Part shown: in pieces, positions 1 to 64,000 of the stretch
Layout of the letters: each line of letters starts with the position of its first letter
Numbering within the stretch: position 1 is the stretch's first letter
Source of the DNA: Caldicellulosiruptor owensensis OL
GTDB lineage: Bacteria > Bacillota > Thermoanaerobacteria > Caldicellulosiruptorales > Caldicellulosiruptoraceae
Reading direction: 5' to 3'
Length of the DNA stretch: 64,000 nt
Assembly: GCF_000166335.1 (NCBI RefSeq)
Contig: NC_014657.1
Span: forward strand, 1,718,501-1,782,500
Position numbers and translations under genes: made by a program
Notes under the pieces: model-generated
Database searches by the model: none
Seen by the model: only the letters and a program-made list of their open reading frames with translations
What the model was told of the DNA's origin: nothing

Positions 1-51
1 GTAGGACTTCGAATCCTGTGGTCGGGGGTTCGACTCCCCCCGGGCGTGCCA
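1..51 (+). tRNA. tRNA-Arg (anticodon TCG), 3' part only
   Basis: The window opens inside a tRNA at about position 26. The anticodon stem-loop reads with TCG at the centre of a seven-base loop. It is followed by a five-base variable loop, a perfect GGGGG/CCCCC T-stem, the 3' acceptor strand CGGGCGT, a G discriminator and an encoded CCA. The 5' half lies outside the window. This 3' end doubles as the attachment site of the element that follows. Confidence 0.85.
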
Positions 52-123
52 AGTAGGATGTATCAAGGATTGAAGATGGTAGTAAAAGTTGGAAATTGGG
101 ATTAAAAAGCAGCAAGTCCTGTG
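4..123 (+). repeat. Left attachment repeat (att), 120 bp
   Basis: Bases 4-123 are repeated exactly at 9217-9336, an offset of 9213. The first 48 bases are the tRNA-Arg 3' end; the remaining 72 are the integrase-proximal end of the element. Tyrosine integrases of this kind use a tRNA 3' end as core and regenerate the tRNA on integration. That the repeat continues beyond the tRNA implies the copy at 9217 starts a second element of the same family. Confidence 0.85.
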
Positions 124-222
124 GGGAATGTATACCACAGGATTTTCACACTACCACAGGACTACCATACAGCAAGCCATGACCACCAATCGCAATAAAA
201 AATGCGAGAGGTGGTTTTTATT

Positions 223-1155
223 ATGCCCAAAAGAAGCATTGTTAAGCTGGATTGGCAAGAAGCGTTGCAACAATTCTTATTTTTTAAGCGTGCCGTGGGA
301 AGAAGTGAATTAACGCTTAGGGACTATGAGTATCACATAACGCACTTCTTTAAGCTTTATCCTAACTGCTTCCATGATGAACAGCAACTTAAAAAGTGTT
401 TGTTAGAGTATCTTTCCCAACCTGTCAAACCTGCAACCTACAATTTAAGGTTGACCTACCTTAAAGCCTTTTTCAAATGGTGTGTTGAGGAGAACATTCT
501 CAAATCCAATCCTTTAGAAGGACTTCCTAAGAAGAAAGCTGAAGGGCGAATTGTCAACATTGACACAGAGATTTTGGAAAAACTTTTGAAGTTACCAGAT
601 AAAAACACATTTTGCGGTTTGCGTGATTATGCTTTGATTTTGCTAACGTTGGACACAGGGATAAGACCAAAGGAAGCCTTCTCCCTCTTAATTGAACATT
701 TTGACTTTAAGACGTTACAAGTTTTTATTCCCAGCGACGCAGCAAAAACAAGAGTGTCAAGGGTGCTGCCCATCCTACCAGTTACCGCAAACGCAGTAAA
801 GAAGCTGATAGCAGTAAGACATCCTGAATGGGACGATAAAGTACCTGTCTTTTGCACAGTAACAGGTAGACCACTCACACGTGACATATGGCACGATAGA
901 ATGGAAATGTACAGTAAAAAGTTGGGAGTCAAGATAAGACCGTATGATTTGCGACATACTTTCGCATTATTGTATCTCAAAAACGGTGGTTATGAATTAA
1001 GCCTTCAAAAAACACTGGGACATACCACGTTGGAGATGACCAAGCGGTATGTGCATTTTACACAAAATGACCTGCGAGAAATTAACAATTCAGCTTCCCC
1101 GCTAAACATGTTATTGCAGCAAACAAAGAGAGTCAAGAACAAGTTGACAAAATAA
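223..1155 (+). CDS. int: Tyrosine recombinase / integrase (phage-type XerC/D fold)
   Basis: This 310-residue site-specific recombinase would integrate and excise the element at the tRNA-Arg gene. The N-terminal SAM-like core-binding domain covers about residues 1-100 (NLRLTYLKAFFKWCVEENIL). The catalytic domain has the first Arg in LDTGIRPKEA, the conserved block RPYDLRHTFA (H-x-x-R region), GHTTLEMTKRY (His) and the nucleophile Tyr in KRYVHF. I start at ATG 223 behind GAGGTGG, matching the start of the paralogue at 9428, not the longer frame from 202. It lies 100 bp inside the left att, the usual place for an integrase. All catalytic positions look intact, so it is probably functional. Confidence 0.95.
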   Translation: MPKRSIVKLDWQEALQQFLFFKRAVGRSELTLRDYEYHITHFFKLYPNCFHDEQQLKKCLLEYLSQPVKPATYNLRLTYLKAFFKWCVEENILKSNPLEGLPKKKAEGRIVNIDTEILEKLLKLPDKNTFCGLRDYALILLTLDTGIRPKEAFSLLIEHFDFKTLQVFIPSDAAKTRVSRVLPILPVTANAVKKLIAVRHPEWDDKVPVFCTVTGRPLTRDIWHDRMEMYSKKLGVKIRPYDLRHTFALLYLKNGGYELSLQKTLGHTTLEMTKRYVHFTQNDLREINNSASPLNMLLQQTKRVKNKLTK

Positions 1156-1190
1156 GCCTTGCCCTAACAGTTAAGGGCAAGGCTTTTGTT
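1155..1190 (+). terminator. Intrinsic terminator between convergent int and zinc-finger gene
   Basis: An 11-bp perfect stem (AGCCTTGCCCT with AGGGCAAGGCT) around an 8-base loop is followed by TTTGTTTTG. It overlaps the int stop codon. The second element has the equivalent hairpin at 10357-10386. Confidence 0.8.
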
Positions 1191-1230
1191 TTGTGGGAAT
1201 TGAATTTAGGTCATATGATGGGGTTAACAT

Positions 1231-2160
1231 TTATTTTACCGCACGTTTTTGGGCATAAACCCTTTGTTTTGCGTTTTTACTTCTACACGTTGGACAATAA
1301 TTTTTCCTTCCTTTCTGCGGTTTTCGGTCTTTACGTATATATGGCTGATGGCATAAATCACAAACACATAGTTGTTTTGCATTGCTTAAACATTGGGCAA
1401 GTTCGACCCAAATTTTTGAAAAACATCCCCAGCCAGTGTCAATATAGAGAGTGGGATAGCTTTCTTTTCCCCATTCTAACCATAAAGTTGTACCTGTCGC
1501 TTCTAACCAGCCATTAACTGTAGAGATTAAAAAGAAACGTTGTATTGAAATATCCCATTCACTCTCTTTTTCACACCAACCTATTGCTTTCCAAAGAGAT
1601 GGAGGAACGGGCTTCCCTTCAACAAGCAAAGCGGCAGCGTCTAATATTGCTTTTACTTGTTTTGCGTAAAAGCGGTAGAACGAAAGCGGTTCAGCAGGAA
1701 ACCATAAGCAATAGTCTATACATCCGTCGTACCCAACTTTTATTGACGATGGCAAAGGTGCCCAAATGCATTCTCTATGCTTAACACATAGCCACAATGG
1801 TCCCCATTTGGCAACAAATTCTAATATTTCATCATCGTTTGCGTCGGCTAACTTCACAAAGTCGTCTAACACACCTTCAACATTTTCTTTTTTCTGCCAG
1901 CCTATATCAGCTAACAAATTTTCTCCATTTTCAGAAGCCAAAATAAAAGGGTCATTTTTAACAGGCAATAATTTTTGCCATTCTTCGGGTATTGGGAACA
2001 TAATACAATCTAAAAGCTTATTATCGATATTTGGCCATTTCCCCAGCCTTACATCAGGCGGCACCCAAACACCAGAAGTTTTTGGAACATAGGCTTTTAG
2101 ACGAGAATTCTCATCTGTAAAGTTTACTAAATCCCATTCATCCCGTTCAGTCCATCTCAT
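1231..2160 (-). CDS. Element-borne C-terminal zinc-finger protein of unknown function
   Basis: The 309-residue protein converges on the integrase. Most of the sequence is unrecognised and Trp-rich. Residues about 265-300 form a treble-clef-like zinc finger, CDLC - 22 residues - CPTC, followed by a basic tail (RSKNAKQRVYAQKRAVK), as in CGNR-type nucleic-acid-binding proteins. The ATG is preceded by AGGGGG. The gene is divergent from the XRE regulator at 2264, with tandem operator-like repeats in between, so the two are probably co-regulated. A gene with the same position, orientation and C-terminal finger lies beside the second integrase (10390-11106), which ties it to the integration module. 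Function is not known; a DNA-binding directionality or immunity role would be inference. Confidence 0.6.
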   Translation of the reverse strand: MRWTERDEWDLVNFTDENSRLKAYVPKTSGVWVPPDVRLGKWPNIDNKLLDCIMFPIPEEWQKLLPVKNDPFILASENGENLLADIGWQKKENVEGVLDDFVKLADANDDEILEFVAKWGPLWLCVKHRECIWAPLPSSIKVGYDGCIDYCLWFPAEPLSFYRFYAKQVKAILDAAALLVEGKPVPPSLWKAIGWCEKESEWDISIQRFFLISTVNGWLEATGTTLWLEWGKESYPTLYIDTGWGCFSKIWVELAQCLSNAKQLCVCDLCHQPYIRKDRKPQKGRKNYCPTCRSKNAKQRVYAQKRAVK

Positions 2161-2173
2161 TTTTTTATCCCCC

Positions 2174-2195
2174 TTTACCTGAAATTTTACCTGAA
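2174..2195. promoter_or_regulatory. Tandem operator-like repeat in the divergent XRE/zinc-finger promoter region
   Basis: The decamer TTTACCTGAA occurs twice, at 2174-2183 and 2186-2195, one turn plus two bases apart. It sits just upstream of the zinc-finger gene and opposite the XRE gene. It is a natural candidate for the binding site of the adjacent XRE protein. Confidence 0.4.
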
Positions 2196-2263
2196 GTAAT
2201 TCCTTTTAGCAAGAGTTTTTGGTAACATTAAAAGCAGAAAATAAAAAAGGAGGGGAAGTAAAG

Positions 2264-2485
2264 ATGACAAAACTTGAATTTTTAAGACGTCAAAGAGGGC
2301 TTACACAAACCAAATTAGGGTTTGCAATTGGAGTGAATCCTAACCTACTTAGTCAGATTGAAAGGGGTTGGCGAAAGCCGTATCCGAAATTGTTGCAAGG
2401 ACTGGCGAATTATTTCGGTGTGCCAGTAGAAGAACTTGCCAATCCCGATGGCACATTAAAGGAGGTGGACAGTAAAACGGCATAA
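2264..2485 (+). CDS. XRE-family helix-turn-helix transcriptional regulator
   Basis: The 73-residue protein is a Cro/CI-type helix-turn-helix: LRRQRGLTQTKLGFAIGVN forms helices 1-3, and LLSQIERGWRKPYPKLL the recognition helix and next helix, followed by LANYFGVPVEELANP. ATG 2264 follows AAGGAGGGG. It has no effector or peptidase domain, so it is a simple repressor of the element, probably acting on its own divergent promoter. A partly palindromic GTGG/CCAC hairpin follows the stop (about 2491-2508). Confidence 0.9.
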   Translation: MTKLEFLRRQRGLTQTKLGFAIGVNPNLLSQIERGWRKPYPKLLQGLANYFGVPVEELANPDGTLKEVDSKTA

Positions 2486-2617
2486 AAAAAAAAGTGGCTT
2501 AAAACCACCTAAATGAACAAGTAATTAATCCCCTTTTGATTTTGATTGTAACACAACCAAATGTCAAATGCTTTCTGAAAATGCGATAAGTTTTCAAACA
2601 TGAAAGGAGGCGTCTTT

Positions 2618-2944
2618 ATGGTCTTCAAGGTTTACAACAAATGTTTAGGACGTGAGGTTACTGCAGGACACTTCAATTCAAAAACAAAAGTCTTTTACAA
2701 AGCCGTTTCTACACACAGCAAGCTATTAGTCCTAAATGCGTATGGAATCGAAAAGTGCGTTGTTGAAGAACTCAAAGAAAGAGGTTGCAAACTCATACAA
2801 ATAGAGGAAATTAACACCGGCAACATGTATGAAATAGATTTTGCCAAGTTTATTGAAAAAGCTATTTTGCGTACATTTGGCAATTCTACCGAACAGTATT
2901 ATTTGCCGCTGAAATACTTTACAAAGGTTGAAAAGGCTTCTTAA
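2618..2944 (+). CDS. Hypothetical protein upstream of primase-helicase
   Basis: The 108-residue protein begins at ATG 2618 behind a strong AAAGGAGG, rather than at the in-frame ATG at 2600. I do not recognise a family; it is predicted soluble, with alternating beta and helical segments and two cysteines. It is the first gene of the replication operon, and its stop lies 82 bp before the primase-helicase start, the gap holding the first of two near-identical hairpins. A role in replication is possible from position only. Confidence 0.6.
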   Translation: MVFKVYNKCLGREVTAGHFNSKTKVFYKAVSTHSKLLVLNAYGIEKCVVEELKERGCKLIQIEEINTGNMYEIDFAKFIEKAILRTFGNSTEQYYLPLKYFTKVEKAS

Positions 2945-2952
2945 AATCCTTC

Positions 2953-2982
2953 GCTGCCCTATTCGGTCATCGGTAGGGCGGC
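2953..2982 (+). other. Intercistronic RNA hairpin, copy 1
   Basis: GCTGCCCT pairs with AGGGCGGC (8 bp including one G-U) around a 14-base loop containing CGG and ATCGG. No U-run follows. The same stem and loop pattern recurs at 4859-4888, so this is a repeated structured element of the operon rather than a terminator. Confidence 0.6.
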
Positions 2983-3026
2983 TTGATTGGTTTTTAAATC
3001 AGCAAAACAAAAAGGAGGGTCTCAAA

Positions 3027-4850
3027 GTGGAAACAAAAGACATTGTAAAGGCAATCAAAGAGAAAATTGATATTGTTGACTACATAGGACGGTTTTTGTC
3101 CTTACAAAAGGAAGGTAGCAGTTATAAAGCTATTTGTCCTTTTCATCCCGACAGGAACCCATCATTCTACATTAAACCCAACGAACAGTTTTTTCATTGC
3201 TTTGGTTGTGGAACTGGAGGCGACATTATTAGATTTGCCCAGCTTTACCACAACATATCCTTTGGGGAGGCGGTAAAAATGTTGGCTGCAGAAATTGGGC
3301 TGTCTATTAGCGATGACAAACAGGAAGAAAACAAGAAACAAACGGAAAAAATTCCTTACGAACAACTTATAACTTACGTGGAAAAATGTCAAGCAAACGC
3401 AAGTTTGGCGAAAAGTTATTTCGCAAGTAGGGGAATTTCTGAAAAGTTTATGGAGAAATATAATGTAGGATTTGACGTTGAAAACAATGCAGTTGTCTTC
3501 CCAATCGTACAGGATGGAAAAGTAATCTGTTGGACACGTCGCAACTTAAACAATCCAGACCGCAAATATGATTTCCCACAAGGTTACAATGCAATACCTT
3601 TCAATCTGGATGTACTCAAAGATGACAAGCAAACCAACGTTTTTATCACTGAAGGCGTCTTTGACGCTTTGACCATCGAGGAAGCCATTGGACAACCCGC
3701 GATTGCATTGAATAGTTGCACCAATCAGCAAAACTTTTTGCAAGAATTGAATCGAATCAAGCCGCAAGGTAAAAAATTCTTCATTTTGTTTGACAACGAC
3801 CACGACGGAAAAGAACAAGCGAAAAAACTTTTTGACAAAATGAAAAAAGTTTACGATGTAGCACTTTGCAATTGGAATAATAACCTACCCTACAAAGATG
3901 TTAACGAATTCTGGATTGCAGACCCTGCAAATTGCACAAAATTTTTGCTTTGGCAATTAAAGACAGCTTTCTACCCATACGCCTTGATTAGCATTGCACC
4001 ATCTTATGAGGAGTTCATCAAGTCAGAAAAGTTTGCAACTATACCTACTGGATTCAAAATGCTTGATGATGTCTTAAATGGTGGTCTTATCGCTGGCAAC
4101 CTATACGTCTTCGGTGCAAAGCCCAGCGTTGGTAAAACAACATTTTTGTTGCAGCTTATAGACAACTTCTTACAACAGGACTATGAATGTGTTTTCCTAT
4201 CCGCAGAAATGCCCAAAGAAGAGATTCTGACACGAATCTTTTGCCGCGAGTATGGGCTAAAAAGGGCGAACGTTGCAGTACCTGCTTTTGACTTTTATCG
4301 CAAACTTAGGACACGAACGGCAGAAGCAGAAGAAATACAGGAGTACATGGATGTTGTCAAAGATTACACCAAAAAGTATGCGTTCAAGCTGCATATCGTG
4401 GAAGAACAAAAGCTTGAAAGCATACCTTACATCCTTGAACGTTTATCAAAGCCCATCTTATTCATTGATTACTTGCAACTTCTACAACCTGCTAAACCAT
4501 ATCAAAGCGACAAACAGCGTGTCGACCTGATAATGGAAGAGTTGTTCGAGATTAAGAACCACTTCCTAATACCGGTTGTTGCCATTAGCAGCCTTAATCG
4601 CGAGAATTACGACAAAGACGATATAACAGCATTCAAAGAAAGCGGGTCAATCGAATATAGCACAGCCGCAGCGTTTTTAATGCAAAGAGACCACGACCGA
4701 GTTGTCCACGACAAGTACAAAGGTAATGGCTACACAATTACCTTCAAGTGTGTCAAAAACCGATACGGCCGCATAGGGGACGATATCACAATGCGTTTTT
4801 GGGGCGGGATTTATTTGTTTGAAGAAATAGACGACGACAACAGCTTATAA
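3027..4850 (+). CDS. Bifunctional primase-helicase (CHC2 zinc finger, Toprim, DnaB-type ATPase)
   Basis: This 607-residue fusion would prime and unwind DNA at the element's origin. Residues about 1-90 are a CHC2 zinc-binding domain (CPFHPDRNPSF, then FHCFGCGTGGD). A Toprim domain follows, with Glu in VFITEGVFDAL and the acidic pair in FILFDNDHDG. The C-terminal half is a RecA/DnaB helicase with Walker A GAKPSVGKTTF, Walker B ILFIDYLQLL and a motif 4-like FKESGSIEYS. GTG 3027 is chosen because AAAGGAGG precedes it; the open frame extends upstream to 2928 without a ribosome site. Such fusions are typical of phages, satellites and small integrative elements, not of host DnaG/DnaB, which are separate. 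All catalytic motifs are present. Confidence 0.92.
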   Translation: METKDIVKAIKEKIDIVDYIGRFLSLQKEGSSYKAICPFHPDRNPSFYIKPNEQFFHCFGCGTGGDIIRFAQLYHNISFGEAVKMLAAEIGLSISDDKQEENKKQTEKIPYEQLITYVEKCQANASLAKSYFASRGISEKFMEKYNVGFDVENNAVVFPIVQDGKVICWTRRNLNNPDRKYDFPQGYNAIPFNLDVLKDDKQTNVFITEGVFDALTIEEAIGQPAIALNSCTNQQNFLQELNRIKPQGKKFFILFDNDHDGKEQAKKLFDKMKKVYDVALCNWNNNLPYKDVNEFWIADPANCTKFLLWQLKTAFYPYALISIAPSYEEFIKSEKFATIPTGFKMLDDVLNGGLIAGNLYVFGAKPSVGKTTFLLQLIDNFLQQDYECVFLSAEMPKEEILTRIFCREYGLKRANVAVPAFDFYRKLRTRTAEAEEIQEYMDVVKDYTKKYAFKLHIVEEQKLESIPYILERLSKPILFIDYLQLLQPAKPYQSDKQRVDLIMEELFEIKNHFLIPVVAISSLNRENYDKDDITAFKESGSIEYSTAAAFLMQRDHDRVVHDKYKGNGYTITFKCVKNRYGRIGDDITMRFWGGIYLFEEIDDDNSL

Positions 4851-4854
4851 TCTC

Positions 4855-4892
4855 ACACGCTGCCCTGTGCGGAAATCGGCAGGGCGGCGTGT
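4855..4892 (+). other. Intercistronic RNA hairpin, copy 2
   Basis: A stem of about 12 bp has the same core as copy 1 (GCTGCCCT with AGGGCGGC, again one G-U) and a 14-base loop with the shared CGG and ATCGG blocks. It begins just after the primase-helicase stop and lies about 40 bp before the next start codon. No U-run follows. Confidence 0.6.
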
Positions 4893-4929
4893 TACAATGC
4901 AAAAGAAAAACTGTTAGGGGGTGCTTGCA

Positions 4930-5730
4930 ATGAACAATTCAAATGGTGAGAACTTTTATATCACGGACGCAAATTTGCCTGTCAATATCTTTTCCCTACT
5001 GGAGGATAGTATACAACCCAGACAAGGCAAGGAATGCAAGTTTGTTTATGAGTATGAGACAAATGACGGCGGGAAAGTGCAAATTGGCACAAACTACTAC
5101 ATGTTGACACCAGCCGATATTAACACACTCTATATCTTGACCACCTATAGGCAGGAAACAGGACAAAAAGGGGACACCTTTGAGATTCCGCTAAAGTACA
5201 TCATGGAAAAGCGAGGAATGGACGTAAACCAGCCAGAAAATATCCGTTTAGTTTTGCAATCACTTGACCGTTTAATGATGACCAAAATTGTGGTCGAAAG
5301 ATACGGCTTTATCAACGAAAAGACATTTAGGCGAGATGTAGCAAAATTTACACTCTTGCCTTCCTACAGGATATCACAGAAGGGCACCAAAGGACGTGGC
5401 TATAAAACAAAACTAACCGTCACGCTTGCCAAAGAAATTTGCTACAACCTTGATAATGGATATGTAGCACGTGGTGATTTGGACATTGCTAAACAGCTTG
5501 TCAAACATAAAATAGCACACAGACTTTATCATTTCCTAATGGCTAAGTGCACACGCAACAAGACCTACCGACGTAATTTTGCACAGTTTGTAAAAGAAGA
5601 CATTTGCCCTGAGTTGCCATTAGAGGAAGGCAAGGAAAAAGTCATAAACGCACTTATCAAGCTGGAAAGTATGGGGTTAATATCCTACAAAATCGACAAA
5701 GACGTCATATGCATAAATATACGCAAATAG
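4930..5730 (+). CDS. Plasmid-type replication initiator (Rep, winged-helix) candidate
   Basis: The 266-residue protein has the layout of winged-helix initiators: a segment at residues 50-130 (MLTPADINTLYILTTYRQ, then IRLVLQSLDRLMMTKIVV) and a second winged-helix-like region toward the C-terminus (HRLYHFLMAKC, then VINALIKLESMGLISY). I do not have a motif that proves the family. The assignment rests on this layout, on the preceding primase-helicase, and on phased iterons that begin inside its last codons. ATG 4930 follows TTAGGGGG; the GTG at 4921 overlaps that site. It probably opens the origin and loads the helicase. A purely regulatory protein is the main alternative. Confidence 0.6.
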   Translation: MNNSNGENFYITDANLPVNIFSLLEDSIQPRQGKECKFVYEYETNDGGKVQIGTNYYMLTPADINTLYILTTYRQETGQKGDTFEIPLKYIMEKRGMDVNQPENIRLVLQSLDRLMMTKIVVERYGFINEKTFRRDVAKFTLLPSYRISQKGTKGRGYKTKLTVTLAKEICYNLDNGYVARGDLDIAKQLVKHKIAHRLYHFLMAKCTRNKTYRRNFAQFVKEDICPELPLEEGKEKVINALIKLESMGLISYKIDKDVICINIRK

Positions 5731-5851
5731 TTGCATAAGTATACGTAAAAACACGGCTGGTATCGGCTGGGAAAACCATAGTATATACCTGCAGAAAACC
5801 ATAGTATATACCTATCGAAAACCATAGTATATACCTGCAAAAAACCATAGG
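5711..5851 (+). repeat. Iterons: candidate replication origin of the element
   Basis: Two families of tandem direct repeats lie directly 3' of rep. Type A is two 22-bp units (5711-5732 and 5733-5754) starting GCATAA.TATACG. Type B is three 23-bp units (5771-5793, 5794-5816, 5817-5839) starting GAAAACCATAGTATATACC, plus a partial fourth unit to 5850. The 22-23 bp period, close to two helical turns, and the location next to a Rep-like gene are the signature of an iteron origin. Both families share a CATA-GTATA core. Confidence 0.7.
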
Positions 5852-5926
5852 GAAGAAAATGGTAAATGCAGTTAGGACAAGGCTTTGCGGGCACAAAATC
5901 GGGTAAAATTAAAACTAAAATTAAAA

Positions 5927-5950
5927 AGGGTGAGTTTAACAACTCACCCT
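5927..5950 (-). terminator. Perfect hairpin, terminator-like on the minus strand
   Basis: AGGGTGAGTT and AACTCACCCT form a 10-bp stem with loop TAAC. On the minus strand it is followed by TTTTTAATTTT. On the plus strand no U-run follows. It would stop antisense transcription running into the iterons. Confidence 0.5.
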
Positions 5951-6038
5951 AATAGGAAAAAGCTGGATTTGAATTTATGCAAATTCCCGCCGCTGCATAA
6001 ACTTGAAGCCAGATATTGGCAAGGAAGGTGTTGTTGGA

Positions 6039-6755
6039 ATGCGACCGTGGGAGTGGCTTGACCTAATTGAAGAGTCCAGAAATACTGAAGGCAATGTAGG
6101 TGTTGCTGCTGGCGTGCCGACGTTTGTGGCTGGTAGGAAAGGCAAGATTGAAGCGGTGTTTGTTAGGCAAGCCGACCAGAACAAACAAGTCAACCGTACA
6201 ATTCGACTTATGACTGAACTTGAGATAAGGGAACTTGCGGCAAAGCAAAAGCCTTCCTACTTTGCAAAGCTGAAAAAGAATGCATATGACAAGCGACTTT
6301 GCAGCAAAGAAGGTCATTTCTGGGCTATGCTTGAAAAGTTATCACAAGAATTTGGAAAGAAAAATCCCAGTGAAATTGTTTTGCGGCTTTACACAAAGTT
6401 TGCAAAGTGTGCACAGCGAGAATGGGAGATTGAAAAGCTGCAAACTTCCCTAAATGCAAAATGTCCTGTATGTGGCAGTATAGATTTCGTGTTTGTCGAG
6501 AAAGGACAGCAAAAAGGGTTTGTTTGCTTGCAGTGTTTAAAAACAACGGGCAGGGTTGAATTTGCAATTAATGTCAAAATCGAAAATGATGTGTCAGAAT
6601 GGACAGAACGCATAACATTAGGAACAGGCTACCTTGTCCCTAACAGCAGATGTACACGTTGCGGTGCGGTTTTTAAATGGTTTAGCAGCGACAAGTGGGA
6701 AGGCTGGCTTTGTAGTGATTGCGGCGAGGACTTTATTGAGTGTAAAACGTGCTAA
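6039..6755 (+). CDS. Zinc-ribbon protein of unknown function
   Basis: The 238-residue protein begins at ATG 6039 behind AAGGAAGG; a TTG start at 6003 lacks a site. The N-terminal 150 residues are charged and unrecognised. Two zinc ribbons follow: CPVC...CLQC at about residues 146-173 and CTRCGAVF...CSDCGEDF at about 213-232, with a last CKTC. It probably binds nucleic acid or a protein partner. It follows the origin and is closed by its own terminator at 6783, so it may end the replication operon or be transcribed alone. Confidence 0.6.
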   Translation: MRPWEWLDLIEESRNTEGNVGVAAGVPTFVAGRKGKIEAVFVRQADQNKQVNRTIRLMTELEIRELAAKQKPSYFAKLKKNAYDKRLCSKEGHFWAMLEKLSQEFGKKNPSEIVLRLYTKFAKCAQREWEIEKLQTSLNAKCPVCGSIDFVFVEKGQQKGFVCLQCLKTTGRVEFAINVKIENDVSEWTERITLGTGYLVPNSRCTRCGAVFKWFSSDKWEGWLCSDCGEDFIECKTC

Positions 6756-6782
6756 AAGGCTTTTAAACGTGCGTTGATTAGC

Positions 6783-6815
6783 AAGGACGTATTCAAATAC
6801 GTCCTTTGTGTTTTT
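6783..6815 (+). terminator. Intrinsic terminator after the zinc-ribbon gene
   Basis: AAGGACGTAT pairs with the ATACGTCCTT arm across a short loop and is followed by TGTGTTTTT. It ends the left transcription block of the element. Confidence 0.75.
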
Positions 6816-6898
6816 CGTTCAAAAGAAACCGGTTTCATATAGGGCACTGGGGTATTTGCGTTGTGACAAGACAGCCAAGCAAAAAAGCCAGAACATAC

Positions 6899-6935
6899 CC
6901 ATTAGGGATGGGATATTGTCACCCATCCCTAATGG
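6899..6935. promoter_or_regulatory. 14-bp inverted repeat upstream of the late-type promoter
   Basis: CCATTAGGGATGGG (6899-6912) is perfectly repeated in inverse at 6922-6935 with a 9-base spacer. The decamer GTTGTGACAA flanks it at 6860-6869 and 6960-6969, exactly 100 bp apart, and the second copy overlaps the -35 of the next promoter. The arrangement suggests an operator complex. Confidence 0.5.
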
Positions 6936-6962
6936 CTGTCATTACAACTTTGTAGCTGTGTT

Positions 6963-6992
6963 GTGACAATTTGACGCTGAGGGCGATATAAT
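6963..6992 (+). promoter_or_regulatory. Sigma-A-type promoter of the TerS-like/sigma gene pair
   Basis: The -35 box is GTGACA (6963-6968), the spacer 18 bp and the -10 TATAAT (6987-6992). The start codon at 7012 follows GGAGG. Confidence 0.6.
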
Positions 6993-7011
6993 TGAATTGG
7001 AGGTGTTTAGA

Positions 7012-7512
7012 ATGCTGCGTTATGATTGGGACGTGTTGAAGCGGGAATTTTTGACAGGCAGTTATAAGTCTTTGAAAGAGTTTGCAGAGGCAAAAGGTGT
7101 TCATTATGGCACTTTGCGAAACAAAGCCAAGGACTGGTTGAAAGAGAGACAACAAATCACACAAGAAAAAAATCAAGCCATTTTGGAGAAGACGTTAGAA
7201 CGGCAGATAGAGGAAGCGGTTGATTATAACGCATGGCATGTTAGGGTTTGGGATAAATTTTTGCAGCTTGTTTGGGCTGCTTTGCATGATGAGAAAACGA
7301 TAAAGACCAAGGACGGCAAATACAATGTGTATGTGCTGGAAAGATTAGCTAATGTGATGGAGAAGGTACAGAAGGGGCAGCGATTGGCGTTGGGACTGGA
7401 CGAGAACAAAGAAGACCACAGCGAACAACTACTGGGCAGGATTAGAGAGATTGTAGCTGCCCTATGGGAAGACGACCAAGAAGACAACGATAAGGAAGTA
7501 GGATATTGTTAA
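7012..7512 (+). CDS. HTH protein resembling a phage terminase small subunit (TerS-like)
   Basis: The 166-residue protein starts at ATG 7012 after GGAGG. Residues 1-45 (DWDVLKREFLTGSYKSLKEF, then GVHYGTLRNKAKDWLKER) match the N-terminal HTH pattern seen in many small terminase subunits of Firmicute phages, where a helix-turn-helix is followed by a helical oligomerisation region. The rest is helical, with an acidic C-terminus (EDDQEDNDKE). No large terminase gene is nearby. A stand-alone TerS is a hallmark of phage-inducible islands, where it redirects packaging. The family call is by pattern only; a generic HTH regulator is the alternative. Confidence 0.45.
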   Translation: MLRYDWDVLKREFLTGSYKSLKEFAEAKGVHYGTLRNKAKDWLKERQQITQEKNQAILEKTLERQIEEAVDYNAWHVRVWDKFLQLVWAALHDEKTIKTKDGKYNVYVLERLANVMEKVQKGQRLALGLDENKEDHSEQLLGRIREIVAALWEDDQEDNDKEVGYC

Positions 7513-7563
7513 ACGGCAAGTAGTCTTTTGTCAAGGGGATGGCATTTTGCGAGGTGCTTTTTG

Positions 7564-8472
7564 ATGGTTGAAACGCTAACCAGTGTCCAAACGCAAAAGC
7601 TGGTAGCTGACAACATCAAGCTTGTCTACCATGTTGCGAACAAGTTTATGCCATGTCCTAAAGGCTATTGCTATGAAGTGGATGACCTTGTGAGTGAGGG
7701 GTACATTGGGCTTGTTGTAGCAGCAAGAAACTATGACCCAGAGAAGGGAAGCTTCTCTACCTATGCGTGCAAGGTGATTGAAAGCAAAATAAGGAAAAGC
7801 TTGCCAAAGTACAGGCTTACTTCAGTGTCGCTGGATAGTCCGCTAACAAAGGATGAGGAAGAGGAAACAACAGTTGGCGATGTGATTGACAGCGGTTTTT
7901 CTGTGGAGAATGAGGTAATAAGGCGAGAGATTGTAGCAAGATTGCAAAAGTATTTAGCAGACCTAACCGACGATGAGAGGAAACAAGTTTTGAAGTACAT
8001 CCACACAGGCAAAATATCAGATGGCAAACTGTACAAAACAGCAAGGAAGAAGCTATTGCGTGCGATGAAGAAGGACCAATTAGAGGCGGACCTTGACGAC
8101 CTAACAGTTTTCATATCCTGCCCAGCGGTGCATGTAGTAGCAGGCACTGGCTACTTCTCATCCCCAGTAGAAACCACAGTGTTGGCGAGAGAGGAAAAGA
8201 GAAAGCAACTTGAGATTTTGTCCTCAATCCCCCAATTAGACAAGCTGAGGGTTTTAAAGCAACAAGGCGAACAGGACAGAATGAAGCTTCTTGCCGCAAA
8301 ATGGGAAGTGGAAGAGTTTATCGAACGGCACATCGACAAGCTGTCAATCAACCACGTCAGGCTTCTTCAGGACTATTTTGTTTGGTGCCATTCCCACTTA
8401 GCGATGGTACAAAAGTATGGTAGTGGCTACAAAGCACAAATCAAGCGTGTGGTCAAAAAGTTGATGGGATGA
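7564..8472 (+). CDS. Element-encoded sigma-70-like factor with an unusual C-terminal extension
   Basis: The 302-residue protein has a clear sigma-70 region 2 at about residues 8-85: LVADNIKLVYHVANKFM, then DDLVSEGYIGLVVAARNYDP and FSTYACKVIESKIRKSL, with the -10-binding helix pattern. A divergent region 3/4-like part follows (LADLTDDERKQVL). The last 130 residues (from about SCPAVHVVAG) do not resemble sigma region 4 and are long and charged. ATG 7564 follows GAGGTG. It lies 51 bp after the TerS-like gene and shares its promoter. It may redirect host RNA polymerase to element or helper-phage promoters; without a normal region 4 it could also be an anti-host or co-regulator protein. Confidence 0.75.
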   Translation: MVETLTSVQTQKLVADNIKLVYHVANKFMPCPKGYCYEVDDLVSEGYIGLVVAARNYDPEKGSFSTYACKVIESKIRKSLPKYRLTSVSLDSPLTKDEEEETTVGDVIDSGFSVENEVIRREIVARLQKYLADLTDDERKQVLKYIHTGKISDGKLYKTARKKLLRAMKKDQLEADLDDLTVFISCPAVHVVAGTGYFSSPVETTVLAREEKRKQLEILSSIPQLDKLRVLKQQGEQDRMKLLAAKWEVEEFIERHIDKLSINHVRLLQDYFVWCHSHLAMVQKYGSGYKAQIKRVVKKLMG

Positions 8473-9216
8473 AGAGTAGCAAAGAAAATGTCACATTTTT
8501 TTACGTTTTTGCGACCCTTTAAAAGCCAGCGAGGCATTGGAAATTCTGATATAAAAGGCGTTTAGATGTGCGGGAATGTAACATTGAAAACGACAAAAAC
8601 CATGCAAACTGTCCGAAAATGTTCGAAAGAAGGTGGGGCTTATGGGCTTATTGAAAACGACAAAAGCCAGGCAACTGGGCAGTTTGGGATTCAAGGTTTT
8701 GCAATTGTGGAAATACTGCATTTTTAGGGTTTGCAGCATAGTTTGGGTCAAAAAAAGTCAAAAATTTTGCAAGGTTTCAATTTTGTCTTGCCCTAAAAGC
8801 TGGCAGTATTCCCATTTTTACCATCGTTTTAGAGACGCAATTGAACACTAAGACGTGTTTAATATTCCCTATCCCTTTTTGTGCGTTGTAAGGGCTTTTA
8901 GATGGCTTTGAGACAAGGGCAAAGACACAAAAGCAGAAAATACAAGACTTTGACCGCTGCGGTCAAAGTTTGAAACTACATATCTTCTAAGCTTTTCCTA
9001 ATTGTATGGGCAACTCTTTAGGAGAAGCAAAAATTTGACAGGGCATAGAGAACACACTATTGGTATTGACTAATTACTTGTTGGAGATTATGATAATTGA
9101 CAAGTTTGCACCAAAGGATTGAGATGTCTTAAGTACAAAGTCCCTTAGACAATTTTAGAGTCAAATTGGTGGACATGGCTTGCTTGAAGCATTTGTTGTA
9201 ATGTTTGCTACTTTTT
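8473..9216. other. Non-coding right end of the element
   Basis: About 740 bp without a convincing gene. It contains an imperfect 28-bp direct repeat (8584-8611 and 8651-8678, sharing TTGAAAACGACAAAA) and a perfect 23-bp palindrome at 8947-8969 centred on a T, with arms ACTTTGACCGC. A short frame at 8642-8851 behind GAAGGTGG has no recognisable content. The region may hold excision or packaging signals. Confidence 0.5.
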
Positions 9217-9336
9217 GGACTTCGAATCCTGTGGTCGGGGGTTCGACTCCCCCCGGGCGTGCCAAGTAGGATGTATCAAGGATTGAAGATGGTAGTAAAA
9301 GTTGGAAATTGGGATTAAAAAGCAGCAAGTCCTGTG
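9217..9336 (+). repeat. Right attachment repeat / left end of second element
   Basis: This is an exact copy of 4-123. The first 48 bases reproduce the tRNA-Arg(TCG) 3' end from the anticodon loop to CCA without a 5' half, so it is an att remnant, not a tRNA gene. The 72 bases beyond the tRNA part lead into a second integrase, as in the left copy. Confidence 0.85.
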
Positions 9337-9427
9337 ACCAATTTTAAAAGCAAAATAGGGTGCAGGATTTAAATTCACAAGCTGCGACCACCAAACGCAA
9401 TTAAATTTTGCGTGAGGTGGTTTTATT

Positions 9428-10357
9428 ATGCCCAGAAAGACTTTTAAGGTAAGTTGGCAAGACGCTTTACAGCAATTCCTGTTTTACAAACGGGCTGAAG
9501 GAAGAAGTCAATTAACACTTCGAGACTATGAATTTCATGTTACCAATTTTTTTAAGCACTTTCCCAATTGCTTCGACGATGAACAGCAGATTAGGAAGTG
9601 TTTGCTTGAATACCTTTCACAGTCTATCAAGCCTGCAACCTACAATTTACGTCTCACGTATTTAAAGGCGTTTTTTAAGTAGTGTGTTAAAGAAGGACTG
9701 CTTTCACGAAATCCATTGGAAGGGGTACTAAAACGAAAAGCTGAAGGACGAATTGTCAACATTGACACCGAGATATTAGAGAAGCTTCTGCAATTACCCG
9801 ATAGGCAAACATTTTGCGGCTTAAGAGATTATGTACTCATCTTGCTTGTCCTTGATACAGGTATACGTCCGAAAGAAGCTTTTTCTTTGCTGATAGAACA
9901 CTTTGATTTTAAGACGCTGCAAGTTTATATTCCAAGTGAGGCAGCAAAAACAAGAGTGTCAAGAACGTTGCCCATCCTGCCTGTTACAGCAGCAGCCATT
10001 AAGAAGTTAATCGCTGCGAGACATCCCCAATGGGATGATAAAGTGCCCGTATTTTGTACTGTTGAAGGAAAGCCAATGAATAGAAGTGTTTGGGAAAAAA
10101 GAATGGCGAAATACAGCAAGCAATTGGGAGTCAAGATAAGACCCTATGATTTGCGACACACTTTCGCTTTGCTTTATCTCAAAAATGGGGGTTATGAATT
10201 AAGCTTGCAAAGAACACTTGGACATACCACATTGGAGATGACCAAGCGGTATGTCCACTTCACACAAAACGACTTGCGAGAGATAAACAACACAGCTTCT
10301 CCATTGAACATGTTATTGCAACAAACAAAGCGAGTCAAGAACAAGTTGACAAGATAA
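9428..10357 (+). pseudogene. int: Second tyrosine integrase, broken by an amber codon
   Basis: The frame from ATG 9428 is a close paralogue of the integrase at 223 along its full length (309 codons) and keeps the RPYDLRHTFA, GHTTLEMTKRY and Tyr motifs. Codon 85 is TAG (9680-9682) where the first copy has TGG (Trp, in AFFKWCV), a single G-to-A change. Reading resumes in frame as CVKEGLLSRNPLEG. The loss is recent, as nothing else is broken. It marks an immobilised second element in tandem behind the shared att repeat. Confidence 0.9.
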
Positions 10358-10386
10358 GCCTTGTCCTAATCGATTAGGGCAAGGCT
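10357..10386 (+). terminator. Intrinsic terminator after the second integrase
   Basis: AGCCTTGTCCT and AGGGCAAGGCT form the same hairpin as that after the first integrase, with loop AATCGATT and one mismatched position, followed by TATTCATTTATTTTT. Confidence 0.65.
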
Positions 10387-10389
10387 TAT

Positions 10390-11106
10390 TCATTTATTTT
10401 TTTTTAACCATCTTCTGATTTGTTCAATTGGTCGACCCGTTAATAACGTTATCTCTTCGATTGTTTTTTCTTGCTTATATATTCCGAGAATTTCAGGTCT
10501 GTTTTTAGCATAATCATACTTTTCTCAATATTTTTCTGTGGACACAGTTTTTGTTTTATATTTATTTTCCTCTTGAACTATTATTGAAGTTTCTTCTGGA
10601 CAATAATATTGATTTTCTTTTGTTGGAACAAAATACTCTCCACAATACAAACACCGTTTTAAACTTCTTTTTTTCAAAAAATCGTTGTTAAGTTGCAAAT
10701 ATAAAGCAGTTAACAAATCGTCTACAAAAATAAATTCGTTAATTTCACCAGTATCCGCATTTATCAAATTCCGCATAGTCACATTTCCTGTTATTTTTTC
10801 GTTTACATTTTTCATTAAAACATATTTTAAAATTTGAATTTTCCCATTTCGTTTTAGCCAATCTTCAAAAACCGTGCTTTTCCCTATAAGTTTTTGAAAA
10901 TAAGATTTCTGTATACGTTTTACGTAGTATTTTCCCTTTTCTATTAAACAAATCATTTTATTTTTCCTTTGTTTTGCAAAAAAAAACATTTTTAATAGTT
11001 CCTGTGTTTTTTCGTCAAATGTTTTCTCAAATTTACATGGATAAACACATTTGGACAATATTTCAGAAGGTAGCCAAATGTCTATTAAGTCTTCCCCTAT
11101 TTGCAC
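10390..11106 (-). pseudogene. Zinc-finger protein of the second element, broken by an opal codon
   Basis: The frame runs from ATG at 11106 to TGA at 10525-10527 (193 codons) and continues in frame after that stop to a TGA at 10390-10392, giving about 44 more codons (EKYDYAKNRPEILGIYKQ, ending IRRWLKKNK) with an HTH-like tail. A zinc-finger half (CLYCGEYF...YYCPEE) lies before the stop. Position and orientation match the zinc-finger gene at 1231-2160 of the first element, but the body is more diverged. A functional shortened protein cannot be excluded. Confidence 0.55.
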
Positions 11107-11123
11107 CTATCATACTTTTTATA

Positions 11124-11152
11124 TTGACAAAAAAATATCAATCTTGTATAAT
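11124..11152 (+). promoter_or_regulatory. Consensus promoter of the arsenic operon
   Basis: TTGACA (11124-11129), a 17-bp spacer and TATAAT (11147-11152) are a perfect sigma-A promoter. A short inverted repeat TATGA/TCATA lies between the -10 and the start codon and is a candidate ArsR operator. Confidence 0.8.
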
Positions 11153-11196
11153 ATATGAGCATAGTTAAATATAATCATAGAATGAAGGGGGTAATT

Positions 11197-11568
11197 ATGA
11201 ACTTAGCTGAAATCTTAAAAATTTTCGGTGATGAATGCAGACTGCGAATAATCAATCTACTTTTGGAACAGAGGCTCTGTGTGTGCGACATAGAAAAAAT
11301 ACTTGGTACAACACAGTCTAATACTTCAAGACATCTAAACAAACTGAAAGTGGCAGGAGTTTTATCATCTACAAAAAAATCGCAGTGGATATATTACAGT
11401 ATGAACGAAAGGTTCTTACAAGAAAATGAAAAGTTAATTGAATTTCTAAAGGAAAAGTTTTCTCAGCAAGAAATCTTTAGACAGGATCTAATTCGGTTAA
11501 AAGAGTTGAAAGAAAAAGGTGAAGAGTGTGAACATGTTTTAACAAATGTGCAAAGGAGTGATATTTAA
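11197..11568 (+). CDS. arsR: ArsR-family arsenic-responsive repressor
   Basis: The 123-residue winged-helix repressor has the metal-binding motif LCVCDI at the end of helix 3 (residues 27-32) and the recognition helix TTQSNTSRHLNKLKVAGVL. In this family the two Cys bind As(III)/Sb(III) and release DNA. ATG 11197 follows AAGGGGG. It is the first gene of arsR-arsC-acr3, one base before arsC, and should repress the operon from the promoter at 11124. Confidence 0.93.
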   Translation: MNLAEILKIFGDECRLRIINLLLEQRLCVCDIEKILGTTQSNTSRHLNKLKVAGVLSSTKKSQWIYYSMNERFLQENEKLIEFLKEKFSQQEIFRQDLIRLKELKEKGEECEHVLTNVQRSDI

Positions 11569-11569
11569 A

Positions 11570-11983
11570 ATGAAACCTAAAGTTGCTTTTGTTTGTGTTG
11601 GTAATTCGTGTCGAAGCCAGATGGCAGAAGGTTTTGCAAAACACTACGGTAAAGATTTGATTGAAGTGTACAGTGCAGGAACAGATATTGCAAAAGAGAT
11701 AAATCCGCTTGCCATTGAAGTGATGAAAGAGGTTGGAATTGATATGTCTTCCCATTTTCCAAAGACAATATTTGACATCCCCAAAGAAGTTGATTTTTTA
11801 ATCACCATGGGTTGCGGTGTTGAGTGCCCATTTATCCCATGCAAGGTAAAAGAGGACTGGGGATTACCTGACCCAGCAGGAAAACCTATTGAAGAATTTA
11901 GAAAAGTAAGAGATGAAATAGAAAAAAAGGTTTTGGTTCTTATTGAAAGAATTAAAAAAGAATACTATAGGGAGGGAAAATAA
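11570..11983 (+). CDS. arsC: Arsenate reductase, thioredoxin-coupled (low-molecular-weight phosphatase fold)
   Basis: The 137-residue protein has the P-loop [13 protein letters not shown] at its N-terminus, in the CX5R form of LMW phosphatase/ArsC. The resolving cysteines lie in [11 protein letters not shown], and LPDPAGKP carries the general acid Asp. It reduces As(V) to As(III) for export by the next gene. AAAGGAG precedes ATG 11570. It lies 1 bp after arsR and its stop is 1 bp before acr3, a tight operon. Confidence 0.93.
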
Positions 11984-11984
11984 A

Positions 11985-13031
11985 ATGGAACAGAAAAAAG
12001 GCTTGTCGTTTTTAGATAGATTTTTGACAGTCTGGATTTTGCTTGCTATGATTGTAGGTGTTATGATAGGATATTTTTCCCCAAACTTTGCAAATGTGCT
12101 AAATAAGCTTAGTATTGGAACAACGTCAATTCCAATTGCTATTGGGCTGATTTTGATGATGTATCCTCCCCTTGCAAAAGTTAGGTATGAAGAAATAGGA
12201 AAGACAAAAGCAGGTAAAAAACCTTTTGGAATTGCAATTTTATATAACTGGTTTATAGGACCTGTTGTCATGTTTTTGCTTGCTATATTGCTTTTGAGAG
12301 ATTATCCGCATTACATGATAGGAGTGATACTTGTAGGCCTGGCTCGATGCATTGCGATGGTTCTTGTGTGGAATGACCTTGCAGATGGTGACAGGGATTT
12401 TGTTGCGGGACTTGTTGCTCTCAATGCAATCTGGCAAGTTCTTACCTATTCAGTACTTGCATATGTATTTATAAAGATACTTCCTCCACTTTTTGGAATA
12501 AGTACATCTGCAATTGCTTTGCATATTTCAATGAAAGAAATAGCAATTTCAGTATTTATTTATCTTGGCATTCCTTTTATAGCAGGAGTATTAACAAGGA
12601 TTTTACTTGTCAGGGAAAAAGGCAGAGAATGGTATGAGAAAAATTTTGTGCCCAAGATAAGCCCAATAACTTTAATAGCATTACTCTTTACAGTCATTGT
12701 GATGTTTTCTCTAAAAGGAAAATACATTGTTACATTACCGTTTCATGTATTGAGGATTGCAATACCACTTTCGTTGTATTTTGTTATAATGTTTTTGATA
12801 ACATTTTTTACATCATACAAAAGAAAATATCCTTATCCTGAAAGTGCAACTGTTGGTCTGACAGCTGCAAGTAACGATTTTGAATTAGCAATTGCAGTTG
12901 CTGTTGCAACTTTTGGTTTGGGGTCAGGTGAGGCGTTTGCAACAGTTATTGGACCCCTGATTGAGGTTCCTGTTATGCTTCTTTTAGTAAATGTTGCTCT
13001 GTATTTAAAGAAGAAACTTTATAGCTCTTAA
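11985..13031 (+). CDS. arsB (acr3): Arsenite efflux permease, ACR3 family
   Basis: The 348-residue membrane protein has about ten transmembrane segments, starting near [20 protein letters not shown]. It shows the ACR3 signatures [20 protein letters not shown] and a later [16 protein letters not shown]. It exports As(III) using the membrane potential. It starts at ATG 11985 behind GGAGGG, directly after arsC. Length is normal for the family. Confidence 0.93.
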
Positions 13032-13103
13032 GATGAAAAAGTTATTAAAGAAATTTCTTTAAGCAGAATTAGAAAGAATTTTGAAGAAGAATAGAAGCTT
13101 TTA

Positions 13104-13146
13104 AAAAAAGCCATCCTTACAAATGCAGCAGAGGGTGGCTTTTTTG
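13104..13146 (+). terminator. Terminator of the arsenic operon
   Basis: AAGCCATCC pairs with GGGTGGCTT around a loop and is followed by TTTTTTG, about 75 bp after acr3. Confidence 0.8.
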
Positions 13147-13175
13147 TTTACAATTCAAGAAAAAATAAAGAAGTC

Positions 13176-13284
13176 TGTTTAATAACAAAATTTTTATTTT
13201 GCAATAATATATAGGCAAAACAAACTCAAAACCAATTTTAAGAAAAGGGGACTGTCCAAAAAGACACCTGGATAGCCCCTTCCT
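13176..13284. repeat. Dispersed repeat, copy 1, ending in a terminator-like hairpin
   Basis: About 110 bp resemble 55786-55899: a CTGTTTAA block, then GCAATA..ATAGGCAAAAC, then TAAGAAAAGGG and a hairpin. The hairpin (GGGG.CTGTCCA with TGGATAGCCCC, 13248-13280) is followed on the minus strand by TTTTCTT, so here it can also terminate the gene at 13399-15864. Confidence 0.55.
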
Positions 13285-13398
13285 TGCATTATACAGTTTT
13301 TAACTCATTTGGTTTTGCTATAAATTGGCAAGATAACAATCTTAAAATCTTGCTTTTAAATAACCTCGGTTATTTTCTAATATTATTGAATTAATTCT

Positions 13399-15864
13399 TC
13401 AGACTTTTAGGTAAAATCCTGTGCGCTCAAAAAATTCCTCAGATATTCTTTTCAAAACATCTTCGTCTACATCTTCACTTAATTTTATTTTTACCTCTCT
13501 TGTAGTTGGATAAATACTGGGATTTTTTTGAATTTCTATATTGTATTTTGATAAAATTTCACTCAATATATTTATCATTTCAACTTGATTTATTGTCTGG
13601 GAAACTCTTATATCCCATCCGGTCTTCTCCGAAAGTTGAACAAGCTTGTCTTTATATTTTTCGCCTACAAAAGGTGTTACAAAGGAAAGTTCAATGTATT
13701 TTCCACCTTCCTTAATACTTTTTTTATAAATCTTATCTTTCTCATTTTCAAAATAAAGGTCAATCAAAAGCAGTGCTTTATTTTGCTCCATCTTGTTTTT
13801 TTGTAAGTTTATACCTTCTTCTTGCTTATTTTCTTCAACATCAAATATCAAACTAACCCCGGTTTCTTCCAAAAACTTTTCAGATAAATTTTTCATTTGC
13901 TCAAATTTTTCTTTTATTCTTATCATTATAGCATTTATCACTGGATTATATGAAAACTTTAATAATTTAACGTTATAATTTTTAAGAAGATTATTAACAT
14001 ACTCCGAAGCATATGTCAGATTAATATTTGGATTTATATCAACCTTCCAGAGAGTTAATTTCTCAAATTCCTCAATTTTTTCCTCAAGCCTTTTTGCTAC
14101 CTGAGGAAAATTAAAGTAAAATGTAACTACCTTGTTTTCATTGTTCATACCGACCTTGTACAGTCCATATTCAGCAAACATTTCAAAAGCAAGCTCTCGC
14201 ATCCTGTTCTGCTCCATAGGCTTTGGCTTTAGTTTTTCTTCAAGCTCTTGTGCAGATAAAATTCTAAACAGGTATGGTTTTCTGGGATTTTGTTCAAAAT
14301 AAACAGATTTCTTTAAAAGTTCAAATACTCTGTTTATCTCATCTTTTTCTAATAAATCTTTGCCATTCCAAATCAGAATAGCATGTTCAGCTGTTATATG
14401 ATTGGATTCCTGCTTGTTTTCCACAAGGTACTGCCACAAAAGCTTCAGATTCTCTTCATTTAAAAGTTCTTGATTGTTCAGTGTTTTGACATTAAAAAAT
14501 GATAATTGTTTTCTTGGTCTTTCAATTGATATTATATTAACTTCACCATTTTGCGGAACAACTATATTTGCATCAAGTTCTTTTACAGCCATATCCGAAA
14601 TTTGCGAAATCGCATCTTCACTACCATGTACAAAAATGACCGTCCTCGGTCTGAGCGTCGCTAAAAATCCAAGTATTTTATCTCTGTCACTATGTGCCGA
14701 AAGCCCGTACTTTTCTACCCTGCACTTTACTTCATATTCCTTGCCATTTAGATTAATCTTTTTTTCACTTTCTGGAAGTTCAGCAAGCTCTAAAAGTTTT
14801 CTTCCTGGTGCTTCTTCATCTTGATACCCTGTTATTGCAACCAGAGCATTTTGACTTTGCACAATCTTTTCAGCGTAAAACAAAGAAGGTCCCCCTGTTA
14901 GCATACCAGAACTTGAGATTATTACACATGGGTCTGAAGAAGAAATTATCTCCTCTCTTTGTTTTTTGTCAGAGACCACATTTATATTATCAGCTAAGAA
15001 TATCTCCTCACCTTTTAGTACCCTTTTATAGTACCGCGATGACAGATAAGTAGGATTGTTCCTGTAAACTCTTATAACCTCTCTTACCATTCCGTCAATG
15101 AACACATTAAAACTAACCTTTCTTTTTTTCATATAATTTCTCAAAATAAGAATAACTTCTTGTGCTCTTCCTATTGCAAATGCAGGAATTAAGACTTTAC
15201 CTCCCTGTGATATAACCTCAAAAATAGTATTAAAAAGTCTTTCTTCTTCAAAACTTCTGTTTGTGTGAAGCCTGTCACCATAAGTTGATTCGCATATGAC
15301 AATATCAGGTCTAATCTTTGGAACTGAAGCTCTGTCAACAGTAAGCTGCTTGTCTGCTGAAAAATCACCCGTGTAAAGAATGCTACCTTCCTGAGTCTGA
15401 ATAAATATCATAGAAGCACCGAGGATATGACCTGCCGGGAAAAAGGTCACCCTGATTCCTTCAACAGGTTCAAATGTGTAGTTAAATCCGTAAGTAAGAG
15501 TTCTATCAAGCAAATCTTCTACATTTTTTTCAGCATAAATAGGTATTTCATCCTCTGCAATTTCCATTATCCTCAAACTATCATATAAAAGCACCTTTAT
15601 TAAATCTTTTGTAGGCTGGTTTGTATAAAAGAAAATATGAGGATATTCTCGTGCAATAAGAGGAAGGCTTCCTATATGGTCAAGGTGAGCATGGGAAATA
15701 AGACAAACATCAACACCGCCAAGCTCGCGAAGAAGTTGTAAGTTAGGAAGTTTATCCTCTTTCATTCTTATTCCAGAATCAATCAAGATATTCTTGCCAC
15801 CAGCTTTAATTAAAACACAAGAAGCACCAACCTCTTTTGCACCACCCAAGAATACTATCTCCAT
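13399..15864 (-). CDS. Beta-CASP metallo-beta-lactamase RNase with a long C-terminal extension
   Basis: The 821-residue protein has an N-terminal MBL/beta-CASP nuclease core of about 450 residues: motif 1 FLGGAKEVG, motif 2 HAHLDHIG, FFPAGHILGAS (motif 3), YTGDFS (motif 4), then CESTYGDR, a beta-CASP insert, and SAHSDRDKILGF with VHGSED. This is the CPSF/RNase J fold, acting on RNA in the cytoplasm. The last 370 residues are unusual and appear to contain related alpha/beta units (IMIRIKEKFEQMKNLSEKFL and VKIKLSEDVDEDVLKRISEEF) that look KH-like. It lies 19 bp downstream of the EamA gene. Exo- or endonuclease activity cannot be told from sequence. Confidence 0.85.
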   Translation of the reverse strand: MEIVFLGGAKEVGASCVLIKAGGKNILIDSGIRMKEDKLPNLQLLRELGGVDVCLISHAHLDHIGSLPLIAREYPHIFFYTNQPTKDLIKVLLYDSLRIMEIAEDEIPIYAEKNVEDLLDRTLTYGFNYTFEPVEGIRVTFFPAGHILGASMIFIQTQEGSILYTGDFSADKQLTVDRASVPKIRPDIVICESTYGDRLHTNRSFEEERLFNTIFEVISQGGKVLIPAFAIGRAQEVILILRNYMKKRKVSFNVFIDGMVREVIRVYRNNPTYLSSRYYKRVLKGEEIFLADNINVVSDKKQREEIISSSDPCVIISSSGMLTGGPSLFYAEKIVQSQNALVAITGYQDEEAPGRKLLELAELPESEKKINLNGKEYEVKCRVEKYGLSAHSDRDKILGFLATLRPRTVIFVHGSEDAISQISDMAVKELDANIVVPQNGEVNIISIERPRKQLSFFNVKTLNNQELLNEENLKLLWQYLVENKQESNHITAEHAILIWNGKDLLEKDEINRVFELLKKSVYFEQNPRKPYLFRILSAQELEEKLKPKPMEQNRMRELAFEMFAEYGLYKVGMNNENKVVTFYFNFPQVAKRLEEKIEEFEKLTLWKVDINPNINLTYASEYVNNLLKNYNVKLLKFSYNPVINAIMIRIKEKFEQMKNLSEKFLEETGVSLIFDVEENKQEEGINLQKNKMEQNKALLLIDLYFENEKDKIYKKSIKEGGKYIELSFVTPFVGEKYKDKLVQLSEKTGWDIRVSQTINQVEMINILSEILSKYNIEIQKNPSIYPTTREVKIKLSEDVDEDVLKRISEEFFERTGFYLKV

Positions 15865-15883
15865 TTTTCAGCTCAACTCCATA

Positions 15884-16780
15884 TTAAGTTTTTCCACCAA
15901 AGTTTAGTTCAGCTATAACCATTCCAATTAAAATTAAACCACATCCAGCATAAGAAATCAAAGACAAAATTTCAGTTGTATTGTTAGGTCCAGATGGTAT
16001 TATGGCAGAAAAAAATGCACCAAAAACTGGCTCAGCAGAAAAAATGAGTGCTGTATGGGTAGGGGTCGTGTACTTCTGTACAAAAACTTGAGCAGTAAAT
16101 GCCAATGCTGTTCCTAAAATACCTGTTACTAAAATAGTAATAATGCTTGTAAGATAAAATTTAATATTTATAAGATCAACATTAAAAGCAATTGAGGTCA
16201 TAATATATAAAAATGCTGCGCTCATTAGCTGAAAAATTGCAATGTTTATTGTGTTTATATTATCTTTTGCCGTGAATATGTCAATAGAGATAATTTGAAA
16301 CACAAAACAAAGATCAGCAAGAAGGGTTAAAAAATCACCAAAATTAAAGTTTGAAAACCTTGTACCACTCAAAAGCCAAAGCCCAATAAAAGCTAAAACT
16401 ACACCACCTATTACATTTATTTTGGGTACTTTTCTTTCAATCAGAGCTACAAATACAGGAACCAAGATGACAGTCAGCCCAGTTATAAAAGCTGATTTTG
16501 ATGCATACGTATATTTTAACCCTATAACCTGCAAAAGCATCCCTGCAAATAGAAAAAATCCAATTATACTACCATAAATAACTTCTCTTAATTTCAACCA
16601 TCTGAGATTTTTCCAGAATATTATTAAAACTATCAGCCAGGCAAGCGTAAATCTAATGGCCAAAAATTTCACCGGGTTCATATTTAAAACTGTGTTTTTC
16701 ATGAGTACAAACGAACTTCCCCATACCATTGTAACAAAAAGCAAAATAACATCTGCTAAAATCTTTCGTTTTTCGCTCAA
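15884..16780 (-). CDS. EamA/DMT-family membrane transporter
   Basis: The 298-residue protein has ten predicted transmembrane helices in two EamA repeats; the first begins VILLFVTMVWGSSFVLMKNT and the second ends LISYAGCGLILIGMVIAE. Members export metabolites or amino acids, but the substrate cannot be read from sequence. The start is TTG at 16780 with AAAGGAAG seven bases before it. It is followed closely by the beta-CASP nuclease, probably in one transcript. Confidence 0.88.
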   Translation of the reverse strand: MSEKRKILADVILLFVTMVWGSSFVLMKNTVLNMNPVKFLAIRFTLAWLIVLIIFWKNLRWLKLREVIYGSIIGFFLFAGMLLQVIGLKYTYASKSAFITGLTVILVPVFVALIERKVPKINVIGGVVLAFIGLWLLSGTRFSNFNFGDFLTLLADLCFVFQIISIDIFTAKDNINTINIAIFQLMSAAFLYIMTSIAFNVDLINIKFYLTSIITILVTGILGTALAFTAQVFVQKYTTPTHTALIFSAEPVFGAFFSAIIPSGPNNTTEILSLISYAGCGLILIGMVIAELNFGGKT

Positions 16781-16825
16781 GTTTTTTCTTCCTTTCTGTG
16801 TAAAAATCTTTTCTAGCAGCTAAAA

Positions 16826-16858
16826 AGGGCTGCCATTAAAACCTAAAAGACAGCCCTC
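16826..16858 (-). terminator. Terminator of the amino-acid ABC operon
   Basis: On the minus strand AGGGCTGTC pairs with GGCAGCCCT around a loop and is followed by TTTTTAG. Confidence 0.7.
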
Positions 16859-16901
16859 TTATGCTTTCTCTCAAATATACACTTTTTTAATCTTACCACA
16901 A

Positions 16902-17687
16902 TCACAGTATCTTTTGCAAAAACTGTCTTGTTCTCTCTTGCTTGGGATTTGTGAATATCTCTTCAGGTAATCCTTCTTCCACAATCTTCCCTTTGTCCAT
17001 AAAAACAATTCTGTTTGCAACCTCTCTCGCAAATCCCATCTCATGAGTCACAACAAGCATGGTCATACCTTCTCTTGCCAGCTCTTTCATGACGTTCAAA
17101 ACTTCACCCACAAGTTCGGGGTCAAGTGCAGATGTGGGTTCATCAAACAACATCACCTTGGGTTTCATAGCCAAAGCTCTGGCAATTGCAACTCTCTGCT
17201 GCTGTCCACCAGAAAGCTGAGAAGGATAAAAGTCTGCCTTGTCTTTGAGCCCCACTTTCTCAAGAAGCTTCATTCCAAGCTCCACTGCTTCTTCTTTTTT
17301 CATTTTATTAACTACAACAGGTCCAATTATCACATTCTCAAGCGCTGTCATGTGAGGAAACAGATTAAACTTTTGAAATACCATTCCTATCTGTGAACAA
17401 AACCTTGCTATCTCTTTTGAGCTGTGTTTTTTATGCCTTTCGTGAAACCCTTTGTCTTCAATAACAAATCCATCAATTTCAATATACCCTGCATTGATTC
17501 TCTCTAAATGGTTAAGACAGCGCAGGAAAGTGCTTTTGCCAGATCCAGACGGCCCTATTATAACCACAACTTCTCCTCTGTCTACCTCTAAAGACACCTT
17601 GTCCAGCACAAGATTGTGTCCAAAATATTTGACAATGTCCTTTGTAATTATCATTTTTTTGTCTTTTTCTCCATTAATGCTGTTCAT
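16902..17687 (-). CDS. Polar amino-acid ABC transporter, ATP-binding protein
   Basis: The 261-residue ATPase energises uptake with the two genes upstream. It has Walker [11 protein letters not shown]-loop [13 protein letters not shown], signature LSGGQQQR, Walker [14 protein letters not shown] and the His switch VVTHEMG. This is the GlnQ/HisP/TcyN type. The ATG at 17687 overlaps the permease stop by 14 bp; the frame extends slightly upstream and another start (MIITKD) is possible. It is last in the order binding protein - permease - ATPase. Confidence 0.93.
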
Positions 17688-18336
17688 ATTTCCCCAGCCT
17701 CTTTTCAAGCCAATTAAATATTGTAGTAAAAATTGTAGTAAGCGCTAAATATATAACAAGTGCGGCTAAATAAATCTCTGCATCTCTTCCAGTTTGAGAT
17801 GCCTTTAATTGTGCTGCGCGCATAAGTTCAACCATGCCAATTGTAGAAACAAGTGAGGAATCTTTCAAAAGCGCAATAAACTCATTGCCAATTGGTGGTA
17901 TCAATCTCTTGTAAGTCTGCGGTATAATTACATATCTCATTGTTTGAATATATGTCATACCAAGTGCTTTAGCAGCTTCATACTGCCCCCTGTCTATTGA
18001 TAAAATTGCTGCTCTTATAATTTCTGCGGTATATGCTCCTGAGTTTATAATAAGAGCAATTGCACCTGCCAGAAATGCTGGCAGTGTCAGAGCAGGAACA
18101 ATTTTAGGAAGACCATAGTAGATAAAAAATATCTGCAAAAGCAATGGTGTTCCTCTGAAAAGCCACACATAAAAGCTGCCAACATAATTTAAAAGTTTTA
18201 TTTTTGAAATTCTAAAAAGAGCAGCAACAAGCCCAAATATAAGTCCAATCGTAACTGCAATCGCAGTAAGTTCAATTGTAACAACGCTTGCTTTCAAAAG
18301 AACAGGAAAGTATTTTATTATGACACTGTCTGTCAA
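17674..18336 (-). CDS. Polar amino-acid ABC transporter, permease
   Basis: The 220-residue membrane protein belongs to the HisM/GlnP family, with about five transmembrane helices. The EAA loop is present as [20 protein letters not shown], which contacts the ATPase, and [17 protein letters not shown] is the family's usual N-terminal motif. It sits 17 bp after the binding protein gene and overlaps the ATPase gene. Only one permease is encoded, so it should act as a homodimer. Confidence 0.93.
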
Positions 18337-18353
18337 CTTATGCCACCTCTATT

Positions 18354-19154
18354 TTACTTTGTAATGTCTTCTCCAAACCATTTTTCAGATATTTTTGCAA
18401 TAGTCCCGTCCTTCTTTAACTGGTCTAAAATCTTCTGAATTTCATTGTAAAGTTCTTTGTCTTCTTTTCTTAAAGCTATTCCCACAGGTTCTTTTTCAAG
18501 CTCAGCAGGTGCTATGTCAAACTTTTCAGGGTTCTGCTTTTTATAGTAATAAGCAACAACACTGTCTATCACAACTGCTTTTATTCTTCCAATGTCAAGG
18601 TCGTTAAAAGCATCAGTTATCCTTTCATATCGTGTGACATCCTTTTCATAGTTTATAAACTTCATCTTTTGAACGGCACTGTCACCTGTTGTGTTTGCCT
18701 GAACACCTATCTTAATCCCTTTTAAATCTTCAAAACTTTTAATGGAGTTGTCACCCCTTTTCACAGCAATAACCTGACGAATGTAAAGATATGGTCCTGC
18801 TAAATTGAAAGCTTTCTTTCTCTCATCTGTTATACTAAAGCATGAAATAATAGCATCAAACTTTTTAGACTTCAAAGCACTCTGGATTCCGCTCCAGTCA
18901 ACAGTAACAATCTTTAATTTTGCTCCAAGCTTTTTAGCTATTTCGTTTGCTAAGTCCACATCAAAGCCAACAGCGTTATTATTATCATCTGCAAACTCCA
19001 TCGGTGGAAATGTATTATCCATTCCCACTGCAAATTCTTTTGTCTTTTTTATCTTTTCTAAGGTTGTCATGTCTTGGTTATTAGATGAACATCCGCTTAA
19101 TAACGGAATAAAAAGTGATATTAGCAAAACCAATGCTATAACCTTTTTATACAT
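18354..19154 (-). CDS. Amino-acid ABC transporter, substrate-binding lipoprotein
   Basis: The 266-residue SBP_bac_3 protein has a lipoprotein signal (LISLFIPLLSGC, lipobox LSGC), so it is anchored outside the membrane. Family motifs are KEFAVGMDNTFPPMEFADDN, VGFDVDLANEIAKKLG, LKGIKIGVQANTTGD and a C-terminal GTIAKISEKWFGED. It delivers a polar amino acid to the permease; the precise ligand is not evident. It is first in the operon, with a promoter at 19201-19228. Confidence 0.93.
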   Translation of the reverse strand: MYKKVIALVLLISLFIPLLSGCSSNNQDMTTLEKIKKTKEFAVGMDNTFPPMEFADDNNNAVGFDVDLANEIAKKLGAKLKIVTVDWSGIQSALKSKKFDAIISCFSITDERKKAFNLAGPYLYIRQVIAVKRGDNSIKSFEDLKGIKIGVQANTTGDSAVQKMKFINYEKDVTRYERITDAFNDLDIGRIKAVVIDSVVAYYYKKQNPEKFDIAPAELEKEPVGIALRKEDKELYNEIQKILDQLKKDGTIAKISEKWFGEDITK

Positions 19155-19200
19155 ATAAATAGCCCCTTTCGCTGATTTAATCTATAAACACACCTCAATA

Positions 19201-19228
19201 ATTATACACTCATTTTAAAATTTATCAA
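19201..19228 (-). promoter_or_regulatory. Promoter of the amino-acid ABC operon
   Basis: On the minus strand: TTGATA (19223-19228), 16 bp, TATAAT (19201-19206). It lies about 45 bp before the binding-protein start. Confidence 0.65.
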
Positions 19229-19256
19229 TATAAATTTTAAGCAAAACTCGGTGTTC

Positions 19257-20090
19257 CTACTTGAAAATTGTCTTGCTAAAAATATATGCAATCCACTCTC
19301 TTGTTGCAAAACTGTTTAATTTTAAACCTTTTATTTCTTCAGCACTTATAAGTTGATTGTCCACAAAAGCATTTATATATTGGTTTGCCCATGAATTATA
19401 ATCATTTTTTGAAATAGACTTGAGTTTAAGATACCTTGCCAAAATTGCAATTGCCTGCTCATAAGTGACCCCATCGTTTGGCTTGAAAACAAGCCTATTT
19501 TGTTTATCTTTCATACCTGTGATAATTCCCATCTTATAAAGGGTTTCTATCTCTGATTTTGCCCAGCAGTTTTGAATGTCAGAAAAAGAATACTTTTTGA
19601 TGTTCTTTTCTATTTTTATATCAAACACATTTACAAAAAGCTTTACAAACTCCTGACGGGTTATATTGTTTTTCGGCTTGAAAGTGTCATCTCTATACCC
19701 ATCAATCTTTCCAATGCTTGCAAGAAATAAAATGTGGTCTTTGTATGGTGAGTTTTTAATGTCTTTAAACAGCAAAGAACCATCTGAAGGCATAAGAATT
19801 ACTCTAACTGGCAAAAGAAACATACTCTGGGGAATTAAAACCGAATTTGACTCAGATGAAAAAGTTTTTTTGTCAGAAAAATAAACAGTAACCTGTCTAT
19901 CCGAGTCTCTTGTAAATCCTTTTACATAGTAGCTCTTGTTTGTCTTTGAATACAATATAACTCGCATATTATTCGTGCCATTAAAGTAGTATTCAATCTT
20001 ACAAAACACATCTGCTGCAAACACCTTTGACTGCCACAAAAAAGCTACTGTTAATATCAAACAAATAAGAGTTCTTTGAAAACCTCTCAT
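19257..20090 (-). CDS. S-layer homology (SLH) domain surface protein
   Basis: The 277-residue exported protein has a signal peptide (FQRTLICLILTVAFLWQSKVFA), a short beta-rich region and a C-terminal block of SLH repeats, such as FKDIKNSPYKDHILFLASIG with DGYRDDTFKPKNNITRQEF, and FSDIQNCWAKSEIETLYKMG with FKPNDGVTYEQAIAILAR. SLH domains anchor proteins to secondary cell-wall polymer. I start at ATG 20090 behind AAGGTGG; an upstream GTG/ATG frame to 20120 has no site. It lies 35 bp after the giant FN3 protein and ends the operon. Confidence 0.88.
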   Translation of the reverse strand: MRGFQRTLICLILTVAFLWQSKVFAADVFCKIEYYFNGTNNMRVILYSKTNKSYYVKGFTRDSDRQVTVYFSDKKTFSSESNSVLIPQSMFLLPVRVILMPSDGSLLFKDIKNSPYKDHILFLASIGKIDGYRDDTFKPKNNITRQEFVKLFVNVFDIKIEKNIKKYSFSDIQNCWAKSEIETLYKMGIITGMKDKQNRLVFKPNDGVTYEQAIAILARYLKLKSISKNDYNSWANQYINAFVDNQLISAEEIKGLKLNSFATREWIAYIFSKTIFK

Positions 20091-20125
20091 CTTGTTTCGC
20101 CACCTTCTTGTCTTTATCATTTTTG

Positions 20126-23100
20126 TTATATACTTGAAACAACATGATAGAAAAATGCTAAAACATATTCTCTTGTTGCTGTCTCTTTAGGATTGAACGT
20201 AACATAGTCAAAAAGCCAGCCCATTTTGTATGCCTTCTTCAATGACAAAATGTATTTGTCGTCGGCAGAAAGTTTTGTCCATGTAACATTGTCTGCCAAG
20301 ATTTCATTACCAGTGTAAATCTCATAAAACTTTACCATCATGTCTATAGCAGCTTCTTTTGTGAGAATAGAATTGTCCCGAGTATTTTCAATTAGCCCTG
20401 CCTTGTATGCTTTTCTAACATAATCGTCACTTATTTCAAACCTGTAGAGTCTTTTCTTCTCTGCAAAATATACCAAAAAAGAGGCAAGCTCCTGTTTTGA
20501 TACAGCATTTTTTATTCCTATTGTATCATTCGTATCGTCGCTGGGAAAGTTTTTAAAAAGATTGTAAAGCTTTGTTGCGTAGCTACTCGAAATTATATCT
20601 CTATAAAAGCTTTTTCTTACAATTACAGTTGCCTGAGGCGTTTGTAAATTAAACGTCACACCTTTGTTGTCACTTGCAAACTCAACACTATCTGGTTCTC
20701 TCCAAGAAAGAGAGGTCAAATCAAAAACATGTGGTATTGCCACTGACCATGGCTCTCTGTTTACAAGTGAAATTTTAATTGGCATTGGAAAATATGATAT
20801 TCCAATCTGCTTTGTCAAGCTTGAAGCTGTGTATCTGATGTCATACACTTCAGAGATAGCATCTTTCACATTATATTTGTCAGACGCTTTTATAAATGTT
20901 AGTTCACTGTAGATACTTGAGGGTGATACGCCAGATACTGTCAGTTTATTTATGTCGATACTGTCGATGGCAGCAAAATTGAACTGTGAAGATGCTCCAT
21001 CTAATGTGACAATGCAATCTTTATTGAGCTTAACAAGTGCTTTTAAAACATCGTATCTTATTTTTATCACAAACTGGTAAATTGATGAGCCTGTTCTCCT
21101 TGTAAAGTCAATTAAAACAGGTTTTGAGTCCAAAGACTCATTGACATATCTATAGGTAATCTCTATTATCATCTTGCCAGTTACAGGGTCTTCTACTGTT
21201 ATAAACGGCTGGGTTGTGTCCTGGATAGAATCAAACACACCCGTGTACTCACCTACATCTTTTTTGGTCATAAAAGAAATAATTTCTGTCGACTGAGAAA
21301 GCTGCCCGTCAGAAGCTAAAGCAAACAGTCTTCCCCAATACCTTGTATTAGGTTTCAAGCCTGATACCTTATATTCAGTAGCATCTGTATCTGTGGTATA
21401 CTTCTTAGCATTATAAAATGAAATATTATCAGCTATCTCAACCACATACTTTCTGCCCAGTTCAGCAATCTCCCAAACAAAAACGACATAGTCCTTTCCA
21501 TAATCTTTTATACCAAAAGCAATCGGCGTTTTTGGAGGTGGTATTTTTTGCGTCCTGCCAAAAACAGGACTGCAAAATTCCGAATATATTTTTTGATTAT
21601 CTTTAATGATATATGCCCTTACTCTGAAGTAATAAAGAGTATCTGGTTTCAGGTTCTGAACTGTGAAATAACAAAGTCCAGTAGTATAATCAACTTCTTT
21701 TATAGACGGTTTAAAACTATCTGACACAATCTGCCATGCATTTGCATTTTTTATGTCTTCCGAAACTTGAACTTCAAAATATACATTCTCTATATAGCTC
21801 CATGAAAGCTGTGCAGAGTTATATGTTGTTGTCACAACACTCAAGTTTTCAACAACTGGAACTGAGGAAGGCAGCGGTATTTCATACTTTATTAAAGTTG
21901 TTGCCATCACTACATTTGATGGTAGCGAATAATAAACGTTATTATCAATTTTTCTGACTGCTCTTACAAAAAATACATACCTTGTATTTGAAGAAAGATT
22001 ACTTACTCTAAATAAAATTTTGCCAGATGAATCCAGCTGATAATCAGAAAGTATTATCTTCTGAAAACTTGCTGTATCAAGATTTTCTGGATTATTTATA
22101 TTCATTCCATCCTGGTACACTGCAAAGTTGACCTCATATAAGATGCTTCTGTCCACAGTCGGTGGTTGAACACCTGCAATAGTTATAGGCTGCCATGATA
22201 AAACTACAGAATCATAAGTTGTATAAACAACAGACAAAAGGGTTGGAGCAGCAGGTGGGGTTATATCTCCAGACAAAGTATACGATATCGTAAAAGCCGG
22301 AGTAGATTCTTTATAAATGTATGTTCCCTGTTCATAATCGAAAAACCTTTTTTTCACCACAACCTTCAAAATATAAACAGTGTTTTTTTCAAGACCTGTA
22401 ATGTCAAATCTGTAGTATCCTGTTAGAAGATTGTTCTCGTCTTTTTCCTCATCTGAACTTTTCATCTGATAATTAGATACATATAGAGTGAAATCAGTAT
22501 TATTATCCAAATATTTCTTGTAATAAAAATCATATACAACCTCTTTATCTGTTGGTATTTTGAATCGTAAAGAAATTGTATCTTGAGATTTTGGAAAAGC
22601 AATTAAATTTTCAGCTGCAGGTGGTGCAAAAGGTAAGGTATAAGGATGAACATACAGATCTTTTGATCTAATAGATACTTTTCTGCCAAAACTGTCAAAA
22701 ACATCAACCTGTATTCTGAAAAACACATCGTCTGTTATGCTCACCACCGCAAAAAACTCATTCGCCGAAACTGTACCAATTAAAGTGGGTATCTGGTCTT
22801 TACTACCTTTGTAAATCTCATATTCGTTTTCAGCAATTGAGACTTTCGCCCATCTTATCCAAACGACATTGTCAGCAATCCTTTGAGCCTCTGCCTGAAT
22901 GTATGTTGCTGCTTCACCAATCACTTTTATGTTAGGAGGCATGTATGTCTGAGGATCACGCCAGATTACTTCTTGTGGTAAATTCCTTGGTAATACCTTT
23001 ACATAGTAAAGACTGCTTGGCGAAAGTCCAGCTGCTGTGTATTTGAGTTTCCTGCCTGGCAGAATTTCAACTCTTCCACCTGGTTTTTGGCTTTGAAGAA

Positions 23101-23731
23101 GGGTTATCCTCTCACCATCAATTTGATACTTTGTCGGAGTTGTAAAACTTATGTCCTTTGATACATATATGTCATAATCTATCCTCTTACCAGAATAATA
23201 AACATCATCCCATACAATGTCGATAGCATCTTCTGCATTTGTGTAACATTCAACAAAGATAGGTGTCAAAAATACAATGGTATTTGAATATGAAGAATAA
23301 AAAACAACACTTCCTGTCTGCTCCTGCAAAACTCTTACACTTCTTATTTTAGCATAGAAAATTATTCCGCTTGGTATTTTTTGGCCGTTTGGTAAACTTT
23401 GAACTTTATATGTATAGTTGCTGTTAGAAACCGTGAGATTAGGGTCATTTTTGTATATGGTGTATCCATAAGGAAATCTGGTAGGGTCATCACCAAGATA
23501 CAGTTCAAAGTAGTCAAAGTCAGAGTAAGAATACTGCCACGAGAAATAAAGGGTTATAGTCCCATCCTGTGCTACTTCCATTCTTGGAAGATTATTCACA
23601 AGAGCTATATTTAACTTCTCAGGTGCGGGAAGAACAATCGCAGGCTGGGCTACTATATTTTGGGGTACCAAAACAATTAAAAAAGATATCACAATGAAAA
23701 TGGAAATTATCCTACTTGTAATAGATCTCAT
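20126..23731 (-). CDS. Giant FN3-repeat surface protein with C-terminal SLH-like region (1)
   Basis: About 1201 residues, with a signal peptide (IISIFIVISFLIVLVPQNIVAQ). At least five fibronectin type III repeats are visible from their F/G-strand signatures: LSPSSLYYVKVLP, LEKNTVYILKVVVK, LSSNTRYVFFVRAV, LKPDTLYYFRVRAY, LKPNTRYWGRLFAL. A beta-rich module follows, and the last 150 residues look like diverged SLH repeats (TATREYVLAFFYHV). No enzyme domain is visible; the likely role is structural or adhesive at the S-layer. ATG 23731 has GGTGAG upstream; a GTG at 23743 is the alternative. It is a paralogue of its neighbour, 21 bp away. Confidence 0.85.
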   Translation of the reverse strand: MRSITSRIISIFIVISFLIVLVPQNIVAQPAIVLPAPEKLNIALVNNLPRMEVAQDGTITLYFSWQYSYSDFDYFELYLGDDPTRFPYGYTIYKNDPNLTVSNSNYTYKVQSLPNGQKIPSGIIFYAKIRSVRVLQEQTGSVVFYSSYSNTIVFLTPIFVECYTNAEDAIDIVWDDVYYSGKRIDYDIYVSKDISFTTPTKYQIDGERITLLQSQKPGGRVEILPGRKLKYTAAGLSPSSLYYVKVLPRNLPQEVIWRDPQTYMPPNIKVIGEAATYIQAEAQRIADNVVWIRWAKVSIAENEYEIYKGSKDQIPTLIGTVSANEFFAVVSITDDVFFRIQVDVFDSFGRKVSIRSKDLYVHPYTLPFAPPAAENLIAFPKSQDTISLRFKIPTDKEVVYDFYYKKYLDNNTDFTLYVSNYQMKSSDEEKDENNLLTGYYRFDITGLEKNTVYILKVVVKKRFFDYEQGTYIYKESTPAFTISYTLSGDITPPAAPTLLSVVYTTYDSVVLSWQPITIAGVQPPTVDRSILYEVNFAVYQDGMNINNPENLDTASFQKIILSDYQLDSSGKILFRVSNLSSNTRYVFFVRAVRKIDNNVYYSLPSNVVMATTLIKYEIPLPSSVPVVENLSVVTTTYNSAQLSWSYIENVYFEVQVSEDIKNANAWQIVSDSFKPSIKEVDYTTGLCYFTVQNLKPDTLYYFRVRAYIIKDNQKIYSEFCSPVFGRTQKIPPPKTPIAFGIKDYGKDYVVFVWEIAELGRKYVVEIADNISFYNAKKYTTDTDATEYKVSGLKPNTRYWGRLFALASDGQLSQSTEIISFMTKKDVGEYTGVFDSIQDTTQPFITVEDPVTGKMIIEITYRYVNESLDSKPVLIDFTRRTGSSIYQFVIKIRYDVLKALVKLNKDCIVTLDGASSQFNFAAIDSIDINKLTVSGVSPSSIYSELTFIKASDKYNVKDAISEVYDIRYTASSLTKQIGISYFPMPIKISLVNREPWSVAIPHVFDLTSLSWREPDSVEFASDNKGVTFNLQTPQATVIVRKSFYRDIISSSYATKLYNLFKNFPSDDTNDTIGIKNAVSKQELASFLVYFAEKKRLYRFEISDDYVRKAYKAGLIENTRDNSILTKEAAIDMMVKFYEIYTGNEILADNVTWTKLSADDKYILSLKKAYKMGWLFDYVTFNPKETATREYVLAFFYHVVSSI

Positions 23732-23751
23732 CTTTCTTCTCACCCATTTTT

Positions 23752-26700
23752 TTAATATTTTGAAATCTTTTCAAGATTGACAATATAGTGAACAAATTCA
23801 TCAACCTTTATTACTTCATAAGGGTCTAAATCGACATCAACAACCCCTATTGACATCATGCCAATGATAAATTTTTTGTACCTTCCATCAGGAATAAAAC
23901 TTGTTGACTTTGTAATAACAATATTGTCAATCGAAGATGATATCTTCTGCTCATATACCCTTGCCAAAATATATATTGCTTCTTGCCTTGTCAGATTCCC
24001 ACTTCTAACTTTTTCACAATCAACACCAAACACTCTTGTTATAAGCATGGATGCATAATCCTGAGAAAGATTTTTATCAAAATCACTGTAAAGTTCTTTT
24101 AAGTTGTACTTTTGAGAAACATATACTATGTCGTCTTTGTACTTGCTAAGAACGTAGCTTGAAGAAATCTTAGTTTTCAGCACACCAAAAGTTCCTGGCT
24201 TTTCAATATTAAAGACTGCAGTGTTTGAAAAACTGTCAATCAAAAAACTGTTTATAAAGCTGTTATTTGAAAAGTCATATACAACTCTTGTTTGACTTGC
24301 CTGGTCAGTTAAACTTGTGTACTTTAATGTAATATTTACGGGTTTTGCAAATCTTGATACAACTAATTCATCATTTAGATAATACCTGGCAGTTACCTTC
24401 ATTGTTATCACATCAGAGTCAATATCATAACCATATGAAGGCGGCAAAGCATAAGCTGAGGAAAGTTCTATAAATATCATCACTAATCCTTTATCAATCC
24501 CATACTTTTTCGAAATATTTTCAACCTCAGAAACATTCAAAGCACCTGGTGGAAGTTTGAAAACACTATTTTTGTATTTTAAAACAAAGATTTTCTGCTG
24601 TTTTTCAAGTATATCTGCTACCTTATAAGAAAACAAAACCTGACCCTTAGCAGAAGAGTAAAGAGCTTTTGTAAAGTCTATGACAAACTCTTTCGAATTT
24701 GTACGCTGAATTTCATCTTGAGCGTTTTGGTCATTGATGTAGAGATAATATTTATCAGAGCTATTTTCAAGTACAATAGTAACCTGTTTCTGATTCTGGA
24801 TTTCCCTTATTCTGTTTTGCTCTTCCTCTTTGAGCTTTTGCTGCTGATTTTCAAAATCGCTCTGGTTAAAAACTGTTCTTGCTAAAACCTCTGCAAAGAT
24901 GGAAACCTTTCCGCTTGGAATATGAATACTTCTTACTCTGATGTAGTACAGAGTGTTTGAATTTAAGTTCCCAATGTAATATTTATATACAGCAACTTTC
25001 GACGACACCACAGAAACAGGCGAAATTGAGCCAGAATATACCAAGCTGTATACAGTGCTACTCTCTTGTCTTACAAAAATCTGGTATCCATAGTTTGGAT
25101 TGCCATTCCACTGGACTGTAAGCCCATGTCCGCTCAAATCTCTTGATATTACCATTAGATTTTCGGGTTTTTCAATTGACGCAGTTGTAACTGCAATACT
25201 TCCCCAGAGTGATTCTCTGCCATTTTCTATAGCTTTTATAGAAAAATAGTACAAAGTATTAGGAACAAGATTTTTAAAGGTCACAGGCGAAGTCACACCA
25301 ATGTATATCTTTGCACCAACAGGAGCATTTTGAGAATATACATCATATACAACCTGTTCAACCATGAAAGTCGAGTCAGATACCTGCCTGTAAATTTCGA
25401 CCTTTTGTTTAAGTGTCTTTATAAAGTAATCTTTTGTTTCTTCTATACTGAGCTTATTGTCTTCAAGCGGTCTTGAAGTTTGCAAAATTACATATGACTG
25501 ACCCGGCTTTGTATCCCATACAAGCTTTGCAGATGTTTGTGTTACCGCATCGTCTTCAGGTGCAACCATAAAATTTTTTGGTATCTCTGGTTGCGAAATG
25601 GTCGGCAGAACTTGTTCAGGTTTTGTCACAGCAACATATGCCTTGCTAAACTCCGAAAGATAATCTCTGTCAAAGTAAACCCTTACTTTAAATCTGATAT
25701 AATAAGCCGTGTTGCTTTTGAGATTTAATATATCAATGTAATTTGAAATATTCTCTGATGGAAGTTCAAAGTAAATTTTTATACTCTTTTCATTCCAAAA
25801 TGACTCACAAACGTATACCTGATAGTATACTTTTTCAGAAACCGTCAGGTTGCCAGAAGAGTAAGCTGATTGTGATACATAGTCTAATATTGCCTGATGT
25901 ATCCTTGAAAGCAAATCCTCCTGATAAACATAGATTCTTAAACTTGTTTCAGAAGGCTGAATTCGTCTTACAAAATTATCATCTACTGGCGGTATGTTCA
26001 GAACAGCAACAGGTTTTGTAGTTCCGACAAATACAAGCGAAAAGTCGGATTTTTTTAGGTTTACTGTGTTTATTATTCTAATCTTAAAATAATAAACAGT
26101 ATTTGGTTCAAGGTTTGATATCTTATATTTATACCTTGAACCATTTAATGTCAAATCACTTGGCAAAAAACCATCTGTATTGGGATTATAAACAGGGCTA
26201 TTATAAACAAGTTTGTATACTGAAGGATTCCCCTCAGAATCAAGAATATCTTTATATTCTTTTGATATCCAAATCTGATAGACATAGCTTGAGTCATCAG
26301 AAACAGGTTTGTCAAACCAAACCTCTATTTCAGTCTGCGAAATAGTCTCAGCTTTACAGTTTTTGGGGGTTGGTGGAATATCACCAAGCTCTGTAACAGA
26401 AACTTTTATAAGTGCTGAAGGAATTCTGGTACCATCCGCAAAAACAGCTTCAACTCTTATGTAATAGTATTTTGTTGTCATAGAAAGACCGGGAATATAT
26501 GCTTCGTTCTGATCATATGAGGTTGTTGCAAAGATGTTTTGTGGTGGAAGATTGTCCCTCGGAAGTTCATTGGCACTTGTTGCATAATATGCACGATACC
26601 TTATTTCATCCTGTTTGTAGTTTCCAGGGTCCACACCACGCCATTGTACTCTCACCAAAGCTAAAGTCTTTCCATCTTTCTCAATCTCACCTATTTTGGC

Positions 26701-27549
26701 AGCACTAACCTGCATAAGTGTGGGGCATGCAATGTTTGTAAGAGGTTTGTAAATTACTCTTGTACTATCCATCTTAGGATTCATAAGAATGTAATACATA
26801 GTACCCGGTACAAGCTCAAATGTATCAACTCCATCATACTTATCATATACTGTCACACTTACTGTTTGGTTTATTTCCTGTGCAAGCTGCTGAACACCAT
26901 CTTTATAAAGTTTTATAGGAATTGTGATATTGTTTTCCTTTTGATACTTGTAAATCACATATGTACTACTATCAACATAATACTGATTAGCATCTGATGC
27001 TGTTTGGCTTTTGCCTATAAAAATGTTGTAGCCTCTAAAACCAATGTCTGGCTGAAAATCATCCGATACATTGATTTTGTTAAAGGTTATTAAAAGTCTT
27101 GGATGCTCTCCGCCAGAACCAAGAGGAACATCTTCATCTTTTTCTGGATCCGGTTCTGGTTCAGCATAACATCTAAACTCCGTTATAACATATATCGATT
27201 GAGAAGTAATAACCTGATTATCTTCGCTTTTAGCACTGACAGTTATTTTATACACTGTCGCGTTTTTGAGCCCTGTTATATCGCAGTATGTATTCTGGGT
27301 TACAGTTTGAAAATTTATCTGGGAATTTGAAGATGCTGCGTAGACTTCATAAGATACTGCACCTTCAATGGCATTCCATCTTATAGAAATAGAATTTTTT
27401 GTTATTCTATAAACTCCATTACTATCTCTTTGCACAGTCACATTCAAAGAGGTTGAAAGGGTTTGTGAAAATAACCGAAGGTTAAAATTGGAAAATAAAA
27501 ATGAAATCAAAATTACAATGGAAGCTATTCTTTTTAATTTTTTAAACAT
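23752..27549 (-). CDS. Giant FN3-repeat surface protein with C-terminal SLH-like region (2)
   Basis: The 1265-residue exported protein has a signal peptide (IVILISFLFSNFNLRLFSQ) and at least six FN3 repeats (LKNATVYKITVSAK, LEPNTVYYFKIRII, LKSNTAYYIRFKVR, LVPNTLYYFSIKAI, LNSNTLYYIRVRSI among them). A charged EEEQNRIREIQNQK segment leads to a C-terminal module like that of the next gene, ending in diverged SLH sequence (LTRQEAIYILARVYEQ). Its architecture parallels the 1201-residue neighbour, so the pair arose by duplication. It follows wecB by 83 bp and has GAGGTGGG before its ATG. Confidence 0.85.
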   Translation of the reverse strand: MFKKLKRIASIVILISFLFSNFNLRLFSQTLSTSLNVTVQRDSNGVYRITKNSISIRWNAIEGAVSYEVYAASSNSQINFQTVTQNTYCDITGLKNATVYKITVSAKSEDNQVITSQSIYVITEFRCYAEPEPDPEKDEDVPLGSGGEHPRLLITFNKINVSDDFQPDIGFRGYNIFIGKSQTASDANQYYVDSSTYVIYKYQKENNITIPIKLYKDGVQQLAQEINQTVSVTVYDKYDGVDTFELVPGTMYYILMNPKMDSTRVIYKPLTNIACPTLMQVSAAKIGEIEKDGKTLALVRVQWRGVDPGNYKQDEIRYRAYYATSANELPRDNLPPQNIFATTSYDQNEAYIPGLSMTTKYYYIRVEAVFADGTRIPSALIKVSVTELGDIPPTPKNCKAETISQTEIEVWFDKPVSDDSSYVYQIWISKEYKDILDSEGNPSVYKLVYNSPVYNPNTDGFLPSDLTLNGSRYKYKISNLEPNTVYYFKIRIINTVNLKKSDFSLVFVGTTKPVAVLNIPPVDDNFVRRIQPSETSLRIYVYQEDLLSRIHQAILDYVSQSAYSSGNLTVSEKVYYQVYVCESFWNEKSIKIYFELPSENISNYIDILNLKSNTAYYIRFKVRVYFDRDYLSEFSKAYVAVTKPEQVLPTISQPEIPKNFMVAPEDDAVTQTSAKLVWDTKPGQSYVILQTSRPLEDNKLSIEETKDYFIKTLKQKVEIYRQVSDSTFMVEQVVYDVYSQNAPVGAKIYIGVTSPVTFKNLVPNTLYYFSIKAIENGRESLWGSIAVTTASIEKPENLMVISRDLSGHGLTVQWNGNPNYGYQIFVRQESSTVYSLVYSGSISPVSVVSSKVAVYKYYIGNLNSNTLYYIRVRSIHIPSGKVSIFAEVLARTVFNQSDFENQQQKLKEEEQNRIREIQNQKQVTIVLENSSDKYYLYINDQNAQDEIQRTNSKEFVIDFTKALYSSAKGQVLFSYKVADILEKQQKIFVLKYKNSVFKLPPGALNVSEVENISKKYGIDKGLVMIFIELSSAYALPPSYGYDIDSDVITMKVTARYYLNDELVVSRFAKPVNITLKYTSLTDQASQTRVVYDFSNNSFINSFLIDSFSNTAVFNIEKPGTFGVLKTKISSSYVLSKYKDDIVYVSQKYNLKELYSDFDKNLSQDYASMLITRVFGVDCEKVRSGNLTRQEAIYILARVYEQKISSSIDNIVITKSTSFIPDGRYKKFIIGMMSIGVVDVDLDPYEVIKVDEFVHYIVNLEKISKY

Positions 27550-27632
27550 TTAATCCCACCTCAAAATGCACTTAAAATTTGGGTTTTTCAAAGTAATAAT
27601 CGGCAACAAACCGGCATTTTTAAAGTACTTTT

Positions 27633-28790
27633 TCACACGTACATATCGCTCCCACGAAACTCATCAGGCTCCTTGCTGCTTTCCCCAAAATGATATAGAA
27701 GCGTCTCTTTTATTCTCCTGGAAGCCTCTCCATCGCCGTAAGGGTTCACCGCCCTTGCCATTTGAAGATACTCTTTTTCATCTGTTAAAAGGTTCGTAAC
27801 AACTTTAACTATGCTTTCTTTTTTAGTTCCTGCAAGAACAACTGTTTTTGCTAAAATAGCTTCCGGTCTTTCGGTTGTGTCGCGAAGAACAACAACAGGT
27901 TTACCAAGCGATGGTGCTTCCTCTTGAAGCCCCCCAGAGTCTGTTAAAACCAAATAGCTTCTTGCGATGAGGTTGTGCATATCATCAACGTCAATTGGAT
28001 TTATCAGTTTTATCCTTGGATGATCTTTTAAAATCCTGTACGCAACATCCTTGACATTTGGATTTAGATGTACAGGGTATACAAAAACTACATCGTCAAA
28101 CTCATTTGCAATCTTCAGGACAGCCTCAAAAATATTTTCAAGCGGTTTTCCAAAGTTTTCTCTCCTGTGAGCAGTGAGAAGAATTACTCTCTTTGAAAAA
28201 TCTATATTGTTTAGACTATCTTCCTTGAACAAGTAATCTTCTTTTACAGTAAATTTAAGTGTATCAATCACAGTGTTGCCTGTCACAAAGATGGTTTCTT
28301 CTTTTACTCCTTCTGCCATCAAATTTAACTTTGCCCTTTTTGTAGGCGCAAAATGAAGATCACAAAGAGCTGCTGTCAGTTTTCTGTTCATCTCCTCCGG
28401 AAAAGGTGAATATTTGTTGTATGTTCTTAAACCAGCCTCAACATGCCCAATCTTTGTTTTAAAATAAAAACTTGAGAGTGCTGCCGCAAATGTGGTCGTT
28501 GTATCGCCATGGACAAGCACAATGTCCGGTCTTTCATTCTCCAAAACCTTTTCAAATCTCAAAAGTACATCAGCAGTTATAGAAAACAGGCTCTGGTTGT
28601 ATTTCATTATGTCAAGGTCATAATCAGGTTTAATATCAAAAATCTCAAGTACCTGGTCAAGCATCTGTCTGTGCTGGGCTGTAACACATATTTTAACATC
28701 AAAGTGCAAGTCTTCCTGTAACTCCTTTACAAGCGGTGCCATTTTTATTGCCTCAGGTCTTGTCCCAAATACAATGAGTGTTTTTATCAT
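27633..28790 (-). CDS. wecB: UDP-N-acetylglucosamine 2-epimerase (non-hydrolysing)
   Basis: The 385-residue enzyme converts UDP-GlcNAc to UDP-ManNAc in the cytoplasm for cell-wall polymer synthesis. Signatures are FGTRPEAIKMAPLV at the N-terminus, GHVEAGLRTY, LTAHRRENFGKPLENIF and LTDSGGLQEEAPSLGKPVVVLRDTTERPE. Length is typical. It sits between a radical SAM gene and SLH surface proteins; ManNAc-containing secondary polymer is the usual SLH ligand, so the grouping makes functional sense. Confidence 0.95.
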   Translation of the reverse strand: MIKTLIVFGTRPEAIKMAPLVKELQEDLHFDVKICVTAQHRQMLDQVLEIFDIKPDYDLDIMKYNQSLFSITADVLLRFEKVLENERPDIVLVHGDTTTTFAAALSSFYFKTKIGHVEAGLRTYNKYSPFPEEMNRKLTAALCDLHFAPTKRAKLNLMAEGVKEETIFVTGNTVIDTLKFTVKEDYLFKEDSLNNIDFSKRVILLTAHRRENFGKPLENIFEAVLKIANEFDDVVFVYPVHLNPNVKDVAYRILKDHPRIKLINPIDVDDMHNLIARSYLVLTDSGGLQEEAPSLGKPVVVLRDTTERPEAILAKTVVLAGTKKESIVKVVTNLLTDEKEYLQMARAVNPYGDGEASRRIKETLLYHFGESSKEPDEFRGSDMYV

Positions 28791-28818
28791 TATATAAAGC
28801 TCATCCTCTCTTGTAATT

Positions 28819-29721
28819 TTAAATGCCTTCTAAATCAAAATCCGGCGTATATCTGTCTGTTGCTGACTCTTTGTCTTGAATGTATCCATAATCAAGATCA
28901 TTTTCAATAACAAAGTTTACAACCTTCTGATATTCTCTTGCTGTAACCTTTCTTGAAATTTCTTTGAATTCCTTTGCTCTGTACATAGGAAAATACTGGC
29001 TCATAAGGCTCAGCATAACCCTACCTCTTAAGTTGTCTCTTATCCAGCTCAAAACCCTTATAGAATCATTTGTGTGCATTGGAAGTACTAAATGTCGAAT
29101 TATAACACCTTTTTTCATTATACCATTTTCTATTACAACATCTCCAACAAGTTCAACCATCTTTAATATTGACTTTGAAGCAAATTCGAAATATCGTGGA
29201 GCATTAGAATATTTTTTTGCAATTTCATCATCAAAATATTTAAGATCCGGTAAAAATATGTCCACATATCCTCTCAAAAGTTCTATGGTTTCTGGTTTTT
29301 CATATGAAGAAGTGTTGTAAACAATAGGAATTCTAAGACCCTTTTTCTTTGCAATGTCAATTGCCTCAATTATATATGGAACATAAATGGTTGGCGTCAC
29401 AAGGTTTATATTGTGAGCCCCTTTTGACTGAAGGTTTAAAAAAATAGTAGCAAGCTTGTTTACATCTATGAATACTCCAAATCTCATCTGACTTATTTCA
29501 TAATTCTGGCAAAATACACAACCCATATTGCACCCAGAAAAAAATACTGTACCAGAACCATTTTTACCAGAAATACATGGTTCTTCCCAGAAATGCAAAA
29601 AGGCTTTTGCAACCTTAATACCCCCTGCAATTTTGCAAAAACCCATTTCTCCTTCTATTCTATTTACTCCACACTCGCGCGGACATATCCTGCAGTTTTT
29701 CAAAATATCCTGGGAAACCAA
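28819..29721 (-). CDS. Radical SAM protein, PflA-like (AmmeMemoRadiSam/YgiQ-type relative)
   Basis: A protein of about 300 residues with the radical SAM motif CNMGCVFC (CxxxCxxC) near residue 65, preceded by a Cys-rich N-terminus CRICPRECGVNR. The pattern LVTPTIYVPYIIEAI and FLPDLKY matches proteins annotated as pyruvate formate-lyase activating-like. There is no PFL gene here and the substrate is unknown. The frame opens at TTG 29742, but AAGGAGGG at 29732-29739 points to TTG 29721. The gene is translationally linked to hemZ. Confidence 0.8.
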   Translation of the reverse strand: MVSQDILKNCRICPRECGVNRIEGEMGFCKIAGGIKVAKAFLHFWEEPCISGKNGSGTVFFSGCNMGCVFCQNYEISQMRFGVFIDVNKLATIFLNLQSKGAHNINLVTPTIYVPYIIEAIDIAKKKGLRIPIVYNTSSYEKPETIELLRGYVDIFLPDLKYFDDEIAKKYSNAPRYFEFASKSILKMVELVGDVVIENGIMKKGVIIRHLVLPMHTNDSIRVLSWIRDNLRGRVMLSLMSQYFPMYRAKEFKEISRKVTAREYQKVVNFVIENDLDYGYIQDKESATDRYTPDFDLEGI

Positions 29722-29738
29722 AAATTCCAGTCCCTCCT

Positions 29739-31154
29739 TCAAATCTTAAGATTCAATATTCTTGAAATATAGAGCTTTATATCAGCGGGGTTGAAAACTC
29801 TTTCTATTCTATCCCCTTCATACACAAACTTTGACACAGCTTTTGCACCACATGCATAGATATTGTGTTTTTCCTGCATTATCATTACATTGTAAAGACC
29901 TTCAAATCCTCTTTTGCAATATCCAACATTTTCAAAGTTTCCTATCATATTTTTCTGTCTGTACATGTAGTATGGAATATAGCCGTGTTCCTCCAAGATA
30001 AATTGTGTCCAATCAAGAAGGTTATTTACAGTCTCCTCATCCATAAATTCATATTCATTCCATTTGAATCTCAAAAGGCTTGCCCTTTTTATTGAAAGTG
30101 TATGAATAGTAATTGAAGCAGGAGAAAGTTTTAAAATATCCTCAATTGTATTTTTGTAATCATTCTCATCTTCGCCAGGAAGCCCCAATATTACATCACT
30201 GTTTATATTTTTAAAACCATATTCGTTAGCTTGCTCAAATGCCCTTTTTATATCTTCAAATGTATGGTTTCTACCTATTATTTTCAAAGTGTTGTCGTTC
30301 GAAGTTTGAGGATTTATGCAAATTCTGAGATTAAAATCTTTTTTTATTTCCGATAGACACTTCAAAAGTTTTTCATCAATTGTATCAGGTCTTCCTGCTT
30401 CAAAGGTAATCTCTTGAATATGCTCTATTTTGAGATTTTTAAATAAATTTACAAAAATCCTTTTTATGTTGTCTATACCAAGTGTTGCAGGACTTCCACC
30501 TCCAAAATAGATTGCAACAATTTTATTTTTATTTTCTTCTATTTTGTGATACGTCTTTTCAAGTTCACAAATGAGGCTATCTGTATACATTCCTATTAAA
30601 CTTTTTACCTGCCTTGTCATCTCGTGGCAGGAAAAAGAACAGTAAAGACACTTAGTTGGACAAATAGGAATACCTATGTATAAACAAGCTGAAGAAGGTT
30701 CAAGTCTGTTTAAAATATTCATTTCATTTCTTGCAACCTTCAAAAGAAGTTTTGATTTTTTCTCAGATATATAATATTCTTTTTGCAGGAAGTTATAAAT
30801 TTGTTCGTCATTTAGCCCCTGCTCCAGCAATGGATATACAATCTTTGTGGGTCTTATTCCTGTTAAAATCCCCCAGGGAAGCTCTCTTTTTGTTTCTTGT
30901 TTTAAAAGGTCATAAAGGTTTCTCCCAAATATCCTTTTTGACTCGTGCTCATCACTAACTAACACAAAATCTTTTTGAATGGTTTTATCCTGCGTTTGGA
31001 ATTTTAAAAACACTTTCGTTTCTTCAAAATATGCCTCAAAATGAATGTCTCCGCCATAACCAAACTTTACCTCCGCACCAGGATAAAATGCCCTTATTAA
31101 ATGCTGAAAATCATACAAAAATCTTTGGCTGTTAGAAAAATACGTTATTCTCAA
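29739..31154 (-). CDS. hemZ: HemZ-type coproporphyrinogen dehydrogenase-like radical SAM protein
   Basis: The 471-residue protein has the HemN-type motif CPTKCLYCSF (CxxxCxxC) at about residue 170, with IYFGGGSPATL and SDVILGLPGEDENDY, which are family signatures. An N-terminal extension of about 150 residues is typical of HemZ. Oxygen-independent coproporphyrinogen oxidase activity is known for HemN, but HemZ-type proteins often lack proof. The start is TTG 31154 after AAAAGGGG. A terminator upstream (31201-31237) separates it from the relA operon. Confidence 0.85.
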   Translation of the reverse strand: MRITYFSNSQRFLYDFQHLIRAFYPGAEVKFGYGGDIHFEAYFEETKVFLKFQTQDKTIQKDFVLVSDEHESKRIFGRNLYDLLKQETKRELPWGILTGIRPTKIVYPLLEQGLNDEQIYNFLQKEYYISEKKSKLLLKVARNEMNILNRLEPSSACLYIGIPICPTKCLYCSFSCHEMTRQVKSLIGMYTDSLICELEKTYHKIEENKNKIVAIYFGGGSPATLGIDNIKRIFVNLFKNLKIEHIQEITFEAGRPDTIDEKLLKCLSEIKKDFNLRICINPQTSNDNTLKIIGRNHTFEDIKRAFEQANEYGFKNINSDVILGLPGEDENDYKNTIEDILKLSPASITIHTLSIKRASLLRFKWNEYEFMDEETVNNLLDWTQFILEEHGYIPYYMYRQKNMIGNFENVGYCKRGFEGLYNVMIMQEKHNIYACGAKAVSKFVYEGDRIERVFNPADIKLYISRILNLKI

Positions 31155-31200
31155 ATTGTGTTCTACCCCTTTTGCAAAAAAATGATTTTTCGCAAAATAA

Positions 31201-31237
31201 AAATAAAAAACTTATAGCATTATTTTGTGCTATAAGT
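31201..31237 (-). terminator. Terminator of the apt-relA-dtd operon
   Basis: CTTATAGC and GCTATAAG flank a 10-base loop; on the minus strand TTTTTTATTTTT follows. Confidence 0.85.
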
Positions 31238-31251
31238 CAGCAATGTATTTA

Positions 31252-31851
31252 TTAAAAGTTTTTAAGCTCATCACCAATGGTAGTTGGCACACCATGCCCT
31301 GGATACACTTTTGTTATTTTTGGAAGCACTAAAAGCTTTCCCTTTATAGACTCGAAGATCTGACTTTCATCTCCAAGCGGTAGGTCACACCTGCCAAAAG
31401 AATCCTTAAACAACGTATCGCCCGAAAACAAGATGTTATCATACAAAAAACAGCTCGAACCAGGTGTGTGCCCTGGTGTGTGCAATACTTTCAATGAAAA
31501 ATCATCAAATTCAAATACATCTCCATCTTCAAAGTACCCATCACAGTTTATCTTTATTTCTGAACCAATTAGATACGACAGGTTGTATGCTGGATTTGAT
31601 AAGATCTCCTTTTCGGCTCTGTGTGCGTAAATTGGTAGTTTAAATCTCTGTTTTAGATAACAGCAACCCAAAAAATGGTCAAAATGCCCATGCGTTAAAA
31701 GTATAGCTTTTGGAACAAGATTATTTTCTAAAATAATACTCTCAATTTTTGTTGCATCATCTCCCGGGTCAATAATGACAACCTCTTTTTTCCCAAACAC
31801 ATAACAGTTTGTCACAACATCCCCAACTTCAATGCATTTAAAAAACATCAA
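31252..31851 (-). CDS. MBL-fold hydrolase (glyoxalase II-like)
   Basis: The 199-residue metallo-hydrolase has the zinc motif THGHFDHFLG, VLHTPGHTPGS, FSGDTLFKDSFGR and a C-terminal VYPGHG. This is the YqgX/YcbL small glyoxalase-II-like group, with a thioester or related substrate. It lies 35 bp after dtd at the end of the apt-relA-dtd operon, an order common in clostridia. Confidence 0.88.
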   Translation of the reverse strand: MMFFKCIEVGDVVTNCYVFGKKEVVIIDPGDDATKIESIILENNLVPKAILLTHGHFDHFLGCCYLKQRFKLPIYAHRAEKEILSNPAYNLSYLIGSEIKINCDGYFEDGDVFEFDDFSLKVLHTPGHTPGSSCFLYDNILFSGDTLFKDSFGRCDLPLGDESQIFESIKGKLLVLPKITKVYPGHGVPTTIGDELKNF

Positions 31852-31886
31852 ATTCTTTACCCCCTCTACTTTCTTGAAAAAACAAC

Positions 31887-32336
31887 TCAGAAAACCTTCT
31901 TGCTATCAAGCAAAACTGTCACAGGTCCGTCATTTAAAATAGCTACCTCCATGTGCGCCTGAAATACTCCACATTCAACCTTTTGAACTTTTTGTTTAAG
32001 CTTTTCAACAAAGTAGTTATACAGCCTTTCTGCCTTTTCCTTTTCTGCTGCAAACATGAAGTTTGGTCTTCTTCCTTTTCTTGCATCTCCCATTACTGTA
32101 AAATTTGAAACAACCAAAACTTCACCGCCTACATCTAAGAGGGAAAGATTAAACTTTGAATTCTCATCTTCAAATATTCGAAGGTTTATAACTTTTTCAC
32201 AAATATAATCTACATCCTCTTCTGTATCATCCTGTGCAACACCCACAAGTAAACAAAGACCTTTTTGTATCCTTCCTACCTCTTTGCCATCAACCAAAAC
32301 ATAAGCTTCTTTTACTCTTTGAACAACAGCTCTCAA
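31887..32336 (-). CDS. dtd: D-aminoacyl-tRNA deacylase
   Basis: The 149-residue enzyme removes D-amino acids from tRNA. It begins [17 protein letters not shown] and has the catalytic SNFTVMGD region (usual SQFTL) and [10 protein letters not shown] (usual NxGPVT), both active-site loops. It sits 5 bp after relA. Length and motifs are standard. Confidence 0.95.
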
Positions 32337-32341
32337 ATTCT

Positions 32342-34522
32342 TTATCCTCCTTTTACACGCTGAACCTCAAATACACTGTCAATCTTTCTCAGCTTTCTTA
32401 TAATCTTCTCAAGCTGCTCTGTTGAACTTATTTCAACAGTAAGATTTATATTGGCAATCCTGTCTCGTGTTGTCCTTCCCTGTATAGCCTTCACTGAAAT
32501 CTTGTTCTCACCAAGCAAGTTTGTTATGTCCATCAGTATTCCTGTCCTGTCGTTTGCAAGAACATTGATTGTAGCATCAAACTTTGCATCTTTTGTCACA
32601 TTCCATTCAGCCTCAACAATCCTCTCTGGCTCTTTTAAATACTGCTCAACATTTGGACAATCACGCCTGTGGATTGAAACACCTCTTCCACGTGTAATAT
32701 AGCCTATAACTTTATCTCCAGGCACCGGATTGCAACATTTTGCAAACCTCACAAGAACATTTTCAACACCTTTTACAAGTATTCCGTTATTTGAAGAAGC
32801 CTTCGCAGGCTTTGGTTTTTCAATCTGAAGTTCTTTTTCACCATCTTCTTTGATGTATTTCTTTATCTCCTCTTTTATCCTCAGAGCCACTTTAGTTGGT
32901 GTAATACCACCATACCCAAGTGCAGCAAACATGTCTTCAGGTGTTCTGTAGCCATATCTTTGCGAAACTGTCTGCAGCACATCCTCTTTTAGAGCAAATT
33001 GTAAAGGTAGATTTAGTTTTTTGAGCTCTTTTTCCAATATATCTTTGCCTTTTTGAATATTCTCTTCTTTTCTCTCTTTTTTAAACCATGCGTTTATCTT
33101 GCTCTTTGCTTGAGGACTCTTGACAATCTTGAGCCAGTCCTGGCTTGGACCATGGACGTTCGGCGATGTAATAATCTCGACAATATCACCATTTTTGAGC
33201 TCATAATCGATAGGAACAAGCTTGCCGTTTACCTTAGCGCCTGCCATCTTATTACCTATCTCGCTGTGGATTGCATATGCAAAATCTATCGGTGTTGAAC
33301 CCTGTGGCAGGCTTATAACATCACCTTTTGGAGTAAAAACAAAAACCTCGTCAGAAAAGAGGTTTATCTTCAAAGACTCCATAAACTCTTTTGCGTCTTT
33401 CAGCTCTTTCTGCCACTCCAAAAGTTCTCTCAACCATGCAAACTTTTCATCCTCATCAGTTGATTTTACTCTTCCCTCTTTGTACTTCCAGTGTGCGGCA
33501 ATACCATACTCGGCTGTCCTGTGCATATCAAATGTTCTTATCTGTACTTCAAATGGCTCACCTTCAGGTCCTATTACAGTTGTGTGAAGTGACTGGTACA
33601 TGTTCGGTTTTGGCATTGCAATGTAGTCTTTAAACCTGCCTGGCATAGGCTTGAACAGAGTATGAATTATTCCCAGAACCCCATAGCAATCTTTTACTGA
33701 ATTTACAATAATTCTAATAGCAAAAAGATCATAAATCTCTTCTAAAGTTTTACCCTGTTCTTTCATCTTGCGATAAATACTGTAAAAATGCTTTGGTCGT
33801 CCATCTATCTGACCAACTTCAATGTTTGCCTCTTTTAGTTTCTCTGAAATAAGAGAAATAATCCTTTTGATATACTCTTCCCTTTCTACCCTCTTTTTGG
33901 CAATCTTTTCAACAAGGTCATAATATCCTTCAGGGTCAAGATAGCGCAGTGACAAATCCTCAAGCTCCCATTTTATCTTTGAAATTCCAAGTCTATGGGC
34001 AAGCGGAGCATATATCTCAATTGTTTCCTGAGCCTTTTGTCTTTGCTTCTCAGGTGGAAGATATTTTAAAGTTCTCATATTATGGAGCCTATCTGCAAGT
34101 TTAATTAAAATAACCCTTATATCCTTTGCCATTGCGATGAGCATTTTGCGATAGTTTTCCGCCTGTCTTTCAAGCTTGCTGGTAAATTCAAGCTTGCCAA
34201 GTTTTGTAACACCATCTACAAGTTCAGCTATCTCTTTACCAAACTCCCTCTCTATATCCTCTAAAGACGCAGAAGTATCCTCTACAACATCATGCAGGAG
34301 GCCTGCAACAATTGATGCAATGTCAAGCTCCAGATCTGCCAAAATCAATGCAACCTCAAGAGGATGCACTATGTATGGCTCACCAGAACTCCTTGCCTGT
34401 CCTTCATGATGCTTTTGTGCAAATTCAAATGCTTTTTTAATAAGATTCACATCTTCCTCTGATACATACTTCTTTACTTTTTCTATCAGCTCATTTAACC
34501 TGTCACTCAAACCCAAATTCAC
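32342..34522 (-). CDS. relA: (p)ppGpp synthetase/hydrolase, RelA/SpoT homologue
   Basis: The 726-residue stringent-response enzyme has an HD hydrolase domain ([24 protein letters not shown]), a synthetase domain ([44 protein letters not shown]), TGS ([20 protein letters not shown]), a CCNPVPGD region and a C-terminal ACT domain. Both active sites look intact, so it is bifunctional. The frame starts at GTG 34522; a TTG at 34510 with GAGGTG upstream is an alternative. It is 29 bp after apt. Confidence 0.96.
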
Positions 34523-34551
34523 CTCGATGGGACCTCTTAAGGACCCACTTG

Positions 34552-35079
34552 TTATATCAAAGAAGACTCAAATTGAACAACAGATCTGACATCGTATCCT
34601 TTCAAATTCTCTCTTCCGTTTAGATATGTGAGTTCAACAAGGTATGCAATTCCTACAACCTTACCACCAAGCTTTTCAACAAGCTTTATGTTTGAAAGTG
34701 TTGTACCTCCTGTTGCTAAAAGGTCGTCGATTATCACAACCTTTTGACCAGGTTTTATAGCATCGATGTGCATCTCAAGGACATCTTTTCCGTATTCAAG
34801 CTCATATTCAACCGAAACGGTCTTGTAAGGAAGCTTACCTTTTTTTCTGACAAGAACAAGCCCTTTGTTCAGCACGTATGCAACAGGTGCACCAAATATA
34901 AACCCTCTCGATTCTGGTCCAACAATAAGCTCAAAGTCAAGATCTTTGACTAAATCCACAAGAGAATCTATTGCGTATTTAAACGCATCCTTGTCCTGTA
35001 AAACTGTTGTTATATCAATAAAATCTATACCCTCTTTAGGAAAGTTCAAAACATGTCTGAATTTCTCTTTCAGGTTCAT
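34552..35079 (-). CDS. apt: Adenine phosphoribosyltransferase
   Basis: The 175-residue purine-salvage enzyme makes AMP from adenine and PRPP. The PRPP-binding motif VVIIDDLLATGGTT is present, along with FPKEGIDFIDIT and ESRGFIFGAPVAY, typical of Apt. It heads the operon apt-relA-dtd. The start follows AGGAGGAAG. The promoter region is short because an ISLre2 element lies 94 bp upstream. Confidence 0.95.
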   Translation of the reverse strand: MNLKEKFRHVLNFPKEGIDFIDITTVLQDKDAFKYAIDSLVDLVKDLDFELIVGPESRGFIFGAPVAYVLNKGLVLVRKKGKLPYKTVSVEYELEYGKDVLEMHIDAIKPGQKVVIIDDLLATGGTTLSNIKLVEKLGGKVVGIAYLVELTYLNGRENLKGYDVRSVVQFESSLI

Positions 35080-35141
35080 TAAATCTTCCTCCTATTACTT
35101 TAAGATTTTTGATTATTACGTTATTAAGTATATCAAAAAAG

Positions 35142-35171
35142 ACTATAATTTTTAAATACTTTAAGTGGCAA
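35142..35171 (-). promoter_or_regulatory. Candidate apt promoter with its -35 in the IS target duplication
   Basis: On the minus strand TTGCCA (35166-35171), 18 bp, TATAGT (35142-35147). The -35 lies wholly within the 9-bp target duplication left by the IS at 35173. Confidence 0.4.
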
Positions 35172-35172
35172 A

Positions 35173-36785
35173 GATAGTGTCAAGAGTTTGTAGGGAAATT
35201 TTTTATTAAAATACGACTGCATTTAAGAAATCTCCAGTACTTAGGCCTTTCAGTACTCTAAACGTCAAATCAACTTTTCCTCTTGCTAAAATTGGCACAT
35301 TATTCCTCGTCTCCTCAATCTGTTTCCTTATCTTCTTAACATTTTTTCTCACAATTTCTTTCAATATTTTTTCTTCTTTCTCTTCCTTGCCACAAATCTC
35401 TTTTAAATATGCTTCTTTCAAGTTTACACCATTATACTTCAAGCTCAATAACTTTACCATCACTTCTGCTCCTTGTTCGCTCCATCCTCTTGGTCTTGAA
35501 CTCATCCTATCTGCTAATACGTGGCTTACATGCCCTTCTGCACTACATCCTTTTATAATCCTATTATCTAACTCTAATACTATATTATCCCAATGATTGG
35601 CTATATATCTCCTACTTTCATTTATCCTCTTCAACGCTCTTTTGTCCTCTCCAGCCTTTTCCATCGCTTTAGCTACCAATCCCTCAAACTTCTCTCTATC
35701 CTTATCCCTCAATGCTTCTACTATCCCAGCAAAAATATTCTTATCTCCACCGCTTATTTTGATTACCTCTCTCATTAGATGAAACCTGTCTAATACAAAT
35801 TCTGCACCCACTATCCATTCAAGCCCTTCCTTTATCCATGCCGCTCCATCCCCTAACAAATATATCTTCTCTATCTTCTCCGTTTCATAGTGCTCCTCTA
35901 TATATTCACTTACTTTTGACCAAAAATCTTCTGGTCTCTCTTTAATACTGCTAAAATAATGCACCCCTTTTAATTCCTTTCTTTTGACAATCCCTTTCTC
36001 TTCTTTATATCCCTCATTTATGTACGCAAGCTTCGCTATCTTCCCTTCTCCGTTTTGTAACGAAATATGATCTTCATCTGCCTCTATATAAAGTTCTTTT
36101 ACCACTTTTTTACTGCCTGCAACTCCTTTTTTATTATGCTCGATTCTATCTAACTGAGCTGCCTCTATCCTCCTCAAAATATTCATTACACTTTGTCTTG
36201 TCATTTTCTCTTCTCCTAATACTTCTTTGGCTGCTTTTTCATATGATATTTCCACTACTTTCTCAACTATTGCTGCTTTGACTGCTTTGTCTATTCTTTG
36301 GTATTTCTCTATCCCCAAAATTTCATCTGCTAAATACACATACCCTCCCTCTTCTTTATTCTTGTAGTACGTCCTTATATATTCCACATCTCCAAATATT
36401 GTCTTTATGCTCCTCTTATCTTTCCTTACAACCTCATACCTTGCCTTCCTCTTCTTTTCATTCCTTACAATCTCATCTACAAGCCCGCATGCCTCTTTTA
36501 TCATCTCCTTCCCTATCTCATCCATCTTCTCCTTCAATTCCATTGAATACATCGCTATATCTTTCTCACCTCTTAATATCTCCACTATCCCTTCTCCAAA
36601 TCTATTTAAAAGTTCCTCTATTTTTGTTATAATATTATCAAACATTTTGCTCCCTCCTTTGGTTTGTTTTTCCTTTCAGTTTTCTTCTTCTTTTTTTTGC
36701 TCATTATTTTATATCATTCTCTCATTTTTCCCAAGAGGAGGGAGCATTTTTTCCATCTCAAGTCCTATAAATATTTTACACTAAG
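35173..36785 (-). mobile_element. ISLre2-family insertion sequence, intact, 1613 bp
   Basis: The element is bounded by the 9-bp direct repeat AGTGGCAAA (35164-35172 and 36786-36794), a target-site duplication of the size usual for ISLre2. The terminal inverted repeats are imperfect: TAGTGT.AA...TTT.TAGG at 35175-35194, and its inverse at 36764-36783. One full-length transposase gene lies within. It inserted between the spoIIR terminator and the apt promoter. Confidence 0.9.
35206..36645 (-). CDS. ISLre2-family transposase (UPF0236)
   Basis: The 479-residue transposase has the family's DDE core: YIEADEDHISLQ, YLLGDGAAWIKEGLEW, VLDRFHLMREVIK, and the C-terminal GCSAEGHVSHVLADRMSSRPRGWSEQGAE block. 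ATG lies behind GGAGGGAGC. The frame is uninterrupted and the element ends are preserved, so it is probably active. Confidence 0.95.
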   Translation of the reverse strand: MFDNIITKIEELLNRFGEGIVEILRGEKDIAMYSMELKEKMDEIGKEMIKEACGLVDEIVRNEKKRKARYEVVRKDKRSIKTIFGDVEYIRTYYKNKEEGGYVYLADEILGIEKYQRIDKAVKAAIVEKVVEISYEKAAKEVLGEEKMTRQSVMNILRRIEAAQLDRIEHNKKGVAGSKKVVKELYIEADEDHISLQNGEGKIAKLAYINEGYKEEKGIVKRKELKGVHYFSSIKERPEDFWSKVSEYIEEHYETEKIEKIYLLGDGAAWIKEGLEWIVGAEFVLDRFHLMREVIKISGGDKNIFAGIVEALRDKDREKFEGLVAKAMEKAGEDKRALKRINESRRYIANHWDNIVLELDNRIIKGCSAEGHVSHVLADRMSSRPRGWSEQGAEVMVKLLSLKYNGVNLKEAYLKEICGKEEKEEKILKEIVRKNVKKIRKQIEETRNNVPILARGKVDLTFRVLKGLSTGDFLNAVVF

Positions 36786-36800
36786 AGTGGCAAAAAAATA

Positions 36801-36846
36801 AAAAGCCCTTTTAGCAGACTAACCACAGGAGCTGCTAAAAGAGCTT
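36801..36846 (-). terminator. Terminator of the spoIIR gene
   Basis: On the minus strand AGCTCTTTTAGCAG pairs with CTGCTAAAAGGGCT (one mismatch) and is followed by TTTTTATTTTTTT. Confidence 0.85.
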
Positions 36847-36874
36847 ACTTGTGTTTTCCTAAAAGAATATAATT

Positions 36875-37567
36875 TTATATACTCCTAAAAATACGTCTAA
36901 ACCATGCCTCTTTATAAAATTTTGTTTTCAAAATCTCATATATCTTGAGTCTCAACTTTACAGGCATATTATCCATGCTACCATAACTTGTTGCAATCAA
37001 ATATTCTTTTTTTGAAAGTGAACTTTTGAGTTCTTCTCTTGCTTCAGCTGGAAGTTCCAGCTTTGCTTCATCCACTATACAAAGCGGGGGAAATATAACA
37101 CACCACCAGTTCTTCCCCTTACTATCGCCTATGAAAACTTTAACACAGTCATATATACCTGATGGAAAAAGAAAATTGTTATAAACTCTGTTTGGAAATA
37201 AATCTCTCTGAATACTTATTCTTACCTTATAATTCTTTCCTTTTTCCAGTAAAGCCTGTTTGATATGACTTTCAATTTGATATTTTCTTCTATCGATATC
37301 TTTTAAGACTTGATATTTACCCTTAGAAAAATCTATATTATTTGATAAAAACTCTATAACTTTATTTCTAACAAATAGTTTTAGCTCTTGGTCCTTTTTT
37401 GAATTACTATTTGCTATGACATGAAGCCTTACAACTGAGGCAGACAAGTCTTTTTGCAGAGCATCTATCTGCTTGAAATTTAAAAACTCATAAATCAAAA
37501 TAAAACTTAAAAGTGATAAAACTGCTGCTAAAATGTATGCTTTTGAAACTCGAATTTTCTGTATCAT
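36875..37567 (-). CDS. spoIIR: Stage II sporulation protein R
   Basis: The 230-residue protein has an N-terminal membrane or signal segment (AYILAAVLSLLSFILIYEFL) and the SpoIIR signatures VVRLHVIANSNSKKDQELKL, FLFPSGIYDCVKVFIGD and NWWCVIFPPLC. In Bacillus it is secreted from the forespore and triggers SpoIIGA to process pro-sigma-E. It lies 90 bp downstream of the ger operon. Its presence suggests a real or recently lost sporulation programme. Confidence 0.9.
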   Translation of the reverse strand: MIQKIRVSKAYILAAVLSLLSFILIYEFLNFKQIDALQKDLSASVVRLHVIANSNSKKDQELKLFVRNKVIEFLSNNIDFSKGKYQVLKDIDRRKYQIESHIKQALLEKGKNYKVRISIQRDLFPNRVYNNFLFPSGIYDCVKVFIGDSKGKNWWCVIFPPLCIVDEAKLELPAEAREELKSSLSKKEYLIATSYGSMDNMPVKLRLKIYEILKTKFYKEAWFRRIFRSI

Positions 37568-37657
37568 CCCTCTTTTTTCCTCTCAAACAAAAATTATTTC
37601 TATTTTTAGCATTCACTCAGAAAACAAAATTTATACATAAAAATCTTTAAAACCTTT

Positions 37658-38953
37658 TCAATAAATTGTTCCGCTTCGTCTTAACCTTACATCTGGTATA
37701 ACCTCTATATCTATTTTCTTGAACTCATCATCCCAGTTTTTTTTGAGCTTTTCCCAATCTTTTGCCCTCCTCTTTGAAATTAAATCCCCTATTCCCAAAA
37801 CATCAGCATTATATCTGTACTTTAATAGATAGATAAGATCTTCTGCTCTTGTTTTTAAAATTTTGTTTAGCTCATTTTGAATATACTTTCTAATAGGGTC
37901 ATCCAAAACTTTGTACCCACTTTTGAATACAAACTCAACAACTTCACCTTCTATCCTTAGATTGTAAACAATCTTTAGTCTTCCTTTTTCATTTTTAATT
38001 TTCTTTTGAGTTTGAATCTCTGTAGTAACAAATGGAATATACGTTGATTTGTACTTCAAATCGTCAATAAACGTGTGCTTTGCCTTGCCCATGAGAAGCT
38101 TATAGATTTGTAGCTGCTTTTCATTCAACCAGCCAACAAACCTGAAATTTTTAAACACAGCAGCACCAGCTACTTTCAAGGTTTCAACTCCAGGTTCCAC
38201 CCTCGATATAACTGCGCAGTTTGAATCTATAAAACTATTTACAACCTGGCTCAAAGGTGTATCAATTACTCTTCCATAAATTGATGCATTTTTTGATATC
38301 TCAAAAAGATGAATGCCAGTCACAGGCTGAACAAGTGGCATTGTGTTCAGAACATCTCTTGCTGTTGTTTCAGAAACAAGCAAAAATGTGTTTTGAGGAA
38401 TATCACTTTCTCTGCTTAGCCCATCTAAAACCTCTTTCATATACCCTGGCTCTTCTACTAAATCTCTTCCCAGCACAATAACTTTTAAATACCCATAATA
38501 TAGTCTTTTATTTATTTCTCTTTCAAGGTAATTTCTTATACCTATTACATTATTGGCAGGTCTTACAAACAAAAATCTCATCTGCTCATCTGGTTTAGAA
38601 TCTTTTCCAATGGTTCTGAGGTTTGGGAAAAGCACTGTTACTGCAAACTTGTATTCATTTTTGCTGTTTGGAAGGGGAGGTTTTACCTTTCTTTTTGTTT
38701 GTGGATCAATTCCTTTCTGGTTTGTTTTAATATCGGGTTTTTTCTGTTCAGGAGAAAATTTCTGAGTTTTTCTGTCAAGATCAATATACTCATTGCTTTC
38801 ATACTTGTTCAAATCGCTCGGGTCATACTTGTCAACACCAAGTGCAAGAACATAACCCCTGTCTTCTATTTCGACTCTATCCCAGCAACCTGACAAGAAT
38901 AAGGTAAGAAAAATTATCAAAATTGCTAAAGCTGCTTCTTTTTTTATCCTCAC
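37658..38953 (-). CDS. gerAC: Spore germination lipoprotein, GerAC/Ger(x)C family
   Basis: The 431-residue lipoprotein has a signal with lipobox (IIFLTLFLSGC) and the Ger(x)C start WDRVEIEDRGYVLALGVD. Further signatures are RLYYGYLKVIVLGRDLVEE and a C-terminal RRAKDWEKLKKNWDDEF. It is the C subunit of the germinant receptor in the spore inner membrane. It carries an insertion of about 60 residues after the N-terminal motif (KKPDIKTNQKGIDPQ region). Its start overlaps gerAB by 4 bp. Confidence 0.92.
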   Translation of the reverse strand: MRIKKEAALAILIIFLTLFLSGCWDRVEIEDRGYVLALGVDKYDPSDLNKYESNEYIDLDRKTQKFSPEQKKPDIKTNQKGIDPQTKRKVKPPLPNSKNEYKFAVTVLFPNLRTIGKDSKPDEQMRFLFVRPANNVIGIRNYLEREINKRLYYGYLKVIVLGRDLVEEPGYMKEVLDGLSRESDIPQNTFLLVSETTARDVLNTMPLVQPVTGIHLFEISKNASIYGRVIDTPLSQVVNSFIDSNCAVISRVEPGVETLKVAGAAVFKNFRFVGWLNEKQLQIYKLLMGKAKHTFIDDLKYKSTYIPFVTTEIQTQKKIKNEKGRLKIVYNLRIEGEVVEFVFKSGYKVLDDPIRKYIQNELNKILKTRAEDLIYLLKYRYNADVLGIGDLISKRRAKDWEKLKKNWDDEFKKIDIEVIPDVRLRRSGTIY

Positions 38954-40050
38954 GTTTTTTTCACCTTCCTTTTGACAGAAAGGACAGTGTATGTGACAAG
39001 TGGCAAAAATAAAGCAAGAAAGGTTGCAAAAAAGTAACTAAAATAGTCCATAAACCTCTGTGTTTCAGATATATTTTGAGGAATTAAAGAAAGAATATAA
39101 ATAAATGGTAGTTGTAAAAATACAAAAAAGTTGTGTTCCTTGGTATTGAAAATTCTTGCCAAAATCAAGCTCGTTGTCATCAAGAAAATAATCTCTGTTG
39201 TATATGTGGTTATCATCCATAGAGCAACTACTATGCTTTCTGGTCTTTCTATAACAATTTCTAAAACCGTTACATCTCTAAAAAGATTTAATGTTGGCCA
39301 TACCATAGTCTGCATCTCTTTTGCCCCAAAATCAGCTGTTGCAAATATTATTATCACTTCATAGAGCAAAACTGTGACCAAAAACCCAAAAAAAGCACTT
39401 TTGATGAGCTTGTCTTTCCTTCTTATATAGGGCATGAAAAACAGGAATACCTCAAATCCCAAAAAACTAAATATCGTTGTTCCAATCCCCTTGAGAAGTT
39501 TTAAAAATGAAATATTTAAAACAGGAAGAAGATTTGAAAAATCAAGTCTCTGATAAACAAAGAAGCTTAATATAATAATTATCAGAACAATTCCCGGCAT
39601 AAGCACTTCGCACATTCGTGCAATTACTTCTACCCCATATCTTGAGAGATAGGCACATGAAAGAAGAAATGTAATTACCAAAACTTCATTGGGCGTCAGT
39701 GTAAACAAAAATTCTTTTGCTGTTTCAGCTATAAGCCTTGTTTCAAAAGATGAAAAAATTATAAAATATATGACATACATAATCGAAAAAACAGTTCCAA
39801 CTATTTTCCCAAATGCATTTGTTAGAAGTTCAATTACAGTTACGTCTGGATCTAACATAGTAAGTTTAAAAATTAAAAGAAAAGCCAGAAATGATAGCAT
39901 TCCGCCAAGTAACACGACAAACCATCCATTTTGTTCAACAGCTTTTGCAACAGATGAAGGCATAAACATTATCCCAATTCCTATCATTACAGATACAAAT
40001 AATACAAAACACTGAAAACTGGAAATCTTATCGTTATCATTTATTATCAT
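38950..40050 (-). CDS. gerAB: Spore germination permease, GerAB family
   Basis: The 366-residue protein has ten predicted transmembrane helices and belongs to the amino-acid-permease-like spore germination family: FQCFVLFVSVMIGIGIMFMP at the start, SRYGVEVIARMCEVLMPGIV and GTTIFSFLGFEVFLFFMPY. It is the ligand-sensing B subunit. It overlaps both gerAA and gerAC by 4 bp, indicating coupled translation. Confidence 0.92.
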   Translation of the reverse strand: MIINDNDKISSFQCFVLFVSVMIGIGIMFMPSSVAKAVEQNGWFVVLLGGMLSFLAFLLIFKLTMLDPDVTVIELLTNAFGKIVGTVFSIMYVIYFIIFSSFETRLIAETAKEFLFTLTPNEVLVITFLLSCAYLSRYGVEVIARMCEVLMPGIVLIIIILSFFVYQRLDFSNLLPVLNISFLKLLKGIGTTIFSFLGFEVFLFFMPYIRRKDKLIKSAFFGFLVTVLLYEVIIIFATADFGAKEMQTMVWPTLNLFRDVTVLEIVIERPESIVVALWMITTYTTEIIFLMTTSLILARIFNTKEHNFFVFLQLPFIYILSLIPQNISETQRFMDYFSYFFATFLALFLPLVTYTVLSVKRKVKKT

Positions 40051-41642
40051 TTTTCATTTTCACCTGCCGATGCGGGTATTGAACTTCTTTCATGCAGCAT
40101 TCTGATTTTCTGATGGGTTGAAGCAAATATAGGTCTTGCCCACAGATATCTTGTTGGAAGTCTTATAATAGAATCCTTGTAATCCATTATCTCAAATGAA
40201 ACAAATGGAGACAGATATGGCACACCAAAGCTTTTTGTTTTTACAAGATTTCCAAGTATTATAAGACTGAGAAGGATAAATCCGTAAATTCCCAAAGCTG
40301 CGCAAACAACAATATATACAAACTTCAATAATCTTAATGAGATAGAAAAATTATATGCTGGTATGGCAAATGAAGCAATTGCCGTTGTTGCCACAAGTAT
40401 AACCATAATAGGTGATATTATACCTGCTTGAACTGCAGCCTGTCCTATTATAAGTCCACCAACAATACCAATTGTCTGACCAATTGGACCAGGAAGTCTC
40501 AAGCCTGCCTCTCTTAAAAGCTCAAGCATAAACTCTAAAAACAGTGCTTCAACAAATACTGGAATTGGCACACCTTCTCTTGTCGCTGCTATAAAAAGCC
40601 CAAGATCAGGTGGAATCATGCTTGGTGTAAATGACGATATAGAGATATAAAAACCTTGAAGGGTCATAGCAATGACAGCTGCAATCACCCTCAAAATTCT
40701 TATAACAGTTGCGATATGCCATCTTTCATAGTAATCTTCTGAGTGTTGAATAAATGTTGAAAATGTAGCAGGAACTATCAAAGCAAGGTTGGTATTATCA
40801 CATAAAATGGCAACTCTGCCTTCATAAATTGCCGCAACCACTGTGTCAACCCTTTCAGTATGCTGTATTGTTGGAAACACACAAAATATATCGTCTTCGA
40901 TAAACTGTTCTATCATACCAGACTCCATTATTGCATCGATATCTATTTTCGAAAGTCTTTGTTTTACTTCATTTAAAACATCTTTATCAACAATATCATC
41001 TATATAAACAATATATACATCTGTTTGAGAACGTCTTCCTAATTTTATATTCTTAACCTTAAGCCTTGTATCTCTTACTCTTCTTCTAATAAGTGCTGTC
41101 GAAAACCTTACAACTTCATTAAAACTGTCGCGCGGACCTCTTACAGCATTCTCTGAGACTGGCTGTTGAATACCTCTGTTGGGAAAACTTCTTGTAGAAA
41201 CTCTTATTATCTTGTCACAGCCGTCAACAAAAAGAAGTGTCTCTCCACAGAGAAGATCTAAAATGGCATCTTTAAAGCTTGTAACCTCTTTTATATCAGA
41301 TGTTGCTAGAAGAGTATTTAGAATTTTATTGTAAGCATCTTTTTGAGAAATCTCCTCTTTAAAAAGCTGTATCTCTACCATAAGATGTTTTATTACATCC
41401 CTGTCAATTATTTCTCTGTTTACAAGCCCGTCAACAAAGATAGTTGCACATCTTATATTACCTGCTAAAAAGTTTCTTATTACAATGTCGTCGTTGTCAA
41501 CAAGCAATTCTGTTATATATTTTATGTTTTCATCAATAGACGAAAAGATTTTCTCCTGTGCTTCAACAAATGCTTTTGTTTCTCTCTGCTGAAAATTTTT
41601 TTTCCTTTCTTTTTTACGTTTTATTATTTCAATAAACCCCAT
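40047..41642 (-). CDS. gerAA: Spore germination protein, GerAA family
   Basis: The 531-residue protein has a soluble N-terminal half (LLCGETLLFVDG, SENAVRGPRDSFNEVVRFSTALIRRRVRD) and a C-terminal membrane half (SSFTPSMIPPDLGLFIAATREGVPIPVFVEALFLEFMLELLREA, written here as family landmarks). Together with GerAB/AC it forms the nutrient receptor. I start at ATG 41642 behind GAGGTGGAG, not at the longer frame from 41657. Confidence 0.92.
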   Translation of the reverse strand: MGFIEIIKRKKERKKNFQQRETKAFVEAQEKIFSSIDENIKYITELLVDNDDIVIRNFLAGNIRCATIFVDGLVNREIIDRDVIKHLMVEIQLFKEEISQKDAYNKILNTLLATSDIKEVTSFKDAILDLLCGETLLFVDGCDKIIRVSTRSFPNRGIQQPVSENAVRGPRDSFNEVVRFSTALIRRRVRDTRLKVKNIKLGRRSQTDVYIVYIDDIVDKDVLNEVKQRLSKIDIDAIMESGMIEQFIEDDIFCVFPTIQHTERVDTVVAAIYEGRVAILCDNTNLALIVPATFSTFIQHSEDYYERWHIATVIRILRVIAAVIAMTLQGFYISISSFTPSMIPPDLGLFIAATREGVPIPVFVEALFLEFMLELLREAGLRLPGPIGQTIGIVGGLIIGQAAVQAGIISPIMVILVATTAIASFAIPAYNFSISLRLLKFVYIVVCAALGIYGFILLSLIILGNLVKTKSFGVPYLSPFVSFEIMDYKDSIIRLPTRYLWARPIFASTHQKIRMLHERSSIPASAGENEK

Positions 41643-41679
41643 TGTTCTCCACCTCATTGAGACTAATAATAATTGTGTT

Positions 41680-41874
41680 TTATATAAAAAGCTTTACGAT
41701 ATACATTAAGATGCCTATACATATAAGAAAAATACCAGTTATCTTTGCAAGTCTCATTTCTCTTTGCAAGTTTTTAGATTTTAGTTCTTTTACGTCAAGC
41801 AAAAATATCAAAATGCCACTAAGAAGAAACATCAGTATACTGTATTTTGTTATGATATCCGAAAGTTTTATCAT
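41680..41874 (-). CDS. Small two-helix membrane protein upstream of gerAA (CLC_0170-like)
   Basis: About 64 residues with two transmembrane helices (YSILMFLLSGILIFLLDV and ITGIFLICIGILMYIVKLF) around a short charged loop. Small proteins of this kind are found beside gerA operons in clostridia, which supports the gene. The ATG at 41874 has AAGGAG somewhat far upstream; the frame opens to 41901. It is probably the first gene of the ger operon and could modulate the receptor. Confidence 0.6.
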   Translation of the reverse strand: MIKLSDIITKYSILMFLLSGILIFLLDVKELKSKNLQREMRLAKITGIFLICIGILMYIVKLFI

Positions 41875-41932
41875 CTGAATCCAAATTCTCCTTTCTACCA
41901 CTTAATATGCAATATAAATATTATTTTTATAC

Positions 41933-41961
41933 TTGAATTTTTTAAAAACATATGCTAAAAT
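41933..41961 (+). promoter_or_regulatory. Promoter of the ACT-hom-thrB operon
   Basis: TTGAAT (41933-41938), 17 bp, TAAAAT (41956-41961), about 43 bp before the first start codon. Confidence 0.6.
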
Positions 41962-42004
41962 CCATTCCATAAAGACATTTGTCTTTTATAGGTGAACAAT
42001 AAAT

Positions 42005-42457
42005 ATGCTAAAGAAAGATACCACATACTATATAGTTGAAGAAAGTGTATTACCTGAAGTCTTTTTGAAAGTTGTCAAGGCAAAAGAGCTATTAGAAAAG
42101 GGTGAAGTGAAAGCTGTAAACGAAGCTGTAAAGATGGTGGGTATTTCAAGAAGTGCTTTTTACAAATACAAAGACTGTATATTCCCTTTTTTTGAAAGCT
42201 CCCGTGGCAAGATTATAACTCTTGCTCTTGTTTTAAAAGACATCCCTGGGATTTTGTCAAAGATATTAAACATTATTTCTGAGACAAATGCAAACATTCT
42301 TACAATCAATCAAAACATCCCTCTTGGCGGGATTGCAACTGTCTCAATTTCTATCAGAACATCTGGGATGACAAAGTCTGTTAAAGATTTGATCCTTGAG
42401 ATTGAAAAGGTTGATGGTGTTAAAAAGATTGAGATTTTGGGAAGAGAAGAGTACTAA
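42005..42457 (+). CDS. ACT-domain protein (UPF0735/PheB-like) ahead of hom
   Basis: The 150-residue protein combines an N-terminal helix-turn-helix-like part (KAVNEAVKMVGISRSAFYKYKDCIFPF) and a C-terminal ACT domain (LALVLKDIPGILSKILNIISETNANIL). Such proteins usually sit before hom or pheA and are thought to sense an amino acid. It is 29 bp before hom and so a likely regulator of threonine synthesis. No enzymatic motif is visible. Confidence 0.85.
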   Translation: MLKKDTTYYIVEESVLPEVFLKVVKAKELLEKGEVKAVNEAVKMVGISRSAFYKYKDCIFPFFESSRGKIITLALVLKDIPGILSKILNIISETNANILTINQNIPLGGIATVSISIRTSGMTKSVKDLILEIEKVDGVKKIEILGREEY

Positions 42458-42486
42458 AAAGGTTTTGAAAAAGGAGGGAAAAAGAG

Positions 42487-43743
42487 TTGGCAAAGGTTGC
42501 AATAATGGGATTTGGCGTTGTTGGTTCAGGTGTATGGGAAGTTTTGATAAAAAATGCATCATCAATTGCAAAAAGAGCAGGGGAAGAAATATCGGTAAAA
42601 TATATTCTTGACATTCGCGATTTTCCTGAACATCCTGCAAAAGATTTGATGATAAAAGACTTTGATGTAATACTCAACGACCCCGAAGTTTCAATTGTTG
42701 TTGAGACAATAGGCGGGCTTGAACCTGCATACACTTATACAAAAAAGCTTCTTTTAAATCGAAAACACGTTGTAACATCCAATAAGGAACTTGTTGCAAA
42801 ACATGGTCCTGAACTTTTAAAGATTGCTAAAGAAAATAACATAAATTACCTCTTTGAAGCAAGTGTTGGTGGCGGAATACCAATTATAAGACCTCTTCAA
42901 AACTGCTTGGCAGGAAACCAAATTACAGAGATTGCAGGAATTTTAAATGGTACAACAAATTATATTCTAACTCAGATGAAAAAGTATTCTCTTTCATTTG
43001 AAGACGCTCTAAAAGAAGCCCAGGAAAAAGGATACGCAGAAAGAAATCCAAGTAATGACATTGAAGGTCATGACGCATGCAGAAAAATTGCAATCCTCTC
43101 ATCTATTGCATATTCTCATTATGTAAACTATGAAAATATTTATACCGAAGGAATATCCAGAATAACTAAAGAGGATATGGAATATGCTGAAGAACTGGGA
43201 TGTACAATAAAGCTTATTGCAATGAGTAAAAGGCTTGATGACAAAAAAGTATTTGCAAGAGTCTCACCACTTATGATATCTTACAAAAGTCCTTTTGCAA
43301 ATGTGGATGATGTATTCAATGCAATTTTAGTAAAAGGCGACGCAATTGGTGATGTAATGTTCTATGGTCAAGGGGCCGGGAAGCTTCCAACAGCAAGTGC
43401 TGTTGTTGGCGATATAATAGACATTGTTAAACACATTGACAAGTCTTATGTTTATACATGGGCAATATCTGGTGATATTGAAGTTGTTGACATTGAAAAT
43501 ACATCCTGCAGGTTCTTTGTAAGAGTGAAATACACAGACTACTCAAAAGCAAAAGACGCTGTGTCTCTCATCTTTAATGACTGCATGATAGTAAACACAC
43601 ATAAACCAATAGGTACAAATGAATTTGCTTTTGTCACACATGAGATTAAAGAAAGTGAGTTCAAAGAAAAAATTTCTCAACTTGAGAAAATTTCTGTTGT
43701 GGAAAAGATTTTGTCTGTTATAAGATATGATGAAAATATGTAA
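42487..43743 (+). CDS. hom: Homoserine dehydrogenase
   Basis: The 418-residue enzyme reduces aspartate semialdehyde to homoserine. It has the NAD(P)-binding start VAIMGFGVVGSGVWEVL, TSNKELVAKHG, GILNGTTNYILTQM, EAQEKGYAERNPSNDIEGHDACRKIAIL (split landmarks) and a C-terminal ACT domain for threonine feedback. The start is TTG 42487 after AAGGAGGG. It is followed by thrB and lysC. Confidence 0.95.
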   Translation: MAKVAIMGFGVVGSGVWEVLIKNASSIAKRAGEEISVKYILDIRDFPEHPAKDLMIKDFDVILNDPEVSIVVETIGGLEPAYTYTKKLLLNRKHVVTSNKELVAKHGPELLKIAKENNINYLFEASVGGGIPIIRPLQNCLAGNQITEIAGILNGTTNYILTQMKKYSLSFEDALKEAQEKGYAERNPSNDIEGHDACRKIAILSSIAYSHYVNYENIYTEGISRITKEDMEYAEELGCTIKLIAMSKRLDDKKVFARVSPLMISYKSPFANVDDVFNAILVKGDAIGDVMFYGQGAGKLPTASAVVGDIIDIVKHIDKSYVYTWAISGDIEVVDIENTSCRFFVRVKYTDYSKAKDAVSLIFNDCMIVNTHKPIGTNEFAFVTHEIKESEFKEKISQLEKISVVEKILSVIRYDENM

Positions 43744-43774
43744 ATAAGCAAAATGTCTGGAGGTACGTTGAAAA

Positions 43775-44698
43775 ATGATTTCTGTAAAGGTTCCGGCATC
43801 GTCGGCAAACCTTGGTGCCGGATTTGACTGTATGGGTGTTGCATTAAAGCTCTATAATATTATCGAGGTTGAAGAGATTGAAAGGGGACTTATAATTACT
43901 TCATCCCCGGATGACCCATCAATAGCAAAAGACGAAAATAATCTCGTGTTTAAAGCAATGAAAACTGTATTTGATGAGGTTGGCTGGTATCCAAGAGGGC
44001 TTAGGATAAACCTTATAAACGAAATTCCTCTGACGCGCGGGCTTGGTTCTTCTGCCGCATGTATCTCAGGCGGAATCTATGCTGCAAATTTACTTAGTGG
44101 CGGAAAACTTTCTGAAGAAGAGATGATTTATTTGGCAGCAAAAATGGAGGGGCATCCGGACAACTCAACACCAGCAATGATTGGGGGGCTTGTATTTGCA
44201 GTACTGGAAGATAAAAAGGTAAACTATATCAAGTTTGTTGTGCCAGCAAGACTCAAGTTTGCAGTGTTTATTCCTGATTTTCAGCTATCAACAGAATATG
44301 CAAGAAATATTCTGCCAAAATACATTGAGTTCAAAGATGCCGTGTTTAACATTGGCAGAGCAACGCTTTTTGCAAGTGCAATCACAACAGGAAACTATGA
44401 GCTTTTGCCTGCAGCAACACAGGATAGGCTTCACCAGCCGTACAGAAAAAAACTTATTCCTGACTTTGATAAAATTGTTAATCTCTCTTTAGAAGCTGGT
44501 GCAAAAGGAGCGTTTTTGTCTGGCGCAGGACCTTCTATAATTGCCCTTGTTGATGAGAATTATGAGATCTTTGAACAAAACGTCCAAAACGCGCTTGCAA
44601 GTATTGAGCTTGCGGCTAACTGGGACTTTATGATTTTAGAAGCCGACAATAGCGGCGCGACAGTTTTCTCTGTTCAAAGTACTAGTTTAAAAAGATAA
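43775..44698 (+). CDS. thrB: Homoserine kinase
   Basis: The 307-residue GHMP kinase phosphorylates homoserine for threonine synthesis. The sequence shows VKVPASSANLGAGFDCMG, the ATP loop PLTRGLGSSAACISGGIYAA (PxxxGLGSSAA) and the C-terminal GAFLSGAGPSIIAL. It lies 31 bp after hom, behind CTGGAGGTA. Confidence 0.95.
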   Translation: MISVKVPASSANLGAGFDCMGVALKLYNIIEVEEIERGLIITSSPDDPSIAKDENNLVFKAMKTVFDEVGWYPRGLRINLINEIPLTRGLGSSAACISGGIYAANLLSGGKLSEEEMIYLAAKMEGHPDNSTPAMIGGLVFAVLEDKKVNYIKFVVPARLKFAVFIPDFQLSTEYARNILPKYIEFKDAVFNIGRATLFASAITTGNYELLPAATQDRLHQPYRKKLIPDFDKIVNLSLEAGAKGAFLSGAGPSIIALVDENYEIFEQNVQNALASIELAANWDFMILEADNSGATVFSVQSTSLKR

Positions 44699-44777
44699 AG
44701 TCAATCATTTAATAGTATCAAAGTAGTTTTATAAAACTTTTAGCCTATTGATATTACTTATATGGGAGGGAAATATC

Positions 44778-46004
44778 TTGGGAATAGTTGTTCAAAAGTA
44801 TGGCGGAACGTCTGTTGCAGATAAAGAAAGGATATTTCGAGCAGCAAGGCGGGCAATTAGCGAGTATGAGAAAGGAAACAAGGTTGTAGTTGTTGTTTCA
44901 GCTCAAGGTGATACAACAGACGAGCTTATTGAAAAGGCAAGAGAGATAAACGAAAATCCTTCAAAAAGAGAAATGGATATGCTCCTTTCCACAGGTGAGC
45001 AAATTTCAATTGCACTTATGGCAATGGCAATTGAAAAGCTTGGTTATCCTGTTATATCGCTCACCGGTTGGCAAGCAGGAATAAAGACAGACAGCCACTA
45101 TTCAAATGCAAGAATCATTGAAATTGATACAGAAAGACTTCAAAGAGAGCTTGATAAAAGGAACATAGTTGTTGTTGCAGGTTTTCAGGGAATAAACAAG
45201 TATGATGATATAACCACGCTGGGGCGTGGTGGTTCTGATACAACAGCTGTAGCTTTGGCTGCCGCATTGAAAGCTGATAAATGCGAAATATATACAGATG
45301 TTGACGGTGTTTATACAGCAGACCCAAGAATTGTCCCAAATGCTTCAAAGCTCAAAGAAATTTCTTATGATGAGATGTTGGAGCTTGCTACACTCGGGGC
45401 AAAGGTACTTCATAATAGGTCTGTTGAACTTGCAAAAAAGTATAATATCCCTCTTGTTGTAAGATCATCTTTTAATGATAATGAAGGAACAATTGTAAAG
45501 GAGGTAAATTCGGTGGAAAAGCTTTTAGTATCTGGCGTTGCGTGTGATAAGGACATTGCAAGGGTTGCAGTGATTGGAGTTGAAAATGTTCCAGGCAAGG
45601 CATTTCAGATATTTTCACTTTTGGCAAAAGAAAATATAAACGTTGACATAATTCTGCAGTCAATTGGAAGAGAAAAGACAAAGGATATATCGTTTACAGT
45701 GTCAAAGAGCAACTTAAAGCAGACACTTGATGTTTTGACAAAGAATCTGCACGTAATTGGTGCAAAGGACATAACATATGCTGATAATGTCGCAAAGGTA
45801 TCTATTGTAGGTGCTGGAATGGTTAACAATCCAGGCGTTGCTGCAATGATGTTTGAAGCACTCTATGATGCAGGTATCAACATCGAGATGATTTCGACAT
45901 CTGAGATAAAGATATCAGTGTTGATTGACGAAAAAGATGCTGAAAAGGCAGTCAGAGCTATACATGACAAATTCAAACTTCATCTTTTGAACAATGAGAA
46001 ATAA
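44778..46004 (+). CDS. lysC: Aspartokinase
   Basis: The 408-residue enzyme makes aspartyl phosphate, the first step to Lys, Thr and Met. It has VVQKYGGTSVADKERI, LSTGEQIS, TLGRGGSDTTAVALA and two C-terminal ACT domains (VENVPGKAFQIFSLLAKENI and GAGMVNNPGVAAMMFEALYD). The start is TTG 44778 after GGGAGGG. An internal GTG start with a ribosome site (AAAGGAGGTAAATTCGGTG, about 45514) could give a separate small subunit, as known in Bacillus-type aspartokinases. No lysine riboswitch is visible in the 79-bp gap. Confidence 0.95.
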   Translation: MGIVVQKYGGTSVADKERIFRAARRAISEYEKGNKVVVVVSAQGDTTDELIEKAREINENPSKREMDMLLSTGEQISIALMAMAIEKLGYPVISLTGWQAGIKTDSHYSNARIIEIDTERLQRELDKRNIVVVAGFQGINKYDDITTLGRGGSDTTAVALAAALKADKCEIYTDVDGVYTADPRIVPNASKLKEISYDEMLELATLGAKVLHNRSVELAKKYNIPLVVRSSFNDNEGTIVKEVNSVEKLLVSGVACDKDIARVAVIGVENVPGKAFQIFSLLAKENINVDIILQSIGREKTKDISFTVSKSNLKQTLDVLTKNLHVIGAKDITYADNVAKVSIVGAGMVNNPGVAAMMFEALYDAGINIEMISTSEIKISVLIDEKDAEKAVRAIHDKFKLHLLNNEK

Positions 46005-46011
46005 AATAAGC

Positions 46012-46057
46012 AAGAGGGGCTGTTCAATGAGATAATTTACCAGCTCCCTCTTTTTTT
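46012..46057 (+). terminator. Bidirectional terminator after lysC
   Basis: GAGGGGCTG pairs with CAGCTCCCTC around a loop; TTTTTTT follows on the plus strand and AAGAGG-side U-residues serve the convergent gene. Confidence 0.7.
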
Positions 46058-46862
46058 ATATTATCATTTTTTTAATTCTATTTATAAACTCCAAAAACAC
46101 AATTCCCGGCTCTTCAAGATCAGAAAACCATCTTTTTACCCATTCAAAAGAAAGATAACCGCTATAGTCTTGCCGCAAAAGAAGATCTATGGCCTTTTCA
46201 ATAGGCACATCACCCTCGCCTATCATCTTAAATACAAGCTTGCCATTTTCAATCTTTGAGTCTTTTACATGAACATGTTTTATATACTCTTTCAAATTAC
46301 TAAAGGTTTCCTCGACATCCTCATTAAAAAATCTATAAGGATGGTGAATGTCCCACACAACACCAACATTCTCATATGGTACCTCTTCAAGCAATTCAGC
46401 AAGCCTTTTTGACTCTGCCCACACGCCATTTGTTTCAATCAAAATGTCAACATCATACTCTTTTGCCATGTCGCACAGCTTGCAAAGCATCTCTTTTACA
46501 AATTCTCTATCGACATCCTCCCCAGGTGTTATCCATCTGTCTCCCAAAACCCTTATGTATTTGCAAGAAAGATCCTTTGCAAGTTCTATGTGCGCTTTTG
46601 CAGACTTTAATGTATTTTCCTGGTAAGATTTATCGAATATATAACATGATGTTGCCAAACATGAAATCTCCAAATTCAGTTCTTTTAACCTCTTTTTTGT
46701 CAGTGGCAAGTTTTCAGGAGCAAAAGGTTCTGCTTTATATACTTCAAGTTCATCTCCAAGTCCTCTCAGTTCAATACCGTCATATCCAAAGTCTTTGGCA
46801 GCAGCTAAGATCTCATCCCAGGTAAAGTTAGGACATCCTACTGTTGAAAAGCTAATCTTCAT
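46056..46862 (-). CDS. Sugar phosphate isomerase/epimerase, xylose-isomerase-like TIM barrel
   Basis: The 268-residue protein belongs to the AP-endonuclease-2/IolE TIM-barrel superfamily: FSTVGCPNFTWDEILAAAKD, GYDGIELRG, ILIETNGVWAES, GVVWDIHHPYRF, YIKHVHVKDSK, and C-terminal YLSFEWVKRW. The metal ligands Glu, Asp, His and Glu are in these motifs. The substrate is unknown. I use ATG 46862 with AAGGAGG 12 bases upstream. It is a single gene. Confidence 0.85.
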   Translation of the reverse strand: MKISFSTVGCPNFTWDEILAAAKDFGYDGIELRGLGDELEVYKAEPFAPENLPLTKKRLKELNLEISCLATSCYIFDKSYQENTLKSAKAHIELAKDLSCKYIRVLGDRWITPGEDVDREFVKEMLCKLCDMAKEYDVDILIETNGVWAESKRLAELLEEVPYENVGVVWDIHHPYRFFNEDVEETFSNLKEYIKHVHVKDSKIENGKLVFKMIGEGDVPIEKAIDLLLRQDYSGYLSFEWVKRWFSDLEEPGIVFLEFINRIKKMII

Positions 46863-46949
46863 TAAATTGTATTTCCTCCTTCGCAAAAATGCTGTTTTTA
46901 ATATTTTACTACTTTGTTTTTGTTATGAAAAGCCATCTGTAAAATTCTA

Positions 46950-46979
46950 TTGACATTTGATTTTGAAGAAATTTATAAT
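46950..46979 (+). promoter_or_regulatory. Promoter of the 47010 gene
   Basis: TTGACA (46950-46955), 18 bp, TATAAT (46974-46979); AGGAG precedes the ATG at 47010. Confidence 0.75.
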
Positions 46980-47009
46980 TAAACTAAAGTTGTTTTTTAG
47001 GAGTGAAAG

Positions 47010-47408
47010 ATGTTGAAGGATATCTTTATAGACGATTTCCAATATGTCGTTGATGAACTTTTGATACGAAACAAAAGTATACTTGACAGCCTCACAAAGT
47101 TTTCTGAATCGGCAGCACGTGTCAACAGAAGCATAATAAAATCGGTCACAAACTGTGGATGCATAAGAATAAATGCTAAAAAACAGGAGATTCCTATAGA
47201 TGTGAGCTTGAAAGAAGCAAAAAAGTACCTCAAAACACATGTTGAAGGACAGCTTTGTGAAAATTGTAGAGATCTGATTGAAAAAGAGATTGGAAGCACA
47301 TTATTTTATTTAGCTTCAATCTGCAACACTTTAGATTTGAACCTGTATGATATCATAATCAAAGAAATTGAGAGAATGAAGACACTGGGAGAATTTAACC
47401 TCAGATAA
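47010..47408 (+). CDS. Conserved clostridial protein with MazG-like C-terminal signature
   Basis: The 132-residue protein has cysteines in TNCGCIRI and CENCRD, a possible metal site, and a helical C-terminus (EKEIGSTLFYLASICNTLDLNLYDIIIKE, split landmark) that resembles the NTP-pyrophosphatase (MazG/DUF1573-type) fold. Pyrophosphatase activity is not proved by this. The gene has its own consensus promoter and is followed by a GC-rich hairpin. Confidence 0.65.
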   Translation: MLKDIFIDDFQYVVDELLIRNKSILDSLTKFSESAARVNRSIIKSVTNCGCIRINAKKQEIPIDVSLKEAKKYLKTHVEGQLCENCRDLIEKEIGSTLFYLASICNTLDLNLYDIIIKEIERMKTLGEFNLR

Positions 47409-47440
47409 GATGCCAGTTTTTAAAACGGACAAAAATATAC

Positions 47441-47475
47441 AAGCCGCCATATTTACAAACACGATATGGCGGCTT
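47441..47475 (+). terminator. Hairpin between the 47010 gene and the DUF4364 gene
   Basis: AAGCCGCCATAT and ATATGGCGGCTT form a 12-bp perfect stem with an 11-base loop. The following TTTAAAAG is only weakly U-rich, so termination may be partial. Confidence 0.5.
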
Positions 47476-47501
47476 TAAAAGTAAAAAAGGAGTGGAAAAA
47501 G

Positions 47502-48062
47502 ATGGCTGATGAGTTCAACGAAATACATACCCTTGCCCAAAACAAGCTCATAATCTTATTTTTCTTGAGTAAGATAAACATTCCCATTCCTATCCAGCAG
47601 CTTGACGAGTTTGTCCTCTCAACAAAGTACATGAACTTTTTTGAATACCAGCAGTATCTCAAAGAACTCGAGGCTCAAAAGCTAATCCACAAATATGATG
47701 ATGAGATTAGAACATACATTGAGATATCACAAACTGGTAGAGATGTTTTAAACATCCTTTTGGATTTGCTTCCAAAAGCTACAGTCGAGGAAGTAGAAGA
47801 ATACATAAAGAAGAACTATAGAAGGATTAAACTTAATACAGAAATCTATTCTGATTATAAAATTCTCAGCCCTACCGAATACATAGTTATATGCTCACTG
47901 CGTGAAGGAAATAGTGTCTTGTTTGAAATAAAAGTAAATGTACCGCACGTTGAGATTGCAAAAAGGATTTGTAAAAATTGGAGTAAAAATGCTGAGACGG
48001 TATACAGACTACTTTTTGAAAACTTAGCGCGAAATCATGAAGAGCCCGAAAAAGATCAGTGA
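47502..48062 (+). CDS. DUF4364 family winged-helix protein
   Basis: The 186-residue protein begins at ATG 47502 behind AAAGGAG. The N-terminal part (KLIILFFLSKINIPIPIQQLDEFVL, then YLKELEAQKLIH) is a winged-helix-like module, and the C-terminal half is beta-rich (SVLFEIKVNVPHVEIAKRIC). This matches the DUF4364 family found across clostridia, of unknown function and probably a transcription factor. Confidence 0.8.
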   Translation: MADEFNEIHTLAQNKLIILFFLSKINIPIPIQQLDEFVLSTKYMNFFEYQQYLKELEAQKLIHKYDDEIRTYIEISQTGRDVLNILLDLLPKATVEEVEEYIKKNYRRIKLNTEIYSDYKILSPTEYIVICSLREGNSVLFEIKVNVPHVEIAKRICKNWSKNAETVYRLLFENLARNHEEPEKDQ

Positions 48063-48074
48063 AATAAAAACAAA

Positions 48075-48105
48075 AAAGCAAGTCTTCAAAAAGACTTGCT
48101 TTTAT
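48075..48105 (+). terminator. Terminator after DUF4364 gene
   Basis: AAAAGCAAGTCTT and AAGACTTGCTTTT form a perfect stem ending in a U-run. Confidence 0.85.
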
Positions 48106-48114
48106 TTTTGAAAT

Positions 48115-48190
48115 TGGTGGGCCCTTAGGGATTCGAACCCCAGACCAACCGGTTATGAGCCGGCCGCTCTACCAGCTGAGCTAAAGGCCC
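48115..48190 (-). tRNA. tRNA with anticodon CAT (tRNA-Ile2 or elongator Met)
   Basis: A full cloverleaf on the minus strand: acceptor GGGCCTT/AGGGCCC, D-arm GCTCAGCTGGTAGAGC, anticodon loop CTCATAA, T-arm with GGTTCGAATCC, encoded CCA. The body closely resembles Firmicute tRNA-Ile2, whose CAT is modified to lysidine (GG.CCTTTAGCTCAG with GGCTCATAACCG), rather than the elongator tRNA-Met I recall. Confidence 0.9.
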
Positions 48191-48200
48191 TTAATAAAAT

Positions 48201-48275
48201 TGGCTCCCCGGGTAGGATTCGAACCTACGACCCTCCGGTTAACAGCCGGATGCTCCACCGCTGAGCTACCGAGGA
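48201..48275 (-). tRNA. tRNA-Asn (GTT)
   Basis: Minus-strand cloverleaf with acceptor TCCTCGG/CCGGGGA, anticodon loop CTGTTAA (GTT), T-loop TTCGAAT, G discriminator and encoded CCA. It is 10 bp upstream of the CAT tRNA, and the two form one transcript. Confidence 0.95.
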
Positions 48276-48513
48276 ACCTCTCTTTCTTTTTGGCTTCGGC
48301 GTCTTCTGTTTCCCGCCGTCGACATTATTTATTATACTTATAAAAGATTTTTTGTCAATATCCTTTTTAAAAAATTTTTGCTGTAATATTTTGGAAAGCA
48401 TCCCCTACAAAACTCTTATTTTTCTTTCTTTCTTCTTCAAAAACGGGTATAATTAAATAACAAACGTAACAAAGCATTTAAAAAAGATTTGTTATTTCAG
48501 CAAGGTGAGTCGT

Positions 48514-49131
48514 ATGATAAGATGTGCAAAGTTTTCTGACCTTCCCCAGATAGCACAAATTTTCAGAGAAGCTTTTTCTGATAGCATTGAGTTCTACTTT
48601 GAGAACAGAATCAAAAACTCTGCCATAGAAGACATATTCAAAGTTGTGCTCATTGCAGAACCTCATGGTTTCTTGGTCTATGAAGATGAAGAAAATAAAA
48701 AGATTGCAGGGTATATATGTGTTGTCAGAGACATCAAAAAGGTATGGATAGCTGCAATCTTGACCCTTTCGTTTTTGAAGTGGACTATCAAATGGCTTTT
48801 GGGCCTGTACGGTTTTGGCATAAGACCTATATGGAAAATACTTTCTAACAAGCTTGACTTTTTCAGATTTCAAACAAGATATGCAAGCGAAATCTCTGCA
48901 CAAATTCTTTCTATTGGAACACTAAAAAGCTACAGAGGAAAAAGTATTGGAACAAAACTTGTTGAGGCAGGACTTGAATTTTTAAAATCAAAAGGAGTAA
49001 AAGAAGTAAAATTAGAAGTAAGACCAGATAATCTACCTGCTATAAAACTATACAAAAAATTTGGATTCTATCAAATTGGAATGTCTCAAGACCCTCAAGG
49101 TAAATGGATCGTTATGAAAAAAAATTTCTAA
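48514..49131 (+). CDS. GNAT-family N-acetyltransferase
   Basis: The 205-residue protein has acetyl-CoA-binding motif A as LSIGTLKSYRGKSIGTKLVEA (R-x-x-G-x-G/A type) followed by VKLEVRPDNLPAIKLYKKFGF, the RimI-like motif B. A central hydrophobic segment (IWIAAILTLSFLKWTIKWLL-like) is unusual and may contact the membrane. I start at ATG 48514 near AGGTGAG. The substrate is unknown. Confidence 0.85.
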   Translation: MIRCAKFSDLPQIAQIFREAFSDSIEFYFENRIKNSAIEDIFKVVLIAEPHGFLVYEDEENKKIAGYICVVRDIKKVWIAAILTLSFLKWTIKWLLGLYGFGIRPIWKILSNKLDFFRFQTRYASEISAQILSIGTLKSYRGKSIGTKLVEAGLEFLKSKGVKEVKLEVRPDNLPAIKLYKKFGFYQIGMSQDPQGKWIVMKKNF

Positions 49132-49136
49132 AAATC

Positions 49137-49176
49137 AAAAAGGGCAGCCTTTTAAAACTGCAGGTCTGCCCTTTTA
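49137..49176. terminator. Bidirectional terminator
   Basis: AAAAGGGCAG and CTGCCCTTTT form the stem around a loop; U-rich sequence flanks both sides. It serves the convergent GNAT and coat-protein genes. Confidence 0.8.
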
Positions 49177-49187
49177 AACAAAAGTTT

Positions 49188-49469
49188 TTACATCGAAACC
49201 ATCTGGATATTGTTCTGAATTGTTTGAACATCTCTCTGAGCCTTTGTAATATCCTCTTGCTTTGCCATCTCAACAGGGTACCAGCCCTTTTGCGAGAGGA
49301 AATCAAAAATCTGTTTCTGATGGTCAAATACCCTGTTTAAAACTGACATAGCTTCTCTTCTGAGGGCATTGTTTGTGCTCTCTAAAACTAAGTTTGTCAA
49401 AGCTGTTGCCTGAAGCTTTAAAGAGTTCAAAAGTGAAAAAGCAATATCTCTGTCTGAAAGTGTCTTCAT
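49188..49469 (-). CDS. Spore coat protein CotF-like (1)
   Basis: The 93-residue helical protein MKTLSDRDIAFSLLNSLKLQ... matches the coat F domain (ferritin-like helices; typical DRDIA..LL...K). The C-terminus is HQKQIFDFLSQKGWYPVE, the usual ending of this family. AAGGAG precedes ATG 49469. It is paired with a related small gene upstream, 21 bp away. Confidence 0.8.
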   Translation of the reverse strand: MKTLSDRDIAFSLLNSLKLQATALTNLVLESTNNALRREAMSVLNRVFDHQKQIFDFLSQKGWYPVEMAKQEDITKAQRDVQTIQNNIQMVSM

Positions 49470-49489
49470 GGCTATCACTCCTTTTTAGG

Positions 49490-49690
49490 TTATTGAATGG
49501 TTGGATTTTCAATAAATCTTGACAGGATGTTTATGTCACTTTTGTAGTGGTTTACACACTGCTGGCACAGGTTCTTTAAAGATACATCTGTAATCTGATC
49601 AGAAACTCCTGCAATAAAGTTGATAGAATTTTGCATCATCTTGATATTGTCTTCTAAAAACATGAGTTCTTTTGAGGTAATGTTAGCCAC
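49490..49690 (-). CDS. Spore coat CotF-associated small protein (2)
   Basis: A helical protein of about 66 residues (ELMFLEDNIKMMQNSINFIA, then CQQCVNHYKSDINILSRFI), related to the small partner of CotF-like pairs in clostridia. GTG 49690 is favoured by GGGGAGG ten bases upstream; TTG 49699 is too close to it. It is the first gene of a two-gene operon. Confidence 0.7.
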   Translation of the reverse strand: MANITSKELMFLEDNIKMMQNSINFIAGVSDQITDVSLKNLCQQCVNHYKSDINILSRFIENPTIQ

Positions 49691-49773
49691 TTTCTTCAAA
49701 CCTCCCCTTTTTGAAGTTTTAATCTTGGTGTTTCAAAAGCTACACAAATTATTTTTTTATTTTTAAACTGCTT

Positions 49774-50445
49774 TTATTCAAATAAATAAAAACCCATTTT
49801 TCTTAGCAAATATGGTGTAATCTTGTTGGTTACAGGAAGCTTATTTTTTTTCTGGTATAAATTTACTGCATATTCAAGTGCTGCTCCATACTTGCCATCG
49901 ATGCTCCCTGAATAAAATCCGAGTTCTTTGAGTCTTTTTTGAACTGCCATAACATCCTCTCCAGTATCACCCGGGTAAATTGTTCTAAAACCGTTTCTAA
50001 ACTCTCCATATATGCCTTCTGAAATTACTACTGTAGTTCCAATAGGAATATATGAAAAGAGCTCTTTCACATCCTTGTTCAGCATTCTGACACAGCCTTT
50101 GCTCACATGAGCTCCTATATAACTCTCATATATTGTCCCATGAATACCATACTTGCCATATCGGACATTTAGCCCCATCCACCTTCCTCCAAACCCTTCA
50201 CCCCAGTAGTCTTTTGATATTATCTTAAATGTGCCAACTGGAGTAGGAGTTGAAGGTTTCCCAGGTGAAATTGGATATGACTTGTATAAAATCCCTTCTT
50301 TAAATACATATAGCCTACTGTCATCAATTGAGACATATATAAGATACAAATTCTTGTTGCGGTTTGATATACCAGAGATGGCTACTAAAGGTATTAAAAT
50401 AACAAAAATTGAGAGTACAGCCTTGAGTGGACTTTTTCTTTTCAT
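49774..50445 (-). CDS. L,D-transpeptidase (YkuD) with peptidoglycan-binding domain
   Basis: The 223-residue exported enzyme crosslinks or anchors peptidoglycan. An N-terminal membrane segment (AVLSIFVILIPLVAISGIS) is followed by the YkuD domain with YGIHGTIYE and the catalytic SKGCVRM. The C-terminal PG_binding_1 domain reads GDTGEDVMAVQKRLKELGFY and DGKYGAALEYAV. This domain order is common in spore- or wall-related L,D-transpeptidases of clostridia. Confidence 0.93.
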   Translation of the reverse strand: MKRKSPLKAVLSIFVILIPLVAISGISNRNKNLYLIYVSIDDSRLYVFKEGILYKSYPISPGKPSTPTPVGTFKIISKDYWGEGFGGRWMGLNVRYGKYGIHGTIYESYIGAHVSKGCVRMLNKDVKELFSYIPIGTTVVISEGIYGEFRNGFRTIYPGDTGEDVMAVQKRLKELGFYSGSIDGKYGAALEYAVNLYQKKNKLPVTNKITPYLLRKMGFYLFE

Positions 50446-50518
50446 TTTTACAATTTAAATCTTAGCACTTCAATAGATATAGTTTATGCAAAAGACAGAA
50501 ATTTTATTAAAAAATTAA

Positions 50519-50551
50519 AGGCGGGGATTGAAAATCTGCTTTTCCCCACCT
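50519..50551 (-). terminator. Terminator of the pan operon
   Basis: On the minus strand AGGTGGGGA pairs with TCCCCGCCT (one G-U), followed by TTAATTTTTT. Confidence 0.75.
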
Positions 50552-50568
50552 CTGAAATTCAAAATTAA

Positions 50569-50955
50569 TTAACAAATACATTCAGATTGCTCTTCTTTAT
50601 TCGAAAGTCTTACAATCCTGTTTTCATCATCCACAAACACAATCTTTGGCTTGTGATTATAATACTCTTCCATGGTAAGAAGACAGTACGCCATTATGAT
50701 TATCTTATCGCCCACCTGCACAAGGCGAGCTGCTGCTCCGTTTAGGCAAATAGTTCCGCTGCCTTTTTCGCCTTTTATTACATAAGTTTCGAACCTCTCG
50801 CCGTTGTTTATATTCACAACCTGAACTTTTTCATTTTCAAATATCCCGGCTGCTTTCATCAAGTCCTCATCAATTGTAATACTACCAACATAGTTTAGAT
50901 TTGCCTCTGTAACGGTTGCTCTGTGAATCTTAGACTTTAAAACCTCAATGAACAT
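50569..50955 (-). CDS. panD: Aspartate 1-decarboxylase
   Basis: The 128-residue pro-enzyme makes beta-alanine. Self-cleavage before Ser in [12 protein letters not shown] generates the pyruvoyl cofactor, and [20 protein letters not shown] is the family signature. It lies 5 bp after panC and closes the pantothenate operon. Confidence 0.95.
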
Positions 50956-50960
50956 CTTTT

Positions 50961-51809
50961 CTATTTCGCCTCCACAACAATGTTGTCTATAAGTCTTGCT
51001 TTTCCAACAAAAACAGCAAGAGCTATGAGAACCTTTCCTTCAACCTTTGATACTACTTCAAATGTATCACTATTTACAAATTCAATGTAGTCAATCTTTG
51101 TGTGCTCTTCATTTAAAATCATCTCTTCCATAGCCCTTTTTATGCTTGATACCTCTTTTTCGCCTTTTTCAATCATCTCTTTTGCCAAATTCAAAGCCCT
51201 GTACAAAACGGTTGCAGATTTTCTTTCCTCTTCAGAAAGATATACATTTCTCGAGCTCATTGCAAGCCCATCTTGCTCACGGACAATCGGACAGGGAACT
51301 ATCTCAACGTCAAGATTTAGGTCTTTTACCATCTGCTTTATGACAGCAAGCTGCTGAGCATCTTTCTGTCCAAAGTAAGCTCTGTCCGGATTTACAATGT
51401 TAAACAGCTTTAATACGACTGTTGCAACACCGTCAAAGTGACCTGGCCTTGATTTGCCACACATTATTTCTGTTATCTTTTTCACTGACACAACTGTTTT
51501 AAAATCTTCGGGATACATCTCTTCTACCGACGGATAAAATATATAGTCAACACCTTCTTTTTCGGCAAGACTTTTATCTCTTTCAAAGTCGCGCGGGTAT
51601 CTGTCATAATCCTCATTGGGTCCAAATTGAATAGGATTTACAAATATGCTCATAATGGTAATATCGTTTTGCTGTTTAGAAAGCCTTACCAAGCTCAAAT
51701 GTCCTTCGTGAAGATACCCCATTGTTGGAACAAAACCAATTGATTTGCCTTCTTTTTTAAGTCTTTTTACAATATCTTTCATCTCCTGAATCCTCTCCAC
51801 AACAACCAT
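50961..51809 (-). CDS. panC: Pantothenate synthetase
   Basis: The 282-residue ligase joins pantoate and beta-alanine with ATP. It shows [17 protein letters not shown] (HIGH-like), [31 protein letters not shown] and the KMSKS-like [11 protein letters not shown]. Its ATG overlaps the panB stop by one base. Confidence 0.96.
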
Positions 51810-52603
51810 CAGTAACTGTGCTCCTTTCCTGGAAATTCTCCTTTTTTAACCTCTTCAATGTACCTTGTCACAGCATCTTTGATTATATTCCCCACTTCAG
51901 CATATCTTTTTACAAACTTTGGCTTGAAATCTTCATACATGCCAAGCATGTCATAGCACACAAGCACCTGACCATCACAGTATGGTCCTGCACCTATCCC
52001 AATTACAGGCACTTTTACACTCTCTTGAACTTGTTTTGCAACATTAGCTGGCACTTTTTCAAGCACAATTGCAAATACCCCAGCTTTCTCAAGTTTTTTA
52101 GCATCTTCCACAAGTTTTTTTGCTTCAGCTTCCTCCTTTGCGCGAAGGTCATAGCCTCCAAAGATGTTGACAGACTGGGGTGTAAGCCCCAAATGTCCCA
52201 TAACAGGTATCTGAGCTTTAATAACAGCCTCTATCTTATCATATACATCGTCGCAGCCTTCCATCTTGACCGCATAAGCACCTGCACGAATTAACCTTCC
52301 TGCGTTTTTCACAGCATCTTCTATTGTGGTGTGGTATGACAAAAACGGCATGTCAGCGACAACCATTGAATACTTTGCACCTCGGCTAACAGCTCTGACA
52401 TGGTGCTCCATATCATCCATTGTGACCGGAATTGTAGAGTCATAGCCAAGGATCACCATACCAAGCGAATCGCCAACAAGCAGGATATCTACAGAGCAGC
52501 TGTCAAATATCTTTGCGAAGGTATAGTCGTAAGCAGTAAGCATGGTTATTTTCTCGCCTTTTTGTTTTTTTTCAAACAGCGTCTTGGTTGTCACCTTGTT
52601 CAT
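51809..52603 (-). CDS. panB: 3-methyl-2-oxobutanoate hydroxymethyltransferase
   Basis: The 264-residue TIM-barrel enzyme makes ketopantoate from ketoisovalerate and methylene-THF. It shows [49 protein letters not shown] and [15 protein letters not shown] start at ATG 52603, seven bases after AAGGTGG; the frame to 52615 lacks spacing for it. It overlaps the region of the panG stop. Confidence 0.96.
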
Positions 52604-52608
52604 TTTTT

Positions 52609-53448
52609 TCACCACCTTACAGAATTTATAAATTGTTGAAGTTTTTCATAGACATCCTTATCTCTCTTCTCAAATATCAGATCTGCCGCAAGTTTTAAAA
52701 GTTCTAAAAAAGCAGTCTTCTTTTCATCCGGCAAAGCATTGTAGTGTTTTTGAAGTGTCAAAACATCGCCTCTTGCGGCAGGTCCTGTCAAACAGTTAAG
52801 TCTATCCTTTAGAAAATTTTCAAGTGATGCAAAAGAAAGAGGCTTTATTATAGAAAAAATGACCTCATCTTCAAGTCCAATTTTTTTGTAAAGCAAATAC
52901 GAAAAGTTCAAAAGAGCTACAAGGTAATTTGAAGCAACTGTTGCTGCAAGATGATAAACTATTTTGTCCTCTTTTTTGAGCTCTATATATTTATTCCCTA
53001 TTTTCTGCAAGATTATCTTGGCAATCTTTTTACCTTCATCATCGCCTTCTAAAGAAAACACCGCCTTTTTTAAGATCTGGACATCTTCAGGCTGCCCTCT
53101 CAAAGTCTGAATAGGATGAAGAGAAAATCTTCCTCTGCATTCGGTTTTAATAGCATCAGACGTCAGCACACCTGACAAGTGTCCGAGCACCTTTTGGGAC
53201 AAATGTGGCGAATAAAGGTTTTTGGAAACTTCTTCTATAAATGTATCAGAAATAGCTATAAAAATCACATCAGAAGCCTCTACAAGTTTTTCAGGACTTT
53301 TAAATGCATGCGTTTTTGTCATGGAAGAAGCTTTTATGGCTTTTTCATATGTTCTGTTATAAAACCCTGTAATCTCAAGCCCATGCTCTTTAAAATAAAG
53401 CGCAAGAGAAATTCCGGCCTTAGATGCCCCATAAAAGCCTATTTTCAC
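52609..53448 (-). CDS. panG: Rossmann/DUF2520 protein, likely PanG-type ketopantoate reductase
   Basis: The 279-residue protein has an N-terminal Rossmann fold with the nucleotide loop [21 protein letters not shown] and a C-terminal helical DUF2520 domain ([30 protein letters not shown]). Its place as first gene of panG-panB-panC-panD, and the absence of panE here, point to ketopantoate reductase; an alternative PanG reductase class is known, and I infer membership from fold and context. The GTG start at 53448 follows GGAGG; the frame opens further through a terminator hairpin. Confidence 0.75.
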
Positions 53449-53664
53449 TTCAATATACCTCCATATAAAAACTAAAAAAGGCAGAACAGAGTCTGCCTTT
53501 TTTTTGCTTGAAAAAATTTTGTTTTCCAAGCTCATATGCAGTCCCTGTTCTTCAAAAATCAGGGCAGCTTTTTAATATTTTCAGTTTTAAACTTTTAAAT
53601 ATTAAGAATCTTAAAAGTATGGCTCGACAATCTTTTCGATGCCATCTTTTTATAATTAATTATA
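53449..53664 (-). promoter_or_regulatory. Structured leader of the pan operon with attenuator
   Basis: Reading on the minus strand from a -10 TATAAT at 53659-53664, the leader holds hairpin 1 (53619-53645, ATGGC/GCCAT plus TCGA/TCGA with a bulged A), hairpin 2 (53538-53568, CCCTG/CAGGG plus outer pairs with an unpaired A), and a strong intrinsic terminator (AAAAAAGGCAGA..TCTGCCTTTTTT, 53476-53502) just before panG. The layout of tandem A-bulged stems before panB-type genes recalls the published 'pan' RNA motif. Confidence 0.5.
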
Positions 53665-53763
53665 CCACAACTTAGCAAAAAATATAGTGTTATTTTTTAT
53701 ATTTGAAAGGGTATTAATATGATTGAAAATCAAAATTTAAAATAAATGAGAGGTGCAGTCCAA

Positions 53764-54282
53764 ATGAGAAGTGAAAAAATCCTTGATATGTTAAATGAAC
53801 AGTTAAACAGAGAACTATTCTCAGCATACTTTTATACAGCAATGGAAGCGTATTTTGCTTCACAAAATTTAGATGGTTTTGCTCACTTTTTCATGGTCCA
53901 AACAAAAGAAGAGCTTGACCATGCAAGATTGATATTTGACTATATAAACAAAATAGGTGGAAGAGTAATTTTAAAAGAGTTAAAACAGCCAAAAATAGAT
54001 TATTCTTCGCCTACAGAAGTTTTTGAACTTGCACTTTCACATGAACGGTTTATAACCTCATCCATCCATGAGATTGCAAAGGCAGCTTTAGAGGAAAAAG
54101 ACCTTACCACACACAATTTTTTGCAATGGTTTATAAACGAACAAGCTGAGGAAGAAGAAACAATGGACAAGATTTTAAGAAAGCTGAAATTCATAAAAGA
54201 AGACCCAAGCGGACTTCTGTTCTTGGACAAAGAACTTTCAACAAGAGTGTACACACCGCCATCTATTCTGCAGGAAAATTAG
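53764..54282 (+). CDS. ftnA: Ferritin
   Basis: The 172-residue non-haem ferritin stores iron. Ferroxidase ligands are visible as E in LNRELFSAYFY, E..H in TKEELDHARLIFDY, and E in helix C/D (ALEEKDLTTHNFLQWFINEQAEEE, split landmark). I start at ATG 53764 with GAGAGGTG upstream. It is a single gene and length is normal for bacterial Ftn. Confidence 0.95.
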   Translation: MRSEKILDMLNEQLNRELFSAYFYTAMEAYFASQNLDGFAHFFMVQTKEELDHARLIFDYINKIGGRVILKELKQPKIDYSSPTEVFELALSHERFITSSIHEIAKAALEEKDLTTHNFLQWFINEQAEEEETMDKILRKLKFIKEDPSGLLFLDKELSTRVYTPPSILQEN

Positions 54283-54305
54283 GAGGCATCCAGTATTTAG
54301 CCCTA

Positions 54306-54334
54306 TTGATTTTAAAGTCCTTTTGCACTATACT
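54306..54334 (+). promoter_or_regulatory. Promoter of the FmdB-like gene
   Basis: TTGATT (54306-54311), 17 bp, TATACT (54329-54334). Confidence 0.6.
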
Positions 54335-54375
54335 ATATTAGACGATAAAAATTTTAGGTGAAGGTGACCAAAAAG

Positions 54376-54597
54376 ATGTTTTACACATTTGTTTGCAACA
54401 GCTGTCAAGAAGTTTTTGAAATAAAAGCGTCCATTTCAGAAATCTCAAATGGCCTTAAAGTCAGCTGTCCAAAATGTGCGTCAAGTGACGTCACAAGAGA
54501 TTATTCAAAAATAAACATTGGAACATCTGCAGGAAGTAGTGCAAAAAGTAGCAGTTGTAGTACATGCTCAGGTTCAAAAGGTTGTTGTGGAAGCTAA
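54376..54597 (+). CDS. FmdB-type small zinc-ribbon protein
   Basis: The 73-residue protein begins MFYTFVCNSCQEVFE and pairs CNSC with CPKC (FmdB/CxxC_CxxC_SSSS family). A Ser/Gly/Cys-rich tail (SSSCSTCSGSKGCCGS) is typical. It is probably a regulatory or metal-binding protein. ATG 54376 follows AGGTGA. Confidence 0.85.
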   Translation: MFYTFVCNSCQEVFEIKASISEISNGLKVSCPKCASSDVTRDYSKINIGTSAGSSAKSSSCSTCSGSKGCCGS

Positions 54598-54653
54598 AAA
54601 TAATTTTGAGCTTTTTTTAAAAACAGCTGGTATAATAAATTTGAAAAATGTTA

Positions 54654-54682
54654 TTGACAAACTCAAAAGAGCTTTTTATAAT
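54654..54682 (+). promoter_or_regulatory. Consensus tRNA promoter
   Basis: TTGACA (54654-54659), 17 bp, TATAAT (54677-54682), 24 bp before tRNA-Leu. Confidence 0.85.
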
Positions 54683-54705
54683 ATATATTGCGACGTGCAA
54701 GAGGT

Positions 54706-54793
54706 GCCGAGATGGTGGAATTGGCAGACACGCTACTTTGAGGGGGTAGTGGGCGTTATGCCCGTGCGAGTTCGAGTCTCGCTCTCGGCACCA
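54706..54793 (+). tRNA. tRNA-Leu (GAG)
   Basis: Class II cloverleaf: acceptor GCCGAGA/TCTCGGC, anticodon loop TTTGAGG, a long variable arm (TGGGCGTTATGCCCG), T-loop TTCGAGT, A discriminator and encoded CCA. Confidence 0.93.
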
Positions 54794-54865
54794 ATTAAAA
54801 AACAAATAAGGCCCTGTGAAAAGGGCTTTATTTTTTATTCAACAATTGAAAAATGTATTGCATGC

Positions 54866-54942
54866 GCGCCCATAGCTCAATTGGATAGAGCATCAGACTA
54901 CGGATCTGAGGGTTGGGGGTTCGAGTCCTCCTGGGCGCGCCA
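54866..54942 (+). tRNA. tRNA-Arg (ACG)
   Basis: Full cloverleaf: acceptor GCGCCCA/TGGGCGC, anticodon loop CTACGGA (ACG, read as ICG), T-loop TTCGAGT, G discriminator and encoded CCA. It is 72 bp after tRNA-Leu. Confidence 0.95.
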
Positions 54943-54989
54943 GTTGTTTTCAAGGTTTTTGGGGTTTGGAATAATATTGGACAGGCATT

Positions 54990-55580
54990 TCATAGCACCT
55001 CTTTGATTTGTGCAAAGTCTATAATAAGGTCTTCAAAAATGCCAACCTTGACCTTGTCATTGAATGTGTATAGCTCTGGTGGCAAGTAACCTTCAGTGTC
55101 TTTGAGTCTGTATACTAAGATTGTTTGGTTGTTAGGATTGACAATCCAATACTCTTTGACTTTATACTGATTATACAGGTTTAGCTTTCTAACATAGTCG
55201 TGAGAAGGATTATATTCTGACACAACCTCAATTATCATCTCAGGAGCTCCAAGACAGCCTTTTTCAGTGAGTTTTTTCTTATCGCATATGATTGATATAT
55301 CAGGCTGCACCACGTTGATTGCTTGCTTTTCATCATGTCCTTCCTCAACAAAGACAACATCAAAGGGGGCTGTATAAACTTTGCAGGGCTTATTAGAAGA
55401 TTTGAGATAATTTTTTATCAATGTTGCAAGCTCTATTACAATTTCTTGGTGCACTCTTGAAGGTACAGGGCTCATATCATAGATGACACCATCAATTAGC
55501 TCTACTCTTGCGTCTTGTGGTAGCTGAAGATAGTCTGCATAGGTGTATATTTTGGGTATTCTGGCTTCCATCGGATTCAC
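54990..55580 (-). CDS. Uma2-family (DUF820) putative endonuclease
   Basis: The 196-residue protein has the PD-(D/E)xK-like Uma2 signature: YLQLPQDARVELIDGVIYDMSP, VVQPDISIICDKKKL, GAPEMIIEVVSEYNPSHDYVRKLNLYNQYKVKEYWIVNP (split landmarks), with catalytic Asp and Glu-x-x in these. The family is common as single genes in thermophiles and cyanobacteria; biological function is unsettled. Confidence 0.9.
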   Translation of the reverse strand: MNPMEARIPKIYTYADYLQLPQDARVELIDGVIYDMSPVPSRVHQEIVIELATLIKNYLKSSNKPCKVYTAPFDVVFVEEGHDEKQAINVVQPDISIICDKKKLTEKGCLGAPEMIIEVVSEYNPSHDYVRKLNLYNQYKVKEYWIVNPNNQTILVYRLKDTEGYLPPELYTFNDKVKVGIFEDLIIDFAQIKEVL

Positions 55581-55785
55581 CTTCTTTGTTATATAATTTT
55601 AAGTTCTGTGATAAACTTGACCAGTTATATATAAATTCTGGTTGATATTAATAATTTTTCCTTTTTGCATATTATACCATTAAACAAATATTAAACAAAA
55701 CACTTTTTTGATTTTTCAAATTTGAAAAACCATTAATTTAGAATTTCAAATTCAAATATAGTATAGCAATAAATGAGGCTGTTTA

Positions 55786-55899
55786 AAATAGAAGTTTCAA
55801 AATTCTATTTCGCAATACATAGGCAAAACTAAATAAAATTAAAAACTACATATTGTAAGAAAAGGGCTATCCAATATCTTTTTGGATAACCCTCTGAAG
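55786..55899. repeat. Dispersed repeat, copy 2, ending in a hairpin
   Basis: Similar to 13176-13284: CTGTTTAAA, GCAATACATAGGCAAAAC, GTAAGAAAAGGGCTATCC and a hairpin (GGGCTATCCA with TGGATAACCC, 55866-55894). On the minus strand the hairpin is followed by TTTTCTT and can terminate the GH4 gene. The rest of 55581-55914 is AT-rich with no gene seen. Confidence 0.55.
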
Positions 55900-55914
55900 A
55901 TTAGATTATACTTT

Positions 55915-57309
55915 TTATACACCTAAATATGCCAAATACTTTTTAGTGTTATTTATCATCTCATCAAAAAGCTGCTCAGCTTTACTCTGTGGCAGTCTTT
56001 CAACTGCAGGGTCATTTAAAAATGCTCTTTTTGCAAGGCTCAAGTCCTTTTCTAAAGCAGCTTTAACTATAAGTTCTTGATTGCTGATATGCCTTGTCAT
56101 TATGCTTGCCAAATCTGAAGGCAGCTTTCCTGCATAGACAGGCCTGACGTCATCATGGGTAAACACTGCATTTGTCTCAACTATAGCTCCTATTGGAAGA
56201 TTTGGTATTTGACCCATATTTGGCAAATTCACGTTTGTCACCAACGTATCCAAACCTAAAATAGCTTTCATCTGCATAACTCCTTCTTCTCCAGAAGGAT
56301 TCAATGGAACTTCTTTTTGGTCAGATGCGTATTCTTTGCTAAGTTTAATCAATTCTTCTCTGTGTTTAATTCGCCATTCGACAGGTGTCAAGTTGAATTT
56401 CCATTTATAAACTGTTTCTTTGTCCCTAAGATAAATGTAAGGGACAAACTCAGCCAAGTGTCTATCCCCTGCTGCAGCAATAAGTCCAAAGCGTTTAAAC
56501 AAATCAAACTTTACTCTATTTGCAGAAGCAAAATAATCTTTTTCCCATAATCCCTTTGTTTTTTCAAAACCTTCTTCATAATATTTGTTTACAAATTCCT
56601 TGTAAAGAGGGAATAAATCATGAGTTTTATATGATGCTTTATCAAACCACGTAAAATGATTTATACCAAGAACATTCACCTTGATTTCTCTTCTTGAGAT
56701 TTCTCTGTTTTCTCCTAAAAATTCTTTTACAACTTCTGTCAAAAGCTTCTGGGTACCAAAAACTTCATGACAGCAGCCAAAAGCTTTTATTTTAGGAAAT
56801 ACTTCATATAGGGCTTTTAAGCATATAGCCATTGGATTTGTGTAATTGATAACCCAAGCATCTGGACAATTTCTCTTTATAGCTTCTGCAAATTCAACAT
56901 ACATAGGAACAGTCCTAAGTCCTCTGATAAGACCTCCTGGACCTGTTGTATCACCCACAGACTGGTATATACCATATTTCTCAGGAGCATGGACATCCGA
57001 ATACATCTCTTCAAATGTCCCAGGCAAAATCGAAATGATAACAAAATCTGCCCCATATAAAGCTTCATCTAAGCTCTCTACAGCAACATATTTCCACTTA
57101 CCCAATATCTCAGGTTTGCTTGAAAGCTTATTGCCTATCACTTCATTTGTCTTAGCAGCTTCAAAATCGATGTCGTAAAGTCTCACAGTACCACTCAAGT
57201 CCTTCTCTAAAGCTAAATCAGTCATCAATCTCCATGCCCAGCCACGTGAACCCCCACCAATGTATGCTATATTGATTTGTTTCTGTTGTCCTGATGTGGC
57301 ATTCAACAT
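55915..57309 (-). CDS. Glycoside hydrolase family 4 (NAD/Mn-dependent glycosidase)
   Basis: The 464-residue enzyme has an N-terminal NAD fold (IAYIGGGSRGWAWRLMTDL), GDTTGPGGLIRGLRTVP, VINYTNPMAICLKAL, the metal cysteine/His in FGCCHEVFG, and LGINHFTWF, all typical of GH4. GH4 members cleave alpha-glucosides, alpha-galactosides or alpha-glucuronides by a redox mechanism; the substrate cannot be fixed here. ATG lies behind AGGAGGGAG. It is a single gene with an operator-like inverted repeat over its -10. Confidence 0.9.
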   Translation of the reverse strand: MLNATSGQQKQINIAYIGGGSRGWAWRLMTDLALEKDLSGTVRLYDIDFEAAKTNEVIGNKLSSKPEILGKWKYVAVESLDEALYGADFVIISILPGTFEEMYSDVHAPEKYGIYQSVGDTTGPGGLIRGLRTVPMYVEFAEAIKRNCPDAWVINYTNPMAICLKALYEVFPKIKAFGCCHEVFGTQKLLTEVVKEFLGENREISRREIKVNVLGINHFTWFDKASYKTHDLFPLYKEFVNKYYEEGFEKTKGLWEKDYFASANRVKFDLFKRFGLIAAAGDRHLAEFVPYIYLRDKETVYKWKFNLTPVEWRIKHREELIKLSKEYASDQKEVPLNPSGEEGVMQMKAILGLDTLVTNVNLPNMGQIPNLPIGAIVETNAVFTHDDVRPVYAGKLPSDLASIMTRHISNQELIVKAALEKDLSLAKRAFLNDPAVERLPQSKAEQLFDEMINNTKKYLAYLGV

Positions 57310-57327
57310 TACTCCCTCCTATAATAA

Positions 57328-57356
57328 TTGTGAATTTCAAATAAATTATATCACAA
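57328..57356 (-). promoter_or_regulatory. Operator-like inverted repeat over the GH4 promoter
   Basis: TTGTGA (57328-57333) and TCACAA (57351-57356) form an inverted repeat with a 17-bp spacer that contains the minus-strand -10 TATAAT (57345-57350). Confidence 0.4.
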
Positions 57357-57591
57357 ATCTCACTCAAAACCAAACCATTATTATCTTTAACTTTCATTTA
57401 TGCCCAGTATATCTGGTTTTTTGACTTTTCAAAAGTCTATCCTAAAAAGGCATATGCTGAAGACATATTTACCAGCCAATTTATTACAGAATAGAAAATA
57501 AAAAGTTCCACGTATCTTGCCATCTCTGGGCTCGCTAAATAAAGTCATCTTTGTTTTTACATCTCTCAGCATAAATCATTAAAAATATTCG

Positions 57592-58310
57592 TCATCTGCT
57601 TCCTGGTGAATTTTCAATTATACCCATTAAGTGTTTTGTTTTTTGGTGGAATAGGATTTTTATTGGGTTTCTTACATTATGTGTTCTTAACCATAAAGCA
57701 ACCAAGGATATAAATATAAATCCAAAAGTAGATAAAAGCTCATAGGAGTAGGCTGTAAATCTTGCTCTTGTTCCAATGTCTATCATGTTCCACTCATAGC
57801 AAGGTAAATTGTATTTTTTCATATGTTCGTATACTTCTTTTGGGAGGCTGTCTTTGTCTAAAAGATGCTTTGTATCAAGTTGAAACTCAGAAAAAGGAAT
57901 GAGGGCTTCATAATAGTACAAACTTCTTTCACCCTTTTTTGTCTTTCTTGTTTTTCTTGGTATGGCGTTTCTTTTGAAAATAGACTTTATTCGTATTTTC
58001 GCTTATTTTAATACCATATTTTCTGAGCAGGTAAAGAAATAAACGTCTGTATTCTAAAGCCAGTTTTTTAGATTCTTTGATTATGAGATTTTCAAGTTCA
58101 GAAGAAAGTTTTTTTAGGGCAAGTTTTAGGCTTTCTTGATTTATCCTCAACAGGACCATATACTGCTCTTCTTACAGTATGCCTTGATACACCTAATATT
58201 TTAGCAGTTTTTGATACGTTTTTATTATTATTTTCAAACACTTTTCGAACTAATTCTCTTGCCTTTTCAGGAGATATTTTTCTGAGTTCATGATATGGTA
58301 TAATATTCAT
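57592..58310 (-). pseudogene. Decayed transposase with two A-run frameshifts
   Basis: Three overlapping frames read as one transposase: an HTH start (ARELVRKVFENNNKNVSKTA, GVSRHTVRRAVYG), a middle (SSELENLIIKESKKLALEYR) and a catalytic part (FQLDTKHLLD, WNMIDIGTRARFTAYSYELL). The frames join at a 7-A run (58109-58115) and a 6-A run (57935-57940), each needing one base fewer. The 3' end after NPIKILF degenerates and further remnants may run to about 57420. It is an integrase-core (DDE) transposase, IS481/ISNCY-like. AT-rich 57357-57591 otherwise holds nothing. Confidence 0.7.
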
Positions 58311-58500
58311 AGTAGGCTGCCCTCCCATCCTGGTAGTTTTTTGATTTTTCTTTTGAATGGAATATTACACTTTTTAATTATATCAAACAGGAGGGAGGCA
58401 GCCTCAATTCTTTTTATAAGTTTCTCCTCACTGTTTTCACACATTCTTTCGTTGTGGTAAATATCTCTACACCTATTCGAGGGTGTATCCTAAAAAGATA

Positions 58501-58530
58501 TTGACAATTCTACCTCTCCTCCCTTATAAT
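58501..58530 (+). promoter_or_regulatory. tRNA-Trp promoter
   Basis: TTGACA (58501-58506), 18 bp, TATAAT (58525-58530), 12 bp before the tRNA. Confidence 0.75.
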
Positions 58531-58541
58531 AAAATAAGTGT

Positions 58542-58617
58542 AGGGGCGTAGCTCAATTGGCAGAGTAGCGGTCTCCAAAACCGTCGGCTGGGGGTTCGAG
58601 TCCCTCCGCCCCTGCCA
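58542..58617 (+). tRNA. tRNA-Trp (CCA)
   Basis: Cloverleaf with acceptor AGGGGCG/CGCCCCT, anticodon loop CTCCAAA (CCA), T-loop TTCGAGT, G discriminator and encoded CCA. Confidence 0.95.
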
Positions 58618-58927
58618 TAAGTTTTGGCTGCAAGTCCATTGTGTAAGCGATGGACTTGTGATATAATCACTATATAGTCAGGAGTTACACCGATTGCTGT
58701 GAGTTTGATGTGTTGTTTCTTTTGGGGGGAGAAAGGTTTTTCCTTTCTCCCTTTTAAACACCCCACAATACGAACAAGTTTTCTTAAAATAATTATGCCA
58801 TGCGTTTTTGTATTTCAAAATACCCCCTCAAAAAAATTTGACATTCAGTATAAACACCTAAAAAGTATACTTCTGGCAATCATTTGATTATGTTTTATCA
58901 CAACCGAATGAACGTATAAACAGGGTG
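58618..58927. other. Intergenic region with two hairpins and a repeat copy
   Basis: CAAGTCCAT/ATGGACTTG forms a hairpin at 58631-58658. GGGAGAAAGG/CCTTTCTCCC with a following TTTT (58727-58756) is a good terminator, probably for the tRNA-Trp transcript. Bases 58831-58892 are a copy of a repeat that recurs at 61253-61315. No gene is seen. Confidence 0.5.
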
Positions 58928-59575
58928 TTAGTGAACTACCATCCACCTAAAGAGGTGGAGGCTTCCTGCTTCATCGACCAGACTTGCTGCTGGGACTGTA
59001 TTCCCAGCAGTAGAGGCCCAGATCTTAACAGGCGTAAATTCGGGTGGTTCCCACCCTACTAACCGCTTATATAAACAAATCCCATAGTTTCTCAAGTTTT
59101 TCGCTGCATTCTCGTCCCTATCATGAATCGTTATACATTCAGGACATTTCCATACTCTATCCTTCAATTCTAACTCTTTGTTGATATATCCGCATCTACT
59201 ATACATTTTCGAAGATGGAAATGTCCTATCCACCTCTATAACTCTCCTACCATACCAATCTGCCTTGTATCTAAAATATTCTAAAAACGTTGACCATGAA
59301 CTATCAAGAATGTGTTTCGATAATCTTGTTTTTGATAGCCCCTTTACGTTCAAACTTTCGACCACCACGACTTGGTTCTCGTCTATGATGGTCTTGGAAA
59401 GCTTGTGTAAAAAATTTTCCCTTGCATTCTTTACATACTCATGCTCTTTTGCAAGCCTTTTTCTTGTTTTTCCCCAGTTTTTAGAGTCTTCCTCCTTCCT
59501 TGACAATTGTCTCTGCAGTCTTTTGAGTCTCTTTTCTGCTTTGATAAGATATTTCGGATATTCAACCTTCAAGGG
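58928..59575 (-). pseudogene. tnpB: TnpB (IS200/IS605 OrfB), 5'-truncated by IS256-like element
   Basis: Only the C-terminal half or so remains (about 215 native residues). It keeps VVVVESLNVKGL (RuvC Glu), a zinc ribbon (SRCGYINKELELKDRVWKCPEC, landmark CxxC...CPEC) and HDRDENAAKNL (RuvC Asp). The N-terminal part with the first RuvC Asp is missing; upstream residues to 59614 are translated from the IS256 end. The 3' end is intact to the hairpin CCACCTctttaGGTGG and TTCAC at 58931-58956, the element's right end. No TnpA is present. RNA-guided nuclease activity is not expected from this remnant. Confidence 0.85.
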
Positions 59576-60860
59576 TGTTAAAATAAAGTTGTGTCTGATA
59601 TATAATAAAATCACAAGGGAGGTTGGTTATAATGGATAAAAATACCTATTATGAAACTGTAAAAATATGGCTATTGAAAATGTGTTAAATAAATACTGTA
59701 CCGAACAAGATCCTGCTCGCCCAGCACTAAAAAAATTGTTAGAAGATTTGCTTGATTGGTTCATGCTTTCTGAGCGTGAAATATATCTTTCAAAAAATGA
59801 TGATGACAAAGGTAATGGATTTTATGATAGAAAACTTGCAACACCTATAGGCAACCTCGAAATATCTGTTCCAAGAACTCGAGAAGGTAGTTTCAGACCT
59901 CATATCCTTCCTAAACCATATAAAAGAATTGACCAATCCTATACAGAACTTCTTATGTCTTTGGTTATTAACGGTTATTCCGAAACAGCACTTCTAAATA
60001 CTCTCAAAAGCCTTAATTTACCGTATTCTGAAGATGAACTTACTAAAATCAAGAATAATCTCAAAAACGAATTAGATCTTTTTAAACAAAGAGAGTTGCC
60101 TCAAGAAGCATTTGCTCTAATAATAGATGCATATCATTGTGAAATTAAAGATTCTTCAAAGGTTAAAAAGGCTGCGTGTTATATCATCCTTGGAATTGAT
60201 ATGGATGGCAAAAAAGATATCTTTGGCATGTACACCTTCTTTGGTAAAGAAAACAGAGCAGATTGGAATAAAGTCTTTGAAGATTTAATAAATCGCGGCC
60301 TTAAAAAAGTTTTGATAGTTGTAAGTGATGATTTCCCTGGCATAATTGAAACAATTAAAGCTGTATATCCATATGCCGACCATCAACTTTGTCTTGTCCA
60401 TCTTCAAAGAAATGTCAGAAAACACATGGATAAAACTAATGCATCAAACTTTAATAAAGAACTGGATAAGATTAAACTTTCTTCTTCTTTTGATGAGGCA
60501 ATAGAAAAATTTGAGCAATTATGTAGCAAATTTAAAGAAAAATATCCCCGATTTATAAACAGTATCTCACAAAAATCAGGCCATTTCTTTGCTTTTACGA
60601 AATACCCTGATGAAGTAAGAAAACATATTTATAGCACAAATGCCGTTGAAAGTGTTAACAGCCTGATTGAAAAGATTAGAATAAAATCTGGTGGATACTT
60701 TAACTCAGTGGATATTTTAGAAATCAATATATACCTACAACGCGAAAATCTAAAGCAGACCAAATGGAAAAAACCTGCCCCAATGATAAAGGCTCACATT
60801 TATGATATTCACCAACTTTTCCAGTTACGCTACTTTACCCAGACACAAAATTCTTGACAA
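59576..60860 (+). mobile_element. IS256-family insertion sequence
   Basis: An IS256-like transposase is flanked by imperfect terminal inverted repeats that share TTGTGTCTG (59589-59597, inverse at 60840-60848) plus weaker matches outward. No target duplication is recognisable: the left side abuts a cut TnpB gene and the right side a cut IS110 gene. Confidence 0.8.
59632..60857 (+). pseudogene. IS256-family transposase, frameshifted near the start
   Basis: The main frame (59667-60857, 396 codons) has the IS256/Mutator signatures: SVPRTREGSFRPHILPKPYKR (split landmark), ALIIDAYHCEIKD (Asp), VVSDDFPGIIETIKAVYP (Asp), HQLCLVHLQRNVRKH and TNAVESVNSLIEK (Glu). The proper start is ATG 59632 behind GGGAGG (MDKNTYYETVK); it runs out of frame because a 5-A run at 59661-59665 is one A short of joining MDKNTYYETVK to MAIENVL. 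ATG 59667 lacks a ribosome site. Catalytic residues are all present, so slippage could still yield protein. Confidence 0.8.
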
Positions 60861-61103
60861 GTCTCCTGTAGGCTCTATCCCTACTATTACGTTCTCTTTG
60901 CCATTGGCTTTCATTATCTTATTTGCCCAATCCAAAAATTTTTCCATCCCTTCTTCTCTATTCTCAAACTCTATTCTCTTGCCAAGCTCCACTCCTCTAA
61001 AATCAAATGCTCTGCCTACATGCCTCTCCTTTGCTATGTCTACTCCTACAACTAAAGTTTTCTCTGTCACTTGTAATATCTTTTCATTTTGTGTATACTT
61101 CAA
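60860..61103 (-). pseudogene. IS110-family transposase, N-terminal fragment
   Basis: About 80 residues remain: KTLVVGVDIAKERHVGRAFD (the DEDD Asp) to IVGIEPTG (the Glu), after which the frame continues into the IS256 end (DLSRILCLG). TTG 61103 follows GGAGG. The C-terminal half with the catalytic Ser is missing. It must have been removed with adjacent DNA, since simple insertion would leave it downstream. Confidence 0.85.
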
Positions 61104-61252
61104 AGAGGGTACCTCCTTTGTTGTGTTTTGTCGTAAGTTGTACAACTTACATTCTGTATTTTATCAGGAGGTACCTTTTCTTTTCAAATCTCATTTCTCG
61201 TCATTTTCACTCATTTTCGTTCATTACAGGAATGCTCTTGTGTTCTACAGTT
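61104..61252. other. Non-coding end of IS110 with palindromes
   Basis: A perfect 18-bp palindrome GTAAGTTG.CAACTTAC (61133-61150) lies between inverted GGTACCTCC/GGAGGTACC arms (about 61109-61117 and 61168-61176). In the IS110 family a non-coding end can encode a bridge RNA; this is the corresponding region, but I see no proof of one. Confidence 0.4.
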
Positions 61253-61581
61253 GAAAAAATTTGACGCTTTATATTAACACCCAAAAGTTGTATTTCTGGC
61301 AATGATTTGAGCATATTGTAGCATGTTTGCATATAGTTTGCAAGGGGGCAGTAAAGCAGAGCAGCAAGGATTCGAATAATGAGTACTGCAAGCATGAGAA
61401 GAAAAATAATAACTTCTGGGAGAAGCATTTTAAGTTCTTTTTGAATGCAAAACCTTCCTGTTTTCTTTGGCATCTAAAGACACCCTTTGAAAAACAAAAA
61501 ACACAGATAGTTCCTTGCCGACTACCTGTGGCTAACTTCTTTTTTGGTTGTTGAATTCGCAGCTTCTTAATCATGTTTTTA
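61253..61581. other. Region without a supported gene
   Basis: Bases 61253-61315 repeat 58831-58892 (AAAAAATTTGAC, AACACC, TTCTGGCAAT blocks). Two overlapping minus-strand frames (61207-61473 and 61269-61574) have no ribosome site or known domain; one contains a hydrophobic stretch. I regard the region as remnant DNA. Confidence 0.4.
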
Positions 61582-61808
61582 CTACCTACAGAGTTTCAAA
61601 AACTCTTCCAAACTTATCCCTGCCTGTTCCAGAATACTTTTAGCGTTCCCCTTGCAACTTCTTCATGCATTGGGATAATCACAATCCTTGTTGGATTCTC
61701 TTTCTTTAGCTTGAGATGACTGCCTTTTTGTGACACTTCCCTGAACCCAACTTTTTTGAGCGCTCTTATTATTTCCTGTGGCTTTAGTACAGGGTATTTT
61801 GGTGACAT
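61582..61808 (-). pseudogene. hicA: HicA-family toxin, frameshifted
   Basis: The frame MSPKYPVLKPQEIIRALKKV... has the HicA core GFREVSQKGSHLKLKK (catalytic His in GSH) and ends early (KVFWNRQG) at 61614. One extra A in the run at 61638-61641 would restore the standard C-terminus SILEQAGISLEEFLKLC to a stop at 61582. HicA is an mRNA interferase; the C-terminal helix is probably lost, so toxicity is doubtful. ATG follows the hicB stop directly. Confidence 0.8.
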
Positions 61809-62012
61809 TTATACTGCCACCTCTATGGTAGTTATTAGCAGTGGCATCTGTGGTTTTTGTATCTCTTCTCCTTCATAGTAAAGTTCAATAGCTTCTTTTA
61901 AATTGGCTATTGCTTCTTCGACAGTCTTTCCCTGTGAAGCTACATTATTTTCTATGCATTTGGCAATATACCAGTTGTCTTCTTTACTTACTACTACTGT
62001 AAACAACATAAC
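61809..62012 (-). CDS. hicB: HicB-family antitoxin
   Basis: The 67-residue protein has the HicB fold: LFTVVVSKEDNWYIAKCIEN, VASQGKTVEEAIANLKEAIELYYEG. It lacks an extra DNA-binding domain. I start at ATG 62012; the longer frame to 62189 crosses a promoter. The order hicB-hicA, with no gap, is the less common arrangement but known. It should neutralise HicA and is intact while the toxin is broken. Confidence 0.85.
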   Translation of the reverse strand, partial: VMLFTVVVSKEDNWYIAKCIENNVASQGKTVEEAIANLKEAIELYYEGEEIQKPQMPLLITTIEVAV

Positions 62013-62158
62013 AAAATCACCCTTTACGCTTGAAAGTTTTTTCTTAACAACTCTTATTATACCACACAAAAAACAAAAACCACAGCTTTTGCTGTGGTAG
62101 ATTTTATTTTTACATTTCTGTAAACACATTGCGAACACATTTTCTCTATCTGTTTTTA
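62013..62158. other. hicB promoter region and a terminator hairpin
   Basis: On the minus strand CCACAGC...GCTGTGG (about 62080-62098) is followed by TTTTTGTTTTTT, a terminator for upstream transcription. A -10 TATAAT lies near 62055 for hicBA. Confidence 0.5.
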
Positions 62159-62475
62159 TTATACACTCAATTTTGAGATTTCGCAACACTGTTTGAAGTT
62201 AAAATTCTCAAAGGTTTTAGCTACTGGCACAAGCCCTGTTTGAGCTTTTGAGACAGCTGTTTTGTAGCTGTCATGATTTTCTCTGCCGCACCTTATATAA
62301 CCGTTTACAATCGTCTCTCCCACCCTGTTGATTGCTATGGTACTCAAAGCCCGGCTTAAAAGCACTTCTCAGGCTTGGCTACTGCCTATAAAAACAGTAG
62401 AATCCTGTGTTTTCGCCATATACATAAAGCCGCTGGGAGTTTGGAAATAACAACGAGCAGCATCAGTTTGTTTTT
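62159..62475 (-). pseudogene. Out-of-frame C-terminal continuation of the secreted protein gene
   Basis: Removing one A from the 5-A run near 62474 joins the upstream protein to QTDAARCYFQTPSGFMYM, continuing AKTQDSTVFIGSSQA to a TGA at 62369. After that stop the same frame goes on in coding-like sequence (EVLLSRALSTIAINRV...) to about 62159. I read this as decayed tail of the gene at 62463-63977; non-coding RNA is the alternative. Confidence 0.45.
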
Positions 62476-63977
62476 ATAATTGTTGTTGCGTTCGATACCC
62501 TACTGTTGTCTTTATCGATCACAAACTCTAACTTTTTGACTTTGAACCCTGCCGGGACAGTTATGTTTGATACCCTTGCAGGTTTTACTGTATGCGTGAT
62601 ACTGTCTGGCGTGTAGACGAGGTTACCTTTGTCGTCTGTTCTGACCGTGACAGTGCTCTGTGCCGGCACAACCGATAACTGCAGGCTTGGCTGTTGCAGG
62701 CTGGGCTTTACCCTGATCGTGAACGAAATTGATTTTGAGTTGCCCGCGTCGATCCCTTTCTGCCCCTCCCCTGTATTAAACACTACTCTTGCTTTGCCTG
62801 AAATTGTAACTGTATTGTCCCCTGGTTTTAACATTGAGGGAGGCAGAGCAACAGTAACCCCCGGCTCTGGAGTTTTGAAGATTACCTCGTCACGTTCCTT
62901 TTTTGTCGGTGTTGCTTGTACGTATTTCCCGATAACTGAGCCTGTAACGTTCTGTCCGTTAATTTTCACGTAGTTGATCACTGTCTGGTACTGGATAACA
63001 TCGTTTCGTGTGAGTGTGAGTTTGTCGTAGTAAGGGTCTGTGCCGTTAGAGCCAAGCTTGTCCTCCAAAGAACCAATAATGTGTACATTAATATTTGGTG
63101 GTTGATTGGTTGCAGGATCATACCTTAACACTGCATTGTTTATGTCTGAGCTACTGCCACTGACAACTGTAAGATAGCTGTATGAATCAATTGAACCGGT
63201 AACTGAGTCTGTCTTAACTTTTGGATTACCTTTTTGAAGTATCATTCCCACATAAGTTCTGTATCTCAATCTTCCCTTGCTGTCTTTCCAGATAATTTTG
63301 ACTGCGCCGCTACCTTTTTCATCCACACCGAGGAACACGCCATAAGTTTTTAGGTCGCTAATACTGTGTAGTAGCTGGCTCAAAGGTTGATTTTCATATT
63401 CTTCTCGAAGATTGGCAAGGTTTTCACTAATTGTTTCCCAGCTTTTGTTGGAATAAACGGAAGGGTTGTAACCACTAACACCAAGGTCATGTTTCTGTTC
63501 AGAGGTCAGGCTTGCCCACGGTACAAGCCTATCACGAGTTATGTGTTCTGGTGTGAAGTCCCATGGAAATTTAGAATCGGAAAACGGTGCACCGCTGATA
63601 GAATACCCAAGGTACCTGAACCAGCCTCGTGTTCCGCTTGTTTTGTCCTTCAAAAAATACCCGTTCGGGTCTGCCTTGAAATTTCCATACTCCTGGTTTT
63701 CAGGCACATCCCACGGCTCGCCGTATACTATCTGCCTGCGTTCTGCATAGATTTCGCAGTTGAAGTATAGGTCTTTGCCTTTAATGTTTTTGCTTGGTAG
63801 TATATTACCACTTTTGTCTGCTTGTTGTAGCCAATAACTTCTATTCTGCCCGTTGTAACTATTGTATCCACCGTTATACAAAGTAGTATCATTTGCCTTA
63901 ACGCTCTGCCATATTCCTACTGGTGGGATGATACTAAGTATCAAAGATAATACACACAAAAAAGAAAGAGCTTTCAC
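62463..63977 (-). CDS. Secreted protein of unknown function, probably C-terminally frameshifted
   Basis: The 504-residue product has a signal peptide (LSFLCVLSLILSIIPPVGIWQSVKA). A Tyr/Asn/Gly-rich start (YNGGYNSYNGQNRSYW) is followed by unrecognised sequence and a C-terminal beta-sandwich-like region (VALPPSMLKPGDNTVTISGK, STVTVRTDDKGNLVYTPDSI). No catalytic motif is known to me. GTG 63977 follows AGGAG. The frame ends at VSNATTIIKTN; an A-run indel probably cut it short (see 62159-62475). The promoter is outside the window. Confidence 0.65.
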   Translation of the reverse strand: MKALSFLCVLSLILSIIPPVGIWQSVKANDTTLYNGGYNSYNGQNRSYWLQQADKSGNILPSKNIKGKDLYFNCEIYAERRQIVYGEPWDVPENQEYGNFKADPNGYFLKDKTSGTRGWFRYLGYSISGAPFSDSKFPWDFTPEHITRDRLVPWASLTSEQKHDLGVSGYNPSVYSNKSWETISENLANLREEYENQPLSQLLHSISDLKTYGVFLGVDEKGSGAVKIIWKDSKGRLRYRTYVGMILQKGNPKVKTDSVTGSIDSYSYLTVVSGSSSDINNAVLRYDPATNQPPNINVHIIGSLEDKLGSNGTDPYYDKLTLTRNDVIQYQTVINYVKINGQNVTGSVIGKYVQATPTKKERDEVIFKTPEPGVTVALPPSMLKPGDNTVTISGKARVVFNTGEGQKGIDAGNSKSISFTIRVKPSLQQPSLQLSVVPAQSTVTVRTDDKGNLVYTPDSITHTVKPARVSNITVPAGFKVKKLEFVIDKDNSRVSNATTIIKTN

Positions 63978-64000
63978 AAAGCTCCTGTGTCTTTTGAACA

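Follow-up and report, generated by a model that had tools for sequence, protein, structure and literature searches.

The 64,000-nt stretch of DNA analysed here (the window) carries two copies of a small hairpin among the replication genes of an integrated element, and these belong to a previously undescribed conserved RNA structure, a new candidate family of structured cis-acting RNA that lies outside the named systems. The explanation that we favour, with somewhat more belief than disbelief, is that the twin hairpins are cis-acting RNA in the polycistronic replication mRNA of phage-satellite-like integrative elements and set the expression of the replication genes. The broader reading, that the sense strand forms a cis-acting RNA recognised by a protein, seems quite likely from the sequence comparisons, and such a site probably serves for control. 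That its action would be at elongation, processing or stability is, in our estimation, an evenly balanced proposition.

Fold and conservation of the twin hairpins

Hairpin 1 (HP1, core GCTGCCCTATTCGGTCATCGGTAGGGCGGC) occupies positions 2953-2982 of the plus strand (feature span 2951..2984); it starts 8 nt past the stop of the upstream ORF and ends 44 nt before the start codon of the primase-helicase gene (GTG 3027). Hairpin 2 (HP2, core GCTGCCCTGTGCGGAAATCGGCAGGGCGGC) occupies 4859-4888 of the same strand (feature span 4855..4892), starts 8 nt past the primase-helicase stop and ends 41 nt before the rep start (ATG 4930). Both were recovered by pattern, by fold and by the R2 covariance model described below, with 55.2 bits (E 3e-13) for HP1 and 53.9 bits (E 8e-13) for HP2. 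The sequence-only reading had placed two hairpins before these genes, each with an 8-bp stem, a U-G pair and the blocks CGG and ATCGG, and all of this is present in both copies. Its 8-bp stem was right, but the 14-base loop that it placed above the stem is itself structured. With G·U pairs included the stem has 10 bp, the additions to the 8 being one A-U/G-C pair and one U-G, and above it the apex consists of a one-base 5' bulge, 2-3 further pairs (C-G, G-C, G-U/G-C) and a tiny NNA loop. HP1 folds as a 10-bp stem with two U-G pairs, a 5' bulge U, the pairs C-G/G-C/G-U and the loop UCA; HP2 has the same core with 4 additional outer pairs, a 5' bulge G and the loop AAA. The fold energies are -21.8 kcal/mol for HP1 (z -3.9 versus shuffled sequence) and -28.5 kcal/mol for HP2 (z -5.7).

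With up to 3 mismatches allowed, the 30-nt pattern of the hairpin matches twice in the window, at HP1 and HP2, versus 0 matches expected from window shuffles, and the same pattern finds only these two copies in the whole 2.43-Mb genome. HP1 and HP2 are not chance. An intrinsic terminator or a chance palindrome would be in line with the G+C-rich stem and with the T-rich sequence that follows 2 of the 20 copies (G007a and G010), but the other copies have no U-run, none is expected by chance and the letters of the loop are conserved, so that this explanation is very hard to credit and a general terminator role was rejected. The absence of a U-run after either window copy had been remarked on already from the sequence.

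When 61 relatives were scanned with the 30-nt pattern, homologous hairpins of meaningful quality were found in the same genus only. Covariance models were then built from 12 sequences (R1) and from 17 (R2), and 18 copies were obtained in 11 of the 12 genomes of the genus at 41-55 bits, the next candidate scoring 18 bits. All 18 lie on integrative elements, and no copy of the motif occurs outside elements in the genus, which argues against its having been copied from a host operator of a kind that the R2 model can find. The only other genus of the family gave no convincing match, and among 398 genomes of the phylum nothing outside the genus exceeded 31.5 bits, the top matches there looking like chance or coding sequence. 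A wider pattern scan of genome contigs gave 29 matches, mostly in high-GC genomes and chance-like. Positions 2900-4950 have no family match in Rfam 15 (gathering score or E <= 5), and no description of the hairpin was found in literature searches.

Across 17 distinct sequences, 99% of cells have the pairing that the proposed fold requires, although sequence counts overstate the independent events, since most of the copies share descent within a single genus. Changes on both sides were observed at 6 pairs, compared with 2.7 in column shuffles of the 17 sequences, and 6 covarying pairs were reached by 2 of 500 shuffles with a 12-pair structure and by 0 of 500 with a 13-pair structure. Sliding the partner by 1-3 columns reduced the pairing to 22-57% (12 pairs) or 24-52% (13 pairs). 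Covariation in favour of one fold across homologs, which is the mark of a structured cis-regulatory RNA, is therefore what these sequences display. The sequence-only reading had suggested a repeated intercistronic RNA and had staked this on a covariance search across related elements; stem pairing is conserved in the homologous elements, and the suggestion survived.

Within the conserved fold, the stem core is free to vary, as GCUGCCC is changed to GCUAUUC, fully compensated, in three genomes where the U-G pairs and the apex are unchanged. The U-G at the fifth column, near the base, never varies (17/17), and the U-A at the tenth column is likewise found in 17/17. Directly below the bulge there is U-G or U-A, the bulge can be any base, the apex pairs are C-G (U-G in two sequences), G-C and G-U (G-C in two sequences), and the A of the loop is fixed. 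On the sense strand, 9 of the 11 deviations from Watson-Crick pairing are G-U and not A-C, and three G-U positions are fixed or nearly so. Since the other strand would have A-C at these wobbles, the sense strand is indicated as the molecule that folds, most simply as mRNA.

The integrated element, its relatives and the viral copies

The window begins within a tRNA gene, the 3' end of which is repeated exactly at 9217-9264, and the integrated element (4..9264, plus strand) is 9.2 kb long. The exact direct repeat of at least 40 bp of the tRNA 3' end (4-51 and 9217-9264) represents the att sites bounding the element. Judged from its gene content (integrase, primase/rep, terminase-small-subunit-like and sigma-like proteins) and its size of 9.2 kb, the element appears to resemble a PICI-like phage-satellite island. 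On the plus strand it encodes a tyrosine integrase (202..1155; PF00589, 2.4e-24), an XRE/Cro-type helix-turn-helix regulator (2264..2485; HTH_3, 2.1e-11) and, upstream of HP1, a small ORF of 108 aa which is found in type A elements only (2618..2944). The predicted structure of the latter (pLDDT 90) resembles PD-(D/E)XK / Holliday-junction-resolvase folds in a weak match (best Z 6.6), and structure comparison gave no hint of RNA binding for this nuclease-like predicted fold. The primase-helicase (3027..4850, plus strand) has a CHC2 zinc finger, a Toprim and a DnaB C-terminal domain (PF01807, 2.7e-31; PF03796, 2e-31; also dnaG and DnaB matches), and no relatives of it were found in viral contigs. 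The putative replication initiator, rep (4930..5730, plus strand), is named from its position and from the tandem iteron-like repeats that follow it; it has no match in Pfam, PHROG or NCBIfam, its homologs among the 398 phylum genomes are confined to the same genus, and its structure prediction (pLDDT 44) was unusable. Downstream of rep, three 34-nt direct repeats with 23-nt spacing (GAAAACCATAGTATATACCT...) at 5771..5850 of the plus strand are likely the replication origin. Further along are a zinc-ribbon protein (6039..6755, plus strand; type A elements only) and a sigma-70 region 2 protein (7528-8472; phrog_351 and TIGR02937 above cut-off) which occurs in both element types and is possibly an element-specific sigma factor; a terminase-small-subunit-like protein is also encoded.

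Every one of the 18 genus copies precedes a replication gene or its remnant (in G002 this was judged from the first codons before an insertion). The following gene varies between primase-helicase, rep, DnaB-type helicase and DUF927/CHC2 primase, which are unrelated replication proteins. Type A elements have the order integrase, XRE, small ORF, hairpin, primase-helicase, hairpin, rep, zinc ribbon and terminator, with the second hairpin missing from G011 and the first from one G005 element. In type B the order is integrase, Uma2-like gene, XRE, in several cases an excisionase-like HTH gene, hairpin, and DnaB-type helicase or DUF927/CHC2 primase, and in several of these elements the replication gene is broken and the hairpin intact. 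The type B elements L050, L055 and L099-L104 all have a Uma2-family (DUF820) gene and an XRE regulator on the opposite strand.

The sequence of the hairpin is better conserved than what surrounds it. HP1 and the copy of the type B element G003 share 94% identity, while their flanks are no more alike than random sequence. In several element pairs a switch from similar to dissimilar sequence falls exactly at the hairpin, with upstream, hairpin and downstream identities of 95%, 100% and 67% for w1/G004, 79%, 97% and 100% for G004/G005, and 88%, 100% and 47% for G001/G006, and module exchange has thus used the hairpin as a joint. These joints could mean that the hairpin is kept merely as shared sequence for exchange of the replication module, which we consider improbable, as such a linker leaves the compensatory changes, the fixed U-G and the fixed apex beside a free stem core unexplained. 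More likely, the joints arose because the site must remain with the replication gene.

Two convincing copies were found in viral contigs, L001 and L120, which come from unrelated phages. The L001 copy matches all 22 specified positions exactly and is followed, after 19 nt, by the start codon of a small phage ORF that has a ribosome-binding site; the copy differs from HP2 at 1 of 28 positions, the free bulge base, and the surroundings share no similarity. The L120 copy (GCUGACCUGUGCGGCAAUCGGCAGGUCGGC) forms 12 of 12 pairs, keeps all invariant letters and adds one new compensatory pair. L120 belongs to a temperate phage, in which the hairpin follows a Cro-like gene by 56 nt and opens an early operon encoding RecT and a nuclease. 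In both viral contigs the gene after the hairpin is not a replication gene, unlike in all genus copies. Two other viral candidates (L114 and L160) lie inside phage ORFs or coding sequence and were taken as chance, a DNA-pattern search of about 2.9 million viral contigs gave no further copy, and the related phage THSA-485A has none. A search of the genus for a helper prophage resembling L001 yielded no more than a distant terminase (33% identity), in the element's own genome, and this genome has no extra hairpin. In the contig IMGVR_UViG_3300016457_001097 (L266, 7773-11007), genes for the type IV CRISPR effectors Csf1, Cas11, Csf2 and Csf3 are followed by one for a CysH-like PAPS-reductase-family protein, and the hairpin lies 20 nt after this CysH-like gene.

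The adjacent replication genes might suggest that the hairpin works as single-stranded DNA, either to load primase (ssi/G4-type) or as a replication hairpin of another kind; DNA, too, can form G-T pairs, and the orientation with the genes is confounded, as the operon runs one way. However, the viral copies are near type IV CRISPR genes or after a Cro-like gene, the hairpin is always on the coding strand and in a gene gap, and the iteron-like repeats at 5771-5850 are a better origin. We rate a DNA site as slightly less probable still than the recombination linker.

Elsewhere in the window, positions 13399-15864 encode an 821-aa beta-CASP metallo-beta-lactamase (CPSF-73/FttA/TTHA0252-like RNase) that has a long additional part at the C-terminus, and a pan RNA motif (RF01749, 47.8 bits) is present on the minus strand at 53535-53648.

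Possible mode of action and binding partner

The mechanism that we propose starts from what the sequences show, namely that the sense strand folds into the 10-bp stem with its one-base 5' bulge, 2-3 bp and tiny loop and that compensatory change keeps the pairing while selected letters are held fixed; the fixed wobble, bulge and apex may together form a recognition site for an RNA-binding factor. Selection both for pairing and for certain letters looks like a site of this kind, and this is why recognition by a protein is preferred. The zinc-finger proteins of the element had been put forward as candidate binders, but the zinc-ribbon protein (6039-6755) occurs in only one of the two hairpin-carrying element types, is absent from type B (half of the elements lack it), and has no clear relative in the two viral contigs, and it was therefore dropped as a general partner. 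Integrase and XRE regulators are the only proteins that recur in every carrier. As nothing is shared beyond these common proteins, the factor would more likely be encoded by the host, such as RNA polymerase with elongation factors, or an RNase, than by the element. It would probably act on transcript elongation, processing or stability, and thereby on expression of the replication and early modules, and not by covering the Shine-Dalgarno sequence.

Most hairpins lie 34-50 nt before the start codon; exceptions are spacings of 19, 61 and 116 nt, and in L120 more than 300 nt separate the hairpin from the next clear start. A few starts misassigned by the script (e.g. G004b and G005d) are ignored here. 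Because the hairpin is usually 34-50 nt before the start, elongation, processing or stability is favoured, only moderately, over a block of initiation. In leader folds the Shine-Dalgarno site was not buried, and with the hairpin outside the immediate ribosome-binding site, simple blocking of it is not favoured. A translational operator in the style of phage coat protein or T4 gp43, in which binding of the hairpin by a replication protein or another protein of the element would shut down translation of primase-helicase and rep jointly, would fit the two copies before two genes of one pathway, and the apex, where two pairs separate the 5' bulge from the small loop, is reminiscent of the MS2 coat-protein operator. 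With hairpin ends up to 116 nt before the start, the distant start in L120 and no element protein common to all carriers, we regard such an operator as rather unlikely.

To a signal for processive antitermination or anti-polarity, which would load a factor on RNA polymerase where early or replication modules begin, as lambda nut/boxB, HK022 put or a LoaP dfn-like hairpin do, we give a similarly low probability. The L120 position after a Cro-like gene mirrors lambda nutR, the presence in unrelated phages fits recognition by host machinery, and the near-invariant UNCG letters are reminiscent of the UNCG-type hairpin to which LoaP binds (PMC12691694). The LoaP suggested by these letters was rejected, as each of the 12 genus genomes has one NusG homolog only, scoring 87-92 bits versus a cut-off of 125 and corresponding to canonical NusG, with no LoaP in any of them. 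Nor is there a conserved terminator between hairpin and next gene, the conserved one being after the zinc-ribbon gene; no boxA-like sequence was seen, and a second copy in mid-operon would be unusual.

An element for mRNA processing or stability, either an intercistronic site for a host RNase like the RNase III sites of the T7 early region or a 5' stabiliser, is in keeping with hairpins that are intercistronic and repeated within one operon, and a promoter-like match ends just before HP1, so that a transcript could start with the hairpin. However, the at most 14 bp below the bulge are short for RNase III, and pure stabilisers need no fixed loop, bulge or wobble letters. Other copies lack the promoter-like match (it is missing in G005a and G007a), and a 5' hairpin born from a promoter was rejected. 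Taken by itself, this explanation too has a low probability.

Returning to a protein-read cis-acting RNA, HP2 and the L001 hairpin differ only at the bulge base in dissimilar surroundings, and it is tempting to speculate, although we think it unlikely and somewhat more so than each of the last three alternatives, that the hairpin is an RNA signal common to phage satellites and phages, recognised either by a factor of a helper phage or by the transcription machinery of the host, by which satellite replication genes are switched on with phage early genes. If so, it would represent an undescribed kind of nut/put-like or helper-sensing RNA. Overall, a new and well-supported structured RNA is described here, which accompanies the replication modules of mobile elements. 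Its signature of fixed wobbles, bulge and apex around a free stem core is unusual and predicts a specific protein partner, and the small size of the hairpin would allow it to serve directly as bait for this partner. The same RNA accompanies very dissimilar replication proteins and extends to two unrelated phages, which indicates that satellites and phages share a control point for replication or early genes.

Comparison with known RNA signals

The coat-protein operator of MS2/R17, a case of RNA-protein recognition, has a 5' bulge, two pairs and a small loop before a replication gene. The hairpin described here shares the bulge, the two pairs and the small loop just before a replication gene; it differs in that its bulge base is free, its loop and stem letters are other ones, no coat-protein relative is found, the carriers are DNA elements and the distance from the start is larger. 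With lambda nut/boxB and HK022 put it has in common a hairpin RNA at the start of a phage early operon beside a Cro-type gene, whereas up to two copies per operon occur here and both stem and apex differ. No boxA-like sequence was seen by eye in the flanks of the hairpins, and no N-like protein was found, such proteins being too short and diverse to exclude.

LoaP is an antitermination factor of Firmicutes, a NusG paralog that binds the dfn/mln leader hairpin of UNCG type (PMC12691694). Like the hairpin in our elements, dfn/mln is small, carries UNCG letters, has a defined place and is conserved in sequence; it lies in the operon leader and is bound by a transcription factor (PMC12691694). Compared with dfn by description only, the UNCG here spans the bulge and makes no closed tetraloop; moreover, the genus has no LoaP, the hairpin is intercistronic and repeated, and in most copies no terminator lies between hairpin and gene. 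The RNase III sites of the T7 early region are similar as repeated intercistronic hairpins in a polycistronic early transcript, while the stem in our elements is much shorter and comes with fixed recognition letters.
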